DNA from: Terriglobales bacterium
Lineage (GTDB): Bacteria; Acidobacteriota; Terriglobia; Bryobacterales; Bryobacteraceae
Assembly (NCBI GenBank): GCA_021372245.1
Contig: JAJFUV010000096.1
Coordinates: forward strand, 62,001 to 126,000
Direction of reading: 5' to 3'
Length of the DNA: 64,000 bases
Shown: one piece after another, positions 1 through 64,000 of the stretch
How the letters are laid out: every line of letters starts with the position of its first letter
Numbering within the stretch: position 1 is the first letter of the stretch
Position numbers and translations under genes: made by a program
Notes under the pieces: generated by a model
The model's input: the letters and a program-made list of their open reading frames with translations, nothing else
What the model was told of the DNA's origin: nothing
Database searches by the model: none

Positions 1-98
1 TCGTTGATCCGGTGCGCCTGCGCGTGCCTGTGGAAGTAGGTAGTGGCGGTGCAGAGACTCTTTCAGTAACGGTGCCGGTCAAGGTCCCAAAACTGTGA
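1..98 (+). CDS. 3' end of an unidentified gene
   Basis: The frame beginning at base 3 is open from the window edge to a TGA at 96-98 and gives 31 residues ending VKVPKL. The peptide alternates valine with small and polar residues, like the last beta strands of a secreted or immunoglobulin-like domain. The product cannot be named from this tail. It converges on the FAD oxidoreductase with a 9-base gap, the tight spacing seen throughout the window, which supports a real gene end. Confidence 0.45.
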   Translation, partial: VDPVRLRVPVEVGSGGAETLSVTVPVKVPKL

Positions 99-107
99 GT
101 CCGACCT

Positions 108-1667
108 TCACGCGTACGGATCGACCTGGATCTTCAGCAAGGCTGGCAGCGGGTTCGGATCAATGGAGGCAACGTCCAGATTCTGCTCCTGCGCCCGCGC
201 GGCGGCCAATCCCGCGATCTGCCCGGTGGTCATCCACACCGGTTCCATGCGCAGCACCGACATGGCAACGTGCGTGGAAGACATCGGCACGGGAGCAAGC
301 AGATTGTCCACGTTCTTGGGAAGCATCGCGCCGAACGGGATCTGGCCCGGTTGCGCGGGGCCGAAGGCTTTCTTCGGATACCACAAGACGCCTTCCATGA
401 AACCGTCCACAGCGTAGCGGCGGTCGTGGCACGGGTGCACGTCGAAGGAATGCTCTCCGATGGCGATGGGCGAGTCGACGCGCGGTGTGCGGCCGGTCTT
501 GGGGTTCACCGTGAAGTTATGTTGGGTGACGACGGCGCGCCCTTCGATGCGGCGTCCCTGCCGCACGTAAATCTGCCACGGCCAGTGGCCGGTGTCCGTG
601 AACTCCTGACGGTGCAGTCCGATCATGGACATCTTGTTCCGTATGTGATCCGGAACGCCGGGATCGTTTTGGAGGAAATACATAAGGCCCGCGGCGTGGT
701 CGACGTGGAACTTCTCCAGGCGCTCACGATGGCGGCGGCCAGCTTCTGGCCAGGGCCAACTCGCGCCGGGCAGGTTCAGACTGGTGAGCGCCTCTATGTT
801 CCCGTTGGCCTGGTACTTCCGGCGTGGCAGCGGGGTGCCCCATCCCCAGCTTTTCACTCGCCCGCTCGAAAAATCGGCGCGCAAAGGCAGATAGTCCTGC
901 AGGTGTTCTTCGTATGTGTCGGGCTTTTCGACGGGCACGCGCTGGGCGGGATCGTCGGTGAAGATCGAACGTGCGCAGAACGCCTGAATGGCGAGCGACG
1001 GTTCCCCTGTGTCGGGCGTCATGATCTGCCGGCCGGTGCGCCAGTTCATGTAATGGATGCCGGCGAACGGTTCACCGTACTCCTCGCGCCCCTCGCGCCC
1101 CACGCGGTACGGGACTTTTGCGGCGGCGGCTAAATCTCCTTCGTAAGTGCCGTCGATGAACGTGCGCGCGGTGATGGTGTGTGCCGCGCCCTTGCGGCCG
1201 GTGAGGTGAACCTCGCGGATACGGTGGTCCTGGACCACTGCGCGCTCCAGCCAGTATTCGGGGAGCCACCGAAGGCGGTCCTGCTCGCCTTCGATCAACC
1301 GGTGGAAGATCAACTCCGCCACCGACGGTTCGTAGTACCAGCCACCGTGCACCAGCTTGAGCTGCGCTCCATCATCCTTGAGCAGACGGCGATATTCGGC
1401 GAATACCTTGGCGATGAACTCCGCCACCAGCCCGCCGAACAGGTGCGGGCGTACAGCATCCGTGGTCGAGAGTCCACTGGCTGCCATCCCGCCCGGACGG
1501 GCTTTAGGGCACGCCATCACTACGCGGCAACCGCGGCGCGCAGCTTCGACGGCCGCTGCGACGCCGCCCGGCGTCGACCCGTAGACGAACACGTCGCAAC
1601 TCTGTCGCTCGCCGCCCTGTGGGGCAACCGCGAGCGCTGCGGTCTTCAGGAATTCCCGGCGTTCCAT
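108..1667 (-). CDS. FAD-dependent oxidoreductase, FAD_oxidored family
   Basis: Encodes about 519 residues. After a short N-terminus with a Tat-like start (MERREFLKTAA) comes a dinucleotide-binding segment (DVFVYGSTPGGVAAAVEAAR) followed by RPGGMAASGLSTTD, the pattern of the FAD_oxidored family common in glycan-degrading bacteria. The family oxidises unknown, probably carbohydrate-related, substrates. The ATG at 1667 was preferred over one 11 codons upstream because the twin-arginine motif then sits at the N-terminus; the Tat region has only a weak hydrophobic stretch, so export is uncertain. Divergent from the UvrC-like gene, with 52 bases between the two starts. Substrate unknown. Confidence 0.8.
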   Translation of the reverse strand: MERREFLKTAALAVAPQGGERQSCDVFVYGSTPGGVAAAVEAARRGCRVVMACPKARPGGMAASGLSTTDAVRPHLFGGLVAEFIAKVFAEYRRLLKDDGAQLKLVHGGWYYEPSVAELIFHRLIEGEQDRLRWLPEYWLERAVVQDHRIREVHLTGRKGAAHTITARTFIDGTYEGDLAAAAKVPYRVGREGREEYGEPFAGIHYMNWRTGRQIMTPDTGEPSLAIQAFCARSIFTDDPAQRVPVEKPDTYEEHLQDYLPLRADFSSGRVKSWGWGTPLPRRKYQANGNIEALTSLNLPGASWPWPEAGRRHRERLEKFHVDHAAGLMYFLQNDPGVPDHIRNKMSMIGLHRQEFTDTGHWPWQIYVRQGRRIEGRAVVTQHNFTVNPKTGRTPRVDSPIAIGEHSFDVHPCHDRRYAVDGFMEGVLWYPKKAFGPAQPGQIPFGAMLPKNVDNLLAPVPMSSTHVAMSVLRMEPVWMTTGQIAGLAAARAQEQNLDVASIDPNPLPALLKIQVDPYA

Positions 1668-1705
1668 ATTTCGATGTTGTATCAAATCGCCGGACCCCAC
1701 TCGGC

Positions 1706-1711
1706 TACAAT
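1706..1711 (+). promoter_or_regulatory. TACAAT -10-like element close to the UvrC-like start
   Basis: TACAAT ends 8 bases before the GTG start at 1720. That distance would place transcription initiation at or next to the start codon, so a leaderless transcript is plausible. No convincing -35 box was seen. One of five such cases in the window. Confidence 0.35.
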
Positions 1712-1719
1712 CTGAAAAA

Positions 1720-2835
1720 GTGCTGATCGAACGTGAGCCGCTAAGTATCGTATTCGATGATCCCGCGGAGTTCGACGCGCGGTGGAGCGCGATCGACGAT
1801 CAGGCGGCCGTCTTCCTCGTCTCACTGCGCGAAGGAGCACCGTACCTGGCGAGAACCGAGCGGCTGCGCCGGAGGCTGGCGAGGCTGCTTGGACCGCGCA
1901 CGCGCGCCTCGCGGCTATTGAGCCTGCGCGAAGTCGCGATAAGGCTGGATTGGTGGCCGACCGCCTCGTGGTTGGAGAGCACGCTCATCCTGTACGCTCT
2001 TACGCGTAAGCATTTTCCGGATCAGTACAGGTCACTGCTGAAGCTACGTCCGCCCGCTCTTCTCAAACTGATTCGTTCGAATCCGTTCCCGCGCACGCAC
2101 ATCTCGCGACACCTGAGCCGCGGCGTGTCGTTCTATTACGGTCCTTTTCGCACGCACGCCGCCGCCGAGGAATTCCAGAATCAGTTCCTCGACTTGTTCC
2201 AGATACGACGCTGTCTGGAAGACCTGGTGCCTTCCCCGGACCATCCTGGCTGCATCTACGGCGAGATGGGTATGTGCCTGCGGCCCTGCCAGGAAGTTGT
2301 CTCAACCGGAGAATACGCGAGCGAGGTCGAGCGGGTGGTCGAGTTCCTTTCGACAGGCGGCCGTTCTCTAGCGGACACCATCGCCGCGGCGCGCGAGCGG
2401 GCGAGCGAGGAACTGGATTTCGAGGAGGCAGCGCGCCAGCACAAGAGATTCGAAAAAATCCAACAGGTGCTGAAACTCCGCGACGAACTGGCTCGCCCGG
2501 CCGCGAATGTGAGCGGAGCTGCCGTGACCCGATCGATCGATCCAGCGTCCGTCGAATTGTGGTTCATGCTTGATGGCTACTGGCAGCCGCCGCGGCGCTT
2601 CGAAGTGCGCGTTGAGAGCGGCAGCTCCGTTTCGTTGGATTCGCGGCTGCGGGAGCTGGTCGCGGCTCTCCCCGCGCCCGCCGGGACGCTGACCGAAAAG
2701 GAGGACCACTTGGGGCTGCTTGCGCGCTGGTATTACGCAAGTTGGCGCCAGGGGGAATGGCTCTGCTTTGACACGCGCGAAGACGTCCCGTACCGCCGGC
2801 TGGTGCGCGCCATCTCCCGCGTGGGGACACGTTGA
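1720..2835 (+). CDS. UvrC N-terminal-half homologue without the nuclease C-terminus
   Basis: 371 residues that align by eye with the first half of excinuclease subunit UvrC. Residues 29-110 match the GIY-YIG domain, but the two signature triplets are changed (VFL for GIY, YLA for YIG); E86, at the catalytic-glutamate position, is kept. Residues 138-165 match the 'YFGP...LRTC' segment. C165, C178, C186 and C190 reproduce the spacing of the UvrC cysteines reported to hold a 4Fe-4S cluster. A UVR motif (LDFEEAARQHKRFEKIQ) lies near 232-248. The remaining ~120 residues do not resemble the UvrC RNase H-like domain, and full UvrC is about 600 residues. It may be a UvrB-binding or DNA-binding protein rather than a two-cut nuclease. 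GTG start. Confidence 0.75.
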   Translation: MLIEREPLSIVFDDPAEFDARWSAIDDQAAVFLVSLREGAPYLARTERLRRRLARLLGPRTRASRLLSLREVAIRLDWWPTASWLESTLILYALTRKHFPDQYRSLLKLRPPALLKLIRSNPFPRTHISRHLSRGVSFYYGPFRTHAAAEEFQNQFLDLFQIRRCLEDLVPSPDHPGCIYGEMGMCLRPCQEVVSTGEYASEVERVVEFLSTGGRSLADTIAAARERASEELDFEEAARQHKRFEKIQQVLKLRDELARPAANVSGAAVTRSIDPASVELWFMLDGYWQPPRRFEVRVESGSSVSLDSRLRELVAALPAPAGTLTEKEDHLGLLARWYYASWRQGEWLCFDTREDVPYRRLVRAISRVGTR

Positions 2836-2840
2836 TCGGG

Positions 2841-2846
2841 CATAAT
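2841..2846 (+). promoter_or_regulatory. CATAAT -10-like element 6 bases before a start codon
   Basis: CATAATATT lies directly upstream of the ATG at 2853, leaving no room for a separate SD. It suggests a leaderless mRNA, although the gene also follows the UvrC-like stop by only 17 bases and could be read through. Confidence 0.35.
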
Positions 2847-2852
2847 ATTGCG

Positions 2853-4550
2853 ATGCGCCTTGTGACCGCCGCTCTCTTCGGGAGCATGTCGCTGATTGCA
2901 GCCGATCCCAAGACCATCTGCTTCTCGACAGCGCCCAATGCTTACCTAACCGATCATGCCGCCGAAATTAAAAAGAGCTACGACGGCTTCTTCTTCAACG
3001 GCGGCAGTTGGGAGGATGCCGCGAAGCGCTTCGTGGGCGTCAATGGCGCCAAACCCGAGGCGCAAGCGTGGATGGATGAAGCTCGAAGGAATCTCGCCGC
3101 TCTCCGCAGGGCAGGAGCGACCGAGAACTTCCTGACAATCCTCTATCCGGGGGAAGGTGAGTGGCCCACTCCCGAACGCCTCCTGTCGAGCGATTACACC
3201 AAGCACAAAGCCGAGCAATACGCTGCTATCGGCTTGACTGCCAGGCGGCTCGGCTTTCGCGGCGTGTGCATCGACATCGAGTATCCCTACCCGCGCTACG
3301 ATCTCGACAACCCCATTTACCGTTACGAAAACTATACGGCCGGGCAACTCACCAAGGCTGCGCACGCACAAGGCCGCGCGGTGATGCACGCCCTGCTCGA
3401 CACATTTCCCGAAGCCGTGGTGATCTTATTGCCGGGCGGTTTGCGCGACCGCGTGATCCCCACTGAGTACCAGGTCGGCATGCTGGAAACGATGACGGAG
3501 CGCGACGCTCCGGGCGGTTTCCACCTGGGCACAGAATTCAGCTACTACGTGCGTGATGATGTGACCTCGCTTGCCACCACGCGGTTCGAGGATCCCGCGC
3601 CAGCGCTGCTGGCCGGCCGCAAGGTGATGGATTATTGGCGCCGGCGCTGCAGCATGGCCCCGGGCGTATGGCCCACGCACATGGTCGAGACGCCGGACCG
3701 TGCATATCCGGAGCAGCCCTGGAAGAAAGAGGTGGAGGAGCTACGCCGCCAGGTGACCGTGCTGCGCTCGACGGCCAAGCGCTACATCTGGTCGTACTCG
3801 GGCGCGCCCATGTGGTATGCATACACGCCGGAGGTCGAGCAGAAGTACAAGTTGACGAAACCGAAGTTCCGGCTGCCGGACATCGATGCGCGGGACTGGC
3901 TCGACATGCTCGCTTCGCATCCGCGGCTGGAAGCAACCTCACCGCTACAAAAATTGGTGGCTGCCATTCAGCGTTACGACCGCGGTGAGATCTCGAGCGA
4001 ACAGCTCTGCGACGCATTCGGGACTCCCGGCCGCTGGTGGGTTCTCGGCAAGATGAGCAACCTGCTTACAAAACCAGCGTTTGCCGGCATGGATGCACCG
4101 CTTGGCCGCGTGAGCGAACATGAGATCCATCGCGGCCGCGACGGCGGCGTGCGCTGGTTTCGCTACGATAATCTCGACCCCATCGGGATTACGTCACCGC
4201 GTACCATCTTCGGCTTCAGCAATGTGGACGACTCCGGGGCGCACCTGGTGACTAACATTCATTCTCCGGAGGAGAGGAAAGCTATCCTGCACTTCGGCTG
4301 GGATGACGGCGCACGCCTGTATCTGGGTGGCAAGATCCTCGTCGACGCTCTCGAGTATCCGCCCAAAGGCAAGGGCATGGTCTATAAGGAAAAGTTCCTT
4401 TTCGAGAAACACATTCCGGTGACCATTCCGAAGGGCGTCACACGACTGGCCGTCACCACGATGAACCTGCGAGGCAAGTGGCTGTATTCGCTCCGCCTCA
4501 CCGATGGGGACGGCATTCCGTTCGACGACATCCGGTTCCGCCTGGAATGA
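2853..4550 (+). CDS. Secreted TIM-barrel-like protein of unknown function
   Basis: 565 residues starting with a clear signal peptide (MRLVTAALFGSMSLIAA, cleavage near residue 18). The middle resembles a glycosidase-type barrel: AAIGLTARRLGFRGVCIDIE has the form of a strand ending in acidic residues, followed by YPYPRYDLDNPIYRYE. The last ~130 residues look like a beta-sandwich (ILHFGWDDGARLYLGGKIL), similar to PA14-like or carbohydrate-binding domains. No named family was recognised. The ATG at 2853 is preferred over an in-frame TTG at 2832 because it puts the signal peptide at the N-terminus. It converges with the sulfatase (4-base gap), so a role in glycan breakdown is likely but inferred. 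Confidence 0.6.
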   Translation: MRLVTAALFGSMSLIAADPKTICFSTAPNAYLTDHAAEIKKSYDGFFFNGGSWEDAAKRFVGVNGAKPEAQAWMDEARRNLAALRRAGATENFLTILYPGEGEWPTPERLLSSDYTKHKAEQYAAIGLTARRLGFRGVCIDIEYPYPRYDLDNPIYRYENYTAGQLTKAAHAQGRAVMHALLDTFPEAVVILLPGGLRDRVIPTEYQVGMLETMTERDAPGGFHLGTEFSYYVRDDVTSLATTRFEDPAPALLAGRKVMDYWRRRCSMAPGVWPTHMVETPDRAYPEQPWKKEVEELRRQVTVLRSTAKRYIWSYSGAPMWYAYTPEVEQKYKLTKPKFRLPDIDARDWLDMLASHPRLEATSPLQKLVAAIQRYDRGEISSEQLCDAFGTPGRWWVLGKMSNLLTKPAFAGMDAPLGRVSEHEIHRGRDGGVRWFRYDNLDPIGITSPRTIFGFSNVDDSGAHLVTNIHSPEERKAILHFGWDDGARLYLGGKILVDALEYPPKGKGMVYKEKFLFEKHIPVTIPKGVTRLAVTTMNLRGKWLYSLRLTDGDGIPFDDIRFRLE

Positions 4551-4554
4551 GCCG

Positions 4555-5865
4555 CTACTTCACCTCGGTTGCCAGCCAGACCTTCAGGTCTGCCTGAAGT
4601 CCCTTGTAGATTTGCGGATACTCGGCGGCGACAGTGCGCCGCTCCTGCGGATCGTTGCGGACATCGTAAAGGAAACGGTTGGGGCCCATCTGCAAAAGCT
4701 TGAAGTCACCGCGCATGGCGGCCAGCATGCTCCAGGCCTCCGTGCGCCATTCCCAGAACAACGTCCGTTGCGGCGATGGAGCCTTGCCCATCCAGACGTC
4801 CAGCATGTTTGCGCCGTCCACTTTCCAAACCGGATCGACGTTCGCGCCTGCCGCTGCCGCGAAGCTGGGCATTACGTCGATCATGTGCACTACTTCCTCC
4901 GACACGCGTCCGGCCGGGACGCGGCCCGGCCAGCGCACCACCGCAGGCATGCGGATGCCGCCTTCTTCCAGGCTACGTTTCTGGCCGCGGAACGGACCGT
5001 TGCTGTCGTGATAATTCGCCGTCCCCTGGTTGCCGGCTTCAAACGTGGCGCCGTTATCGCTGGTGAAGACTACCAGAGTGTTCTGCGCAAGTCCGGTCTC
5101 GTCGAGCGCCTTCAGCACGCGGCCGATGCACGTGTCCATGCGGTGAATCATTGCGGCGTAAGTGGCGTTGTACGGCTTGGATGGATCTTTCTCCTTGAAC
5201 TTGCCGCGATACAACGCCACGTCCTCTTCCGGCGCTTCGATGAGAAAGTGCGGCTCTATGAAGGCAAGGTACAAGAAGAAAGGGTTCGAACGCCGCGCGC
5301 GGATGAACTTCGACGCTTCTTCCGAAAGGATGTCCGGACTGTAACCGGTGACCGGTTCCTGTTCGCGTCCGCGGTAGAGGTACTTCGGGTAGTGCTCCCA
5401 GGCATGGCGCGCGTCCAGGTAGCCAAAAGTCGTATCGAAGCCCTGCTCAAGCGGATGCGTGAACCCGCCTCCCGTGCGGTTGCCGTGGTGCCACTTGCCG
5501 ATGAGCGTGGTCGTGTAGCCTGCCGGCTTCAGCGCTTCGGCGATGGTCACCTGTTCCGGCGGCAGATCTATGGCGTTCGTTGTGACGGTATTGTGGATGG
5601 TGTACTTGCCCGTGAGCAGACAGGCGCGCGAGGGCGCGCAGAGCGGCATGGCGGTGTACCAGCGGCGGAAGACGGTGCCTTCGGCCGCCAAGCCGTCCAC
5701 GTTCGGGGTGGTCCAAGTTTTCCGCCCGTTGAACCCGACGTCGCCCCAACCGAGATCGTCGGCGTAGATCATCAGAATGTTGGGTCTGGCTCCGGGCGCT
5801 CCGCGCGAAACCGCACCAGCCGCCATCGTCCCCGCGAACGCACCGAACAACTCCCGGCGATTCAT
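4555..5865 (-). CDS. Exported sulfatase (arylsulfatase A family)
   Basis: 436 residues. A twin-arginine start (MNRRELFGAFAGTMAAGA) predicts Tat export. The N-terminal metal-binding stretch NILMIYADDLGWGDVG supplies D36/D37, and the active-site signature CAPSR at 76-80 carries the cysteine converted to formylglycine, so the enzyme needs a maturase encoded elsewhere. Later motifs (GKWHHG, TSDNGA) also fit the alkaline-phosphatase-fold sulfatases. Likely removes sulfate esters from polysaccharides in the periplasm. An alternative ATG at 5889 adds 8 residues and is preceded by a TAACAT element, so it cannot be excluded. Confidence 0.9.
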   Translation of the reverse strand: MNRRELFGAFAGTMAAGAVSRGAPGARPNILMIYADDLGWGDVGFNGRKTWTTPNVDGLAAEGTVFRRWYTAMPLCAPSRACLLTGKYTIHNTVTTNAIDLPPEQVTIAEALKPAGYTTTLIGKWHHGNRTGGGFTHPLEQGFDTTFGYLDARHAWEHYPKYLYRGREQEPVTGYSPDILSEEASKFIRARRSNPFFLYLAFIEPHFLIEAPEEDVALYRGKFKEKDPSKPYNATYAAMIHRMDTCIGRVLKALDETGLAQNTLVVFTSDNGATFEAGNQGTANYHDSNGPFRGQKRSLEEGGIRMPAVVRWPGRVPAGRVSEEVVHMIDVMPSFAAAAGANVDPVWKVDGANMLDVWMGKAPSPQRTLFWEWRTEAWSMLAAMRGDFKLLQMGPNRFLYDVRNDPQERRTVAAEYPQIYKGLQADLKVWLATEVK

Positions 5866-5931
5866 CCGCCCCACGTGGCTTGCGCTCATATCGGATAATG
5901 TTACTCCCGTGCGTACGCGATGGAATAGAAC

Positions 5932-7749
5932 ATGAGACTAATACTATTTTTCCTGTTTTGCGGCCTTGCCGCCGCTCAGACGACTATCGCCATCATAGGC
6001 GCAACTGTCGTAGATGGGACCGGCTCCGCGCCCGTGCGCGCCGACGTGTTGATCCGAGGTGACAAAATCGCGGCCGTGGGCAACTCGCTCACGATCCCGG
6101 CGGACGCTCGTGTCATCCGCGCGGAAGGGCAGACATTGCTACCGGGCTTGTTCGACCTCCACACGCATTTGCCCTATTCGGCCACCGACGACCTGGCCGG
6201 CGATTGGGGCAAGAACCTGAAGGGATATCTGTACTGCGGTGTCACGTCGGTGATTGACGTCGGCACGTACGTCGAAACATTCGAACCCATGCGCCGGTTG
6301 ATTCGCGAAGGAGTGATCGCCGCTCCGCGCATTGCGCTTGCCGCTCGCCTCACCACACCAGGAGGGCATGGCGGCGAAGGCGGCCGTGGGGACCTCTTCT
6401 CCCAGGAGGTACTCACACCGCGCGAGGGGCGCTCGGCCGTCCGCCGCGCGCTGGCTTACAAACCGGACGTCATCAAAGTCTTCACCGACGGCTGGCGTTA
6501 CGGTTTCGGCGACGACATGACCAGCATGCGCGAGAGCACGCTCGCCGCCATCGTCGACGAGGCGCATCGCGCGAATCTTCCGGTGATCACGCACACCGTC
6601 ACGCTGAAAGGAGCGAAGATCGCCGCACGGGCCGGCGTGGACATTCTGGGCCACGGCGTCGGCGACGCGGATGCGGATCGGGAACTGATGGACCTGACAA
6701 AGCGCGCCGGGATGACTTACGTTCCCACGCTGGCGGTTTACGATTCCCGGCCGGCGGATATCAAAGCGCCGCTTCTTGCTTCCGTGGTTGGACCCATCAC
6801 CGCCTTGCCGGCGCCGCCACGCGCTTCCGCTGCTCGCACCATCCGTTGGAGCCACCTGATGCACAACATCAGCGCGCTGCGCGATGGCGGCGTCAGCATC
6901 GGCGCCGGGACGGACTCCGGAATGACGGGCACCTATCACGGATGGGCGACGCTGCACGAGCTGGAACTGCTGGTAGAGGGCGGGCTGACGCCTCTCGAAG
7001 CTCTCACTGCCGCTACCGGCACAAGCGCCCGCACGCTTCGTGTGGATAAGGAACGCGGTACCATCGCCGCCGGCAAACTCGCCGACCTCGTGCTGGTGGA
7101 AGGCGCCCCGTACCGGCGCATTTCAGACATCATGAACGTACGCCGCGTCTTTCTGGGAGGTCGCGAGGTGGATCGCGAGGCTCTAGCGCGCGCCATCGCG
7201 ACGCCTGGTATGACGCCCATTCCGGCGGTGAAAGCGTCCAATGAGATCGACGATTTCGAAAGCGCCAACGGGCGCAGCCGCCTGGACACGCTCTGGATCA
7301 ACTCGACCGATCCCGGGCACGATCACACCAGGATGCTCTACATGCGCACGTTGCGTAAGTCGCGCAACCATGCCTACACAGTGACGGCTCGCATGTCGGA
7401 CATCAATGCGCCCAGGGCACGCGCAGTGCTTCCACTGGCCAAGGGCGGTATTGAGCCGGTGGATGCCAGCGCTTTCCGCGGCATCCAGTTCGAGGCGCGC
7501 GGCGAAGGCGAGTACCGTCTGCTGGTGCCCACGCGCGGCGTGCGGGACTTCGATTATTACGCCAGTCCGTTTCAGGCCGGAGCGCGCTGGAAAAAAGTGC
7601 GGATTCCGTTCACCGCTTTGCGTCGCGCAAAAGCCAAACATCCCGCAACGTGGACGGCAACGGATCTGTTGATGCTGCAATTCGAACTGGCGCGCCCGGC
7701 CACAACCGCGGCCTGGCTTGAGATTGACAACCTGCGCTTCTACCGCTGA
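5932..7749 (+). CDS. Secreted amidohydrolase fused to a CIA30-like domain
   Basis: 605 residues. A signal peptide ([16 protein letters not shown]) precedes an imidazolonepropionase/dihydroorotase-type amidohydrolase: [19 protein letters not shown] with metal ligands H77 and H79, VITHTV and [10 protein letters not shown]. Near residue 430 the barrel ends and about 165 residues follow ([17 protein letters not shown] to [10 protein letters not shown]) that resemble the galactose-binding-like CIA30 fold. The first part probably hydrolyses a cyclic amide or peptide-like substrate; the second may bind carbohydrate. Such fusions occur in Acidobacteria, but the substrate is unknown. Starts 42 bases from the 5889 alternative sulfatase start (divergent) and converges with the Gfo/Idh/MocA gene. 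Confidence 0.8.
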
Positions 7750-7755
7750 GCGCCT

Positions 7756-9048
7756 CTACACGCGAGGAAGCGGGTACGTGCTGCGATAGGTCTTGGTCAG
7801 AAACGCGTTGGCCTCTTTGTCTTTGCCGAACGTTTCGGTGGCGGGATCGAACACCACGGAGCGGTTCAGTCGCGTAACGACGTTGCCCAGGTGGCAAAGA
7901 GTAGTGCTCAACCGGCCGATTTCGATATCGGCGAGGGGGCGCTTGCGACTCTTGATGCACTCGAGGAAATCCTGTTCGTGCCGGAAAGGCGCGCTCTGCA
8001 TCGATGCCGCCACAGAGCCGTCGCTCGCGTAAACCTTCCAGCCGCTGCCATCCACAATCAACGTTGCATCGGTGCCGTAGAAGCCGGTGCCGGCCGCGGT
8101 ACCTTCCATCGGATGGTGGCCGCCGAAACTCCTCAGCTCCCAGTTCAGCACGAAGTCGCCGTAATCGTAAGTCAGCACCTGCGTGTCGGGAACTTCTTTG
8201 GCGTCCTTGAGCCAGTAAATGCCGGACTGTCCCGAAACGTGCGTCGGCATGCAGTTCTTATCACCGCGAAGTTTCTGGATTCCCCACAACGCGATATCGA
8301 GAACGTGGACGCCCTGGTTGCCAAGTTCGGTGTTGCCGTAGTCCCAGAAGAACCGCCAGTTGTAATGGAAGCGGTTCTCGTTGAAGCGGCGCTTGGGCGC
8401 AGGTCCGAGCCACATGTCGTAATCCACGCCGGCCGGTGGTTCGCCGTCGGCGGGTGTGCCGATGCTCTTGCGGAGTTGGCACATCCAGGCCTTGATCAGG
8501 CAGATCTTGCCGAGTTTGCCCGAACCGACGTATTCGGCGGCGGCACGGAAGTGATCTGCGCTCCGGCGCATGGTGCCGACCTGCATCACGCGGTTGTACT
8601 TGCGGGCGGCATCGCGAATGAGTTGGCCTTCCCGCATGGTCTGTGAGACGGGCTTTTCGAGGTAAACATCCTTCCCCGCCTGGCAGGCGGCCAGCGCCAT
8701 GTGCGTGTGCCAGTGGTCCGGCGTCGAGATGATCACCGCGTCGATGTTCTTGTCGTCTAGCACACGCCGGTAGTCTTTCACATACTGCGGAGCGCTGCCC
8801 TGCGCTTCCTGGAGGAGCGGCGATATCTTCGCGTTGATCGCGTCGTCAATATCGCAGAGCGTGGCGATCTTCGCGCCTGCTTTAATGTGGCGCAACGCGA
8901 CACCTTTCCCCTGATTGCGCGCACCGATCAAGGCCACGCGAATCGTTTCGTTGGCACCCATGGCCTTGGGATTCAGGTTCAGAAAAGTGCCGATTGCGGC
9001 CGCGCCGGAGGCGCTTTCAAGAAATGTACGGCGGCTGTGGTTCGTCAT
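7756..9048 (-). CDS. Tat-exported Gfo/Idh/MocA-family oxidoreductase
   Basis: 430 residues. The N-terminus SRRTFLESASGAAAIGTFL is a Tat signal. The Rossmann segment follows (IRVALIGARNQGKGVALRHI), then STPDHWHTHMALAACQAGKD and EKPVSQTMREGQ with the family's EKP lysine. These enzymes oxidise, reduce or epimerise sugars and inositols with NAD(P). The exported, tightly NAD-bound subgroup is expanded in Bacteroidetes, Planctomycetes and Acidobacteria. The C-terminal domain (KRRFNENRFHYNWRFFWDYG) fits that subgroup. Substrate cannot be told. The ATG at 9048 has a TATATT element about 12 bases upstream. Confidence 0.88.
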   Translation of the reverse strand: MTNHSRRTFLESASGAAAIGTFLNLNPKAMGANETIRVALIGARNQGKGVALRHIKAGAKIATLCDIDDAINAKISPLLQEAQGSAPQYVKDYRRVLDDKNIDAVIISTPDHWHTHMALAACQAGKDVYLEKPVSQTMREGQLIRDAARKYNRVMQVGTMRRSADHFRAAAEYVGSGKLGKICLIKAWMCQLRKSIGTPADGEPPAGVDYDMWLGPAPKRRFNENRFHYNWRFFWDYGNTELGNQGVHVLDIALWGIQKLRGDKNCMPTHVSGQSGIYWLKDAKEVPDTQVLTYDYGDFVLNWELRSFGGHHPMEGTAAGTGFYGTDATLIVDGSGWKVYASDGSVAASMQSAPFRHEQDFLECIKSRKRPLADIEIGRLSTTLCHLGNVVTRLNRSVVFDPATETFGKDKEANAFLTKTYRSTYPLPRV

Positions 9049-9121
9049 AGCAACGCTTTCAATATACGAGTGTACAGCAGGAGCCCGGTAACAATCCCCG
9101 CCGGCTCTCGGGCCGGCTATG

Positions 9122-11551
9122 CTACCTGATCGCTATGTACGCCGGTTTGGAACTCATATCGTTGACGGTGACCACGATAGGCGCCCTGCCCGCGCGAACT
9201 CCTGGCGGAATGCGAAGATTGATCTGGAAGAGGCCAGCGAATCCTGGAGCCAGGCCCGAGAACAATACCTCGGTGTTGATCCCTCCGATAGTTACCATGG
9301 GTTGCGACAGTGTGCGTGAGAAGGGTTCGGCGCCGGGAGCTGCGCTCCCGTCCGGTGGAGCCGGATCGACTTTTCCCAACCCGGTCGCAAAGACAGCTAC
9401 GTACTGTCCCGCGCTCGTTGGGTTGGCGTCATTTACCAGCCGGTAGTCCGGAATGCTCAAGATGGCTCCGGTAAAACCATCCATGGTAAAGATGCCTGGG
9501 AGCGCTGGCAGCATTTTGCCCGCAACCGGATCGCTCTCCACGCCGTTGTTGTTGACTACCACCGTGACCGGGTCCATGCCCGCTAGTTCACTGGGTACCT
9601 GCAGGTTGATCTGCTCCTGACCATCCACATTTGCCACCGCGGATAGGTGTGCGGCGATTCCGTTGAATCGCACCGAAGTGCCGGCCAGTTCCGTTGGCCA
9701 GGGGATGGTTCTGGCCACTTCGACTCCATTCAAGCCTCGCGTCAACGCCGAGCCGAAAATCGTCCCCAGCGAGCCGGCCGTGAATCCGGGCGCGAAACTC
9801 GCCGCGTTGGTGCTGGTAGCGGCAAAGAAGCGGGGGCGTGCGGACGCCACGGGGGACTGGAAAACAGTGATCGTTTCACCCGCGGCAGTGATCGTTCCCT
9901 GGCGCGGTTCCAGCGACGTATTGTCCGTGACGTGGAAACGAACCGTGCCGTTGCCGCTCCCGGCCCGGCCGGAGGTTACCGTGATCCAACGCGCGCTGCT
10001 TGCCGCGGTCCATTCGCATCCTGTTTGAGACAGGACGTTGAAGCTGGCGCGGCCCCCGCCGGTGTCGAAATTGTGTCGAGACGACGAAACGTTGAAAGTG
10101 CAGGACTGCGCCGCCCGGCCTGTGCCAGTGAGTATGACCGCCTGAGGCGAACCTGGGAGAGAGTGGCTGATGCTTAACAGCGCGTTCCGTGTGCCCGCTG
10201 CCCTCGGCTGAAAACGGACCTGCACCGTGCAACTTGGGGGCATTACTGTTCCCAGACACGTGTTGCCGGTAATCGAAAAGTCGTCCGGATTCGCTCCGCC
10301 CAGACTTGCGGAGAAGACCGCGGCCTGAGCATTCTTGGTCCATGTCGCGGCCACCGCCACCGGAGCCGTGCTTACATTGAGAGGCCGGCTTCCGAAATCG
10401 ACACGCGGCGGAGCGACGACCAGGCCATTTCCAAGGTCGCAAATCGCCCCGGCGAACATCGGGAGAGCATCACCCCAGAGCCATTCCCGATACCGCACCG
10501 GCGTACTACCTGCCTGGGCCTTGGCGACGAAGAAGTTTCCGCTGTGCAGCGCCATCCACTCGAACATGTAATACTGCACACCCCAGGAGCCTAACTCAGG
10601 GAGGCTCAGATCGTTCGTACCGCATGTGTGCGGCAAGCCCTCATTGTGTCGCGCTTCGTGAATCAAGAGGACCATCTGGGCTGCCAGCCATTCCGGCGTT
10701 GTGAACTGGACAACCGCAAGGTTGGCGGTCTGGATGTTGATGATTCCGGCGGGGTCGCAGCAGAAACTATACGTGATATCGCCGCGAAACCGGATGCCAC
10801 GCACAGCGCTGACGAACCAGTCGTAAAGAGATTTAGGAGTCCACGGGAGAGAGGTATCCAGCGGCATCCATTGCATCATTCGCAGCGCCTGGTAAGTGCG
10901 CTCCTGCAATCGCGTCAGATCGACTGAGCCTTGACTGGCGCGGCAGACCAGTGTCCCTTTCGTCGGATCGGACTCAAAAGTGATATTCAACGCCGTGTTG
11001 AACTCCTGCACATCCGCGGCCGTAGGACAACTCCCCGTCAGTTCCTCAGCGGTGAAGGAGTTCGCAACCGGAAACTGACAAGCTTGTGCATCGGTGAGCG
11101 CAATGACAGTGGTGCTGATTCCTCCGGTGAAGGTCAGCGCACTCGATGGGTTACTGGTGAATTCCACCGATATCGGAACCCCGCCAGCCATTCCCGCCAG
11201 TTTCAGCCGGATGGACGAGAACCAAAGCGCCGCATTAGGGAGAACCGTCACGGCTGTGTTCAGGGTCACGGTAGCAGTGTTACCCGCGTAGGTCGCTGTC
11301 ATGCCCACGGGCAGATTGAAGATTCCGGTGACGGGCACTGAAAACGTGAGAGACAAGATAGCCCCCGCCGGAATTGTCTCCGCGCCCGCCCCCAGATTCA
11401 CCAAGGGGACCCCGAGCTGAGAGTCTTCCAGCGGGCACACAAGGCGCGAGATGCGGACAAGGGTGAGGTTTGCAGCACTGGCCGTGGAGAAGGGAATTAC
11501 CAGGACGGCACCGCGAAGAATAAAGGCTGACAGAAGGCGACGGAAATGCAT
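9122..11551 (-). CDS. Secreted multidomain protein with a metzincin-type zinc motif and Solibacter C-terminal domain
   Basis: 809 residues. Start at 11551 is set by a GGGAGG SD nine bases upstream and by the signal peptide MHFRRLLSAFILRGAVLVIP...TASA. Residues ~30-170 are beta-rich. At 298-308 lies HEARHNEGLPH, an exact HExxHxxGxxH motif as in metzincin zinc proteases. After it come an Ig-like 'choice-of-anchor D' segment (VDFGSRPLNVSTAPVAV...), a BACON-like domain (CTFNVSSSRHNFDTGGG...WITVTSG), and a ~210-residue tail (AASFAPGFTAGSLGTIFGS...) of the TIGR03437 type typical of Solibacter relatives. Peptidase function is inferred from the motif alone; the flanking region shows no other protease hallmark. 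Divergent from the GH106-like gene (117 bases). Confidence 0.78.
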   Translation of the reverse strand: MHFRRLLSAFILRGAVLVIPFSTASAANLTLVRISRLVCPLEDSQLGVPLVNLGAGAETIPAGAILSLTFSVPVTGIFNLPVGMTATYAGNTATVTLNTAVTVLPNAALWFSSIRLKLAGMAGGVPISVEFTSNPSSALTFTGGISTTVIALTDAQACQFPVANSFTAEELTGSCPTAADVQEFNTALNITFESDPTKGTLVCRASQGSVDLTRLQERTYQALRMMQWMPLDTSLPWTPKSLYDWFVSAVRGIRFRGDITYSFCCDPAGIINIQTANLAVVQFTTPEWLAAQMVLLIHEARHNEGLPHTCGTNDLSLPELGSWGVQYYMFEWMALHSGNFFVAKAQAGSTPVRYREWLWGDALPMFAGAICDLGNGLVVAPPRVDFGSRPLNVSTAPVAVAATWTKNAQAAVFSASLGGANPDDFSITGNTCLGTVMPPSCTVQVRFQPRAAGTRNALLSISHSLPGSPQAVILTGTGRAAQSCTFNVSSSRHNFDTGGGRASFNVLSQTGCEWTAASSARWITVTSGRAGSGNGTVRFHVTDNTSLEPRQGTITAAGETITVFQSPVASARPRFFAATSTNAASFAPGFTAGSLGTIFGSALTRGLNGVEVARTIPWPTELAGTSVRFNGIAAHLSAVANVDGQEQINLQVPSELAGMDPVTVVVNNNGVESDPVAGKMLPALPGIFTMDGFTGAILSIPDYRLVNDANPTSAGQYVAVFATGLGKVDPAPPDGSAAPGAEPFSRTLSQPMVTIGGINTEVLFSGLAPGFAGLFQINLRIPPGVRAGRAPIVVTVNDMSSKPAYIAIR

Positions 11552-11668
11552 CTGCGGGCACCTCCCGAAATTGCTCTGTCGTAAGAATAACGCAACACGG
11601 GAATCGCGTATAGGGGGGCTGATCCGCGGGATAACGGTTAGGTGTAGTGCCATGATCTAATCGGAGTG

Positions 11669-14245
11669 ATGCTCAACTTTCGAATCCTGGCCGCGTCGCT
11701 GCTTGCGGCCGCGGGGCTCTTCGCTCAAACGAATTTGGGACTCATTCCCCTGGTATGGACGCAAGGTCAGCCGCCGGAGACGATTCGCAAGGTGGTGCGC
11801 GAAGTGGCCGAGGGCGGCAACACGGGCTTCGTCTGGGAGTCGCGGCCGCACCCGGACTACCTCGGACCGCAATGGTGGAGCGATCTGCGCGTGGCCGTCG
11901 ACGAGGCCAAGAAGCTGGGGCTCGAAGTCTGGATCTTCGACGAGTGGATGTATCCCAGCGGCATCGCCGGCGGCCTGATCGTGAAGAAGAATCCCGAACG
12001 TGCCAATCACATCATTCTGGACCGCACGGCTACCGTGGAAGGTCCCGCGACGGTAGACCTCACGAAGATCCCAGGTGCGGCCGCCGGCGAGGAGCGGCTG
12101 GTTTCGGTCGTCGCGTTCCGTAAGGGTGAGTTCGTCGACCTGAGCGGCAAGACGAGTTGGAGCGCCCCGGCCGGCTCGTGGCGTGTCTGCTGGGTAACTG
12201 CGGAGTCGCTCGCGCCCAAGGCTGGGTGGCGCATGGACAACATGATCGACGTGATGAACCCGGCCGCCGTGAGCGAGTTCATTCGCCTGACGCACGAAGC
12301 CACGTGGGATCATTTCAAGGACGATTTCGGCCGCACCATCAAAGGCTTCTTCAGCGACGAGACAGGATTTCGCAACATCACCAGCTACAGTAGCCTGCCC
12401 GGCACACCTGGCATGCCCATGCCCTGGTCGCCGGGGCTGGCGGCGTATTTCGAGCGCCGCAAGGGCTATGACATAAAGCCGCTCCTGGCCTCGATGTGGT
12501 ACGACCTTGGTCCGCGCGGCCGGCAGGCGCGCAGCGACCTGATGGACGTCTACTCCACAGCCTTCGCGGAGGTCTTCTTCAAACCGCAGCAGGAATGGTG
12601 CCGCGCGCACGGTGTGCGCTTGATCGGCCACGTGGTGGAGGACAATCACGCCGATCACCAGTTGGGCTACGGTCCGGGGCACTGGTTCCGCGCGATGCAG
12701 TACCTGGACGCACCGGGTATCGACGTCGTCGGCTACCAGGTGACGCCGGGCATGGACGCCGGCGGCAATCCCTGGAGCGTGGGCTCCCGCACTCAGTGGG
12801 ATCAGGAGTTCTTCCAATTCGGTCTGCCGTCAATGGCACGCGGCGCCGCGCTCATGAAGAAGTCGCGCGAGATCTTCTCGGAGGCCTTTGGCGCCAACGG
12901 TTGGGGCGAAGGGTTGCGGATGGTGAAATGGATCGGCGACTGGCACATCGTGAACGGCATCGGCTTTCTTTCGCCGCACGCCGTAACCATGAAGTTCAAC
13001 GATCCGGATTGCCCGCCGCACTTCAACGCGACCAGCGGTAACCCGCAGGCTCGTTACTACTCCGACTGGGCCGCCTACTTCAAGCGCTGGCAGCGATTGC
13101 TGGCCTCGACCGACCCCGTCTACGACGCGGCGGTGCTCTACACGGCCGAATCGAGTTGGGTGGGACCGGCGCAGACGGCCGACCCGGTAGTGCGCGTGCT
13201 CGAGGAGCAGCAGATCTCAACGGCCGTCCTCCCGTACGATGTGTTCGCCAGGGAAGGGAAGTTCGAGGACGGACGGTGGGCTTACAACGGGCAGCGCTTC
13301 CGGGCCGTCGTGCTGCCGTACGTGAAGTATGTGCCGGCCGCTGCCATCAGGCGCTTGAGCGAATTTGCGCGCGCCGGTGGAATGGTAGTCGTTGTGGACC
13401 GCTGGCCGGAAGCCTCGGTCGACACGCGGGGAGACGAACAGGTTCGCGAGGCCGTGGCGGCGCTCAAGCAGGCGCGCAATGCCCGGTTGGTATCACTTCC
13501 GGAGGTCGCCGCGGTTGTCGCGCCGGGAGCGCCGGTTGCGATGCGAGTTTCCAACCCTTCGCTGATGATCTCGCGCCGCGTGGGGCCGTCGGGTGTTTGG
13601 CTAATCCTGCACAACCGTTCTCTGTCGATCCGGGTGGAAGGAACTCTCACGGTGCTTGGCTCGGCGGGCCGGGCGACATTGTGGGACCCTGTACGGGATG
13701 CCTACGTGTCGCTTCCACAGACCGGAAGCGCTTCGTCACTGAGCCTTCGCATAGCGCTGAAGCCTTATGAAATAGCCGCCGTGCGCATCGGCGAACCGTT
13801 ACCCACCGTCGAGGATGCGATTGCCTGGCAGCCGGGTGAAAGCGCTTCGGGCGGGTGGGAGGTTGTGCCTCGCGGGCAAGCCGCTCGCCAAGTGAGTGAG
13901 CTGAACGATTGGCGCCGCTGGGCAAGGCTCGATCAGTTCGCCGGAACGGTAACCTATCGCAAGACATTGCGTCTGACGGCCGGCGCCGCTCCTGTGGCGC
14001 TCGACTTGGGCGAAGTAGGCGAAATCGCGGAACTGCGCGTGAATGGCAAGAACGCCGGAGTGCGCATCGCCCCGCCGTATCTTTTCCACATCACGAAGCT
14101 CGTTCGCGCGGGTGAGAACCAGATCGAGATAGACGTGACCAACACGGCCCAGACAAAATGGATCGACGGCTTTTCGCGCGGCGACGCCGCGAGTGGGCTT
14201 CTGGGACCGGTACGCGTGATGCGCGCACACCCGGCCGCGCACTAA
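11669..14245 (+). CDS. Secreted glycoside hydrolase, GH106-like (possible alpha-L-rhamnosidase)
   Basis: 858 residues. A signal peptide (MLNFRILAASLLAAAGLFAQ) is followed by a long catalytic region containing VWIFDEWMYPSGIAGG, the pattern of GH106-type enzymes in which a 'D-E-x-x-x-P-S-G' strand is diagnostic, and IKGFFSDETGF. The end (VALDLGEVGEIAELRVNGKNAG to QIEIDVTNTAQTKW) is a GH2-like jelly roll, as in GH106. Activity on rhamnose-containing pectin is the best guess, but overall similarity to characterised members cannot be measured here. A GTG at 11666 one codon upstream is an alternative start. The sugar isomerase gene follows by 24 bases. Confidence 0.65.
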   Translation: MLNFRILAASLLAAAGLFAQTNLGLIPLVWTQGQPPETIRKVVREVAEGGNTGFVWESRPHPDYLGPQWWSDLRVAVDEAKKLGLEVWIFDEWMYPSGIAGGLIVKKNPERANHIILDRTATVEGPATVDLTKIPGAAAGEERLVSVVAFRKGEFVDLSGKTSWSAPAGSWRVCWVTAESLAPKAGWRMDNMIDVMNPAAVSEFIRLTHEATWDHFKDDFGRTIKGFFSDETGFRNITSYSSLPGTPGMPMPWSPGLAAYFERRKGYDIKPLLASMWYDLGPRGRQARSDLMDVYSTAFAEVFFKPQQEWCRAHGVRLIGHVVEDNHADHQLGYGPGHWFRAMQYLDAPGIDVVGYQVTPGMDAGGNPWSVGSRTQWDQEFFQFGLPSMARGAALMKKSREIFSEAFGANGWGEGLRMVKWIGDWHIVNGIGFLSPHAVTMKFNDPDCPPHFNATSGNPQARYYSDWAAYFKRWQRLLASTDPVYDAAVLYTAESSWVGPAQTADPVVRVLEEQQISTAVLPYDVFAREGKFEDGRWAYNGQRFRAVVLPYVKYVPAAAIRRLSEFARAGGMVVVVDRWPEASVDTRGDEQVREAVAALKQARNARLVSLPEVAAVVAPGAPVAMRVSNPSLMISRRVGPSGVWLILHNRSLSIRVEGTLTVLGSAGRATLWDPVRDAYVSLPQTGSASSLSLRIALKPYEIAAVRIGEPLPTVEDAIAWQPGESASGGWEVVPRGQAARQVSELNDWRRWARLDQFAGTVTYRKTLRLTAGAAPVALDLGEVGEIAELRVNGKNAGVRIAPPYLFHITKLVRAGENQIEIDVTNTAQTKWIDGFSRGDAASGLLGPVRVMRAHPAAH

Positions 14246-14269
14246 GCAACAATTGGAAAAGGTGACACG

Positions 14270-15688
14270 ATGATTCGCAAAGCAACTCCACCGGCTCGCG
14301 TCGGCGTATTCGGTATCGGCCTGGCCGCCTACTGGCCCCAGTTCCCAGGCCTCAAGCAGCGCCTGGAAGGCTATCAGAAGGAAGTAGAGGACCGCCTGGC
14401 CCGGTTCAATGTGAATGTGGTGTCGGCCGGACTAGTCGATACCGCGCCCGCGGCCCGCGAAGCGGGTGAGCGTTTCGGCGGCGAGGATGTGGACCTGCTG
14501 GTCTGCTATGTCGGCACCTATGCGACGTCCTCGCAGGTGCTTCCCATGGTGCAGCGAACCCAGGTGCCGGTGCTGGTTCTGAACCTTCAGCCGGTGCCCG
14601 CCATCGACTATGAGACCGCCGATACCGGTGAATGGCTGGCCAATTGTCCCACCTGTTGCGTGCCGGAGATTTCGAACGCGTTCGCGCGGTCGCGGGTCGA
14701 TTTCCGGGTTGTGTCAGGCACCTTGCGCGACGACGAACGCGCCTGGAACGAGATCGAAGACTGGTGTCGCGCGGCGAGCGTACGCCGCGCACTGCGTACC
14801 AGCAGGGTGGGCTTCCTGGGGCACACCTATCCTGGCATGCTCGACATGTACTCGGATTTCACCATGGTCCACGCGCAGACCGGGGCGCACGTCGAGGTGC
14901 TCGAAATGTGCGATCTGGCCAAGCGCGTGAACGCAGTTACGCCAAGCGAGATCGACGAGAAATTGAAGACCGGCCGCGAGGTTTTCCAGTTGGCCGATAG
15001 CGTTACCGAGGAGAATCTCACGTGGGCGGCTAAAGTCGCCGCCGGCCTGGACCGGCTGGTTGCGGACTTCGACCTCGACGGCCTCACTTACTACTACCGC
15101 GGTTTGGATGGCAATGAATACGAGCGTTTGGGTGCCGGCCTCATCATGGGCAACTCGCTGCTCACCGCGCGCGGCATCCCTGCCAGTGGCGAAGGCGACT
15201 TGAAAACCTGCTTGGCCATGATGATCATGGATCGCTTCGGCGCCGGCGGCTCTTACACCGAGTTTTACGCCATGGACTTTGTCGACAACTTCGTGCTCAT
15301 GGGGCACGACGGTCCCGGGCACATCGCCATCAGCAATGAGAAACCTATCCTGCGCGGTCTGGGTCTGTACCACGGCAAGCGCGGCTACGGCGTTTCGGTG
15401 GAGTTCAAAGTGAAGACCGGGCCCATCACGTTGCTCGCAATGACGCAAACCGCCGAAGGCACGCTCAAGATGCTGGCGGCCGAGGGCGAATCGCTGCCCG
15501 GCCCGATTCTCAAGATCGGCAATACGAATTCACGGCTGCGGTTTGCGCTCGATCCGGCCGAGTTTGTCAATCGCTGGTGTCAGGAAGGCCCCACGCACCA
15601 CTGCGCCCTCGGCGTAGGGCATCAGCTCAAGCGCATCCAGAAGTTCCAGTCGTTGGTGAAATTGCCGCTGGCCGTTGTGGGCGCTTGA
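14270..15688 (+). CDS. L-fucose/L-arabinose isomerase-family protein
   Basis: 472 residues, cytoplasmic (no signal). The N-terminal half (RVGVFGIGLAAYWPQFPGL, VDLLVCYVGTYATSSQVLPMVQ, TYPGMLDMYSDFTMV) and MDFVDNFVLMGHDGPGHIAI in the C-terminal half match the ketol-isomerase superfamily that includes L-fucose and L-arabinose isomerases. It is likely to convert an aldose released by the upstream GH106-like enzyme to a ketose, or to be a non-catalytic relative. AAAAGGTGA before the ATG serves as SD, and the 24-base spacing suggests co-transcription with the glycosidase gene. The true sugar is not deducible. Confidence 0.72.
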   Translation: MIRKATPPARVGVFGIGLAAYWPQFPGLKQRLEGYQKEVEDRLARFNVNVVSAGLVDTAPAAREAGERFGGEDVDLLVCYVGTYATSSQVLPMVQRTQVPVLVLNLQPVPAIDYETADTGEWLANCPTCCVPEISNAFARSRVDFRVVSGTLRDDERAWNEIEDWCRAASVRRALRTSRVGFLGHTYPGMLDMYSDFTMVHAQTGAHVEVLEMCDLAKRVNAVTPSEIDEKLKTGREVFQLADSVTEENLTWAAKVAAGLDRLVADFDLDGLTYYYRGLDGNEYERLGAGLIMGNSLLTARGIPASGEGDLKTCLAMMIMDRFGAGGSYTEFYAMDFVDNFVLMGHDGPGHIAISNEKPILRGLGLYHGKRGYGVSVEFKVKTGPITLLAMTQTAEGTLKMLAAEGESLPGPILKIGNTNSRLRFALDPAEFVNRWCQEGPTHHCALGVGHQLKRIQKFQSLVKLPLAVVGA

Positions 15689-15706
15689 TCCAAGATCCCG
15701 CAATGC

Positions 15707-15712
15707 TAATAT
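15707..15712 (+). promoter_or_regulatory. TAATAT -10-like element 7 bases before a start codon
   Basis: CTAATATCGCTCTC precedes the ATG at 15720. There is no SD in the interval, so a start-codon-proximal promoter and leaderless mRNA are plausible. Confidence 0.35.
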
Positions 15713-15719
15713 CGCTCTC

Positions 15720-16661
15720 ATGCGCTTGATATCGACTTGCGTTCCGCTGCTGCTCTCGGTCGTTTCGTTGTGTGCGCAGCCGGTGCTTCCGCTGAAGGTT
15801 GTCCCCGGCTGGTTTCGAATGCCCGCCGGGTGGAGTTTCGGCGAAACGGCGTCTGTCGCCATCGATGCCCGCCAGCATGCCTACGTGGTGCACCGCGGCG
15901 TGCATCCCATCATCGAGTTCGATGCGAAGGGTGTTTTTGTGCGGGCCTTCGGCGATGGGATGTTCGGCCGTGCGCACGCGGCACGCTTCGATCCGGCCGG
16001 CAATCTCTGGATTGTGGACGACGACGCCCATGTCGTCCTCCGGTTCGATTCGCAAGGCCACGTGGACATGGTACTGGGCCGTCATCGCAAGCCCGGCGAC
16101 TCGGTGACCCCGGCCAGGATCGGTCCGCGCGGCGCGCGCGATGAGGACATCCTGAAGTTCGACCGTCCCACGGACGTCGCATTCTCCCCATCCGGCGACA
16201 TTTACGTGAGCGACGGCTACGGTAACTCGCGCATCGTGAAGTTCAATAAAGACGGCCAGTTCGTCAAGACGTGGGGAAGCCACGGCACCGCGCCCGGCCA
16301 ATTCGACACGCCGCACTCGGTGGCCGTGGACCGGCAGGGCCGCGTGTACGTGGCCGACCGCGAGAACTACCGCTTGCAGGTTTTCACTGCGGACGGAGAA
16401 TTCCTCCAGCAATGGACGCATGTCGGCGCGCCGTGGGGGCTCTCCATGGCCCCCGACCAGACGCTCTATATGTGCGACGGTTATAACAACCGGGTGCTCA
16501 GGCTCAGCCTGGACGGCAGAATCCTTGGCGCGTACGGCACCATGGGCAAGCTGCCCGGGCAGTTCACATACGTGCACAACCTCACGGTGGGCCCTGATGG
16601 CGCGGTCTACACGGCAGAGGTGCTCAACTGGCGCCCGCAGAAGTTCGTGCTCGCGCCCTGA
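15720..16661 (+). CDS. Secreted NHL-repeat beta-propeller protein
   Basis: 313 residues. A signal peptide (MRLISTCVPLLLSVVSLCAQ) precedes repeated NHL units such as FDRPTDVAFSPSGDIYVSDGYGNSRIVKFN and FDTPHSVAVDRQGRVYVADRENYRLQVF, giving a six-bladed propeller. The blade pattern resembles peptidylglycine alpha-amidating lyase-type propellers, but no catalytic residues can be assigned. Probably a periplasmic binding or scaffold protein. The ATG at 15720 was chosen over an earlier in-frame start at 15675 because the signal peptide begins there. It converges with the symporter gene (5-base gap). Confidence 0.82.
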   Translation: MRLISTCVPLLLSVVSLCAQPVLPLKVVPGWFRMPAGWSFGETASVAIDARQHAYVVHRGVHPIIEFDAKGVFVRAFGDGMFGRAHAARFDPAGNLWIVDDDAHVVLRFDSQGHVDMVLGRHRKPGDSVTPARIGPRGARDEDILKFDRPTDVAFSPSGDIYVSDGYGNSRIVKFNKDGQFVKTWGSHGTAPGQFDTPHSVAVDRQGRVYVADRENYRLQVFTADGEFLQQWTHVGAPWGLSMAPDQTLYMCDGYNNRVLRLSLDGRILGAYGTMGKLPGQFTYVHNLTVGPDGAVYTAEVLNWRPQKFVLAP

Positions 16662-16666
16662 CGGAA

Positions 16667-18418
16667 CTACCGGTCCGGCAGTCCGCGGTACCAGGCGAAA
16701 TAGAGCGCGACTGCGGTCCCGGTCACGATGGCCGCACACCAACTCACCGCGTTCCAGTGGTGCAGGATGACGTAGATCGCGCCCAGATAGAGCGAAGCCA
16801 TGAACGGAACGCCGAGCAGCAAATTGACCAGATCGCGCCACGGTGACGAGTCGCGTGCCACATCGCCCGTGTGTTTCCGCACGGGCCCCCACGCGCCCCA
16901 CACGCTGGTCTTCGTGGAGAATTCGGCGAGCGTGCTCATCTCGACTGGTGCAGTGGCGAGCGACGCGACAACCGTCACCAGACCTGTCAGCGCGACAATC
17001 ACCGGGAAGCTCCAATAAAGGGGGATTCCGGCTGGAAACCAGATCGCTTCGACCAGGACCTGCAGCAGGCTGAGTCCCATGCCGGCAAAAGAGCCGCACG
17101 CATATCCCCAGCCATTGATCCGCCACCAATACCAGCGCAGCACGTTGGGTACCAGCACGCCCGCACCCAGCGTGCCCATGATCCAGACGAACAGGAAGTT
17201 GATGGAACGCGCGAAGAATGAGATGCCCAGCCCGGCGACCACGAGCAGCGTCGAAGCGATGTAGCTGGCGCGCAACAGGCGGGCATCGCTTGCACCCGGG
17301 TTCATGTAGCGCTTGTAGATGTCCTTCACAAGGTAGGATGCGCCGGCGTTCACGCAACTGCTGAAGCTGGCCAGGAATCCGCTGAGCAGCGCCGCGACGG
17401 CCAGGCCCGCCACCCCGTGCGGCAGGTAGTTGGCGAGCACTAGCGGCAAGGCGCGCTCGGGATCCTGTGCGAGCAGGCGGCGAAACTCCGTGCCGCCCGC
17501 CCCCATGAGCGCAAGCACGGCGATGCCCATGGCCATGGGCCACCGAATCGTGTGAATCACGCCCCACAGCGCGCCCAGTTTCTGCGCGTCGCGGCCATTC
17601 TGCGCGGCCAGGAAGCGTTGGAAGTCGAACAGTTGCTCCGGCCCGCTCAAGCACAACACGAAGCCCTTGGTGAACCACACCATCGTCAATGCGCCGAACA
17701 GGTAGTAGTCTGTCCCGGCCGCGTAGTCGAGTTTCCAGACCGGCGCGAGCGACCACCAACCGGCAGGTATTACGGCCGCGAAGCGCTGCGCATCGAAATT
17801 CGAATAACCGAGCCAGGCAACCAGCAGCGCTCCGGTCGACAGGATCACTGTCTGGAGCACTTCAACCAGGATCATGCCCTGAAAGCCGCCCAGGATCACG
17901 TACACACCCGTAAGCGCCACAACCACCGCCGCACCCAACTGCGGGTTCACGTCCACGAACACTGTGATGAACTTCCCCATGCCGACTGCCGCGAACGCCA
18001 GAAACGCGGTCACTGTAAGGACCGCGTAGATTGTGTAGGCCAGGCGCGCGGCGCTGCCGCCCGGCGTGTTGCCAAAGCGGAACACCATCCATTCCGATCC
18101 GGTCATCACGCCGCTGCGGCGAATCCAACGCCCCATGTAGGCGGCGAAGAAAACCGAGATGACGAAGCCCCAGATCCACTGCACCCACATGCCGCGCAGG
18201 CCGAGCACCACGAATAGGCTCACGATCCACATGGTGCCCGTGATGTCGAAATACGACGACGATCCGGACATCGCCAGCGCCCACCAGGGGAGCCGCCGGT
18301 TGCCTAGGAAGTAGGATTCGACGCCTCGCGACGCGCGGCGCTTCACGGCCACGCCAATCGACACGATGGCGGCGAGATAGAAGATGACGATGGTGATGTC
18401 GAGCGGGCTAAGGTGCAT
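16667..18418 (-). CDS. Sodium:solute symporter (SSS family)
   Basis: 583 residues with about 13-14 hydrophobic helices (for example DITIVIFYLAAIVSIGVAV and AAVVVALTGVYVILGGFQGM). The early motif SRGVESYFLGNRRLPWWALA, the sodium-site region and GGFQGMILVEVLQTVILS are typical of SSS transporters for sugars, amino acids or organic acids. Starts 6 bases after the propeller gene stop on the same strand, so the two are likely one operon. The surrounding glycosidases suggest a sugar or uronate as substrate; this is inference. Confidence 0.9.
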   Translation of the reverse strand: MHLSPLDITIVIFYLAAIVSIGVAVKRRASRGVESYFLGNRRLPWWALAMSGSSSYFDITGTMWIVSLFVVLGLRGMWVQWIWGFVISVFFAAYMGRWIRRSGVMTGSEWMVFRFGNTPGGSAARLAYTIYAVLTVTAFLAFAAVGMGKFITVFVDVNPQLGAAVVVALTGVYVILGGFQGMILVEVLQTVILSTGALLVAWLGYSNFDAQRFAAVIPAGWWSLAPVWKLDYAAGTDYYLFGALTMVWFTKGFVLCLSGPEQLFDFQRFLAAQNGRDAQKLGALWGVIHTIRWPMAMGIAVLALMGAGGTEFRRLLAQDPERALPLVLANYLPHGVAGLAVAALLSGFLASFSSCVNAGASYLVKDIYKRYMNPGASDARLLRASYIASTLLVVAGLGISFFARSINFLFVWIMGTLGAGVLVPNVLRWYWWRINGWGYACGSFAGMGLSLLQVLVEAIWFPAGIPLYWSFPVIVALTGLVTVVASLATAPVEMSTLAEFSTKTSVWGAWGPVRKHTGDVARDSSPWRDLVNLLLGVPFMASLYLGAIYVILHHWNAVSWCAAIVTGTAVALYFAWYRGLPDR

Positions 18419-18424
18419 GTGTCT

Positions 18425-20473
18425 CTAAAGCGTTTCAAGCGGACTGGGATTGGCGGGCCTGTGGATCCACATATCCGTGCCTGCCCCGAAGTAGACTGTG
18501 CCGTCAACGCCAATGGTGAGGCCGCCATCGGCGTGTCCTTCGGTTTCCTTCAGGAACTCTATGCGGTTCTCCTTAGGATAAATGTGCGCCAACTGCCTTG
18601 AGATGATTGCCCAAAGCGTGCCGTCCTGGCAGGCGCGCAGACTTTGATTCGGAATACGGGAAGGCTTTTCCAATTCGGCGACGGTACGCATCTTACCTGT
18701 CGCATGGTTGTATTCGGTGAAGGCGCGCCCCAAGGCAAAGTACACGCAACCGTTGACGGCGGCCATGGCGCTTATGCCGCGGCGTGGTTCGAGTTCGAGG
18801 TCATAGGCGATCTTCTTAAGCGCGGGATCCCACACGAAAAAGTGTCCCGACGTGCCCTTGGGCTTGGCCCCGCCGCCACCGCCGGGACTCGACGCCGCAT
18901 AGACCCACTTCACGTCCGCTGCCACGGCCGTGATCTGCTGGTCGGGAATGATATTCCGGTGGACCTCGATCTGTTCGGTTTCGGGATCGAAGACGCTCAG
19001 TGCACCGCCCAGCATTCCGTAGTTGGGCTGCGTGCCCACGTACATCTTGCCGCCGGGCCCCAGGTGGATGCCGCCCACCGGACGGTACTGGACGTCCGGA
19101 ATGTGTAGGATGGTGCGCGGGTTGGAATCCTTCGCGGTGCCCTGGTTCCAGGGACGTGCCGGATCATAAACAGCTAATATCGCCTTGATATATGAAATCG
19201 TGTACAGCTTGCCGCGGTAGGGAATGGCGTAGTAAATCTCGCCGCTGTAGTCGATAACCTGGTCGTACGAATCCAGCTTCGCCTTCTTGGGATCCCAGGC
19301 GAACATGGTCTGTCCCAATTCCGGTCCCCCGAAAATGCGGCCGTCCGGGAAAGTGTTCAACCAGAAGATGCCCTGTCCGAGGCCGTCCACCGGGATGCGC
19401 TTCCAGTTGTAGCTGGTCGTGCGCGGACCGATTACGGTATAGGACTGCACGCGCAGGTAGAGCGCTTCCTTGTTTTTCGTCAGATAGGTGCGTCCCACGG
19501 CGGTCGGCAGAGGCATGCGGCGAAACTCGCGCTTCCTCCCGTTGCGTACGTCGAGCAGATACAGCCCCTCGCGCCCTTGCTGGTGGAGCAGCAGGTCGTC
19601 TTCGTAAGGAATGTAGCCGCTGTCGCCGTTTGAGGCGTCGTAGATTTGCGAGAGCTCGAGCGTTCGCGCGTTGTACGTGATCAGCTTCCCGGCGGTGACC
19701 TCCACAATGTAGTTCGCGGTCACCATGGGCGGCGAAAAGCCGGGCTTTTGGAACTCTTCCGGCGTGAGCGTCTTGAACGTCCGCGTCCGGGGTAGATACG
19801 CCACCGTGCGGGCCTTCTGCGTTGCAACGCCGCACAGGATGACGCCCGCCGGAGTGACCTCCAAACCGCGGAGGTAGTTCTCCTCCGGAGCCGGCGAGCC
19901 GACGTCCTCCAGCACGCCCTTGCCGGTGTCGTACCGGACCAGGCGGCAGCCCGGATAGGTTCCGTAGTAAATGTCGTTGTTGGGAGCCTGGACAAGCGAG
20001 GCGATGATGAATTCCTTTCTGCGGTATTCCTCGCTCATCTGCGGAACGTCGAGCCACCGCTCCTTGCGCGGGTCGAAGCACATCAGCGCGCCGCCATTGT
20101 AACTGCCCAGGTAAAGGTTGCCGTCGCGGGCCTGAATAATACCCCACGAGCCGATCCCTACCGGGATGGTCCAGGACTTGGCCCGGTTTGTTGCCGCGTC
20201 CAGGCGTATCAACTGGCCGAGCCCGGCGGAGTTGAACGTTGTTAGATAGAAGACGCTCCCGGTGCCCTCCTCCGGAACGTTCAGCGCATTAAACAGCCAG
20301 AGATTCGTCGCCATGGGGCCGACTTTGACGAATCCCGGCGCCGCCGCCGCGGCTCTGAGCTTGGACGTACGCACCCATCCATCCCTCGCGAGCAAAGGAG
20401 CTAATCGCGCCGCCGGCATGCCGAGCGCGGCCATCTGGAAGCATCGTCTCGTCAGTCGCATTCTCAACAGCAT
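18425..20473 (-). CDS. Exported beta-propeller protein (paralogue of the 27991-29883 gene)
   Basis: About 682 residues. The N-terminus MRLTRRCFQMAALGMPAA has a Tat-like RR motif, although the hydrophobic part is short. The rest is propeller blades such as GNLYLGSYNGGALMCFDP, GGKMYVGTQPNYGMLGGALSVFDP and GTVYFGAGTDMWI. A GGGGG turn (near 18871-18890) interrupts one blade and has a counterpart in the other paralogue. No catalytic motif was recognised. The start at 20473 avoids overlapping the divergent symporter gene; an ATG at 20461 is equally possible. It is upstream of and probably co-transcribed with the SSS symporter, so it may bind the transported compound. Confidence 0.72.
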   Translation of the reverse strand: MLLRMRLTRRCFQMAALGMPAARLAPLLARDGWVRTSKLRAAAAAPGFVKVGPMATNLWLFNALNVPEEGTGSVFYLTTFNSAGLGQLIRLDAATNRAKSWTIPVGIGSWGIIQARDGNLYLGSYNGGALMCFDPRKERWLDVPQMSEEYRRKEFIIASLVQAPNNDIYYGTYPGCRLVRYDTGKGVLEDVGSPAPEENYLRGLEVTPAGVILCGVATQKARTVAYLPRTRTFKTLTPEEFQKPGFSPPMVTANYIVEVTAGKLITYNARTLELSQIYDASNGDSGYIPYEDDLLLHQQGREGLYLLDVRNGRKREFRRMPLPTAVGRTYLTKNKEALYLRVQSYTVIGPRTTSYNWKRIPVDGLGQGIFWLNTFPDGRIFGGPELGQTMFAWDPKKAKLDSYDQVIDYSGEIYYAIPYRGKLYTISYIKAILAVYDPARPWNQGTAKDSNPRTILHIPDVQYRPVGGIHLGPGGKMYVGTQPNYGMLGGALSVFDPETEQIEVHRNIIPDQQITAVAADVKWVYAASSPGGGGGAKPKGTSGHFFVWDPALKKIAYDLELEPRRGISAMAAVNGCVYFALGRAFTEYNHATGKMRTVAELEKPSRIPNQSLRACQDGTLWAIISRQLAHIYPKENRIEFLKETEGHADGGLTIGVDGTVYFGAGTDMWIHRPANPSPLETL

Positions 20474-20517
20474 ACCTGATACGCTACAAAGTTCACGCGA
20501 AAGCGAGCCAGCCGAAC

Positions 20518-22233
20518 ATGACAGCCGTCCATCTTTCATTCCCCGATTACGTCGTTGTGATCGGCTACTTTGTCATCGTCGTGTGGATCGGGCTCTACTT
20601 CCGCAACCAGATCGTAGCCGCGAAGGATTACTTTGCGGGTGGCCATCAGATTCCGTGGTGGCTCGCGGGGATCTCGCATTACATGTCCAGCTTTAGCGCG
20701 TTTGCCTTTGTCGCTTACGCGCAACTCGGCTACACCTATGGCTGGGTAGCGGTGACGCTCTTCTGGGCTTCGGCGTTCGCCTGCATGCTCGGTGGCCTGT
20801 TCTTTGCGAGACGCTGGCGCCGTGCGCGCGTCATCACGCCGGTGGAATTCCTGGAACGGCGCTTCAACGCTTTCGTGCGGCAGTTGTTCGCATGGGCCGG
20901 GATTCCGATGAAGATCTTCGACGACGCGCTGAAGATCTTCGCCACCGGTCTGTTCGTTTCCCTGTCGATGGGCCTGAGCCTGCACTGGTCCATCATTCTC
21001 TGCGGCGTGGTGATGGTCGTCTACACGTTCTATGGGGGACTTTGGGCGCTGGTGGTGACGGACTACGTGCAGTTCATCATGAAGGGGTTGGCCATGCTCT
21101 TGCTGCTCCCGTTGGCCATCGCCGGAGCGGGAGGAATGTCGCGGGCCTTTTCGAGTCTGCCGCCGGAGCTGTTCCATTTGACCAACGGACCCTACACGTG
21201 GATTTACATCGCCGGCTTCTTCGTGCTGATTGGGATCAGCTACAACGCCAGTTGGGCTCTTGCGCAAAAGTACTACTCGGTGCGGAATGAAAAGGAAGCC
21301 TCCAAGGCGGCCTACTGCGCCGCGGCCCTGAATTTCCTCGGCGCGCCGCTCCTGATTCTGCCCGCGGTGATCGGCCGCCATTTCCTGCCGGACCTGGTGG
21401 CGCAGAACCGCACCGCGGACGTTTACGTCCTGCTGGTGCTGAAACTGCTTCCCGTGGGCATGATCGGGATTATCGTGGCGGCCATGTTTTCGGCCACTAT
21501 GGCTGTGGTGAGCTCGGACTACAACGCCATCGCCAGTGTGCTCACCAAGGACGTCTATCAACGCTTGATCAATCCCAAAGCGGCTGAAATGCGGCTGCTT
21601 TGGATGGGGCGCTGGATCACTTTAGGTCTGGGCGCGCTTACCATCCTGCTCAGTCTGTGGATCGCAGTGAGCCATCAGCAGTCGCTGTTCAACACCATGG
21701 TGACCGTACTCGGACTCTTCATGGCGCCCACGCTGCTGCCGCTTCTAGCCGGGCTCACCGTGCGCAAGCTGAACTGGCAGGGTGCGTTCGGCGGGTTCCT
21801 TTGCGGGCTGCTCACGGGCTTTCTCATGCTCGCCCTGAAGACATGGTGGCTTCCCGCGCAGCCCGGCGGCGGCTCGCAGGAAGCGCTCTACAACTTTGAA
21901 GGCGCGTCCTTGTTGGTAAACGCGGCCATGACCGTCGTCGGCATGGTCGCCGGGACCATGCTCACGTCCCGGAAGGCCGAAGCGGAAACGAGGGTCAACG
22001 AGTTCTTCGTCGCGCTCGACAGACCAGTCGCCGCAAGTGAAGTGCCCCCCTCGGGCAAGAGCGGCGCGCTGCCGGTGATCGGCGCTTCCACGTTCGGCGT
22101 GGGCATCCTGCTCACGGCTGCTGGATTGCTCTCGAACGTCCTCACCGCCCGCGTCATCGATTCCGCGTTTGGCGTGTTTCTGCTCGCCATCGGCGTCCTC
22201 TTCCTTCGCAACCATCGGAAATCACAGTCATGA
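20518..22233 (+). CDS. Sodium:solute symporter (SSS family), second copy
   Basis: 571 residues with 13 or more membrane helices. The N-terminus FPDYVVVIGYFVIVVWIGLYF, then AAKDYFAGGHQIPWWLAGISHYMSS, and FYGGLWALVVTDYVQFIMKG are SSS hallmarks. It differs clearly from the 16667 symporter in sequence, so it is not a recent duplicate. It leads a same-strand run with the URO-D protein (4-base ATGA overlap), the glycosidase and the lyase-esterase, suggesting uptake of the products. Its start lies 44 bases from the divergent propeller start, where regulatory sequence for both must lie. Confidence 0.9.
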   Translation: MTAVHLSFPDYVVVIGYFVIVVWIGLYFRNQIVAAKDYFAGGHQIPWWLAGISHYMSSFSAFAFVAYAQLGYTYGWVAVTLFWASAFACMLGGLFFARRWRRARVITPVEFLERRFNAFVRQLFAWAGIPMKIFDDALKIFATGLFVSLSMGLSLHWSIILCGVVMVVYTFYGGLWALVVTDYVQFIMKGLAMLLLLPLAIAGAGGMSRAFSSLPPELFHLTNGPYTWIYIAGFFVLIGISYNASWALAQKYYSVRNEKEASKAAYCAAALNFLGAPLLILPAVIGRHFLPDLVAQNRTADVYVLLVLKLLPVGMIGIIVAAMFSATMAVVSSDYNAIASVLTKDVYQRLINPKAAEMRLLWMGRWITLGLGALTILLSLWIAVSHQQSLFNTMVTVLGLFMAPTLLPLLAGLTVRKLNWQGAFGGFLCGLLTGFLMLALKTWWLPAQPGGGSQEALYNFEGASLLVNAAMTVVGMVAGTMLTSRKAEAETRVNEFFVALDRPVAASEVPPSGKSGALPVIGASTFGVGILLTAAGLLSNVLTARVIDSAFGVFLLAIGVLFLRNHRKSQS

Positions 22234-23198
22234 GTTCTCGACAGGCATTTGAATTTGGTTTCACGGACCCCGTTATAGCTGAGCTGGCTGGTGTACCTCA
22301 GCGAGATTTGCACTTCGACGTAGATGCGATCATCCGGGGCTATCAGCTTGCCGGCGAGCTTGCCGTGGAATTGGGCGTCCCGGCCCCATTGCCGCGCCTG
22401 GCCGAGTTTACTTACACGCACATCGTTGCACTCGGAACGCAGGTGACGTTCACTGAGTACGAACCCAAACCCACCACACTGCTCACCTCGCCTGTAGACA
22501 TTGATAACTTGTGCGAGCCGGAGGATTACCTGGCGGCAAGCCTGATCCAGGAGCGGCTGAAACTGGCCGAAGAACTCGTCCGGCGTTGGCCCGGCGCTCC
22601 ACTTTTCATTGGTCATCTTTTCGAAGGGCCGGTGACCACGGCGTCGCTGCTGCTGGGCCCGGCGTTCTTCACGCTGCCTTACGACGATCCGTCGCGCACC
22701 CACAAATTGATGCAGTTTAGCGTGACCAGCGCATTCGGTTACGCACGCGCCATCACGCGCCGTTTCTCCGGTGTCGAGAGCGCCTTCCCGCAAGGCTTTC
22801 CGGACGATTTCGCCGGCATCATCCCGCCCAAGCTGTTTGGTGAATTCGTGGTGCCTTACTGGGAGCAGATCTTCGAACAACTGAATTCGACCGAGCGGTT
22901 CGTGCACAGCGAACTACTCCGTGTGGGCCATCTGCCGTTCCTGAAGGACCTGCGCGTGGATTGCTACGATCCCAGCGCCGATCAGTACCTGACGCCCGGC
23001 CTGCTCAAGCAGCACTGCCCTACACGGTTCCAGTTGCGCATACAGGATTGGGACATCGCCAACCAGAGCGCCACTGAGTTGCAGCAGATGTATCGCCGCT
23101 ACAGTACTTACAACCCCAAGGTAATCAGTTTCTATTTGAGCCGCCTCGTGGACGTGCCCAAGGTGAAAGCCATTTTGGAAGTTGCGTTGGAACAATAA
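22230..23198 (+). CDS. Uroporphyrinogen-decarboxylase-fold protein (methyltransferase-like, not HemE)
   Basis: 322 residues. It shows the URO-D barrel in shape: GAPLFIGHLFEGPVTTASLL, DDFAGIIPPKLFGEFVVPYWEQIFEQL, RVDCYDPSADQYLTPGLLKQ. The arginine-rich N-terminal motif of true HemE (RQAGRYLPEY) is missing, so it is not the haem enzyme. Corrinoid methyltransferases of this fold (MtaA, MtbA) carry zinc through an HxC motif; here the position reads H226-S-E228, with no cysteine. A zinc-independent methyltransferase or another substrate is possible. It is translationally coupled to the symporter and followed 10 bases later by the glycosidase, placing it in a sugar operon. Confidence 0.65.
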   Translation: MSSRQAFEFGFTDPVIAELAGVPQRDLHFDVDAIIRGYQLAGELAVELGVPAPLPRLAEFTYTHIVALGTQVTFTEYEPKPTTLLTSPVDIDNLCEPEDYLAASLIQERLKLAEELVRRWPGAPLFIGHLFEGPVTTASLLLGPAFFTLPYDDPSRTHKLMQFSVTSAFGYARAITRRFSGVESAFPQGFPDDFAGIIPPKLFGEFVVPYWEQIFEQLNSTERFVHSELLRVGHLPFLKDLRVDCYDPSADQYLTPGLLKQHCPTRFQLRIQDWDIANQSATELQQMYRRYSTYNPKVISFYLSRLVDVPKVKAILEVALEQ

Positions 23199-23208
23199 GG
23201 AGATTCCT

Positions 23209-24981
23209 ATGCGTGCACTCGCACTCATACTGCTGGCCGGGCTTACGGCCGAGGCTGCGGGGATTCCGATCGCAAAGAACGGCACGTCGCTTGCGGCAGT
23301 TGTTGGCGGAGAGCGGGACGAATACGCCGTAAGCCGCGTCACCGGTGAGTTGCGCAAGTACGGGGCCGTAAATCCCTCTCCGGACGCTGCCCGCGTGGTC
23401 ATCTACGTGGGCACGCTTTCATCGAATCCCGCGCTGGCGCGCGCGGTCGCGGACCTCGGCTGGAAAGGCGACATCGCGAAGCTGCCGCCTGAAGGTTATT
23501 TGATCCGTTCCGGCACCCGTTCGGGTAAAACCGTCGTCGTGCTCGCGGGAGGCGACCGCACCGGCGCCATTTACGCCGCCAGCGACTTCAAGAATTTCTA
23601 TCTTCATCCGGCCAGCGGCGGTGTTGAAGTTGAAAAGCTCGATTACACCGAGATTCCCAAGATGAAGTACCGCTGGTTCTGGAACTGGGATGACCGGACC
23701 AACTGGGACCTGCTGGATCACGACAACGTCTACATCCCCATGCACCAGCTTCCCAAGAGCGACAGTGTCCGCGCGTGGTTCAAGCGTCCCGAGGCCTTCG
23801 TCAACAACATGAAGCTCGTCATCGATTACATGAGCGAGCACAAGCTGAACGGCCTCATCCTCTGGGGCTTCCTGCGCGACAACCACGGAGGCATCCCGGC
23901 GGCGCTCGAAGTGTGCCGCTACGCCAACGAGCGGGGGGTGAAGATCATCCCGGGTGCCGGCATCGACCGCCACTACGGCGGCTTCTACCATGAGGGCAAT
24001 CACGAGTTCAATCTCGAAACGCGCGCCGAGCAGAACCCGCGACTGCGCTCCATCGACAAGAACGGCAAGCCCGAGCCGCGCACGCTTTGTCTCGAACTGC
24101 TGGAGAATCGCGAATGGGTGGAAAGAGGCTTTAGCTGGCTGTATAAGACCTTCCCGATCGGCGGCGTGAACGTCGAATTCGCCGAACACTCCACCTGCTA
24201 CAACCCGGAGTGCATCGAGGCCCGCAAACGGCAGGGCGGCAACGAAACCGACTTCAGCAAGGATCTCGCCCGCATCGTCCCGTTTGTGATGAAGACCATT
24301 CACGATGTGGCACCCGATACCTGGATGTCCTATGTCACATACGGCGGATACACGCCGGCGATGAAGGACAAGCCGCCGCTCCATGTGAGCGCTGCGCCGG
24401 ATTACGCCATCTGCCAATGGACGCTCACGAACATGCTCACGGACCTGGTGCCCACGCGCTCGCGCCGCTCCGCAAGGGGCAGGGAATGGACCCCGGGTCT
24501 CTACGAGTCTCCCTGGCCGGAAGGCCTGCGGCCGCCCGGAATGAATTACATCGGATACATCCACTGGAATGCGTTCTACACGAGCAACCAGAAGGGCTTC
24601 TTCGTGGATGCGTACCGCGATGCGGTGCGCAAGGCATACCGGCACGGATTCCAGGGCCTCGATACCTATGGCGAGGAATCGCCAGAGTTTCCCAATGTCG
24701 AGTTGAGTTACCTGGCCTTCTCCGAATTCACCTATAACCCGGAGATGAGCGACGCTGAATTCCTCGCCAAGCGCGTTGCGCCGCTTTACGGTGGTGAACA
24801 AGCGGGCCAGCTGGCGCTTGAAATTGCGCGGCGCGTGGGGCCGGTGCGCATTGGGGCGGCTCCCCAGGACGTGACGCAACTGGTGGAAATGGCTTACGAG
24901 GGCCGGCGTATTGCCGAGCCGTACGCCAAGGCTCGCTGGGACAAAATGATCCATTATGTGCGCGAAATCCTTCCGAAGTAA
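23209..24981 (+). CDS. Secreted TIM-barrel glycoside hydrolase, family uncertain
   Basis: 590 residues starting with MRALALILLAGLTAEA, after an AAGGAG SD at 23197-23202 that fixes the ATG at 23209. Residues 20-135 form an alpha/beta domain (VVIYVGTLSSNPALA, VLAGGDRTGAIYAASDF) resembling the N-terminal domain of GH20 and GH67 enzymes. A barrel follows with KYRWFWNWDDRTNWDL, HKLNGLILWGFLRDNHGG, GVNVEFAEHSTCYNPEC and GFQGLDTYGEESPEF. The acidic residues at strand ends suggest a retaining glycosidase; an alpha-glucuronidase or hexosaminidase relative is possible. The final 26 bases overlap the lyase-esterase gene. Confidence 0.7.
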   Translation: MRALALILLAGLTAEAAGIPIAKNGTSLAAVVGGERDEYAVSRVTGELRKYGAVNPSPDAARVVIYVGTLSSNPALARAVADLGWKGDIAKLPPEGYLIRSGTRSGKTVVVLAGGDRTGAIYAASDFKNFYLHPASGGVEVEKLDYTEIPKMKYRWFWNWDDRTNWDLLDHDNVYIPMHQLPKSDSVRAWFKRPEAFVNNMKLVIDYMSEHKLNGLILWGFLRDNHGGIPAALEVCRYANERGVKIIPGAGIDRHYGGFYHEGNHEFNLETRAEQNPRLRSIDKNGKPEPRTLCLELLENREWVERGFSWLYKTFPIGGVNVEFAEHSTCYNPECIEARKRQGGNETDFSKDLARIVPFVMKTIHDVAPDTWMSYVTYGGYTPAMKDKPPLHVSAAPDYAICQWTLTNMLTDLVPTRSRRSARGREWTPGLYESPWPEGLRPPGMNYIGYIHWNAFYTSNQKGFFVDAYRDAVRKAYRHGFQGLDTYGEESPEFPNVELSYLAFSEFTYNPEMSDAEFLAKRVAPLYGGEQAGQLALEIARRVGPVRIGAAPQDVTQLVEMAYEGRRIAEPYAKARWDKMIHYVREILPK

Positions 24982-27900
24982 GTTCGCGCCGGGTGCGCTG
25001 ATAGTGGCGGCTGCCGCGTCATGCTTCGCCGGTACCCACCCACGTCTGGTCTATGATGCGGCCCAACTGGCCGCGCTGCGGAAGAATCCACAGCGCGTGT
25101 CCGAAGCGGCTCAGGCCGCCGCACCCTACCTCAGTAAGACTCGCACGGCGTCTTGGCCCGACTACTCCATCCCCCTACCTGCCGCGCCCATGCCTGCCCG
25201 TCACCCGGCCACGAACTGGCCTTACTGGACGGCGCTCAGCGCGGAACTCCGCATGGAACTCGACGCCCTTGCCTATGGCTGTGCGATGACCGGCGACCGG
25301 CGACTTCTCGATCGCGCCCGTACGATGATGCTCGGCATAGCCCAATGGGAGCGTTGGACCGACATCGATTCCTGCTCGAACGGCAAGGACCCGTGCCTCG
25401 ATACCTACCTCATCACCTTCGGCATGTCGATCGCCTACGACTATCTCTATCCGCACCTGAAAGCGGCCGACCGGCGGGCAATCTCAAACGCGATTGCCGA
25501 GAAGGGACTCCGCCCCATCGCATCGCGCGCCGGTGCGGAGGACTCGTTCGTGTCTAGCCCGCAACGTTGGCCCAACGGCTGTGCGATGGTGAGCGCCGCG
25601 CTCGGACTCGGCGCCCTGGCCGTGCGCGGTGAGCATCCGGAAGCCGGCAAGCACCTCGATCTTGCCGTACGGTTATCCCGGCGGTTCCTGGATGAATTCG
25701 GCAACGCGGACGGCGGGCTCGTCGAAGGTTTTTACTATGGGGCAGCGTCGATGGAACCTCTGGCGCTGTTCTTCTCTGCTTTGAAGCGCGAGACCGGCGC
25801 GGATCTGTTTGCTCACCCGTATTTCCGCCGCGCCCACGAGTTTCCGCTGTACTTCACGATTCCGGGCAAGAACTGGCTGGCCGGATTCGGCGATAGCGGT
25901 GGTCCGCAAGGCTCGCAGCCACTCATGATCGGCATATTCCGGCGCATGGAACTATCGGGCGGCGCGCAGTACTACCTCCGGCAGGCATTGAGCGCCGAAT
26001 ATGTAGATCCCTTGTACCTCGAAGCCATACAGCGCTGGCTGTTCTATGCGTTGCGGTTTCAGAATTCTTACGCCGTTCAACCGGAGATCAGTGCGGCCAA
26101 GCCGCCCACGGCGCTCGCGAAGGAGTTCAAGAGCATCGGGTGGGTAGCCCTGCGTTCCGGGTGGAACCCGACGGACACTCTGCTGGCCTTCCGCAGCGGA
26201 CCGAGTGTGGGACACTCCCACCTGGATCAGAATAGCTTCATCGTGGCCGCGCGAGGCGATGTGCTCGCTTCGGATCCCGGCTACCAGCGTTTCGATATGC
26301 ACTATCCCGATGGCCGCGACTGCGAATTAACGCGCCTCGAACACGTCTTCACTCGCGGCAGCCTGGGACACAACGTCATCCTGGTGGATGGGGAGGGTCA
26401 GAAGAAAGCCGACGGCGCGTTGCGCGGTTTCTTCAATTCACCAAACATGGCGGGCGCAACGGGTGAGGCGGCGAACGCCTACGCGGGCCTGCGGAAGTTT
26501 ACCCGCCATGTATTGCATGTCCGCCCGCTCGGTTTGTACATGGTGCTGGACCAGATTCGCACCGACGGCCGCCGCCGCTCCATCGAATGGCTGCTGCAAA
26601 CGCAGCCTAAGGGACGGTTCGAAATCGAGGGCGATGGTGCCATCCGTGCGATTGTGGGTGAATCGGCGATGACCGCCACCACCCTTCTTCCCACGGGTTC
26701 CGCTTGGCGCCTGAAGCGGCACGGCCGGGAGGAGAAGTTCGGGCGCACTGCTGCCGTCTCCGTCGATGCGTCCGAAGCTACGTTCCTGACGGTGTTGGAA
26801 ACGCACTCCGCCGCGGAGCGTACGCGAGTCCGGATGAGCGCCTGGCCCGCCGGGGGAGGCAATATTCTGCTGCAAGTTGGCCGCGAGCAGATCCTCATTC
26901 ATCCGGCGGATCTTTCGCAATCGCGGATCGTAACCGGCGAGAAGTTTCGTCCGGCGCGCATCATGATCGACAGGCAGATTGAACTGCTCGGCGGTTTCGA
27001 CAGCGATCCGAAAGACGTGAACGGTTGGCGGCCGCTTCGTATCACGACGCCGGCCCAGTGGCAACGCCGCCGCAATGAGATCCGGCAAAGGGTGATCGAC
27101 GTGATGGGCAAGTTTCCCTCGCGTGCGGTTCCTCTCGATGCGCGCACTCTTTCGGAGGAAGACACACCCGGCTACACGCGCCGCAAGGTGAGCTACTTGA
27201 GTGCGGACGGCGACCGCATCCCCGCCTGGCTCCTGATTCCGAAGCGCGGTACGAAGCCCTGGCCCGCGGTGCTCGCCCTGCACCAAACGGAGGCCATAGG
27301 CAAGGACTCGGCTGTCGGCATCGGCGGCGCGCCGCACGTGCGTTACGGACACGAGTTGGCCGAACGGGGTTTCGTCGTGCTGGCGCCCGATTCCATCACC
27401 GCCGGAGAACGTGTCTATCCCGGTTCGAAGCCGTACGTCACGGAAGTCTTCGATCGCGCGCACCCGGAGTGGAGCGCACTGGGCAAAATGTGTTCGGATC
27501 ACCAGCGCGGCATCGACTACCTGGAGACGCTCGACTTTGTGAACGCCCGGCGCATCGGCGTCATTGGCCACTCGCTGGGCGCGTACAACTCGTTCTTCCT
27601 GGCCGCTTTCGACGAGCGCATTGCTGCGGCGGTTTCCAGTTGCGGCCTGTCCACGTTCGGGATGACCGCGAAGTCGCTGGCATGGGCGCGCGAAAGCTGG
27701 TTTGTGCATCTGCCGCGGCTCAAGGCTTACCTACGCGCGGGCATCGTCCCCTTCGACATGCACGAGGTGATGGCCCTGGTGGCGCCGCGCCCACTGTTCA
27801 ATTACTCGGCGAGGCAGGACGAGATCTTCCCTGATATCGGCGCGATTGAAGCCGCTGGAGCGCAAGTAGGCAGCGTGTACAGGCTGCTCGGCGCGGATGG

Positions 27901-27994
27901 CAAACTCGTTTTTCGGGTAGGCGAAGGCCCCCACGATTTCCCCGTCCCGGTGCGTGAGCAAACCTACCGGTGGCTGGCGGAACATTTGCGCTAA
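24956..27994 (+). CDS. Polysaccharide lyase (heparinase II/III-like) fused to an alpha/beta-hydrolase esterase
   Basis: 1012 residues. After a signal sequence (GALIVAAAASCFAGTH) the first ~430 residues form an alpha/alpha toroid (LRMELDALAYGCAMTGDRRLL, WPNGCAMVSAALGLGALAV), followed by a beta-sandwich with GHSHLDQNSFIVAARGDVL...SDPGY, the heparinase II/III pattern. From about 690 a separate alpha/beta-hydrolase begins: WPAVLALHQTE, then GHSLGAYNS with nucleophile S873, and SARQDEIFPD and EGPHDFP supplying the Asp and His. The two active sites suggest cleavage plus de-esterification of one uronate polymer. It is much longer than either family alone (~600 and ~300 residues). It overlaps the upstream glycosidase gene by 26 bases. 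Substrate unknown. Confidence 0.72.
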   Translation: MCAKSFRSKFAPGALIVAAAASCFAGTHPRLVYDAAQLAALRKNPQRVSEAAQAAAPYLSKTRTASWPDYSIPLPAAPMPARHPATNWPYWTALSAELRMELDALAYGCAMTGDRRLLDRARTMMLGIAQWERWTDIDSCSNGKDPCLDTYLITFGMSIAYDYLYPHLKAADRRAISNAIAEKGLRPIASRAGAEDSFVSSPQRWPNGCAMVSAALGLGALAVRGEHPEAGKHLDLAVRLSRRFLDEFGNADGGLVEGFYYGAASMEPLALFFSALKRETGADLFAHPYFRRAHEFPLYFTIPGKNWLAGFGDSGGPQGSQPLMIGIFRRMELSGGAQYYLRQALSAEYVDPLYLEAIQRWLFYALRFQNSYAVQPEISAAKPPTALAKEFKSIGWVALRSGWNPTDTLLAFRSGPSVGHSHLDQNSFIVAARGDVLASDPGYQRFDMHYPDGRDCELTRLEHVFTRGSLGHNVILVDGEGQKKADGALRGFFNSPNMAGATGEAANAYAGLRKFTRHVLHVRPLGLYMVLDQIRTDGRRRSIEWLLQTQPKGRFEIEGDGAIRAIVGESAMTATTLLPTGSAWRLKRHGREEKFGRTAAVSVDASEATFLTVLETHSAAERTRVRMSAWPAGGGNILLQVGREQILIHPADLSQSRIVTGEKFRPARIMIDRQIELLGGFDSDPKDVNGWRPLRITTPAQWQRRRNEIRQRVIDVMGKFPSRAVPLDARTLSEEDTPGYTRRKVSYLSADGDRIPAWLLIPKRGTKPWPAVLALHQTEAIGKDSAVGIGGAPHVRYGHELAERGFVVLAPDSITAGERVYPGSKPYVTEVFDRAHPEWSALGKMCSDHQRGIDYLETLDFVNARRIGVIGHSLGAYNSFFLAAFDERIAAAVSSCGLSTFGMTAKSLAWARESWFVHLPRLKAYLRAGIVPFDMHEVMALVAPRPLFNYSARQDEIFPDIGAIEAAGAQVGSVYRLLGADGKLVFRVGEGPHDFPVPVREQTYRWLAEHLR

Positions 27995-29883
27995 CGGCTG
28001 TTCCTCACCGGCGGCGGTACGGGCTTCCTCGTTCGACTGACCGGTGGCGTTGCGGTCTGGTCCTGAAAATTGTAGCGGTAGACTTTCGACACCGACGCGA
28101 AGTAGATGCCCCTTGAATCCATGGCAAAACCGGCGGTGATCGTCTCCGGCGCCTTGGCGACCAGGACGGCTGTGTTCGTCGCCGGATCGATCGTGAACAC
28201 CCCGCTTGAACAGAGGCCCCAAAGCAGCCCATCCGGACCAACCGCGAGGCTGTTGTATACGGCGCCAGTGATCGAGAAAGGCAGCAGGTCCTTCACAAGC
28301 GCGGATGTCGGATCGAAGGTGAACATCGCCTTGCCGATCAGGCCGTACACCAGGCCATTGGGTGCGGTGACAAGGTCATTGATGGTCCCGGCGCCGGGGA
28401 GCGGCGTTACCTCCGCCGTTTTCATCTTCTGGGTCAGGTCGTATATAAAGAGCTTGGCGTCCTTTTGGGTCGGAAAACTGCCGCCACCTCCGCCGATAGT
28501 GGTGCCGCCCACGATCAGATTGTTGGACGCCGCGAGCGACACCACGCTCTGATCTCTCACGATGTGCGGAAAGCTAATGACGGTGCCGCTGTCGGGATCC
28601 CAGATCGTCATCGGTCCGCCAAGGAGCCCGTAGCCGGAAACGGCGCCGATGAACACGCGGCCGTCCGGGCCATTGATCATGGCCTGCGGACGCCAACTCG
28701 AATCGGCGCCCGAGAACGTCACCAACTGCGGATTGTCCGCCGTGCCTTGTCCCGGTTTGAAGCTCTTTAGCGGATTGTATTTCATCAGAGGCGCCGAACC
28801 CGAATAGGCCGCCATGAGCAGCGAATCGCCGCGCGAGAGGAACGAGTAGATCTCGCCGCCCCCCAGGTCGCCCAATTCGTCCATGGCGGCATTGCCGGAG
28901 TTGTAAACCAGCAGGTGGATCGGCAGCACCGAACTGCCGTAGAGCTTTCCATCGGGGCCGAAGCCGACGCGGAACACGGCGAGTTCGTTGCCCTTGTAAG
29001 CAAAATTCACAGGGATGATCGTGCCGGATGAGTACGTAAGGCGAATCGTGCGCCCGCTCACGCTCACCACGCCGCCATCCACCAGCGTATTCGGCAGCGC
29101 CTGCGGCGAGGCGTCGCTTGTACTGATAGGCGTCGCGTTCCAGCCCTCCAAGCGGAAGTAGCGTCCCGCGGCACGGCCATAAACCTTGCCGTCCTTGCCG
29201 CGGTATACCCAGGCTTGCTCGACGCCCTGGTACTCCACCGGCAGGATGCTGCGGCGTTCGCCGGTCGAGATCTGATAAGCGGCGATGTTCGACTTGCTGG
29301 TGCCGATGCCGACGTACACGAATCCATCGTCTCCGGCGGCCACATAGTGCGCATACTGTTGCACGGAGTCCATGCGGCCCAGGTCCTCGAGAGCGCCGGT
29401 GGCGGGGTCGTAGCGCACCAGTTTGGACTGCGGATAGGTAGCACCGTAGAGCCTGCCATCCGGCCCAAAGGCAACATCCCAAATGTAAGACTCGGTCCTG
29501 CTCGGCCGCCCCAGATCCTTTAGCGTGCCTTCTTTAGGATCGAGCACGAGGAAATGCGCATAAGGTAGCGTGCCGAGATAGATCTTGCCGTCCGGTCCTA
29601 CGGTCATGCAACGAGCGCCGTACTCAGTAGGCGCGGGATTTGTGAAGACCTGGAACTCTCCCGTCGCCGGATCAACCGCCACGACGTCAATGGTCTTCTC
29701 CAGATAGAGATAACTGAGGTAAACGCGTTGGGATCCCTCCGTTGGACCCGGCCCTACGGCCGAGGCCACCATCGATCCGAGCCCGCGATACGTCGCCAGC
29801 AAGTCGAAAGTGCCCGCGGTACCGCCTTGCAATGTGGATATGAATATGAACAGCGCCGAACAAGCGCTGAATATGACGCGCAT
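27991..29883 (-). CDS. Secreted beta-propeller protein (paralogue of the 18425-20473 gene)
   Basis: 630 residues with a signal peptide (MRVIFSACSALFIFISTLQGG). Blades include GPDGKIYLGTLPYAHFLVLDP, GPDGRLYGATYPQSKLVRYDP and GPDGLLWGLCSSGVFTIDP. It matches the 18425 protein in layout, including the late blade where YGLLGGPMTIWDP and YGMLGGALSVFDP correspond and the GGGGG turn downstream. It converges with and overlaps the lyase-esterase by 4 bases. Together the paralogues frame the glycan cluster. No catalytic motif is apparent; a binding role for a polymer or breakdown product is an inference. Confidence 0.75.
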   Translation of the reverse strand: MRVIFSACSALFIFISTLQGGTAGTFDLLATYRGLGSMVASAVGPGPTEGSQRVYLSYLYLEKTIDVVAVDPATGEFQVFTNPAPTEYGARCMTVGPDGKIYLGTLPYAHFLVLDPKEGTLKDLGRPSRTESYIWDVAFGPDGRLYGATYPQSKLVRYDPATGALEDLGRMDSVQQYAHYVAAGDDGFVYVGIGTSKSNIAAYQISTGERRSILPVEYQGVEQAWVYRGKDGKVYGRAAGRYFRLEGWNATPISTSDASPQALPNTLVDGGVVSVSGRTIRLTYSSGTIIPVNFAYKGNELAVFRVGFGPDGKLYGSSVLPIHLLVYNSGNAAMDELGDLGGGEIYSFLSRGDSLLMAAYSGSAPLMKYNPLKSFKPGQGTADNPQLVTFSGADSSWRPQAMINGPDGRVFIGAVSGYGLLGGPMTIWDPDSGTVISFPHIVRDQSVVSLAASNNLIVGGTTIGGGGGSFPTQKDAKLFIYDLTQKMKTAEVTPLPGAGTINDLVTAPNGLVYGLIGKAMFTFDPTSALVKDLLPFSITGAVYNSLAVGPDGLLWGLCSSGVFTIDPATNTAVLVAKAPETITAGFAMDSRGIYFASVSKVYRYNFQDQTATPPVSRTRKPVPPPVRNSR

Positions 29884-29889
29884 GCAGCT

Positions 29890-29895
29890 ATGATA
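29890..29895 (-). promoter_or_regulatory. TATCAT -10-like element 6 bases before a start codon
   Basis: On the minus strand TATCAT is followed by AGCTGC and then the ATG at 29883. No SD fits in the gap, again suggesting a leaderless transcript. Confidence 0.35.
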
Positions 29896-29916
29896 GCGAG
29901 TTCGCGCGCGCGTTCA

Positions 29917-31188
29917 TCAGCCGGGGAATGCCTGTGCCGCGGCGATGGTCGCGTCGATGTCGGCGTCGGTATGCGCGGCGCTCAGAAATGCGGATTCAAA
30001 TTGCGAAGGGGCTAGGTATACACCCTGTCCGAGCATCCAGTGGAAGAAGCGGGCAAACCGGGCCGTATCGCACTTCTTCGCCGAGGCCCAGTCCGTGACC
30101 GGCTCATCAGTGAAGAAGAACGTGAACATGGAACCCACGCGGTTCACGGTGACACCGGCCGGCGGCCGCGCAGTGAGCCTCGCGGCACGCGCTTCGAGTT
30201 GTACGTACACTTCCGGATGCGTCTTCAGATGCCGCAACATAGCCAGCCCGGCGGCGACGGCCAGCGGATTCCCCGACAGCGTGCCCGCCTGGTAGACCGG
30301 CCCCAGCGGCGCGATGCGCGACATGATGTCCGCGCGGCCGCCGTAGGCGCCCACCGGCAACCCGCCCCCGATCACTTTGCCGAGCGTGGTCAGGTCCGGG
30401 CGGATGCCGTACAATTGCTGCGCACCGCCGCGCGCCACGCGGAAGCCGGTCATGACCTCGTCGAAGATGAGCAGCGCGCCGTATCGCGCCGTGATCTCGC
30501 GCATCGCCTGCAGGTATCCCGCTACAGGCGGCACGCAGCCCATATTGCCCACGACCGGCTCGACGATCACGGCCGCGATGTCGCGGCCGTGGCGCTCGAA
30601 GGCTTCCTCCAGGGCGATGACGGAGTTATACGGCAGCGCGAGCGTGGTGGATGCGAATTCGTCCGGAACGCCCGCCGTGTCGGCGATGCCCAGGGTGGCC
30701 ATTCCCGAACCGGCTTTGACCAGAAGCGAATCGACGTGGCCGTGGTAACAGCCCTCGAATTTCACTGTCAGCCGGCGGCCGGTGTACCCGCGCGCCAGCC
30801 GCAAGGCGCTCATGGTTGCTTCGGTACCTGAGTTCACCAGCCGCACCATCTCGATGGAGGGCACAGCTTCGGAGATCACTTCGGCCAGTTCGATTTCACG
30901 TTCGGTGGGCGCGCCGAAACTGGTGCCGGAGTCCATGGTTTCGCGCAGGGCGTTCAGGACTTCGGGATGCGCGTGTCCCAGGATCAACGGACCCCAGGAC
31001 CCCACATAGTCGATGTACGAATTGCCGTCCGCGTCATACAGCCGCGAACCTTCGCCCCTCACGATGAAGGGCGGCGTACCGCCCACGCCCCGGAAAGCGC
31101 GCACAGGCGAGTTCACGCCGCCGGGAATCCGCCGCTCTGCGCGTTCAAGCAGAGCGCGGCTCTTAGTGAGATTCGGTGTTGTTTCCAT
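29917..31188 (-). CDS. hemL: Glutamate-1-semialdehyde 2,1-aminomutase
   Basis: 423 residues. Converts glutamate-1-semialdehyde to 5-aminolevulinate in the C5 pathway of haem and corrin synthesis, with PLP. Family signatures are [44 protein letters not shown] and the Schiff-base lysine K271 in [18 protein letters not shown]. The ATG at 31188 was chosen because [13 protein letters not shown] matches the usual HemL N-terminus; longer reading upstream overlaps the neighbouring gene. Normal full length. It is last of three same-strand genes (lipoprotein, geranylgeranyl-reductase-like, hemL) with gaps of 42 and 37 bases, so a shared transcript is likely. Confidence 0.96.
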
Positions 31189-31225
31189 GGAGTGCGTTCG
31201 GTTAGCCGATTTTAGCAAACGGTGC

Positions 31226-32452
31226 TCACCCGGGTGGCATAGCGTCCAGTTGGAGACCGCCGGGCGAACGCAGGCGGCGCCGCTCCATGTGGCGCAGGAA
31301 AGCGTCCAACGGTCCACCCAGCAGGCTTGCCCGTCCCGCTACAACACGCCACAGCGTGGCGAAATCGCGATGGCCGCCCAGTACGTCGCAGAAACAACGC
31401 CAGGCCGCGTCGTTGCGGTGCAACAACCGGTAGAACAGGCGCGGGAAAGCGATGGTGAAGGAAAGCAGGCGGCGGCCCCAATGTAACTCCGTTCCCATCC
31501 CGTCGCGTACGATCCGGCCATATATCGCGGCGAGTTCGGGTTTGCCGAAGTGTTTCAAGATAGCGCGGGCCGCCAGTTCGCCGCTCTCGCACGCGTGGGA
31601 AATACCTTCACCGGTGAGTGGCTCAACCAGGCCCGCGGCGTCTCCCACCAACAGTGCCGACGTTGCGGCTACCATGGTGCGCTCGGTCATGGTCGGCAGC
31701 AGGTGCCCCGAGATGCGGGGAGCCGCCGCGGAGTTCCCCAGCAGTCGCTCGGCGCGCAGGAAAGCGCGGAAATACGAGCCGAGGTTTCTGGCCATGGCCA
31801 GCGGTCCGCCCACGCCCGCGTTCACCGTCTCGCCTTTCGGAAACAACCATGCGTATCCGGCAGGCAACGTTCCAAGGTCCACGCGCATGGACTCCTGCGA
31901 CATCGTGCCCTCGAGTGCCCGTGGAAGGGGGATCTCGCAATAGAGTGCCACCTGCCAGAAGAAGTTGTCACGGCTGTTCAACAGGCGGCTGACAACGCTG
32001 TTCGCGCCCTCGGCGCCCACAATGTATCTCGCGCGGATATCCCCGGCCGTCGTCTCCGCAAACGCGCCGCCCGCCTGCAATGTGGCGCCCGTAAGGCGAG
32101 TCTCTTCGCGGACTTCAACGCCCATATCCGCCGCCGCGCGCAACAAGAACTCGTCGAATTCCGTGCGCAAAACACCATAGACCAGCGGCAACCTGGACGC
32201 CTTGCTGAATCGGTTCCCAAGGGCGAAGGAAAAGTCGGTCTTTCGCAGGCTGGATTTGAACAGTCTCCGGGCGTCTACGGGGATGTGGGAGAGCGCCCGC
32301 TGCTGCACACCGCCGCCGCAAGCCTTCTCGCGAGGAAAACTGCCGGCGTCGATGAGGATCACGCGGCATCCGGCTTCAGCTAGCCGGTACGCGGCCACGG
32401 AACCCGCCGGTCCCGCCCCGACTACCAGCACATCGCAATCGAATCTGGCCAT
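31226..32452 (-). CDS. FAD-dependent oxidoreductase, geranylgeranyl reductase family
   Basis: 408 residues. The FAD-binding start [22 protein letters not shown] is followed by [17 protein letters not shown], the conserved cysteine segment of geranylgeranyl-reductase-like flavoproteins, and [15 protein letters not shown], the second FAD contact. Family members reduce isoprenoid double bonds in archaeal lipids, chlorophyll side chains or menaquinone. In an acidobacterium menaquinone or a membrane isoprenoid is more likely than chlorophyll, since no other pigment gene is present here. The product is probably soluble or loosely membrane-bound. Substrate not determined. Confidence 0.85.
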
Positions 32453-32494
32453 CTTGCTGCCGATCCGGCGGCCGCTTCCGGCTCCGCGTCCCCC

Positions 32495-32899
32495 CTACTT
32501 CTTCGTCTGTGCCGGAGCTTTCCCGGAGATTGGCGGGTGTCCCGCCGGCAGTCCCATTCCCGAAGCGCTCTCCGGCATCGGCATGCTTCCATGCGGGTTG
32601 CCACCCCCAGCACCAGTGCGCGCTTTTACAACCCAGCGGTCTCCCTTGCGCTCCAGCTTGTAAGGTATCTGCATGCCTTCCCCGCCGCCCTTCGGCCGGA
32701 AGGACACGGTGGCCTCGGCCTCATTGCCGCGGAAGTCCACCGATAGGATGTCAATTTGCATCGAGCTTATGCTGAGGTCCTTGCGTGAGGAAAGGTAATC
32801 GACGACGCCCTGCCGGACGGCCTCTTTCGTCTCCACTCCCCGACTGCATCCCCAGAAACACAACGCCACCAAGAAAGCCAAGGCAAGCCGTAGTTTCAC
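32495..32899 (-). CDS. Putative small lipoprotein, unknown function
   Basis: 134 residues. The N-terminus MKLRLALAFLVALCFWGCSRG has a hydrophobic run ending in a lipobox-like FWGC, so lipidation at C18 is plausible. A small alpha/beta domain follows (VVDYLSSRKDLSISSMQIDILSVDF, EATVSFRPKGGGEG, RWVVKARTG), then a Gly/Pro/Met-rich low-complexity tail. GTG start at 32899 with CGGAG just upstream and a TATAAT 6 bases away. No family recognised. It is first of the run leading to hemL. Confidence 0.65.
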   Translation of the reverse strand: MKLRLALAFLVALCFWGCSRGVETKEAVRQGVVDYLSSRKDLSISSMQIDILSVDFRGNEAEATVSFRPKGGGEGMQIPYKLERKGDRWVVKARTGAGGGNPHGSMPMPESASGMGLPAGHPPISGKAPAQTKK

Positions 32900-32905
32900 T
32901 CTCCG

Positions 32906-32911
32906 ATTATA
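32906..32911 (-). promoter_or_regulatory. TATAAT -10 element upstream of the lipoprotein gene
   Basis: A consensus TATAAT lies on the minus strand six bases before the GTG start at 32899. It is the best -10 box in the window and would drive the three-gene run ending in hemL with almost no leader. Confidence 0.45.
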
Positions 32912-32955
32912 GCCTTGTATGGAAACGTGCTGTACTAAAGTGAGGCTCGGGCGCT

Positions 32956-34152
32956 ATGGTTGCACGTTTTGTCACGTCTCTTCTCTTGGCCGGTGCCGCC
33001 GCGCTTGCGGAGATGCCGGCCGGAACACAGATCGAAATCCGCCTTCAGACCAAGGCCGGCAGCAAGATTTCCAAGGTGCAGGATTCGGTGAACGCGGTCG
33101 TGATCGCACCGGTCCTCGATGGCGGACAAGTCGCGATCCCCAGGGGGACTACCGTCACCGGCCATGTGAAATCCCTCAAGAATCCGGACAACACTGGCGA
33201 ACGGGCCGAACTGGAAATCGAGTTTAACGAACTGCGAGATAGCTCCGGCGGCAAAACCAAGTTCGCCGCGCTTGTCGCCGCCGTGGACAACGCGCGCGAA
33301 TCCGTGGACGATAAGGGCAAGATCGTCGGCATCCTGGCGTCGGAGACCTTGTCGTCGCGAATCGATAATTCGATCTCGAAGCTCGGCGCCCGTTTCGGCA
33401 AGCTGGCGGACCTGCTGGGCGCGGCCAAGCAAACGGTCATCAAGACGACGGACCCCGAAATCCTCTGTGAGCCGGGTGTCGAGATGTCGCTGAAGCTCAC
33501 CAAAGCGCTCTCTTGGAAGAGTTCGGCACGGCCGGCGGCAATAAGCGAAATCTCCCCGGCCGAGGAGTTGGCCGCGCTCGTGAACGCGCAGCCGTTCCAG
33601 ACCGTGGCCGAGAAACCTCCCAAGCCCTCCGACATCACCAACATCATGTACATCGGTTCGAAAGAGCACCTGGAAGCCGCCTTCGCCGCCGCCGGCTGGT
33701 CCACCGCCGCGGCGCTGAGCGGGCACTCCAAGATGGAGACCGTCGCCGCGGTGGCCGAGGACCGCGGCTACAAGGAAGCGCCCATGTCCGTCCTTCTGCT
33801 GGATGGACAGAAACCCGACTTGGTGTTCCAAAAGCAGTACGACACCTTCGCCAAGCGGCACCACCTGCGGATCTTCCACCGTCCCGTCCAGTTCCAGGGA
33901 CGGGACGTGTGGGTGTGTTCGGCAACGCACGATATCGGGATCGATTTCTCCGCGCAGGACCGGACCTTCATCCACAAGATCGATTCAAAGATCGACAACG
34001 AGCGGACCAAGGTAGTCAACGATCTTCTCTTCACCGGTCTCGTGAACGGACAAGCCCTGGTGGAGCGCCCCAAGGTTCCGGCCAGCAGCGAAAACGCTAC
34101 TGGCGATAAACTCGAAACCGACGGCAAAATGGCCGTACTGCTTCTCGACTAA
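32956..34152 (+). CDS. Secreted protein with an LssY C-terminal domain
   Basis: 398 residues with a signal peptide (MVARFVTSLLLAGAAALA). The first half is a beta-rich domain (MPAGTQIEIRLQTKAGSK...GTTVTGHVKSL) like conjugal-transfer/TrbI-type barrels. From about 225 the LssY_C domain is clear: MYIGSKEHLEAAFAAAGWS, RHHLRIFHRPVQFQGRDVWV and SATHDIGIDF...FIHKIDSKIDNER. LssY_C is named after a Legionella secretion-system-linked protein; its biochemical role is unknown. The DHDPS-like gene follows after 21 bases. Confidence 0.8.
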   Translation: MVARFVTSLLLAGAAALAEMPAGTQIEIRLQTKAGSKISKVQDSVNAVVIAPVLDGGQVAIPRGTTVTGHVKSLKNPDNTGERAELEIEFNELRDSSGGKTKFAALVAAVDNARESVDDKGKIVGILASETLSSRIDNSISKLGARFGKLADLLGAAKQTVIKTTDPEILCEPGVEMSLKLTKALSWKSSARPAAISEISPAEELAALVNAQPFQTVAEKPPKPSDITNIMYIGSKEHLEAAFAAAGWSTAAALSGHSKMETVAAVAEDRGYKEAPMSVLLLDGQKPDLVFQKQYDTFAKRHHLRIFHRPVQFQGRDVWVCSATHDIGIDFSAQDRTFIHKIDSKIDNERTKVVNDLLFTGLVNGQALVERPKVPASSENATGDKLETDGKMAVLLLD

Positions 34153-34173
34153 CTAATAAGGCAGACTACATTC

Positions 34174-35148
34174 ATGACACTCTCTCGACGCGAACTCCTA
34201 ATCGCCGCAGCCGCCGCGACGGCCCCGCGCATATTCGCTGCTCCCGCAAGGCATCGCGAGCCGTTCCGCGGCGTCTTCATCATCATGCAGACGCCTTTTC
34301 TGAGCGACTCAGCCAAGTCGATTGACGAGGCATCGCTGGCCAGGGAATCGGACTTTCTCTGCCGCTGCGGCGTGCACGGCATGGTGTGGCCGGCGCTGGC
34401 CGGCGAGACCGATCAACTCACGCACGACGAGCGGATGCGCTATCCGGGAACGATCATCCAAGCCGCTCGCGGCCGCGTGCCGGTGGCCATCGGCGTGCAT
34501 GGCAAGACCAACGAGAAGGCCGTCGAGTTTGCGCGGAATGCCGTCAAGCTCGGCGCCGATGCGCTGATCGCCCTGGGCCGCCGGGACGACACCAAGGACA
34601 CCCGTGAACTCGAGGCCTACTACACGGCTATCGCCTCAGTCTCCAAGCTGCCTGTCATTATCCAGGTTTCCAACGAGGCCATGACCGTCGATTTCAACAT
34701 CGGCCTCGCCAAGAAGCTGCCCACCGTGCGCTATGTCAAGGAAGAAAACTCTCCCGTGCCATGGCTCGTCACGCGTTACCGCAAGGAGGCCAAGGGCCTG
34801 CTGACGGTTTCGACCGGCGGCGGCGCGCGCAATTTCATGAACGAGATGGCGCGTGGTTCCGACGGCACTATGCCCGGCGCGGGTTTCGCGGACATTCAGG
34901 CGCAGATCTGGGATTGGTATCAGGCGGGGAAGAAGAAAGAAGCCCGCGAATTGTTCGCGAAGATGCTCATGATGGCGGTCCTCGAGCAACACACCGGCTA
35001 CATGGTGCAGAAGGAAATCCTGAAGCGGCGCGGCGTGTTCTCCACCACCGTCATGCGCAGTCCTCGCAAGATGGGCATGGACGAGTGGGACCAGCGCGAA
35101 TTGACGGAGATTTTCGACGTTCTGCGTCCTTACTTCCGCATGAAGTGA
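34174..35148 (+). CDS. DHDPS-superfamily protein with a Tat-like signal
   Basis: 324 residues. The N-terminus MTLSRRELLIAAAAATAPRIFAA is a Tat signal, which cytosolic dihydrodipicolinate synthases do not have. The barrel contains GVHGMVWPALAGETDQLTHDER (in place of the GTTGE loop) and K189 in RYVKEENSP, the Schiff-base lysine position. The catalytic tyrosine motif YNxP of DapA is absent (QVSNEA occupies it). The protein is therefore not DapA but an aldolase or lyase of the superfamily, possibly acting on a sugar acid in the periplasm. It precedes the MtaB homologue by 52 bases on the same strand. Confidence 0.78.
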   Translation: MTLSRRELLIAAAAATAPRIFAAPARHREPFRGVFIIMQTPFLSDSAKSIDEASLARESDFLCRCGVHGMVWPALAGETDQLTHDERMRYPGTIIQAARGRVPVAIGVHGKTNEKAVEFARNAVKLGADALIALGRRDDTKDTRELEAYYTAIASVSKLPVIIQVSNEAMTVDFNIGLAKKLPTVRYVKEENSPVPWLVTRYRKEAKGLLTVSTGGGARNFMNEMARGSDGTMPGAGFADIQAQIWDWYQAGKKKEARELFAKMLMMAVLEQHTGYMVQKEILKRRGVFSTTVMRSPRKMGMDEWDQRELTEIFDVLRPYFRMK

Positions 35149-35200
35149 CGCTCGCTCCGGTTTTGGTATCCTCGTTCTACTGCTACTCTCGGAGGGTACC

Positions 35201-36586
35201 TTGGCGAGTCAAAGATATATGCGTCTGGCCGTGTCTACACCGGACAGCCTGGTTTTCGGCTGGTCACCTAAACCGGTCGCCTGCGGACACAGCCTGGTCA
35301 TCGGCGACGGGCAAGTCTATCCGGAAGTGAACTTCACTCTTCCGGCAATTGAGATTTCGCAAAGCACGTGGGGCACGATTGTCGGCCAATACGAGGAGAT
35401 GGCCCACCAGATCCTGCGGCGCGCTGTCGCGTTGAAGGTGCCGGGTATCGTGCTCGAATTCGAACTGCTGCCCGCCATGACCAATCAGCCCGAGTGGGGC
35501 GCCGAGATTACGGCGCTGCTGGCTGGCCACTTGCGCCGCGCCCATGAAGAGCACGGACTGCGCGGCGCCCTGCGCGTGACTCCCACCGACATACGCGACC
35601 AGGCCAAGCCACCAGTGCTGCGCCGGGGAGAGGCCTGGGCGCGGCTGCGGCGTAGCTTTCAGCTTTGCATAGAGGCCGGCGCCGACATCGTTTCTATTGA
35701 ATCCGTGGGCGGCAAGGAGGTTCACGATCAGGCCTTGATGTACGGCGATGTACGAGGGTCGGTGTTCGCGCTCGGTGTGCTGGCCGTGCGCGACATGCGC
35801 TGGCTGTGGGGTGAGATTACGGCTCTGTGCCGCGCCAGTGAGCGTGTGGTCCCCGGAGGCGATAGCGCCTGCGGCTTCGCTAACACCGCCATGCAGTTGG
35901 CGCATCAGCGCATGCTCCCCGAGGTCCTGGCCGCCGTGGATCGTGCCATGAGCGCCGTGCGCAGCTTGGCCGCCTTCGAGGCCGGCGCCGTTGGCCCTTC
36001 CAAGGACTGCGCTTATGAGGGGCCTATCATCAAGGCCATCACCGGCTGTCCCATTTCGATGGAAGGTAAGTCGGCCGCTTGCGCCCACTTCAGTCCTCTC
36101 GGCAACATCGCCTCCGCCATGTGCGACCTCTGGAGCAACGAGAGCGTGCAAAACGTGCGCCTGCTGAGCGGCAATGCGCCGGAGGCGTTCACCGAACTGC
36201 TGGCTTACGACTGCCGCCTGATGAACGAAGCCACGCGGAGTGGCGGCGCGCTTACTCTGCGCGACTGGCTCACCGCCTCCGACCAATGGCTCAGCCCGCA
36301 GGCTGCGGTGCTGTCGCCACAAGCCGTCTGGGACCTTGCGCAAGTGATCGTGTCCGTTGAGGGCGACTACCAGCGCACGGTGGCGGTGGCGCAGGCTGCC
36401 GTTCGTCTCCTGGAGCAATCGGTCGCCTCCGGACAGCTCTCACTTGCCTCGAAGAAAGAGAGGCAGTGGCTCGATCGGATCTCGCGCGAACTGGAGGCTC
36501 TGCCAGCGGACGAGTCGGCCTTGCTAGGCGAGATGCGCGAGAAGTACGGCGAAATCTTCGCCCCGTCGAGCTACGGGCTCGATTGA
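35201..36586 (+). CDS. Methanol:corrinoid methyltransferase-like protein (MtaB family)
   Basis: 461 residues, about the length of Methanosarcina MtaB, with collinear similarity along the whole chain as recalled from that family: WGAEITALLAGHLRRAHEEHG, LRVTPTDIRD, ESVGGKEVHDQA, GDSACGFANTAMQ, SLAAFEAGAVGPSKDCAYE, IIKAITGCPISMEGKSAACAH, SNESVQNVR. The MtaB zinc ligands E164, C220 and C269 correspond to E167, C224 and C270, all present. MtaB activates methanol and transfers its methyl group to the corrinoid protein MtaC. The TTG start at 35201 is set by GGAGGG at 35191-35196 and by agreement of the N-terminal length with MtaB. No mtaC-like gene is present. The last 16 bases overlap the convergent GT39 gene. 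Confidence 0.85.
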   Translation: MASQRYMRLAVSTPDSLVFGWSPKPVACGHSLVIGDGQVYPEVNFTLPAIEISQSTWGTIVGQYEEMAHQILRRAVALKVPGIVLEFELLPAMTNQPEWGAEITALLAGHLRRAHEEHGLRGALRVTPTDIRDQAKPPVLRRGEAWARLRRSFQLCIEAGADIVSIESVGGKEVHDQALMYGDVRGSVFALGVLAVRDMRWLWGEITALCRASERVVPGGDSACGFANTAMQLAHQRMLPEVLAAVDRAMSAVRSLAAFEAGAVGPSKDCAYEGPIIKAITGCPISMEGKSAACAHFSPLGNIASAMCDLWSNESVQNVRLLSGNAPEAFTELLAYDCRLMNEATRSGGALTLRDWLTASDQWLSPQAAVLSPQAVWDLAQVIVSVEGDYQRTVAVAQAAVRLLEQSVASGQLSLASKKERQWLDRISRELEALPADESALLGEMREKYGEIFAPSSYGLD

Positions 36587-38031
36587 ACGGCTGCCGGTCG
36601 AGCCAGGACAGCTTCCGAAAGCGGGTCTCGCGCGAGAACCTTCAGCTTCAATTTCTCGATGAGTGGCAAATCCCCGGGTAGGAGCGCGTAGTAGTCCGCC
36701 GGCTGCTCAAGTGAATCTCTCTCCACCCGCGCGATCCAGCTCAGGCCGTAACAGTGACGATAGAAGTTGAATCCCTCCACAAGTTGCCAGTTCGTCCCCA
36801 GGCGGATCTTGCGCGACCCGTCCTCCATGCGGCGCAAGGCCTCCACGAAGTCCTTGGTGCCGGCGTCACTGCGAAACGGTGGGTAGTAGGCCGGGTGTAT
36901 CTGCAGCAGATACAAGGCGAGCCATGCCCACGCCGCCACTGACACGGCGGCACGCGCCACAGTGTGCGTGACGTATCGTTTACAGAGCCACAGCGAGAGC
37001 AGCGTAAGCAGCGGGATCCAATAAATACCCGTGCGGGCGAACGGATAAAGCGCGTGTACCGCCTTGTTCCCGATCACCAGCATCAGCAGAGCCATCCATC
37101 CTGTGGCGATTAGCGCCGTCCCCAACCGGCCCGTTTCGGTCCTCCGTGTACGCAGCAGGGTGTGGATGCCGGCTGGGATTCCCAAAAAAAACAAAACCGC
37201 CGCCGCCCACGGCAACCTGTCTGCCAGGATCCATATCGACGCGTCCCATGTCTTGATTCGCTGGGGGAACCAATACATTCCCTGCAACAACGACGCGTGA
37301 CTGAGCGAACCCACGGACCTCCACAGTGTCTTCTCGCCGAGGTAAAAGTAATGGCTCTCGGCGTGCGCAAGCGGCAACGCGAGGATCAGGAACGTTCCCA
37401 CTACGCCGGGTAAGAGCATGTGGTTCAGCAGGTTGTTCCACGCGCCTTCCTCCCGGCCCGTCTCGATTGCGCACCATGCCGCCAGCGCCAGACCCGGTAC
37501 GACGAAAATCAGGTTGAACCCCACTGACGCGGCCAACGCGAGAGCCGCAGCGCGCAGTTGTCGTGGCTGGGGAGAAGGCGGCCAACCGGCCACGAGGTAG
37601 AGCGCCAGGAGCCAGCAAGCCAATCCCGCGCCGTAACCACGCGCCAGCGACATTTGGTCCAAGACTAGCGGATTCAAGCCGAGCAAACCCACGGCGGCCA
37701 CCAGCATGGGTCGACATCCGAAGAGCATGCGCGAGAGCGCCAGTGCCACCCACAAGTACAGCGCCCCGCCCAGAAGTGACGGTAGCCGTAGCGTGAAAGC
37801 GGAGACGCCGAATGCGCCCACTGATACTCTTGCCAACAGCGCGTAGAGAACGTGATGGTTGGCATCGAAGTCCCTCAGCGTTTGAGTGTAAGGGACGCCC
37901 ACGAACCGGTTGAAGGTGAATGCTTCGTCGATGGTGATGGAACAGGTCGCGGCGCGGTACACATTCAGCGCGAGGATGGCGAGCGCGAGCGCCTGCGCCA
38001 GCCTAGTCCAGACGATAAACGATCGCGTCAT
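36571..38031 (-). CDS. Polytopic membrane protein, GT39/PMT-like glycosyltransferase
   Basis: 486 residues with about ten membrane helices (AQALALAILALNVYRAATC, WAAAVLFFLGIPAGIHTLL). The first loop TIDEAFTFNRFVGVPYTQTLRDFDANHHVLY carries the acidic 'DE' pair typical of dolichyl/undecaprenyl-phosphate sugar transferases of the PMT_2/ArnT class. The end is a short soluble domain. The acceptor and donor are unknown. The start at 38031 overlaps the upstream membrane gene by 29 bases; longer in-frame sequence upstream lies inside that gene and was not used. The 3' end overlaps the MtaB homologue by 16 bases on the other strand. Confidence 0.72.
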   Translation of the reverse strand: MTRSFIVWTRLAQALALAILALNVYRAATCSITIDEAFTFNRFVGVPYTQTLRDFDANHHVLYALLARVSVGAFGVSAFTLRLPSLLGGALYLWVALALSRMLFGCRPMLVAAVGLLGLNPLVLDQMSLARGYGAGLACWLLALYLVAGWPPSPQPRQLRAAALALAASVGFNLIFVVPGLALAAWCAIETGREEGAWNNLLNHMLLPGVVGTFLILALPLAHAESHYFYLGEKTLWRSVGSLSHASLLQGMYWFPQRIKTWDASIWILADRLPWAAAVLFFLGIPAGIHTLLRTRRTETGRLGTALIATGWMALLMLVIGNKAVHALYPFARTGIYWIPLLTLLSLWLCKRYVTHTVARAAVSVAAWAWLALYLLQIHPAYYPPFRSDAGTKDFVEALRRMEDGSRKIRLGTNWQLVEGFNFYRHCYGLSWIARVERDSLEQPADYYALLPGDLPLIEKLKLKVLARDPLSEAVLARPAAVQSSP

Positions 38032-39589
38032 GCGCCTCCCGCATCGGTGTGATACCCCAGACCGCCGGGTTCGCCCGCAGGTCCTTGGCACAAGGGCCGG
38101 CATCCGGGACGAACAGCCATCCAAAACCACGCTTCTTAAGCACGGATATCGCGGCTCGGCGCACGTCGCCAGGCGGCGATGGCCGCACGGCCGCTTCCAG
38201 CATCGCCCGCACAGCGCGCCCGCCCCCCGACTCTCCGGCGACAATGACTCTCGCCGAGCAGTAAGCTCGCGCCGGCTCCGCCAGGGCGAAAACTAGTCCG
38301 CCTTTCCCGGCCACTTCGTCGATTGTGCGCGCCCAGCCGAAGGCAGGATACATCCGCGGCATGAGGTATGCGTCTTCGCTCACGCGATGCAGGGCCGCTT
38401 TCAGCGGCCATTCGCGCAGCCGCCACGTGTCCGGCCAGGAGTAGACAGTGGTCACCTGCGGGAGCGACATTACGGCATGGGCAGCAACCAGCAAGGGAAT
38501 CATGCCCGGTGAATCCATCAGTGCAATTCCCATGGCAAGGGCAACGAACACCGCCAGGGGCAGCGCCGCTTCGGGATGCGCTGCGCCGACGAGCCACAGC
38601 GCCGCGAATGCCGCTCCGGCCAAGGCCCGCCTGCCCGTGGGCTTACGCAGAGCGAGCAATCCCAACGGCGCCAGCAGAAAAACAGGTCCGAAGAAGCTTT
38701 GCCCGGTTGCGCCCATCGTGGTCAGTTCAATGGCCCTGCCCATCAGATACTCCGGTCTCGCTGCCCGCTGGATCGGCTCGACACTGGCGGATGAGGTCCC
38801 AATGGTCAGGGCAAAAGCCAGCAGCGCGCCGGCAACCACGACCATCCGCCGTTGTCCCGTGTTACGCCACAATTCGAGCGCGTAATAGCAGAAGAACAAT
38901 GTGCAGGCTAAGGCCGCCTCGGTACGTGCGGATGTCGCATCGACGGCCGCCAGCGGGCTCAAGAAGATCACGAATCCGGCAAACATTCCCGCGTTTGCAC
39001 ATCCGCTTCGCCGCCCGTAACTCGCCAGCCCCAGGGCCAGCGCGGCCAGGAAGCCCAAGTGCGCCAACGCGGCTGAGACGTGCCGCCCCACCAGAAACGC
39101 AGGCAGATAGAAGAACTCGATGGCGCTTGGCCGCGGCTCCACGATTCCGGCGACCGGCGCCGGCAAGCCTCGGGCTTCCCGCATCTGCTCCACCCGTCCG
39201 AGATGGTTACCGGTGAGGCTGGTTTCAGGAGCAGCGGCGTACACAACGTACATCAACAGAAAACCAGCGAACAAAGCCGCGCACACGTAGCGCGTTCTCC
39301 TGCTCAGAGGTGGCAGCGATTCACACGGCCCTCGCTTGCGCCAGGCCAAGAATGCGGCGGCGATCAGGATTGAAGCCAGCGTCACGAATACACCTTTGCG
39401 GGCCACGTGGAGCCACGCCAGTAGCCACGCAGCCGCGCTCCAGCAAGCCGCGCCCGCCACGAAGGCAAACAACCGCTCCTCCTCGCGCGCCAGCCGGACC
39501 CGCAGCGCGCTGAGCAGCAGTCGCCCCGCCGCTAGGGCGCCCGAAAGGGTCAACAAGGCCCCCGCTAATACATAGAACGTTGTCTTCAT
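38003..39589 (-). CDS. Polytopic membrane protein of unknown function
   Basis: 528 residues, start ATG at 39589. About nine or ten hydrophobic helices (YVLAGALLTLSGALAAGRLLL, YVCAALFAGFLLMYVVYAA, MFAGFVIFLSPLAAV) precede a soluble C-terminal part (DAYLMPRMYPAFGWARTIDEV to EAHDAIVYRLD). The layout resembles membrane glycosyltransferases, but the diagnostic loop acids were not identified. It overlaps the GT39-like gene by 29 bases on the same strand, so the pair is probably translated together in cell-envelope glycan work. Confidence 0.6.
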   Translation of the reverse strand: MKTTFYVLAGALLTLSGALAAGRLLLSALRVRLAREEERLFAFVAGAACWSAAAWLLAWLHVARKGVFVTLASILIAAAFLAWRKRGPCESLPPLSRRTRYVCAALFAGFLLMYVVYAAAPETSLTGNHLGRVEQMREARGLPAPVAGIVEPRPSAIEFFYLPAFLVGRHVSAALAHLGFLAALALGLASYGRRSGCANAGMFAGFVIFLSPLAAVDATSARTEAALACTLFFCYYALELWRNTGQRRMVVVAGALLAFALTIGTSSASVEPIQRAARPEYLMGRAIELTTMGATGQSFFGPVFLLAPLGLLALRKPTGRRALAGAAFAALWLVGAAHPEAALPLAVFVALAMGIALMDSPGMIPLLVAAHAVMSLPQVTTVYSWPDTWRLREWPLKAALHRVSEDAYLMPRMYPAFGWARTIDEVAGKGGLVFALAEPARAYCSARVIVAGESGGGRAVRAMLEAAVRPSPPGDVRRAAISVLKKRGFGWLFVPDAGPCAKDLRANPAVWGITPMREAHDAIVYRLD

Positions 39590-39732
39590 TGGCGCTTGAA
39601 TTCCGCCGCCACGGCGGAAGATTCGGCACTGTGTCGTCAGGATCGAAACGAATTCTACACTTCACAGGCATTTTACACGGCACGTGGTACTCCCAGTTGA
39701 ATCACCCGTGCGAGGCTTGGTACAAGTCATCT

Positions 39733-40971
39733 ATGCATGCCTCTGGCTCGCTGGTGCCGCTGCTGTGGCAGAAGCCTTTGGATTTTGCGTTGCTTCGCGG
39801 CACTCCGTTCAATTGTCTGGTAATCGATCCCGCTTCGCAGCCTCCGGCATCAACTGCTGTAGAAGCCGCCCGGCAGACGGGCTTCCACGTCATCTCCATC
39901 GCGGATGCGCCCGCCACCGTGCTGAGTGATTGTACCTGGCCGCGCGTGGACGCTGGCGGCAAAGACGGTGCCGCCTCCGGCCCCACGGGGTTGCCCTGGA
40001 TCGAAACGAACGGCTGGCGCGTCCGGCTGGCACGCGCGAAAGATGCCACCCGGCCGGTCTGGGTTCGGCATGGAGGACTACCCGAGAAGACCGCATTGCC
40101 GCTGACGGGGGCAGCTTACGCCCTTGCCGTGGCAGATGCCGCCGCGCATGGGGGCGCCTGGATTGTCGCGTTGGATTCCGCGCTGAGACAGGGACTGGCT
40201 GCGAGCGACCCGGCCAGCCTTTCCAGGTGGCGTGAACTGACCGCCGCCGCGAGTTTCTTCAACCTCCATGCCGGTTGGGCCACGATGCGCCCGCAGGCCG
40301 CGTTGGGTGTCGTCTCGGACTTCGCCGGGGAAAACGAATTTATCGCAACCGAGTTCTTGAACCTGCTCGCGCGCCGCCAGGTCGGCTACCGTATCCTCAC
40401 CGGACAGCACGTTTCGCAGGCTGATATAAACGGGCTGAACGCGCTGCTTTACGCCGCCCGCCTGGCACCTTCGCGAGACGTGTTGGGTCTGTTTACGGCA
40501 TTCGCGCGTTCTGGCGGGCTCTCTATTCTGCCGGCGTCTGCTTCCTCAATTGTCCCGTCCGGCATCGTCGAGGAACAGAACCATGCCGGGTTCAACGTGC
40601 GCGGCTGGGGACAGGGCCGCATCGCCGTCGCCAAGCAGGACTGGGACGATCCTTACACCGCGGCACGGGACGTTCACATGTTGATGAGCCGGCGCCGCGA
40701 CCATCTCCATCTTTTCAATGCCAGCTCGATCAACACTTACGCGACGGCCGGCGCTGGCGGCACGACGGCCCTGGTGCACCTCTTGAATTACTCGCTTCGC
40801 ACGCCGGCGGCTCCCGTTACGCTCGCCGTGAGGAACCGCTACCGGCAGGCGCGGCTGTGGACGCTGGGGTCGAGCGGCCCTGCGGCGCTGGGGATGTCAG
40901 CCGAGGCGGAGTGGCTGGAGATGCCACTGCCTCCGTTTTCGATGTATGCTGCAATTGAGTTGTTCGCTTAG
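39733..40971 (+). CDS. Hypothetical protein, unknown function
   Basis: 412 residues. The frame is open from 39580, but the first residues are not protein-like; the ATG at 39733 (MHASGSLVPLLWQKPLDFALL) gives a sensible start, though no SD stands out. The body has alternating helix/strand segments (IVALDSALRQGLAA, LGVVSDFAGENEFIATEFLNLLARRQVGYRIL) and a beta-rich tail (LVHLLNYSLRTPAAPVTLAV...LEMPLPPFSMYAAIEL) resembling the end of a glycoside hydrolase. No family recognised. The DUF362 gene follows after 8 bases, so the two are likely expressed together. Confidence 0.55.
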   Translation: MHASGSLVPLLWQKPLDFALLRGTPFNCLVIDPASQPPASTAVEAARQTGFHVISIADAPATVLSDCTWPRVDAGGKDGAASGPTGLPWIETNGWRVRLARAKDATRPVWVRHGGLPEKTALPLTGAAYALAVADAAAHGGAWIVALDSALRQGLAASDPASLSRWRELTAAASFFNLHAGWATMRPQAALGVVSDFAGENEFIATEFLNLLARRQVGYRILTGQHVSQADINGLNALLYAARLAPSRDVLGLFTAFARSGGLSILPASASSIVPSGIVEEQNHAGFNVRGWGQGRIAVAKQDWDDPYTAARDVHMLMSRRRDHLHLFNASSINTYATAGAGGTTALVHLLNYSLRTPAAPVTLAVRNRYRQARLWTLGSSGPAALGMSAEAEWLEMPLPPFSMYAAIELFA

Positions 40972-40979
40972 GGGGGACC

Positions 40980-42131
40980 ATGCCGAACCAGTACTCCCGA
41001 CGCGTCTGGCTTCAGGCCGCGGCGGCGTCCGCGGCCGGCTCCTGTCTTGCTCCGGCGCTTCGGGCCGGGCCTTCCGCCGTCGTCTCAGTGGCCAAGTGCA
41101 CCGGCTACGGCCCCACGCTGGTCCCTTTGATTGCGAAAATGTTCGACCAGGTCGGCGGTCTTGCCCGTCTGGTGAACGGCAAAACGGTGGCCATCAAGTT
41201 GAACCTCACAGGAAGTCCGGATTATCGCCTGGGCACCCTGGCCGCTGGCATGGCGCAGTGGGTGCATCCGAGTGTGGTCGGCGCGGTTGTTCACCTGATG
41301 GGGCGCGCCGGTGCGCGGCGCATCAGGCTTCTGGAAAGCCCCTGGTCGACCTCAGAGCCCGTCGAAGAGTACATGCTCCAGGCGAATTGGGATGTGGATG
41401 CCATTCGTTTGGCCGCCCCGCGAGTCGAATTCGAGAACACCGGCAACCTGGGCTCAGGCAAGGCCTATGCTCGTTTCTCCGTCCCCAACGGCGGCCTATT
41501 GTTCTCAGCCTATGATTTGAATCATTCGTATAGGGATTGCGACGTCTTCGTCTCGCTGGCGAAGCTGAAGGAGCACAAGACGACCGGCATCACGCTGGCC
41601 ATGAAGAACTGCTTCGGCATTACGCCTTGCACGATATACGGGGATCACGCTCCCGTTGACGAGGCCGGTACTGAACCCCGAGGGGGGCGCGGCCTGCTTC
41701 ACAGCGGTAACCGCCAGCCAGCAAAGTGCTCCCCGGCGGAGAAGGACCCTTCATCCCCGCGCCAGGGGGGCTACAGGGTGCCGCGTGCGGTGGCGGACTT
41801 GGTCGCTGCGCGGCCCGTGCATCTGTCCATCATCGACGGTATCCATTCCATGGCGGGCGGGGAAGGCCCCTGGTCCGGGGATTGCCAGCCCGTGAAGCCG
41901 GAGTTGCTAATCGTAGGCACAAACGTGGTTTCCACCGATGCCGTCGGGATGGCCTTGATGGGTTTCGATCCCACAGCCGGCCGCGGCACCGCTCCCTTCG
42001 AAAACTGCGACAGCACCCTGCGGCTGGCCGAATCTCTGGGAGCCGGTACCCGGGACCTGAACCGCATCGAGATCGCTGGAACCCCCGTCCGCGAGGCGGT
42101 GTTCCCATTCCGCGGCAGGTCCGCGGCGTGA
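40980..42131 (+). CDS. DUF362 family protein with Tat signal
   Basis: 383 residues. The Tat signal YSRRVWLQAAAASAAGSCLAP follows a GGGGGA SD next to the ATG at 40980. DUF362 motifs are VKLNLTG-like AIKLNLTGSPDYR, FVSLAKLKEHKTTGITLAMKNCFG and SIIDGIHSMAGGEGPWSG. Family members are thought to be redox or iron-sulfur-linked proteins of unknown reaction; no ferredoxin-type cysteine cluster is visible here. A basic, proline-rich stretch of ~45 residues (DEAGTEPRGGRGLLHSGNRQ...) interrupts the domain and may be a surface loop. The 3' end is followed by the repeat region at 42156-42280. Confidence 0.8.
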   Translation: MPNQYSRRVWLQAAAASAAGSCLAPALRAGPSAVVSVAKCTGYGPTLVPLIAKMFDQVGGLARLVNGKTVAIKLNLTGSPDYRLGTLAAGMAQWVHPSVVGAVVHLMGRAGARRIRLLESPWSTSEPVEEYMLQANWDVDAIRLAAPRVEFENTGNLGSGKAYARFSVPNGGLLFSAYDLNHSYRDCDVFVSLAKLKEHKTTGITLAMKNCFGITPCTIYGDHAPVDEAGTEPRGGRGLLHSGNRQPAKCSPAEKDPSSPRQGGYRVPRAVADLVAARPVHLSIIDGIHSMAGGEGPWSGDCQPVKPELLIVGTNVVSTDAVGMALMGFDPTAGRGTAPFENCDSTLRLAESLGAGTRDLNRIEIAGTPVREAVFPFRGRSAA

Positions 42132-42155
42132 TGAGCGCCCCTGAACCCGCATAAT

Positions 42156-42173
42156 GTTGACGAATACGTCAAC
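42156..42173. repeat. Perfect 18-base inverted repeat (possible operator or hairpin)
   Basis: GTTGACGAATACGTCAAC has 7-base perfect arms around AATA. It lies 25 bases after the DUF362 stop and about 200 bases before the zinc-ribbon gene. No run of T follows immediately, so it is weak as a terminator; a dimeric regulator could bind it. A TTTTTGG tract appears 17 bases later. Confidence 0.4.
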
Positions 42174-42210
42174 TACCTTATACCTCTCGTTTTTGGAAGG
42201 TGGGGCGGCC

Positions 42211-42280
42211 GATTTCCGGGTAGACGGGGCGGCGTTCAGTCGCTTGTCGCCATGCCGGAACGCAGGCTGGCCCGGAAATC
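42211..42280. repeat. Nested inverted repeats, predicted 70-base stem-loop
   Basis: GATTTCCGGG at 42211-42220 pairs perfectly with CCCGGAAATC at 42271-42280, and within it GCGTTC at 42232-42237 pairs with GAACGC at 42258-42263. The block is noncoding and upstream of the zinc-ribbon gene. It could be a small RNA fold, a leader or a miniature mobile element; similarity to other copies cannot be tested here. Confidence 0.4.
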
Positions 42281-42372
42281 AGGGAAAACACTTAGTTCAG
42301 GGAGGGTAAACCCGCCGATCGCATGTTCCTTGTTATCCTAGTACCGTTCCGGTTGGCGATTAGCCGGTTACA

Positions 42373-43359
42373 ATGAGGATGGACCATGCGGTGAGAGCGA
42401 TGTATTGTTTGGTCTGTCACAAGAAAATCGGCTGGCTGAGGCGGTTACGAGATCGCGAGTACTGCTCTACCGCTCACCGGAAGAACGCGCGTGTTCTTTC
42501 GGCGCGTGCTCTTCGCGACGCCTCCCAACTATGGGGTGACGACGAAGCTTGGCCGGTGGAATTGACGGGCTTCGCGCACGCTACCAAGAAGCCCCCCAAC
42601 AACTTCGTGCGTTTGGCCGCCATTCCGTTTGCGGCGATGGTGCTCGTCCTCATTTGGCTGGCTCCTTCCGGAGCGATCGAGACGCCGGCCCGAGGTTACC
42701 TGCCTGGGGCTGACCGGCTCCAAAGCGCGGTTGAGAGAACGCTGCCGTCCCTTAAGGTCCATCGTTACCGTGAAGATTTCACTCAGGGTCTGGGGGATTG
42801 GAATGGTGGAAGCCTTGCGGCGTCCGGGTGGAGTTATGCCACCGGCACTGTCCGTCCGGGAAGACTCCGGCTGTGGAAGCGTAGCCTGGAGATGGCCGAC
42901 TACCAGATGGAGTTCCAGGCCTCAATCGAGCAGAAAGCGGTTAGTTGGGCTTTCCGCGCTACCGACGATCGCAATTATTACGCGACCAAGCTTGCGGTGA
43001 ACCGGGGCGATACGAAGGCATCCGGGACCCGTGTCGTGCACTATGTGGTGTTGAATGGTGTGGAACAGGATCGCAGTCTTCTTCCGAGTCCGATCGACCT
43101 GAAGCCGATGGAGTCGTACCGCATTCGGGTCAACGTGAGGGGCGGTTCCTTCACCACACTGGTGAATGATCAACTCGTGGATCACTGGAACGATTCGCGC
43201 CTGGCGAGAGGCGGAGTCGGTTTCTTCGCCGATCCGGGTGAGACGGCGGCGGTCCACTGGGTGACGATTGCGGATCGCGAGAGCATTTTCAGCCGCTTGT
43301 TCGCTTCCACCTTGTTGCTTACTCCTTCGGCGTCGGGTGCTCTGGCGCCGCTAGAGTAA
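42373..43359 (+). CDS. Membrane-anchored protein with zinc ribbon and lectin-like domain
   Basis: 328 residues. The N-terminus has C12-x2-C15 and C31-x3-H35 (YCLVCHKKIG...REYCSTAHR), a plausible zinc ribbon. A single membrane helix follows (residues ~79-97, VRLAAIPFAAMVLVLIWLA). The exterior part (YREDFTQGLGDWNG...WSYATGTVRPGRLRLWK...VNDQLVDHW) resembles the concanavalin-like fold of DUF1080/3-keto-disaccharide-type domains. The layout suggests a cytoplasmic zinc domain connected to a periplasmic sugar-binding domain. Function unknown. ATGs at 42379 and 42400 are alternative starts; the last would leave the zinc ribbon intact. The 3' end overlaps the Smr gene by 41 bases. Confidence 0.6.
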   Translation: MRMDHAVRAMYCLVCHKKIGWLRRLRDREYCSTAHRKNARVLSARALRDASQLWGDDEAWPVELTGFAHATKKPPNNFVRLAAIPFAAMVLVLIWLAPSGAIETPARGYLPGADRLQSAVERTLPSLKVHRYREDFTQGLGDWNGGSLAASGWSYATGTVRPGRLRLWKRSLEMADYQMEFQASIEQKAVSWAFRATDDRNYYATKLAVNRGDTKASGTRVVHYVVLNGVEQDRSLLPSPIDLKPMESYRIRVNVRGGSFTTLVNDQLVDHWNDSRLARGGVGFFADPGETAAVHWVTIADRESIFSRLFASTLLLTPSASGALAPLE

Positions 43360-43642
43360 CCAGTGTCGCTCCCCACCCTCCCGCTTCCGCCGGGGCGTCT
43401 CCAAAGCAAACGACGAACGGCAACTGTGTCAGGACCGAGCGTACAATCTCGCGTTGCACACCGATTCCGCGGCCGTGAATGATGCGCAGTGCGGTGAAGC
43501 CCAGCCGGTGAGCCTCCAGAAGGTACTCGCGCACCACTTCTTTCACGTCCCTCGGCGGGACGCTGTGCAGGTCGAAAACGTCGGTGATGGGGATGCGGAG
43601 GGGGTCTTCGTCCTCCCCTTCGTCCCAGTCGCTATCGAACAC
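43319..43642 (-). CDS. Smr domain protein
   Basis: About 107 residues. The Smr (small MutS-related) pattern is clear: DVFDLHSVPPRDVKEVVREYL, then GFTALRIIHGRGIGVQREIV and a C-terminal strand GGWGATLVTL. Smr domains are nucleases or nucleic-acid binders that occur alone or at the end of MutS2. The GTG at 43642, overlapping the alpha-galactosidase end by 11 bases, is the only sensible start; no clear SD, so translation is probably coupled. The acidic N-terminal lead (DSDWDEGEDED) is unusual. The 3' end overlaps the convergent gene by 41 bases. Confidence 0.78.
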   Translation of the reverse strand: MFDSDWDEGEDEDPLRIPITDVFDLHSVPPRDVKEVVREYLLEAHRLGFTALRIIHGRGIGVQREIVRSVLTQLPFVVCFGDAPAEAGGWGATLVTLAAPEHPTPKE

Positions 43643-45128
43643 GAATAAGCACCACGCCGTGCCGGCCCACGGCAGTTTCGAACTTGCCGTCGAACGCGCC
43701 CAGATCCCGCTGCCGCCACAAGTCGCGAACCTTGCGCTTGCCCTGGATGCCGAGCGCAGTCCAGTTCGCAACGATGCGAGCTTCCGCCTCGCCGCGGTTG
43801 AACAGGCCCACCGCCAGGGAGCCGTCCTCCAGCGGCTTGGCCCACACTTCGCTCGTCCCATCCTTCCACACGCGCCGGCCCTGCTTGCCGAGAACGTCCT
43901 GGTTCACCTCGATCACTTCATCGTTGGTGAGCAGGCTCAGGGTGAAATCGTCAAACCTGGTCATGTCGCCGCCGAAGAACAGAGGCGCGGCCAGCAGGCT
44001 CCAGAGGCTCACGTAGCTGTACTGTTCGTTGGGTGTGAGCGGCGTCGGCCCGACCTTCTTGTTCCAGATGATCTGACCGATGTTGATGTTGTCAGGATCG
44101 TTCCAACCGCCGGGCCCGGCCCACTGCTCCTTGCCGTCCTGCGAAAAGCCGATGGCCTCGATGCTGTTCCAGAAAGTGCCGTTCTTGGGGATTCCCACGT
44201 CGCCCGTAGTGCGCCAGAAGTTGCCACCCACCTCGCGGCCCCACTGCCAGACGTCACCCATGCCGTACTGGCAGAGGTTGTAGACGAAGTCGCGGTCCAA
44301 CCGCTTGAGGATGTCGCCCATGAGTTGATACGGTTTCTTCAACTCGGCAAGAGATTTGTCCTTGGCAACCTTGCTATACGCGCACCAGTCGTACTTCAAA
44401 AAATCGAAACCCCAGCGGGCGAACTGCCGCGCGTCCTGCTCCTCGTGCTGCCAGCTCGCCTCGCACTTTGCACAGGTCAGCGGGCCGGGACCGATGTAGA
44501 TGCCGGCCTTCAGCCCCTTGGCGTGGATGTAATCGGTCAACGCCTTCATGTCCGGGAATTTCGCGTTGGGCCGGAGGTTGCCATCGGGGTCGCGCACCGG
44601 CGGCCCGAACTCGGGACTCGTGAAGGCGGGGTAGCGGTTCCAGCCGTCATCGATATTCACATAGGAATACCCGTGATCGGCCAGGCCGCTCGAAACCATG
44701 GCATCGGCCTCGGCCCGGACCAGTTCGTCGCTTACCTTGGTGTAGCAGTGATACCAGGTGCTGTATCCCATGGGCGGCGTGAGCGCGAGCGTGTCGCCCG
44801 CCACGATTTTGAAGGCCCGCTGCGCGCTACCTTTCTTGTTACTTGCGCGCAGCCTGATCGTGTACTCACCCTTCGCCGGCGTGGTACCCGTGATGATGCC
44901 GGTGCGTGCGTCGAGCGTGAGACCTGCCGGCAGGCCCTTCGCCGAGAAGCTCATAGGCCGCTCGCCGCTCGCCGGAACGCGGTATAGGAAGGGATGGCCA
45001 GGACGCGCCCCATAGACTTTTGCCCCATTGATGCGAGGCTTCGGAGAGGCCTTGGGCGTCAGGATGCCGGGTTCGGCGGCGGCGAGGGAAATTGCCGCGA
45101 CAATGGCTGCAAGCGCGGTGCGGATCAT
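43632..45128 (-). CDS. Secreted alpha-galactosidase, GH27
   Basis: 498 residues. Signal peptide MIRTALAAIVAAISLAAAEP, then a putative Ig-like domain (SFSAKGLPAGLTLDARTGIITG) to about 110. The GH27 barrel starts at LTPPMGYSTWYHCY. The nucleophile is D247 in FLKYDWC and the acid/base is D310 in WRTTGDV; GWNDPDNINIG and APLFFGGDM are also typical. Probably removes alpha-linked galactose from oligosaccharides in the periplasm. The extra N-terminal Ig domain is seen in plant-polymer-degrading bacteria. It begins 3 bases after the URO-D stop, so the two are in one operon. Confidence 0.93.
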   Translation of the reverse strand: MIRTALAAIVAAISLAAAEPGILTPKASPKPRINGAKVYGARPGHPFLYRVPASGERPMSFSAKGLPAGLTLDARTGIITGTTPAKGEYTIRLRASNKKGSAQRAFKIVAGDTLALTPPMGYSTWYHCYTKVSDELVRAEADAMVSSGLADHGYSYVNIDDGWNRYPAFTSPEFGPPVRDPDGNLRPNAKFPDMKALTDYIHAKGLKAGIYIGPGPLTCAKCEASWQHEEQDARQFARWGFDFLKYDWCAYSKVAKDKSLAELKKPYQLMGDILKRLDRDFVYNLCQYGMGDVWQWGREVGGNFWRTTGDVGIPKNGTFWNSIEAIGFSQDGKEQWAGPGGWNDPDNINIGQIIWNKKVGPTPLTPNEQYSYVSLWSLLAAPLFFGGDMTRFDDFTLSLLTNDEVIEVNQDVLGKQGRRVWKDGTSEVWAKPLEDGSLAVGLFNRGEAEARIVANWTALGIQGKRKVRDLWRQRDLGAFDGKFETAVGRHGVVLIRVR

Positions 45129-45131
45129 GTC

Positions 45132-46217
45132 CTATAGGTCCTCCCGGATGGGATAGCGGCCGAATTCTTTGGCTGCGTTGTAGAACGCAAAAATGTTTTC
45201 CAGAGGCACTTCGGCTTGAATATTGTGCGCCGGCGAGAGGATCAGCCCGCCGCCTTTTCCGGCGGTTCTCACGCGCGTCTTCACCTCATTGATGACGTCC
45301 GAAACGGAGCCGAACGGCATCACTTCCTGAATGTCGATCGTGCCCCACAGGGTCAGCTTGTCGCCGAAGTCTTTTTTCACCTGCGCCGGGTTCATGCTCT
45401 TGGGCTGGATCGGGTTCAGGATATCCAGGCCGATTTCGACCAGATCCGAAAGGATCGGGTAGACGTAGCCATCGGAGTGGAAGGCGATCTTCACGTTCGG
45501 GTTGATGCTCTTCCACTCGGCAAAGAGTTTGGCGTAACGCGGCTTGAGGAATTCCCGGAATACTTCCGGTCTGATCAGCATGCGGTTCTGCATGCCGACG
45601 TCGTCGCCAATCCAGATCACGTCGACGCCCATGTGCGCGAACTTGCGTCCGGCTGTCGCGATCCAGCCCATGAGTTTGTCCAGATAGGCGTGCGCGAAGT
45701 CCTTCTCTGCCGCGATGTCCATGAGAACCTGCTCCATGCCGCGCAAATACCAGGCCAGTTCGAACAGGGTGCAGGCGACGCCTGCCATGATGCCGTATTC
45801 CTCGCCATACTCGTCCATGAGCATGCGCGCGCCCAGGTAGCGGTCCTCGCGTTCGAAATCGGGCATCTCGAATTCGGCCGGGTCTTTAATGTCCGCCAGC
45901 GGGTGGCGCACCATCTCCGTGTAGGCGCCGGTGGGATTCTCGAACCACTTCCAGCCGATGCCCCACTCGTCGGTGTACTCGCGGTCCGGCCGCGCATAGT
46001 AGCCCGTGCAGGGGCCGACCCACGAGATAAGGAAGTCGTGGTCCATGAGGATGGGTAGAGGGCCGCCGGCGGCCTTGTAGGTCTCCGTGCGGGTGCTGTC
46101 CACGCCGAGGTGGCGCAGCATCTTCATCTCCGCTTCCGGCGTGTACCACACGCAGATGGGAACCCGATCGGGCTCCTGGTGGTTGATGGCAGTAAGAAAG
46201 CGCTCTTTATGAGTCAC
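45132..46217 (-). CDS. Uroporphyrinogen-decarboxylase-fold protein (MtaA/CmuA-like), not HemE
   Basis: 361 residues. The N-terminus VTHKERFLTAINHQEPDRVPI is typical of URO-D-family methyltransferase-like proteins; the GTG at 46217 has GAGGAA as SD, so it is preferred over the first ATG at 46256. Later parts are GMEQVLMDIAAEKDFAH, RPEVFREFLKPRYAKLFAEW and DILNPIQPKSMNPAQVK. The arginine motif of HemE is missing. MtaA-type zinc binding needs HxC; here the position is H247-S-D249, and the second cysteine position is replaced by the LSPAHNIQ segment. Methyltransferase activity is therefore uncertain. First gene of a unit with the alpha-galactosidase and Smr genes. Confidence 0.72.
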   Translation of the reverse strand: MTHKERFLTAINHQEPDRVPICVWYTPEAEMKMLRHLGVDSTRTETYKAAGGPLPILMDHDFLISWVGPCTGYYARPDREYTDEWGIGWKWFENPTGAYTEMVRHPLADIKDPAEFEMPDFEREDRYLGARMLMDEYGEEYGIMAGVACTLFELAWYLRGMEQVLMDIAAEKDFAHAYLDKLMGWIATAGRKFAHMGVDVIWIGDDVGMQNRMLIRPEVFREFLKPRYAKLFAEWKSINPNVKIAFHSDGYVYPILSDLVEIGLDILNPIQPKSMNPAQVKKDFGDKLTLWGTIDIQEVMPFGSVSDVINEVKTRVRTAGKGGGLILSPAHNIQAEVPLENIFAFYNAAKEFGRYPIREDL

Positions 46218-46278
46218 GTGGAGTTCCTCGCTGTGGTTCCTGAGCGAGTATATCAATGCCGGCCGTGCCAGCGGCGGC

Positions 46279-47730
46279 TCAGAAATCGCGTGCGGACTCG
46301 AACGCGTGCGCCACGCGGAACATGGTCGCTTCGGCGAAGTGCTTCGTAAGGATCTGCATACCGACGGGCAACCCGGCTCCGGTGCGGCCGCACGGCACGC
46401 TCATGCAAGGGATGCCGGCCAGATCGCCCGTGATGGTGTAGATGTCGGAAAGATACATCGCGAGCGGATCGTTGATCTTCTCGCCGATTTTGAAGGCAGG
46501 GAAGGGCGACACCGGCGCAACGATGGCATCCACGTGCCCGAAGGCGTTCTCGAAATCGCGGGCGATGAGCGCGCGCACCTTCTGCGCCTTCAGGTAGTAC
46601 GCGTCGTAATAGCCTGCGCTGAGCACGTAGGTGCCCAGCATGATGCGGCGCTTGCACTCCGCGCCGAAGCCTTCGCCGCGCGTGGAACGGTACATGCCGG
46701 TGAGCGACTCGGCCGAGTCCGCGCGGGACGTGTATCGCACTCCGTCGTAACGCGCCAGGTTGGAGCTGGCTTCCGCCGTGCAGATGATGTAGTAGCAGGC
46801 GATCGCGTATTCGGTCGCCGGAAGGCTGATTTCACGCACTTCCGCGCCCAGGCTCTTCAGTACGTTGACGCCGCGCGCGATCAGATCGCCGGTCTCGCTC
46901 GCCAGGCCCTGAAAGTACTCCTTCGGCAATCCGATTCGCAGCCCGCGGATGTCTCCATCGAGGGCTGTCTCGTAATCCGGCACCGGCGCGAAAGCCGAGG
47001 TGGAATCCATCTCGTCGCGTCCGGCGATCACCGCGAGCAGCCGTGCGGAGTCTCTTACATTACGCGCCAACGGCCCGATGTGATCGAGTGAACTGGCGAA
47101 TGCCGTGAGCCCGTAACGAGAGACGCGCCCGTAGGTCGGCGTCACGCCCACCACACCGCAGAATGACGCCGGCTGGCGGATGGAGCCGCCCGTATCGGAG
47201 CCCAGCGATACCACGGCCGTTCCCTGCGCCACCACGGCCGCCGAGCCTCCGCTGGACCCGCCCGGCACACGGTCCGTATCTACCGGGTTCCGCACCGGGC
47301 CGAACGCGGAATTCTCGTTCGAACTACCCATGGCGAACTCGTCGCAATTGGTCTTGCCGATGATGACGCCGCCGGCTTGCTCCAACCGGATAACGGCTGT
47401 CGCATCATAAGGCGGAATGTAGTTGGCCAGCAGTTTCGAGCCGCAAGTAGTCCGCACGCCCTTGGTGAGGATGACGTCCTTCACGGCCACCGGCACGCCG
47501 CCCAAAGGGCCCGGGTCTTCACCACGGGCGATCTTCTCGTCCACGCGCCGTGCCGCGTCCAGCGCGCGTTCCGGGCAGAACGAAAGATAGGCGTTGGTGG
47601 CGGGATTCTCCTTTTCAGCGTGTCCCAGGGCCGCGGTAGCGAGTTCCACGGCGCTGAAATTATGAGAACGCAGGCCTTCGCGGAGGCTGTCGATGGAAAG
47701 GCTGGGAATGTCCATACGCGGCGCGCTCAC
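46279..47730 (-). CDS. gatA: Asp-tRNA(Asn)/Glu-tRNA(Gln) amidotransferase subunit A
   Basis: 483 residues. The amidase-signature triad is present: K84 in PVAVKDVI, S159 in PGGSSGGSAA, and S183 in GSDTGGSIR, with the spacing of characterised GatA (75 and 24 residues). It releases ammonia from glutamine for the transamidation of misacylated tRNA. The GTG at 47730 overlaps the gatC stop by 4 bases (GTGA), favouring translational coupling; an ATG five codons downstream (47715) is the alternative. gatB is not next to it, so it must be elsewhere. Confidence 0.95.
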   Translation of the reverse strand: MSAPRMDIPSLSIDSLREGLRSHNFSAVELATAALGHAEKENPATNAYLSFCPERALDAARRVDEKIARGEDPGPLGGVPVAVKDVILTKGVRTTCGSKLLANYIPPYDATAVIRLEQAGGVIIGKTNCDEFAMGSSNENSAFGPVRNPVDTDRVPGGSSGGSAAVVAQGTAVVSLGSDTGGSIRQPASFCGVVGVTPTYGRVSRYGLTAFASSLDHIGPLARNVRDSARLLAVIAGRDEMDSTSAFAPVPDYETALDGDIRGLRIGLPKEYFQGLASETGDLIARGVNVLKSLGAEVREISLPATEYAIACYYIICTAEASSNLARYDGVRYTSRADSAESLTGMYRSTRGEGFGAECKRRIMLGTYVLSAGYYDAYYLKAQKVRALIARDFENAFGHVDAIVAPVSPFPAFKIGEKINDPLAMYLSDIYTITGDLAGIPCMSVPCGRTGAGLPVGMQILTKHFAEATMFRVAHAFESARDF

Positions 47731-48026
47731 TTTTCAATCACCAGGGGAACCTTGTAGTATCCGGCGCCGTGTTCCGGCGCGTTGGCCATCGCCGTTGCGT
47801 TGTCGAGCGAGGCGCGCGGCTTGTCGCCGGCGAGCGTCGCTGTCTCGCCGGCTTCGTAAAGCACCTGCGCCATGGGCTCGACCTCGTCGGTCGAAAGCTC
47901 GTTCAGCTTGTCCATGTGCGTCAAGATGCCGTCCAGATCGACCGCCATCCGGCGAACTTCCTCATCGGTGAGCTTCAGGTTGGCCAGGTCGGCCACGTAG
48001 CGGACCTCTTTTTCGGAAATCTTCAC
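47727..48026 (-). CDS. gatC: Asp-tRNA(Asn)/Glu-tRNA(Gln) amidotransferase subunit C
   Basis: 99 residues. The family start is evident: VRYVADLANLKLTDEEVRRM, followed by LDGILTHMDKLNELSTDEVEPM. The small subunit stabilises GatA-GatB. GTG start overlapping the DUF721 stop by 4 bases (GTGA); its own stop overlaps gatA in the same way. Length is usual for the family. Confidence 0.93.
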   Translation of the reverse strand: MKISEKEVRYVADLANLKLTDEEVRRMAVDLDGILTHMDKLNELSTDEVEPMAQVLYEAGETATLAGDKPRASLDNATAMANAPEHGAGYYKVPLVIEK

Positions 48027-48418
48027 GCTAATGCCTTCTTGCGGGAACTGCGGTACAGCCGTCGCAGCACGGGATCGGTGATGCCCTCGGCCTCGTCCTG
48101 GCTGGCTGCTAGGTGATGCTCAAACTGCGGGAGACGGCGCGGCACCGCCAACCGGAAACTCAGTTCCGTCACGGTGATCCCGTCGAGCGCAGCATTTAAT
48201 CGCGTGAGGATCTGGCCGCTCAGCGTGTACAACTGTTTTTGCCATACCGCATCTTCGACGTCGACGATGAGCCGCGATCCCGCTACCGCCGCGGCGCGCG
48301 TGTGCGCGGCGATCTTCTTGCCCACCGCTCCGGACCATGCCGCGCACATCACCTCTTCGCGCGACACTACCGCCGCCGGCAGTTTCATCTTCCCGAATAG
48401 TTTCGCTGCGCGCTCCAT
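48023..48418 (-). CDS. DUF721 (DciA-like) protein
   Basis: 131 residues. The pattern VMCAAWSGAVGKKIAAHTRAAAVAGSRLIVDVEDAVWQKQLYTLSGQILTRLN follows the DUF721 family, whose member DciA loads the replicative helicase in bacteria lacking DnaC. Whether this copy does so is unproven. The ATG at 48418 has AGAGGAG almost adjacent and a TAGAAT element upstream, a likely promoter for the DUF721-gatC-gatA run. It is divergent from ispG (90 bases between starts). Confidence 0.7.
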   Translation of the reverse strand: MERAAKLFGKMKLPAAVVSREEVMCAAWSGAVGKKIAAHTRAAAVAGSRLIVDVEDAVWQKQLYTLSGQILTRLNAALDGITVTELSFRLAVPRRLPQFEHHLAASQDEAEGITDPVLRRLYRSSRKKALA

Positions 48419-48483
48419 CTCCTCTGAACCGTTTATTCTACCAAATGCCGCCGCGCTGCCCCGGCGGCACCATCCCTCGACGA

Positions 48484-48489
48484 TACAAT
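48484..48489 (+). promoter_or_regulatory. TACAAT -10-like element for ispG
   Basis: TACAAT lies 19 bases before the ATG at 48509, with GAGGAGG (SD) between. This gives a short conventional leader, unlike the leaderless candidates. No good -35 was seen. Confidence 0.4.
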
Positions 48490-48508
48490 GAAAGTTTGAG
48501 GAGGCAGG

Positions 48509-49732
48509 ATGGCGATTCGTAGCCGCCGCGCGGCGGTTGTTGTGGATGTAGGCGGCGTCAAAATCGGCGGGAATCACCCCATCGTCGTGCAGTCTATGAC
48601 GAACACGGACACGGCCGACGTGACCGCGACGGTGGATCAAACCATGGCGCTGGCGCGTGCCGGCTCGGAGTTGGTGCGCGTCACTGTCAACACCGATCAT
48701 GCCGCCCAAGCGGTTCCGCGCATCGTTGAAGCGCTCGATAAGTCCGGCGCCCGCGTGCCCATCATCGGGGATTTTCACTACAACGGGCACTTGCTTCTGA
48801 AGAAGTATCCGGAATGCGCTCGCGCTCTGGCCAAGTACCGCATCAACCCCGGCAACGTCGACATCGGCCGCAAGCACGACGACAACTTCCGCACCATGAT
48901 CGAGGTCGCCGTCGAGAACGCGAAGCCCGTGCGCATCGGCGTGAATTGGGGTTCGCTGGATCATGCGCTTCTGGCGCGCATGATGGACGCGAACCAGGCG
49001 AGCGCACAGCCTAAGCCGCCCAGCGAGGTCTTTATGGAGGCCATGGTCGCCAGCGCCGTCGAATCGGCCGAATCCGCCGAACGCTACGGGCTGCCACACG
49101 ACCGCATCGTTTTGAGCGCAAAGGTCAGCGGCGTACAAGATCTGATTTCGGTCTACCGCAGCATGGCCGCCCGCTGCGACTATCCGCTGCACCTGGGGCT
49201 TACCGAAGCGGGGCTTGGGTCCAAGGCCATCGTTGGAACCACCGCGGCGCTTGCCATCCTGCTGCAGGAGGGCATCGGCGACACCATTCGAGCTTCCCTC
49301 ACACCGCCCCCGGGCGGCGACCGCACCGAGGAAGTTGTCGTCAGCCAGCAGATTCTTCAAGCGCTCGGGCTCCGCACCTTCTCGCCCGAGGTGACCTCTT
49401 GCCCCGGCTGCGGCCGCACCACCAGCACATTCTTCCAGGAGATGGCCGAGCGCATTCAGAGTTACCTGCGCGAACAGATGCCCGTTTGGCGCGCCCGGTA
49501 TCCGGGCGTTGAAAAGTTGCGCGTGGCCGTGATGGGCTGTGTAGTAAACGGTCCCGGCGAATCCAAACATGCCAACATCGGCATCTCTCTGCCCGGCACC
49601 TTCGAGGAGCCCGCCGCCCCGGTTTACGTGGACGGCCGGCTGATGACGACATTACGCGGTGACGCCATCGTGACCGAGTTCATCGGAATCCTGGAAGAGT
49701 ACGTCGCGCACCGTTACGCACGACGTAGCTAG
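48509..49732 (+). CDS. ispG: 4-hydroxy-3-methylbut-2-enyl diphosphate synthase
   Basis: 407 residues. Penultimate step of the MEP isoprenoid pathway, a 4Fe-4S enzyme. The N-terminal barrel shows [21 protein letters not shown] and IGDFHYNG; the cluster ligands are C298 and C301 (SCPGCGRT), C344 (GCVVNGPGE) and E351. GAGGAGG precedes the ATG. Normal single-domain length as in Proteobacteria, without the plant-type insertion. Divergent from the DUF721 gene. Confidence 0.96.
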
Positions 49733-49775
49733 ATCCTCCGCGTGGCGGACAGCATCTAATGGGTGACGCTAGGCC

Positions 49776-50234
49776 ATGCGACGATACTTCACCGTTGACC
49801 AGGCCCAAGGCCTGTTGACTGAAATCACCGAGAGCTTGAACCGTATCAAGGCGCTGCATGAGGTCCACAAGCAAGCCGCGGAGGAAATTCAGGAGACCGC
49901 CCGGCGCGTGGTGCAGTTGGGTGGTGTGCGCATCGACCTGCAGCGCCTAGCCGCGCTGAAGAACCGCCGCGATTCCAGTGCTGTGCACATCAAGGAAGCG
50001 CTCGAGTCCATTCAGTCCCACGGATGTGTCGTCAAGGATCTCGATGCCGGCCTGATCGATTTTCCCGCGCTGTTCAAAGGCAAAGAAGTGTACCTCTGCT
50101 GGCAACTGGGCGAAAGGGGCATCGGCTACTGGCATGGCCTGGAAGAAGGTTTCCGCGGCCGCAAGCTCATCGATCGCGACTTCCTGGCTCATCATAAACC
50201 TCATAAACCGGGGACAGACGGAACGTTTTCCTGA
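49776..50234 (+). CDS. DUF2203 protein whose C-terminus is encoded by a REP repeat
   Basis: 152 residues. DUF2203 features are RRYFTVDQAQGLLTEITESL, a helical middle and VYLCWQLGERGIGYWHGLEEGFRGR. Function unknown. The last residues (HHKPHKPGTDGTFS) lie over a 9-base tandem repeat (TCATAAACC twice) and then over the left REP of the RAYT element, and the stop codon TGA sits directly after the REP. The natural end may thus have been replaced on insertion. Start 43 bases after the ispG stop. Confidence 0.82.
   Translation: MRRYFTVDQAQGLLTEITESLNRIKALHEVHKQAAEEIQETARRVVQLGGVRIDLQRLAALKNRRDSSAVHIKEALESIQSHGCVVKDLDAGLIDFPALFKGKEVYLCWQLGERGIGYWHGLEEGFRGRKLIDRDFLAHHKPHKPGTDGTFS
50208..50231 (+). repeat. 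Left REP-like repeat flanking the RAYT gene
   Basis: A 24-base block with the core GACGG followed by ACGTTT, beginning CCGGGGACA. It matches the reverse complement of the block at 51067-51092 at about 20 of 24 positions. The pair brackets the transposase, as in REPtron-type elements. Confidence 0.65.
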
Positions 50235-50270
50235 GATTCTTCGCCTCCACGGACAACTACTGTTATTGTC

Positions 50271-50981
50271 ATGGCTCGGCTCGCTCGTGTTCTTTGCTCT
50301 GACACTCCGTATCACGTCACCCAGCGCGGCAACGCGCGCCAACTCGTATTCGAAACAGACACCGACCGCCTGGTCTACCTCGATCTTCTCCGCACGAATT
50401 GCCGGATTCAGCATCTCTCGTTGGCTGGCTACTGTCTCATGTCCAACCACGTGCACCTGATTGTCATCCCGCGCCGGCCGGAGGCGCTCCCCCTCGCCCT
50501 CAAGAGCACTCACGGAAGGTACGCAAGTTACTTCAACGCCCGGCATGCTGCTTCCGGCCACGTCTGGCAAGGACGTTATTACTCCTGTCCGTTGGACGCA
50601 TCTCACTTCTGGTCGGCACTGCGCTACGCGGAGCTGAACCCCGTTCGTGCGCGGATGGTAGAAGATCCGGTCGAGTATCGCTGGTCCAGTGCGGCCTCCC
50701 ACTGCGGGGTGGCGACGCTCGACCCGTGGCTGGAGATGGTGGCGTTCAACCGCGAGTGGACGTCAGACCGTTGGCGAGAGTACCTGAAACAACCCAATGC
50801 TCTTGAGGAAGCCGACGCCATCCGCCGAAGCACGCATACGGGTCGCCCGCTCGGAGCGCCGGACTTCGTCACGCAATTGGAGAAGGTCCTCCGGCGGCGT
50901 CTCGCGCCTCTTAAGGGCGGCCGTCCGCCGAAGGAGCTCTTGGACGACCAGCAGCACTTTCCAACCTTCGGCGCTGACTGA
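50271..50981 (+). mobile_element. REP-associated tyrosine transposase (RAYT, Y1_Tnp/IS200-like)
   Basis: 236 residues. N-terminus MARLARVLCSDTPYHVTQRGNARQ is typical of RAYTs. The HUH motif is H60-V-H62 in SNHVHLIV and the nucleophilic tyrosine is Y84 or Y87 in HGRYASYFNARH. The C-terminal tail RPLGAPDFVTQLEKVLRRRLAP is the conserved end of the family. RAYTs cut and join single-stranded REP DNA and are usually single-copy domesticated enzymes. Flanked by inverted REP-like blocks 40 bases upstream of the start and 86 bases after the stop. Length is intact, so it may be active. Confidence 0.9.
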
Positions 50982-51066
50982 TCGAAGGAAAGCGTCCCTT
51001 CAGCCCCTGCTCGACCACATCCAGATCCTCGCCGTCAATTACCGCGGCCAAGCCCATCGCTGAGGC

Positions 51067-51092
51067 GGGGGAAACGTCCCGTCCGTCACCGG
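51067..51092 (-). repeat. Right REP-like repeat flanking the RAYT gene
   Basis: Read on the minus strand it begins CCGGTGACGGACGGGACG and continues into TTTCCCCC, matching the left block in the opposite orientation. A shorter similar string (GGAAAGCGTCCC) at about 50987-50998 may be a decayed third copy. The block is 25 bases from the TonB receptor stop. Confidence 0.65.
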
Positions 51093-51116
51093 ATTTCTAC
51101 GGCTTCAAATTACTGT

Positions 51117-54100
51117 TCAGAACTCCAGGCGGAGACCCATCGTGATCACGCGCGGGCCGTTCTGCGGTGCAGTTGGGAGGCCAAATTTGTCGCTGCCGAT
51201 GGTGCCGTTCACTGTACCGAACGAAGTCCGGTTGAAGATGTTGAACGCATCCGCGCGGTAGCTGAGGCGCACCGATTCCCAGATCGTGAAACTCTTCGAG
51301 ATCGAGATGTTCTCCTGGCGGAACCAGGGGTTGCGGAAGTTCGTGTTGTAGATGGAAGCTGTACCCAGCGTGTATGCCGCGGCGTTCGCATACGGCGAAC
51401 TGGCGCCGTAACTGAACCAGCGAATATTCGGGTTATCAGGATCCAGGTCGCCGGAGGAGACGCCGGACTTGATGGCGTACCCGGTCGCGTTGGCTTTCTG
51501 GAGCGGCGAGAAGATGGTCGAGGAGAGTTGGTTGGTCGCCGAAAGCACTTCGATCAGTCCGCCGCTGCGGTACTGCTGCGTGGTCGCGATCCTCCATCCG
51601 CCAATCACCAGGTCCATGGCGCGACCGGCCGAACCCAAGTACCGCTTACCTTTGCCGAACGGTAACTGGTAGCTGGTGATGATGTTCACGAAGTTCGGGA
51701 TGTCCATGTAGCTATAGGTTTTGGCGTCCTTCAGGTTGTAGGCATCCTGAGTCTGCACGTTGGAGCCCTGGAGGAAGATCTGCCGGTAGGTAAGCATGCC
51801 CAAACTCTTGGACCACACCCAGCTCGCCATGACGTTGAGGGCGCCAAACCGGCGCTCAACTTTGGTCTGCAGGGCGTCGTACCAGGTCTGGCCGTCGCCG
51901 GAGTTGATGCTGACCACAGTCCCATACTGCGGGTAATTGCGCAGGGACTGCGCCACGGTGGCGCCTTTGCCCCACCCCGCAACAAAGCTGGCGAAGGGGA
52001 CTGTATAGGTCGTGTTCGTGATCTTGGTGGTGAGCGTCGCACGCAGAGACAGGTAGCCGGCCGGAAGCTGGTTCATGTAGATGGTCGAGTTCAGGCCGTG
52101 GCCGCGGTTGCCCACATAAGCGGTCTCGAACGACCAGTTCTTGAACTCGTGTTGGATGGTAAAACTCCAGTTGTAAATGTGCGGAGCGTAACCATATTTG
52201 GGACCCTGGTAGTAGACCACACCATAGTTGAGGAACGAAGGGTCAATGCGCGGTGGAGGTTTATAGCCGTACGGCGTTGGCACATTGCGAGTGTCATCCC
52301 AATAGAATGCAGGGTTGATGCCGTCGCCTGCCGATGTATAGCTGCCGTTGAAACCGTCCGTGCAACCGCAGCCGCCGTTGCCGAGCGTCTGGAAGAAGAT
52401 CCCGTAGCCGCCGCGGATTACGGTCTTGTTGGTCAGCCGATAGGCGAAACCGACGCGCGGACCAAAGTCAGTCCAGTCGGTCGGGTAGAGCCGCTTCTGG
52501 CCCGTACGGCCGGCACCCGAGCCGGCGTAGATCAGTGCGCCAGGAAGGCCGTCGGCTCCCGGATTCGGCTTATTCGGGTCGAGGGTGGTGTAGTTGCCAT
52601 CTTGCAGGTGCCAGCCGATGGGCACCTCGTAGCGGATACCGTAGTCCAAGGTCAGACGAGATGTGATTCTCCAGGTATCCTGCCAGAAGCCGGCGTGGTA
52701 GCCGTAGCGGATACTTCCCGGCGTGTAGTGCGAATCTCCCTGCGTAGCGGTATTCGGGGCACCCAGCAGGAAACTGGCGAAAGCGTTGCCGGTAGTGCTT
52801 TGGGCCGCCGGATCAGCCGTTTGAACACGGCTGAAGTAATACATACCGTTCTGGGTGCCCCGGTCGTAATAAGGGGTCGCCAAGCGGCGGATGTCCCAGC
52901 CCATCTTGAACTCGTGCTTGCCGCGAGTCCAGGTCAACTGCTCGCTGAGGTGGAGGGTCCGGTTGTACTGATAACCGTTGTTCACCTTGCCCTGGTTCAT
53001 GCCGTAGGACTGGAGGTTGTCCGTTTGGAAGTTGATATACGGAGTCGCGTCGAGGTCACCCGTGAGGTTGAAACCGAACTTCGAACCCCAGCCATTCTGC
53101 AGTGGGTTAGTCCACGGGATGCGGTCCTGCGTGAAGGCGTAGGTTGTATGCAACAGCACGGTGGGCTTCAGAATCCAGTCATGGTTGACGCGATACAACT
53201 GGGGCAGCAGGCTGCTATCCAGACCGTTGCTCAACGGTCCAGGCAGATATTGGACGCCGCTAGTGACCTGTTTGTGAAAGTTCATGAAGCAGGAGATGCG
53301 GTTGTTGGACGTGATGGAGTGATCCGCCTTAACGGACGCGATGTAATCGTAAAACGCCACCGTGCTGATGAAGTCGTAATTAGACGTGACGCCGGGGCGG
53401 TTAACGGCCGGGATGTAAGGCAGGATCTTGTTGCTGATGCTGCTGAACCGGCTGGTCGGGATGATGTTGTTGGCGAAGGGCAGGCGCGTGGAACCAGACG
53501 CGGTCAAGGGGTCGTAAATGGTGGCTACTTCACTGAAATTGCCCGACCGCATTAGAGTGGTCGGCAGCGTCTCGCCGGTGTTATAGGTGACAGTAGACGG
53601 TCGGTTGTCCCTGGCGTAGGTGAAATAGAAGAAAGTGCGGCTGCGGCCGTCGTACACCTTGGGAATGAGGACCGGACCACCAGCGGTGCCTCCCTGCTCG
53701 TCGTAACGCTCCTTGGCGCGGAAGCCCGGGGTGCGGCCTAGGATGTGATTGGAGGCCCAACCGGCTGCTTTGAAGATGTCGCGCCGGACGTTCAGGAATG
53801 CGGAGCCGTGAGCTGCGTTGGTACCGGACCTGGTAACTATCAGTTGAAGGCCACCGCCCAAGCGGCCGTGCTCTGCGTTGAACGTGGAGGTGATCAGCTT
53901 GAACTCCTGGAAGGCTTCGAAGCCCACGTTAGTCAAAGAAATGCCGCCGGATTCGGGACTGATTACGCTGCCGCCGTCGACCTGCATTTCCTTGGCACGG
54001 CCGTTGGAGCCGTTGATACTCGTTTCGCTCCAGGTATTCACACCGGGCATGTAGCCGACGAACGAGTCCACGTTACGCAGGCCGCCCGCGAAAATAGGCA

Positions 54101-54536
54101 GGCTCGCAACGAACTGAGGGCTCAAGTTCTGCCCCCGCATGGCCGTGGTCGTCTCGAGCAGCGGGACTTCCGCTTTCACTTCAACTCTCTCGGCCACGTC
54201 GCCGATGTCCAGCTTGACATCCATCGTGTTGCGCAAGGCAACGCGGATTTCGATGTTGGTCTGAACGTTCGTATTGAAGCCGTGCTGCGTGACCGTCAAC
54301 GTATAGGGGCCGGCGGGCAGCGTCGGAAACACGTACAGACCCGCGGGGGTCGTGATTGTTCCGTAGTCACGTTTGGTCGGCTCATGCGTGGCGATGACTT
54401 TCGCGCCCGGAATTACGGCCCCGTGGGGGTCGGTAACCGTTCCCGACATGGAACCTGACGTTGTCTGTGAGTGCACTTCGGTGGCGACGAGGCACAGGAA
54501 CGCCAGAGGCAAAATGCAGGTTACGAGTAACCTCAT
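51117..54536 (-). CDS. TonB-dependent receptor with carboxypeptidase-regulatory N-terminus (Oar-like)
   Basis: 1139 residues. Signal peptide MRLLVTCILPLAFLCLVATEVHSQ, then a carboxypeptidase-regulatory-like beta-sandwich (GSMSGTVTDPHGAVIPGAKV, AGLYVFPTLPAGPYTLTV), a plug-like region (LPIFAGGLRNVDSFVGYMPG) and a long beta-barrel with aromatic strands. The end PRVITMGLRLEF has the C-terminal phenylalanine of outer-membrane proteins. This Oar-like class is expanded in Acidobacteria and is thought to import large ligands or oligosaccharides. The ATG at 54536 has AAAGGA about 10 bases upstream. The inverted REP-like pair at 54565-54612 lies in its upstream region. Confidence 0.93.
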   Translation of the reverse strand: MRLLVTCILPLAFLCLVATEVHSQTTSGSMSGTVTDPHGAVIPGAKVIATHEPTKRDYGTITTPAGLYVFPTLPAGPYTLTVTQHGFNTNVQTNIEIRVALRNTMDVKLDIGDVAERVEVKAEVPLLETTTAMRGQNLSPQFVASLPIFAGGLRNVDSFVGYMPGVNTWSETSINGSNGRAKEMQVDGGSVISPESGGISLTNVGFEAFQEFKLITSTFNAEHGRLGGGLQLIVTRSGTNAAHGSAFLNVRRDIFKAAGWASNHILGRTPGFRAKERYDEQGGTAGGPVLIPKVYDGRSRTFFYFTYARDNRPSTVTYNTGETLPTTLMRSGNFSEVATIYDPLTASGSTRLPFANNIIPTSRFSSISNKILPYIPAVNRPGVTSNYDFISTVAFYDYIASVKADHSITSNNRISCFMNFHKQVTSGVQYLPGPLSNGLDSSLLPQLYRVNHDWILKPTVLLHTTYAFTQDRIPWTNPLQNGWGSKFGFNLTGDLDATPYINFQTDNLQSYGMNQGKVNNGYQYNRTLHLSEQLTWTRGKHEFKMGWDIRRLATPYYDRGTQNGMYYFSRVQTADPAAQSTTGNAFASFLLGAPNTATQGDSHYTPGSIRYGYHAGFWQDTWRITSRLTLDYGIRYEVPIGWHLQDGNYTTLDPNKPNPGADGLPGALIYAGSGAGRTGQKRLYPTDWTDFGPRVGFAYRLTNKTVIRGGYGIFFQTLGNGGCGCTDGFNGSYTSAGDGINPAFYWDDTRNVPTPYGYKPPPRIDPSFLNYGVVYYQGPKYGYAPHIYNWSFTIQHEFKNWSFETAYVGNRGHGLNSTIYMNQLPAGYLSLRATLTTKITNTTYTVPFASFVAGWGKGATVAQSLRNYPQYGTVVSINSGDGQTWYDALQTKVERRFGALNVMASWVWSKSLGMLTYRQIFLQGSNVQTQDAYNLKDAKTYSYMDIPNFVNIITSYQLPFGKGKRYLGSAGRAMDLVIGGWRIATTQQYRSGGLIEVLSATNQLSSTIFSPLQKANATGYAIKSGVSSGDLDPDNPNIRWFSYGASSPYANAAAYTLGTASIYNTNFRNPWFRQENISISKSFTIWESVRLSYRADAFNIFNRTSFGTVNGTIGSDKFGLPTAPQNGPRVITMGLRLEF

Positions 54537-54564
54537 TTTCTGCCGTCCTTTCGTCAGTTCGCCT

Positions 54565-54612
54565 GGAAAAACGAGACCGTCTGCCCGACAGGGGACAAAC
54601 GGACTCTTCTTC
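54565..54612. repeat. Inverted pair of REP-like sequences (BIME-like)
   Basis: Bases 54565-54586 read on the minus strand as GGGCAGACGG followed by CTCGTTTTTCC, close to the RAYT-flanking repeat; bases 54591-54612 read GGGGACAAACGGA on the plus strand. The two face each other across 4 bases and can form an imperfect hairpin 29 bases upstream of the TonB receptor start. Confidence 0.5.
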
Positions 54613-54756
54613 TGCTAGATCCAGCCTCTGAGCCACATCCAAGTGGATGATAGATCAGGATGGGAGTGAAGGCAACGAATATTAGTCATTTCCCGTCGTG
54701 TCGCAATCTCACCCCCACGTTGACGTCCGTTGCTAAGTCGCTCAATATGAGGGGAA

Positions 54757-57627
54757 CTACCGCAACCCGAGAAGCCTGGCGTAGCGCGGGCGGGGGATGC
54801 GAAGGCCGTCCAGAATCCAGATTTCCGAGCGTCCGCGGCCGACCGTCCAGGCGAGGCTCTTTCCGTCTGGCGCGAGCGTGATGCGATAACCCGGGTAAAG
54901 CGGGGTTGCCGGACACATATCGCCCACGTCGCGGATGACGCGCTCCTTTCCAGTCTTGGTGTCCACGGCCCATAGAGAGCAGTTGTTGTTCGCCCCACGC
55001 ACCTGATAAATTGTTTTCCCATCCCGCGACCAGGCGTGCGGGGCTGATGCGCTCGCCAGGCGCTTCGTCTCCCTGGTGTCGGGGTTCACCAATGTAATCC
55101 CGGGCTCGTTCATGACTGTGCATGCGATCCAATCGCCGGTGGGAGACCACTCAGGTAAAGAGACATTAGACAGATTCTCAGCCAGATGGATGGGCTGCTG
55201 CGCAGTGCCGGCTTTGACCTTCGCGAGTGTACTCTTGCCCTCCCGGACCCGCCCGTACGCGATCCACTGGCCGTCGGGGGACCAGGTGGGAGACGACTCC
55301 GTAGTCACCTCATCCGTGACCCTAACCGGTGGGGAGCCGCCGGCAACTCCGGCAATCCAGAGCCTGAGACCTCCTACGACCACCACCCACCGTGAATCCG
55401 GTGAAAGCAGCGGTGTCATCAAGAAGAACGGCGGGCCCGGGGGTACACGGAAATCAGAAGGTGTCAGGAGCGCCCGCGACCAATGCTCGGTCAGGCTCTC
55501 CATCCAGACTTCCAGTTCGCCGCGCCGGTCTGTGACGTACACCATGGCCCGTTCCGTGGGGGAGAACGCCGGCATATATTCTCTTTGATAGCTGTTTAGA
55601 GGCTCTCGGACCGGTCCCCCATCGAGAGGCACCTCGACCACGCGGTACTGAGACAGCCAGGATCCGTACACGACTTTCGTGCCGTCCGGCGAGATGGAGG
55701 GATTGGCCGCACGGCGGCTTTCCGTAAACGCCAGCCAGACCCGCCCGGTGTCGCTATCTCCCAGGAACAGCCTTTGGACCAACGAGGCCTTCCCCATCGC
55801 CTGAAACAGCACATGCCGCGAGTCCGGCAACCAGGAGTAAGCTTCGACCGGCCCGTTCGACTCCGGCATGTGGAACTCGACTCGGCGAGCTTTCCCGGGC
55901 GGCCAAGGCAACAACCAAATCTCGACGCCCTGTTGGCTGTTCATTTTTCGAACAAGAATCTTCTTCCCGTCCGGCGAAAAACGAGTTCGGGTCAAGAGGC
56001 TTTGACCAGTGACTTGGAAAGGCGATGGTTGGTACTGGTGTGGCGGGGCTTCCGGCGGAGACGCTATCCAGAGGTCGGGAGAGCCTCGACGCCCGAATAC
56101 CAAGGTGCGGCCATCCGGCGAAAAGCTGCCTGTTATCCCATCCGGTTGCACAAGCACGGGCTGACCACCAGCTACAGCCACCTTCCACAGACCGAACTTA
56201 CCGTCTACAGTCGATGCAACACAGATCCAAAGGGAGTCGGGAGTCCACAACAGGGGGCCCGCAAGGGGCAGCTCCGTGAGTGGCTGTGGCCTAGTCGAAT
56301 CCAGCCTCTGGACGTATATGCGAAAGGATCCTTTTGTACGTCCGATGAACGCGATGCTCTTGCCGTCCGGGGACCACGCGGGATAATTCTGCACATCAAG
56401 CGACGTAGCGAACGGCGTGAGCTTGTAATTGCCAAGGTCCACGTTGCGATCGTCGCGCAGCCAGGCCACCGTCGCAGGGGTCAGCACCAGCATCCCCGCC
56501 AGCGCGCCGGCCAGGAACACCAGGCGCCATGAGCTGGCTCTCGGCTTCGATGGCCCGGTTGGCTCCGGCGCCTCCCGGATCTCTTCGAGCGCGATCCGGG
56601 CATCGCCCATGTCCTGAAGCCGGCGTTCGGGATCCTTACGCAGACAGCGCTGGATCAGTTTCTCCAGTTCCGCAGGCGTGTCCTCGAGCGGTTCCGGTTC
56701 CTTCAGAGCTGTCGCCGCCAGCACCGCCCCGACCGTCTCGCCGCCGAACGCCTTCCGCCCGCTGGCCAGTTCATACAGCACGCAGCCAAAGGCGAAGATG
56801 TCGCTGCGAGCGTCCGCCGGCTTGCCATCGATCTGCTCCGGCGACATGTATTGCGGCGTCCCCAGGACCATCCCGGCCCTCGTCACCGGCCGCTCGGAAG
56901 AAGTGGGGAGTGCGGGGTCGTCGGACGTGACTTCGGACAGCTTGGCGAGGCCGAAGTCGAGCAGTTTGACCCGCCCGTCAACCGTCACCATCACGTTACT
57001 TGGCTTGAGGTCGCGGTGAACAATGCCGGCAGCGTGAGCCTTGGCCAGTGCATCGGCGATCTGCACAGCGATCTTCAGCGCTTCGTTCAGCTTCAGTCCG
57101 CGGTGCCCGATTTTTTTGTCGAGAGTCTTGCCCTCGACGTATTCCATGGCGATGAAATCTACGCCTTCCGCTTGGCCGATCTCATACACGGTGACGATGT
57201 TGGCGTGGTTCAGCGCGGAAGCGGCGCGGGCCTCCCGGACGAGGCGATGCTTGCGTTCCTGGTCAGCCACCAGTTCGCGTGGCAGCACCTTGAGGGCGAC
57301 GAAGCGCTTGAGGCGGAGATCGCGGGCCTTCCACACTTCGCCCATGCCACCCACCCCAGCCAGGGAGACGATCTCGTAGGGGCCCAGGCGGCTTCCGGGT
57401 GAAATACCACTGTTGCCTTCAGCCAGCGCCCGGGCGGCCGCCTCCATGGCGGGTGACTCCAGGAATCCACCCGTCTCGCTGCTGCACGCCAGCATGCGTT
57501 CGACTTCCTCGCGCAGTGAGGCATTCGCCCCGCAGGCTTCGTCCAGGAAGGAACGTCTCTCGGCTTCAGGCTTATCCAGTGCGGCCCCAAAGAGCTCCTC
57601 AAGCCGCGCCCAGCGGTTGGGTTTCAT
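54757..57627 (-). CDS. Membrane Ser/Thr protein kinase with TolB/PD40 beta-propeller
   Basis: 956 residues. A short N-terminal helical segment (RWARLEELFGAALDKPEAERRSFLDEACG) is followed by a complete kinase domain: GxGxxG-like AGVGGMGEVW at 91-99, K113 in VALK, H204-R-D206 and D224-F-G. The protein crosses the membrane once (residues ~367-390). The periplasmic part has PD40/TolB-like blades (NYPAWSPDGKSIAFIGRT, SPDGRTLVFGRRG, SPDGTKVVYGS). It may sense an extracytoplasmic ligand and phosphorylate cytosolic partners. A SD AAGGAG precedes the ATG at 57627, with TAGAAT upstream. The TonB receptor is 220 bases away on the same strand. Confidence 0.93.
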   Translation of the reverse strand: MKPNRWARLEELFGAALDKPEAERRSFLDEACGANASLREEVERMLACSSETGGFLESPAMEAAARALAEGNSGISPGSRLGPYEIVSLAGVGGMGEVWKARDLRLKRFVALKVLPRELVADQERKHRLVREARAASALNHANIVTVYEIGQAEGVDFIAMEYVEGKTLDKKIGHRGLKLNEALKIAVQIADALAKAHAAGIVHRDLKPSNVMVTVDGRVKLLDFGLAKLSEVTSDDPALPTSSERPVTRAGMVLGTPQYMSPEQIDGKPADARSDIFAFGCVLYELASGRKAFGGETVGAVLAATALKEPEPLEDTPAELEKLIQRCLRKDPERRLQDMGDARIALEEIREAPEPTGPSKPRASSWRLVFLAGALAGMLVLTPATVAWLRDDRNVDLGNYKLTPFATSLDVQNYPAWSPDGKSIAFIGRTKGSFRIYVQRLDSTRPQPLTELPLAGPLLWTPDSLWICVASTVDGKFGLWKVAVAGGQPVLVQPDGITGSFSPDGRTLVFGRRGSPDLWIASPPEAPPHQYQPSPFQVTGQSLLTRTRFSPDGKKILVRKMNSQQGVEIWLLPWPPGKARRVEFHMPESNGPVEAYSWLPDSRHVLFQAMGKASLVQRLFLGDSDTGRVWLAFTESRRAANPSISPDGTKVVYGSWLSQYRVVEVPLDGGPVREPLNSYQREYMPAFSPTERAMVYVTDRRGELEVWMESLTEHWSRALLTPSDFRVPPGPPFFLMTPLLSPDSRWVVVVGGLRLWIAGVAGGSPPVRVTDEVTTESSPTWSPDGQWIAYGRVREGKSTLAKVKAGTAQQPIHLAENLSNVSLPEWSPTGDWIACTVMNEPGITLVNPDTRETKRLASASAPHAWSRDGKTIYQVRGANNNCSLWAVDTKTGKERVIRDVGDMCPATPLYPGYRITLAPDGKSLAWTVGRGRSEIWILDGLRIPRPRYARLLGLR

Positions 57628-58452
57628 GCGGGCTCCTTGACTGCATTCTAGTCCCGAATTTCCGATTGTTGTCCCCTTTTTTCTCCTCTCTGTGCGTTCC
57701 GGCCGGAGCGAAGATATGCAACTTTAAGGATGGTTGGTCACGGGGATGATGGTGGCCTCCACGGTTTGCTGGGGCGCCGAGGAATTAGTCAACGGGTCAC
57801 CCACGACGTGGTGGCGATAGTGTCGGCCAGGCCAGCCTTGCTGACGCTAATTGTGAGAGCTTGCAGGATGCTGAATGGAATCCCGTTACTGACCGGAAGC
57901 CTGCAAACCGAAGAAACCGCATATGGCACTCATCCGTTTGGTAACACTGAGGTTACTGGCTGGAGCCAAAGCAATAGCCGGACACTAGTGATCTTATATT
58001 CATCCGGGAGGCAGGCTCTAAGAAAATGTGTCCGGAAGCTTCCGGTCCCCTCCTCGGTGCACCATAAGCTGCTAGTCACATACCTCCGCCTGTCCAGGAC
58101 CCGTCTGGGCCTTCTGATCAATTTTAATGTGCCCTGCCTGAGGGAAGGGATCACCCGCCTTGCCAACCGCTTCCCAGAAGACTAACCAGTTTTGATGTTT
58201 CATGGCGACCACAGCGTAACCATAGCGTCCATGGCGCGAAAGCTTTATTGATGATCCTCAATCGCATTCGCGCCGAGGTCTCACACACGACGACTTCCCA
58301 CAGGTGCCTCTGCCCAAGCCGAGTTTCAGCCTCGGAACATCGCGTTCACGTCGAACGCAGACTTCTTATTTCGCGGATTATCAACGAAATAGGCCGCCCG
58401 CATCCCGTGGTTTCACCACCTCGCCTGCTACAATCCCCACCGAGCCCAGATC
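57628..58452. other. Gene-poor gap with possible gene remnants and a palindrome
   Basis: About 820 bases between the kinase and the small ORF, less GC-rich than its surroundings. I see no convincing intact gene. On the minus strand two short frames between about 57724 and 57945 join sensibly if one frameshift is assumed (ending ...VEATIIPVTNHP), so a decayed gene end is possible. CCGGAAGCTTCCGG at 58032-58045 is a perfect 14-base palindrome. No tRNA, terminator or riboswitch was identified. Confidence 0.35.
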
Positions 58453-58722
58453 ATGCCCCTCATCAGACTCGCTCATGAACAAATCGAAGCCGCCCGCGAA
58501 AGCAAGCTCACCTTCCGGCACCAAGCCGTCCTCAATCAACTCCGCCAACTGCGCCGGGACTCCCCCCTCCCCTCGTCTCACCCGCGACCTGTTGAATCCG
58601 AAGCGGTTGACCCGGAAATCCTCGCCGCGAACGAACCCGATTCGAACCCGCAACCTGTTGTTTCTATTGACCCGTCTCCACCCGGCGAAAGCCCCGCAAC
58701 AGCTCTCCCGGGGGCTGCTTGA
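58453..58722 (+). CDS. Possible small protein, unknown
   Basis: 89 residues. The first third (MPLIRLAHEQIEAARESKLT...VLNQLRQL) is a plausible amphipathic helix, and third-codon positions are mostly G or C as in real genes here; the rest is Pro/Ser/Glu-rich and disordered. A TACAAT lies 18 bases upstream. There is no SD. It may be a real small protein or chance; the opposite strand is also open. Confidence 0.35.
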   Translation: MPLIRLAHEQIEAARESKLTFRHQAVLNQLRQLRRDSPLPSSHPRPVESEAVDPEILAANEPDSNPQPVVSIDPSPPGESPATALPGAA

Positions 58723-58839
58723 CCCATGACCAAGCGCCATACTGAGCGTGAGGGGAAGATGCACCAAAGCATCTGCCAGGTTGAATCTCCGCGCAGCCGC
58801 GTTGACACCTACGTAACGCCTTGCTAGATTGGCATTTTC

Positions 58840-59943
58840 ATGCAACTTTCCGGAGCCTTGAAGGTCACTCCGCTCAATTCCATCCACCGCCAAGCCAACG
58901 CCAAGATGGTCGACTTCGGCGGTTGGGATATGCCCGTGCAGTATTCAGGCATCCTGGATGAGCATCACACCGTTCGCCGTGCGGTGGGACTTTTCGACGT
59001 CAGCCACATGGGCGAGATCGAAATCCGCGGGCCGGAGGCTTTGCGGCTGGTCGATTTCGTGACCACCAACCATGCCGCGAAACTTCAGCCAGGCCAGGCG
59101 CAGTATTCCGGACTGCTTTACGAACACGGCGGCTTCGTCGACGACATCCTGGTTCACAAGGTGACCGGCAGTCACTACTTTCTCTGCGTTAACGCCTCGA
59201 ACCAGGATAAGGACTACGAGCACATCCTCGCCGCCAACCGGTTCGACGCCGAAGTAGAGTTTGCCAGTCCCCGCTACGCGCAGCTTGCCGTGCAGGGGCC
59301 ACGCGCGCTTCAGACGCTCGCCAAACTGACGCCGGTGGATCTCACGGCCATCCGCTACTACAGGTTCGTGGATGGCGAAGTTGCTGGTGTCGCCGCACGG
59401 ATCGCCCGCACGGGCTACACCGGGGAAGACGGCTTTGAGATTTACATAGCGCCTGATGCGGCGCCCCGCATGTGGGGTCTGCTGCTCGACGCCGGCGCGG
59501 AATTCAGCATCAAGCCCTGCGGTCTGGGTGCTCGCAACACGCTGCGTCTGGAGGCCGCCATGGCCCTCTACGGCCACGAAATCACTGCCTCCATCACGCC
59601 GTTCGAAGCGGGACTGGATTGGATCGTCAAGATGGACAAGGGCGATTTCGTGGGCCGCGCGGCGCTGGCCGCCCAACAGGATAAGGGCGTTCAGAGGAAA
59701 TTAACCGGCTTCGAGATGACGGGGCGCGGAATTGCGCGCGACGGCTATGAGGTCTTTCTCGACGGCGCTGGCGCAGGCTGGGTGACCAGCGGCGGACCGT
59801 CGCCTACGCTAGCCAAAAACATTGGCCTCTGCTACCTGCCCGTTGCCCGCGCCGTGGCCGGTACTTCCATCAGCATTCTGATTCGAGGCCAGCTTGTCGA
59901 GGCCCGGACCGCTCCAACACCTTTCTACAGGAGGTCGAAATAA
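58840..59943 (+). CDS. gcvT: Aminomethyltransferase (glycine cleavage T-protein)
   Basis: 367 residues. Transfers the aminomethyl group from lipoyl-H-protein to tetrahydrofolate, forming methylene-THF and ammonia. Motifs are MVDFGGWDMPVQY, GLFDVSHMGEI, ARTGYTGEDGFEIY, CGLGARNTLRLEAAMALYGHEI and the C-terminal GWVTSGGPSPTL. Cytoplasmic. The 117-base leader before the ATG shows only a weak 6-base hairpin (58757-58774) and no glycine-riboswitch core. First of the gcv operon. Confidence 0.96.
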   Translation: MQLSGALKVTPLNSIHRQANAKMVDFGGWDMPVQYSGILDEHHTVRRAVGLFDVSHMGEIEIRGPEALRLVDFVTTNHAAKLQPGQAQYSGLLYEHGGFVDDILVHKVTGSHYFLCVNASNQDKDYEHILAANRFDAEVEFASPRYAQLAVQGPRALQTLAKLTPVDLTAIRYYRFVDGEVAGVAARIARTGYTGEDGFEIYIAPDAAPRMWGLLLDAGAEFSIKPCGLGARNTLRLEAAMALYGHEITASITPFEAGLDWIVKMDKGDFVGRAALAAQQDKGVQRKLTGFEMTGRGIARDGYEVFLDGAGAGWVTSGGPSPTLAKNIGLCYLPVARAVAGTSISILIRGQLVEARTAPTPFYRRSK

Positions 59944-59944
59944 T

Positions 59945-60331
59945 ATGTACCCGAAGAATTATCGCTATACAAAGGAGCACGAGTGGGTTTCAGCCGATGG
60001 CGACACCGGCACCATCGGCATTACGTTTCATGCGCAAAAAGAACTCGGCGACATCGTCTACGTTGACCTCCCGAAAGTCGGCGCCACGGTCGCCAAGGGT
60101 GATACGCTCGGCTCGGTCGAAAGCGTCAAAGCCGTTTCCGATATTTACGCCCCCGTTTCCGGTGAGGTGATCGAGGTCAACGAAACGCTCGCCAACGCGC
60201 CCGAAAGAATCAACGAGGACCCGCACGGCGAAGCCTGGCTGGTGAAGATGCGGCTCACCCAACCCGATGAACTGGACGCTCTACTGGACGCTGGTGCATA
60301 TCAAGAGCACGTCGAGGCGGAAGGCGAGTGA
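59945..60331 (+). CDS. gcvH: Glycine cleavage system H-protein
   Basis: 128 residues. Lipoyl carrier that shuttles the aminomethyl group among P-, T- and L-proteins. The lipoylated lysine is K62 in [17 protein letters not shown]-terminus [14 protein letters not shown] is the family start; AGGAGG lies just before the ATG at 59945. One base after the gcvT stop, and its own stop overlaps gcvPA by 4 bases (GTGA). No lipoyl synthase or ligase gene is next to it. Confidence 0.96.
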
Positions 60332-61644
60332 GGTACCTGCCGAAATCGGACACTGAACGCCGCGAGATGCTTAACGCCTGCGGCGTTCAAAAGATGGAGG
60401 ACCTGTTCGCTTCCATTCCGTCTGAACTGAGACTCGGGCGGAGCCTCAACCTGCCGCCGGGCTTGTCCGAGTACGAGATCGCCGGGTATTTCAAAGACCG
60501 GGCGGCGGACGCGGCGGTTGGCTATGCCTGTTTTCTCGGCGCCGGTTCCTATCTGCATTACCGGCCCGTGATGGTGGACACGGTCGTTTCGCGCGGCGAA
60601 TTCCTCACCTCGTACACGCCCTACCAGGCGGAGATCTCGCAGGGGACGCTGACCTCCATCTTCGAGTTTCAGACCATGCTCTGCCAGTTGACGGGCATGG
60701 ACGTGGCCAACGCCTCGATGTACGACGGTTCCACCTCGGTGCCCGAAGCCGCCATGATGGCTTCGCGCATCACGGGGCGCGACCGCGTGCTGGTCTCGCG
60801 TACCGTGCATCCGGAGTACCGTGAGGTTCTGAGAACTTACGCGGCTAATCAGAGGCTGACGATCGAAGAGTTCGGGTACGATCCTGAGACCGGTGCTTCC
60901 GCACTCGAGGATCTTGCCGGCAAGCTCGACTCTTCCTGCGCGGCCGTCGTTGTGCAGTCGCCGAATTTCTTCGGAGTGGTGGAGGATCTGAACCGGTGTG
61001 CGGATCTGGCGCACTCAAACGGCGCTTTGCTCATTCACATCTTCACGGAAGCGGTTTCCCTGGGCCTGCTCCAGCCCTGCGCTGGCGCCGACATCGCCGC
61101 CGGGGAACTGCAGTCGTTCGCCATCTCGCCGAGCTTCGGCGGACCTTACGCGGGCGTCATCGCCACGCGCGAGCGCTACATGCGGCAACTGCCCGGCCGC
61201 CTGGCTGGAGAGACGAAGGACTCGCGCGGCAACCGCGCGTTTTGCCTTACACTAGCCACCCGTGAGCAGCATATCCGCCGCGAGAAGGCGACCTCGAACA
61301 TTTGCACCAACCAGGCGCTCGTCGCGCTGATGGCCACGGTCTTCATGGCCGTTTACGGCAAGCAGGGCCTGCGCGAACTTGCCGAGCAGAACCTCGCCAA
61401 GGCGCACTATCTGGCGAGCCGGACGAAACGGCGCTTCAGCGGTCCGTTCTTCAATGAATTCGTGGTCCGGGCTGGAGCCCGCTCGCCGGAGGAGGTTAAT
61501 CAGTCGTTGCTCGAACGCAAGATTATCGGCGGCTTGCCTCTGGGGCGTTTCTACCCAGAACTTGGAGATTCCATGCTCCTGTGCGCCACCGAGATGAGCC
61601 GGCGCGAGGACATGGATGTACTGGCGGAGGCGCTCGCCCAATGA
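60328..61644 (+). CDS. gcvPA: Glycine dehydrogenase (decarboxylating) subunit 1
   Basis: 438 residues. N-terminal half of the P-protein in the split form. [57 protein letters not shown] and [16 protein letters not shown] are typical. It lacks the PLP-lysine, which is in subunit 2. GTG start in the 4-base overlap with gcvH. Length is usual. The [24 protein letters not shown] segment near the C-terminus is highly conserved. Confidence 0.95.
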
Positions 61645-63116
61645 TTCGTAAAGTCAGCCCGCACATCACGCAGAACGAACCGCTGCTGTTCGAAATCAGC
61701 TCTCCCGGCAAGCGCGCCTATCAGTTGCCCGCGCTGGACGTTCCTGCGGCCGATCCGGCCAAAGTCCTGGGCGCGGCAAACGTTCGCGACGAAATCACCG
61801 GATTCCCTGAAGTAAGCGAGGTAGAACTGGTGCGGCACTTCTCGCGCCTGTCTACGTGGAACTATTCGATCGACCTCGGAATGTACCCGCTCGGGTCCTG
61901 CACCATGAAATACAATCCCAGGATCAACGAGCAGGTCGCGGGATTCGAGGGCTTGGCCTGGGCGCACCCCTATCAGCCGGAATCGCTCTCGCAAGGCGCC
62001 ATGGAAATCATGGCTCGGCTGGAAGACGCGCTGGCCGAGATCACCGGCATGGACGCCGTGACACTGCAGCCGGCCGCTGGCGCGCACGGCGAACTGACCG
62101 GGATCCTGCTGGTCCGGGCGGCACTCACCGCGCGCGGGAACCCGCGGAAAGAGATCCTGGTTCCGGATTCGGCGCATGGCACCAATCCGGCCACGGCGGC
62201 CATGGCGGGCTATGCCGTCGAAAGCATCAAGTCCAACAGCCAGGGCATGATCGATCTCGACGTGCTCTCGCGCGCCGTGACGGAAGATGTGGCCGCACTG
62301 ATGGTCACCAATCCGAACACCCTCGGTATCTTCGAGGAGAACATCGCACACGCCGCCGGCATCCTGCACGGGAAAGGCGCGTTGCTGTACATGGACGGCG
62401 CCAACATGAACGCGTTGGTGGGCGTAACGCGTCCCGGCGATTTCGGCGTCGACGTGATGCACCTGAACCTGCACAAGACGTTCTCGACGCCGCACGGTGG
62501 CGGCGGCCCCGGTTCCGGCCCCGTGGCTGTCAAGAAGGCGATCGAACCCTTCCTGCCGGTGCCCCGTCTCAGAACGGAAGCCGGCCAGTGGCGTTTCGAC
62601 TTCGCACGTCCACAATCAATCGGACGTGTCCGCGCCTTCTATGGCAACTTCGGCATGATGGTGCGCGCGCTGGCTTACATCCTGGCTTACGGCGGAGATG
62701 GGCTCGCCAAGGCCACCATGGACGCGGTGCTCAACGCCAATTACATCCGTGCGCGTCTGGATGCACACTACGACCTGCCACACGATGCGCCGACCCTGCA
62801 CGAGTGCGTGTTCAGCGACTCGCGTCAGGCCGCCCGCGGCGTGAAGACCGGCGACATCGCCAAACGGCTCATTGATTACGGCTTCCACCCTTACACGGTG
62901 AGTTTTCCGCTCATCGTGCACGGCGCCATGATGATCGAACCGACCGAAAGCGAAAGTAAGCACGAACTGGATCTGTTTATCGACGCTCTGATCTCCATCG
63001 CCAAAGAAGTGGAAGAGAATCCCGACCAGGTGCTCACAGCGCCCCACTCGACGCGCATAGGCAGGGTGGACGAGGTGGCCGCGGCCCGGAAGCCCGTGTT
63101 ACGCTGGCATCCTTGA
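61641..63116 (+). CDS. gcvPB: Glycine dehydrogenase (decarboxylating) subunit 2
   Basis: 511 residues. C-terminal half of the P-protein, which decarboxylates glycine with PLP. The Schiff-base lysine is K279 in [46 protein letters not shown] and [13 protein letters not shown] are strongly conserved. ATG start overlapping gcvPA by 4 bases (ATGA). A two-subunit P-protein is common in Acidobacteria and Firmicutes. The next gene starts at its stop codon. Confidence 0.96.
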
Positions 63117-64000
63117 TGCGCAACGGCTTCCTCGTCGTGCTGGGTCTGGTTCTGCTGATTCGCCTGCCGTTTCTGAACCAGGCCATCCAGGGCGACGACG
63201 TGTACTACCTGGCCGGAGCGCAGCACGCGCAGATCGATCCCGCGCACCCTAACCATGGCCGCTACGTGTTTCTCGGCGACATGGTGGACATGCGCGGCCA
63301 CCCGCATCCGCCGCTGAATGCCTGGGCGCTGGCCGCACTGCTGGCACTGTTCGGCGATGTGTACGAAGTCCCTTTCCACGCGGCTTACATCCTGTTTTCG
63401 CTGATTGCCGCCGCCAGCGTTTGGTCGCTGGCCAAGCGCTTCTCCACGCGGCCCGTGCTCGCAACGGCGCTGTTTCTGTTCACTCCCGCGTTCGTGGTCA
63501 ACGGCAATTCCTTCGAGGCCGACATTCCGTTCCTGGCGTTCTGGCTGGCCGCCGTGGCGCTGGCAGTGAAGGCTATCGACCGGAGATCCCGGCTCTGGCT
63601 TGGCGGTTTCGTCCTGGCGTCCGTACTGGCGGCTATGGGCGCCTATCAGGGCGTGCTGCTTGTGCTTGTCCTGGGCGTGTATCTCTGGCTGAAAGATCGC
63701 AAGTGGTGGCACGCCTGGCCGGCGCTATTCGCAGCGCCCGCGGCGCTTGTTGCGTGGCAGTTGTACGAGCGCGCATCGAGCGGCTCCGCGCCGGCCGGGG
63801 TGCTGTTCTCCTATTTCCAGACTTATGGCTTCCAGGCGATTGCGGCCAAGGCTTCCAGCGCCGCGGCTCTGGTCGCCCACACCGGTTGGATTCTGTTCCC
63901 GCTGCTGGCCGTGGCGGCGTTTTGGAACCGCATCGAAGGCGTGATCGCGCTGGTGCTTGCGGGTTCCTCGATGGCCCTCGACCTCCACCCGCTGTTCTGG
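63116..64000 (+). CDS. GT39/PMT-like membrane glycosyltransferase, cut by window end
   Basis: 295 codons are open to the end, with the ATG at 63116 sharing one base with the gcvPB stop (TGATG). Several helices are visible (FLVVLGLVLLIRLPFL, AAYILFSLIAAASVWSLA, LALFLFTPAFVVNGNSF). The first periplasmic loop, QGDDVYYLAGAQHAQIDP, carries the acidic pair of PMT_2/ArnT-type enzymes using polyprenyl-phosphate sugars. Coupling to gcvPB is likely read-through rather than shared function. Only a partial protein is seen, so domain order is uncertain. Confidence 0.75.
   Translation, partial: MRNGFLVVLGLVLLIRLPFLNQAIQGDDVYYLAGAQHAQIDPAHPNHGRYVFLGDMVDMRGHPHPPLNAWALAALLALFGDVYEVPFHAAYILFSLIAAASVWSLAKRFSTRPVLATALFLFTPAFVVNGNSFEADIPFLAFWLAAVALAVKAIDRRSRLWLGGFVLASVLAAMGAYQGVLLVLVLGVYLWLKDRKWWHAWPALFAAPAALVAWQLYERASSGSAPAGVLFSYFQTYGFQAIAAKASSAAALVAHTGWILFPLLAVAAFWNRIEGVIALVLAGSSMALDLHPLFW

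Follow-up and report, generated by a model that had tools for sequence, protein, structure and literature searches.

Introduction

The closest described relatives of the system analysed here are corrinoid-dependent methyltransferases of several kinds. The best known is the methanol methyltransferase MtaABC of Methanosarcina and of acetogens such as Moorella and Acetobacterium. Among bacteria of the Roseobacter group, Phaeobacter has a methionine synthase split into separate corrinoid, homocysteine S-methyltransferase (HMT) and pterin proteins, and a DUF1638 protein and a RamA-like protein are also needed (PMC5764234); in Ruegeria, glycine betaine demethylation relies on this corrinoid core as well (PMC12478193). 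The type 1 mlp clusters are defined by at least two Mlps, a corrinoid protein and an activase, all in one direction (Kountz and Balskus, PMC10418091). Finally, Acidobacteriota of the thawing peatland of Stordalen Mire are reported to express mtaB (PMC10805028).

Plant methanol is common in soil and peat, where Acidobacteriota are abundant, and members of this phylum, given their reported mtaB expression, may compete with methanogens for this substrate. Here we analysed an mtaB gene located in a window of 64,000 nucleotides (C279:62001-126000, positions 62,001 to 126,000 of contig JAJFUV010000096.1) of the genome of a soil acidobacterium. The assembly is fragmented, comprising 6.36 Mb in 368 contigs with 5.3% contamination, and our statements of absence at the genome level rest on family searches. 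A sequence-only reading of the window had proposed an MtaB as a candidate for an undescribed system, which may use another corrinoid protein or another methyl donor and may be linked to methanol from plant pectin.

Results

Identity, fold and zinc site of the MtaB product

The gene and the elements assigned to it are the following:

35201..36586, plus strand: mtaB, MtaB-family methanol:corrinoid methyltransferase, 461 aa, an orphan with respect to the surrounding genes
35191..35195, plus strand: probable Shine-Dalgarno sequence GGAGG, 5' of the TTG start (sequence ...CTCTCGGAGGGTACCTTGGCG...)
35699..35701, plus strand: codon of zinc ligand E167 (M. barkeri E164), from the alignment; invariant in 32 diverse bacterial MtaBs
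35870..35872, plus strand: codon of zinc ligand C224 (M. barkeri C220), from the alignment; invariant in the same 32 sequences
36008..36010, plus strand: codon of zinc ligand C270 (M. barkeri C269), from the alignment; invariant in the same 32 sequences

The open reading frame begins at position 35201 with a TTG codon that follows GGAGG at a distance of five bases, and its stop codon ends at 36586. The coordinates, the frame and the collinearity with MtaB proposed for the 461-residue product were all confirmed: the Pfam model PF12176 matched residues 4-459 with 527.5 bits (E 3.8e-158; cut-off 25), and the M. barkeri MtaB of the MtaBC complex (2i2x_A), the sole relative of solved structure, aligned end to end with 39% identity over 452 residues. 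The correspondence of the three zinc ligands to those of M. barkeri was exact in this alignment, and the Glu-Cys-Cys set was conserved in all of the acidobacterial MtaBs checked (22/22). A structure check, suggested together with the original proposal, gave a model predicted from the family alignment with a mean pLDDT of 94.3 and the MtaB fold; it superimposed on 2i2x_A with a Z score of 60.4 and an rmsd of 1.2 Å for 452 residues; the second-best structure had a Z of 15.

The phylogenetic check placed the product among the acidobacterial MtaBs (35 rows, support 100/94) and in no other family. This group adjoins one copy from Methylomirabilota inside a wide bacterial family, and a long branch leads to the archaeal enzyme. 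Identity to the product was about 70% for orphan mtaB copies of other genera and 47-49% for MtaBs from Clostridiales/Bacillota MAGs. The methanogen-centred NCBIfam equivalog MtaB_Meth scored 428.3 bits, under its cut-off of 720; for this reason we do not claim the label of methanogen-type MtaB, and the substrate of the enzyme may differ. Taken together, sequence and predicted fold identify the product as a genuine MtaB with intact sites, the probable substrate of which is methanol.

Surroundings of mtaB

The immediate neighbours of mtaB encode a protein of the DHDPS family upstream, an LssY_C protein and two membrane proteins. The DHDPS-like assignment made earlier was corroborated by a PF00701 match; the idea that these neighbours signal a new system was not, as none of them recurred beside mtaB in the neighbourhoods of 20 relatives (0/20), and the DHDPS-like and membrane proteins were dropped as parts of the system on this ground. 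A recurrent cluster beside mtaB (c4) was also discarded, as it consisted of implausible antisense-like open frames.

Two other features of the window were recorded. A uroporphyrinogen decarboxylase-like (URO-D) copy at 45132-46256 on the minus strand adjoins an alpha-galactosidase gene (43632-45128). In addition, the contig carries two copies of a gene pair in which a gene for a protein of 400-463 aa with no match in Pfam precedes one for a DUF362 protein; one copy is in the window (39580-42131) and the other beside the corrinoid genes described below (L018:1798-4306).

A corrinoid hub on the same contig

Searches of the genome for B12-binding and cap domains matched nothing in the window, in agreement with the earlier observation that it contains no MtaC-like gene. 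The same search, which the sequence-only reading had recommended, did reveal an MtaC-like corrinoid protein with a DLHDIG motif, and its gene (C279:47920-48558) shares the contig with mtaB, from which it is separated by 48.6 kb, at a distance of 13.4 kb from the nearest end of the window. Only this free-standing protein and MetH combine a cap domain with a B12 domain in the genome. Since MtaC-like orthologues directly adjoin mtaB in relatives (see below), the notion of an absent or exotic partner is unsupported; the apparent lack of a partner is most likely a window-edge effect, and a partner absent from a window need not be absent from the genome.

The MtaC-like gene belongs to an operon of six genes, hereafter the hub, which is conserved in relatives and arranged on a single strand nearly end to end in the order uroD377-uroD419-mtaC-hmt-duf1638-mtaA:

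L018:9880-11013: uroD377, URO-D protein, 377 aa
L018:8578-9837: uroD419, URO-D protein, 419 aa
L018:7921-8559 (C279:47920-48558): mtaC, MtaC-like corrinoid protein, 212 aa (PF02310, PF02607, DLHDIG)
L018:7034-7906: hmt, homocysteine S-methyltransferase (HMT), 290 aa
L018:6281-7027, minus strand: DUF1638 protein
L018:5277-6284: mtaA, URO-D protein of the MtaA/CmuA type, 335 aa

The models of MtgC and MtbC gave the MtaC-like protein higher scores than those of MtaC did, and its relatives of solved structure were 1y80 (Moorella), 7xcn, 3ezx, MetH and MtaC (2i2x_B). HMT aligned with the N-terminal homocysteine domain of MetH, cysteines included. The search for an MtaA homologue, also proposed previously, had a mixed outcome: the 335-aa URO-D protein shares 28% identity with the MtaA of methanogens (4ay7), including the His, Cys and Cys residues, but its TIGR01463 score was 150 against a cut-off of 235. 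In the URO-D superfamily the His-Cys-Cys set has been described as typical of S-methyltransferases, O-methyl substrates being associated with a Cys that is replaced or lost (PMC10418091). The 419-aa protein keeps His-x-Cys and lacks the third Cys at that position, and on this ground it could act on an O-methyl donor.

Among 27 DUF1638 sequences the invariant residues include E14, H36, C69, R87, H89, D90, C91 and W119, a pattern suggestive of catalysis or metal binding by a protein tied to corrinoid enzymes. The predicted model of the DUF1638 protein (pLDDT 84.7) had weak structural matches, the best with a Z of 7.7, and gave no functional clue. A RhaT-like transporter facing the hub was rejected as a component because it is not conserved there. 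No PF14574 activase match was found near the hub; RACo/RamA-type reactivases are present elsewhere in the genome, on contigs C288, C48 and C262. URO-D-family matches number 27 in the genome, a true HemE probably among them, against a single free-standing corrinoid protein; many donor enzymes may thus depend on one hub.

Pairing of the hub with mtaB in relatives

Four relatives (G211, G083, G129 and G229) have a corrinoid gene directly preceding mtaB on the same strand. In G211 mtaB comes directly after the corrinoid gene, and the remaining hub lies about 4 kb off with its usual corrinoid slot empty; in another genome (G199) mtaB is inserted between the HMT gene and DUF1638. The probability that chance alone produces four such adjacencies, estimated roughly by hand for 24 genomes with some 5,500 genes each, is near 1e-10. 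In the acidobacterial MtaB clade 31 named loci were compared, which come partly from the same genomes as the family set and partly overlap with the four above. A corrinoid gene was present within 2.5 kb of mtaB in 15 of these (on the same strand in 14) and at a distance of 15-84 bp in 10; DUF1638 was close to mtaB in nine and a RACo activase in seven. A Verrucomicrobiota MAG (JAFAIO010000037.1) carries a seven-gene run, mtaA-uroD419-mtaC-mtaB-DUF1638-RACo-HMT, with sequences of the acidobacterial type; this run was either transferred from one phylum to another or binned wrongly with its contig.

An mtaB match was detected in 26 of the 237 genomes of the family, 24 of them strong, in 22 genera; close corrinoid homologues occurred in 79 and DUF1638 in 75. 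The other two, G044 and G142, showed partial matches only (about 100-140 residues), which suggests decay or assembly breaks. The mtaC gene was present in 21 of the 24 mtaB-positive genomes versus 58 of the other 213 (Fisher p 1e-8, relatedness ignored), and DUF1638 in 19/24 versus 56/213 (p 6e-7, relatedness likewise ignored). Among 396 genomes sampled evenly across the phylum, mtaB was found only in the genome under study, implying that it is rare outside the family and a second acidobacterial clade of named MAGs.

Adjacency and co-occurrence thus identify the hub, for the group, as the predicted partner of mtaB. Of the 22 family genomes with flanks read, 16 have mtaB away from the hub, several of their contigs being short, and pairing in most mtaB-positive members would therefore need action in trans. 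As mtaB is outside the operon here too, we infer that MtaB and MtaC pair in trans in this genome. The tree of corrinoid proteins lacked the resolution to group the copy of this genome with either the mtaB-adjacent or the hub copies. The 58 family genomes that have the corrinoid gene and lack mtaB imply that methanol is not the only or main donor of the hub, and the neighbouring URO-D proteins are the obvious other donors.

Methyl acceptor and folate exit

The pterin-binding matches (PF00809) in the genome were dihydropteroate synthase (DHPS) and MetH only, and family searches of the genome found neither a methylcorrinoid:tetrahydrofolate methyltransferase of the AcsE/MtvA/MtgA type nor a separate pterin-binding module for a split methionine synthase. 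Other mtaB loci had no pterin methyltransferase either, a weak negative given that a single MetH domain was the query. Hence the usual bacterial folate exit is without a recognised enzyme here, and the acceptors that can be named are thiols; a thiol or homocysteine is the probable methyl acceptor. As the genome also contains a complete MetH, methionine synthesis does not need the hub.

CODH/ACS genes

Genes for CODH, acetyl-CoA synthase, AcsC and an AcsV-like activase form one run over two contigs of the assembly (G000), C327:1-4597 (L204) and C288:1-5796 (L203), which overlap by exactly 141 bases. The open frame of acetyl-CoA synthase continues into an AcsD/CdhD domain. AcsE was not found in the run, and an upstream fragment was weakly like the methionine synthase model. 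We did not expect these genes in this family. A tetranucleotide test of the two contigs did not discriminate, other genomes of the family scoring as high.

Discussion

We propose, with a probability of roughly 60%, that MtaB acts as a methanol-donor module in trans on a shared corrinoid hub, with the MtaC-like protein as its partner and thiols as acceptors. The Glu-Cys-Cys zinc site of MtaB would take methanol and transfer its methyl group to Co(I)-MtaC. From methyl-MtaC the group would pass to homocysteine through HMT, giving methionine, or alternatively to a thiol substrate of the MtaA-like His-Cys-Cys enzyme. Cobalt oxidised to Co(II) would be re-reduced by a RACo/RamA-type activase, presumably aided by DUF1638. 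MtaB would thus be a plug-in module of the hub, and in relatives that lack mtaB other methyl donors probably enter through the neighbouring URO-D proteins. A narrower version, in which MtaB, the MtaC-like protein and the free HMT make up a folate-free, methanol-fed methionine synthase as one branch of the shared hub, other O-methyl donors entering through URO-D enzymes in soil Acidobacteriota, is a tentative suggestion that we consider doubtful.

The CODH/ACS run raises the question of an acetogen-like route, in which the methyl group of methanol passes from MtaB and MtaC to tetrahydrofolate or to the corrinoid iron-sulfur protein and ends in acetyl-CoA. Known methanol acetogens use such a route (PMC13391211), and the CODH, acetyl-CoA synthase, AcsC and AcsV-like genes would allow it. 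However, no pterin methyltransferase of the AcsE/MtvA/MtgA type accompanies them, DHPS and MetH being the only pterin-binding matches, the contigs involved may be assembly contamination, and the genome encodes haem-copper oxidases, which suggest an aerobic or facultative life. We consider this route unlikely.

The methyl donor itself could also be different, a methoxylated compound for instance, delivered by an MtaB-fold enzyme to the same hub. The score under the methanogen-based NCBIfam cut-off and the long branch to the archaeal enzyme would fit such a substrate, as would a hub otherwise served by URO-D proteins with no donor assigned; yet the Glu-Cys-Cys ligands and the MtaB fold (rmsd 1.2 Å) are retained, the MtaBs of Clostridiales/Bacillota MAGs are still 47-49% identical, and we found in the literature no alternative substrate for the MtaB family, all of which makes another donor rather improbable. 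It is also very improbable that mtaB is a relic, or a recent acquisition, without a working partner in this genome. Its sporadic distribution (26/237 genomes, two with fragments only) and the lack of conserved neighbours here would be expected of such a gene, but the frame is full-length, with a ribosome site and the invariant residues kept; orphan copies of other genera share about 70% identity with it; a corrinoid partner and reactivases are present in the genome; and mtaB expression has been reported for Acidobacteriota as a group (PMC10805028). The proposal of a donor module acting in trans on the hub also bears on how such transcripts are read: if MtaB is tied to the methylation of homocysteine or another thiol, and not to folate or coenzyme M, its expression would mean methyl-group supply and not growth on methanol.

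Comparison with known systems

With MtaABC our system shares the MtaB fold, the zinc ligands and a corrinoid partner, together with an MtaA-like His-Cys-Cys URO-D enzyme of the methanogen type and a RamA/RACo-type activase. In contrast to MtaABC, mtaB is here 48.6 kb from mtaC, the corrinoid protein is nearer to the MtgC/MtbC models, no H4folate methyltransferase was found, and HMT and DUF1638 are additional members.

The split methionine synthase of Phaeobacter and the MtgBCDE system of Ruegeria resemble the hub in their free corrinoid protein, free HMT, DUF1638 and RamA-like activase, and in that one corrinoid core is common to a donor enzyme and methionine synthesis. By analogy, MtaB would be to the hub what MtgB is to the Ruegeria system, that is, its donor module. 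The donor enzyme here is however MtaB or the URO-D proteins and not the MttB-family MtgB, the set is extended by an MtaA-like enzyme, the genome has an intact MetH as well, and there is no pterin module (MtgD), for which reason we do not file the hub as a split methionine synthase. Like the type 1 mlp clusters, the hub groups a corrinoid protein with several URO-D methyltransferases, comes without an H4folate methyltransferase and has a thiol as its proposed acceptor; nevertheless, the hub of this genome contains no activase and so falls outside their definition, only one of its URO-D proteins is clearly MtaA-like, and MtaB, HMT and DUF1638 do not figure in the definition of these clusters.

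The transcripts of Stordalen Mire likewise come from an acidobacterial MtaB, and MAGs of fen, bog and palsa in the Stordalen style fall in the same MtaB clade; the section of PMC10805028 on donor-enzyme genes (mtxB), however, deals with neither a hub nor an acceptor. The earlier description of an undescribed system therefore stands only in part: acidobacterial mtaB expression has been published there, whereas in the literature we found no description of an MtaB joined to an HMT/DUF1638/MtaA-like hub without a folate exit. In summary, the components are all of known kinds, and it is their assembly, an MtaB linked to this corrinoid hub, that appears to be new.
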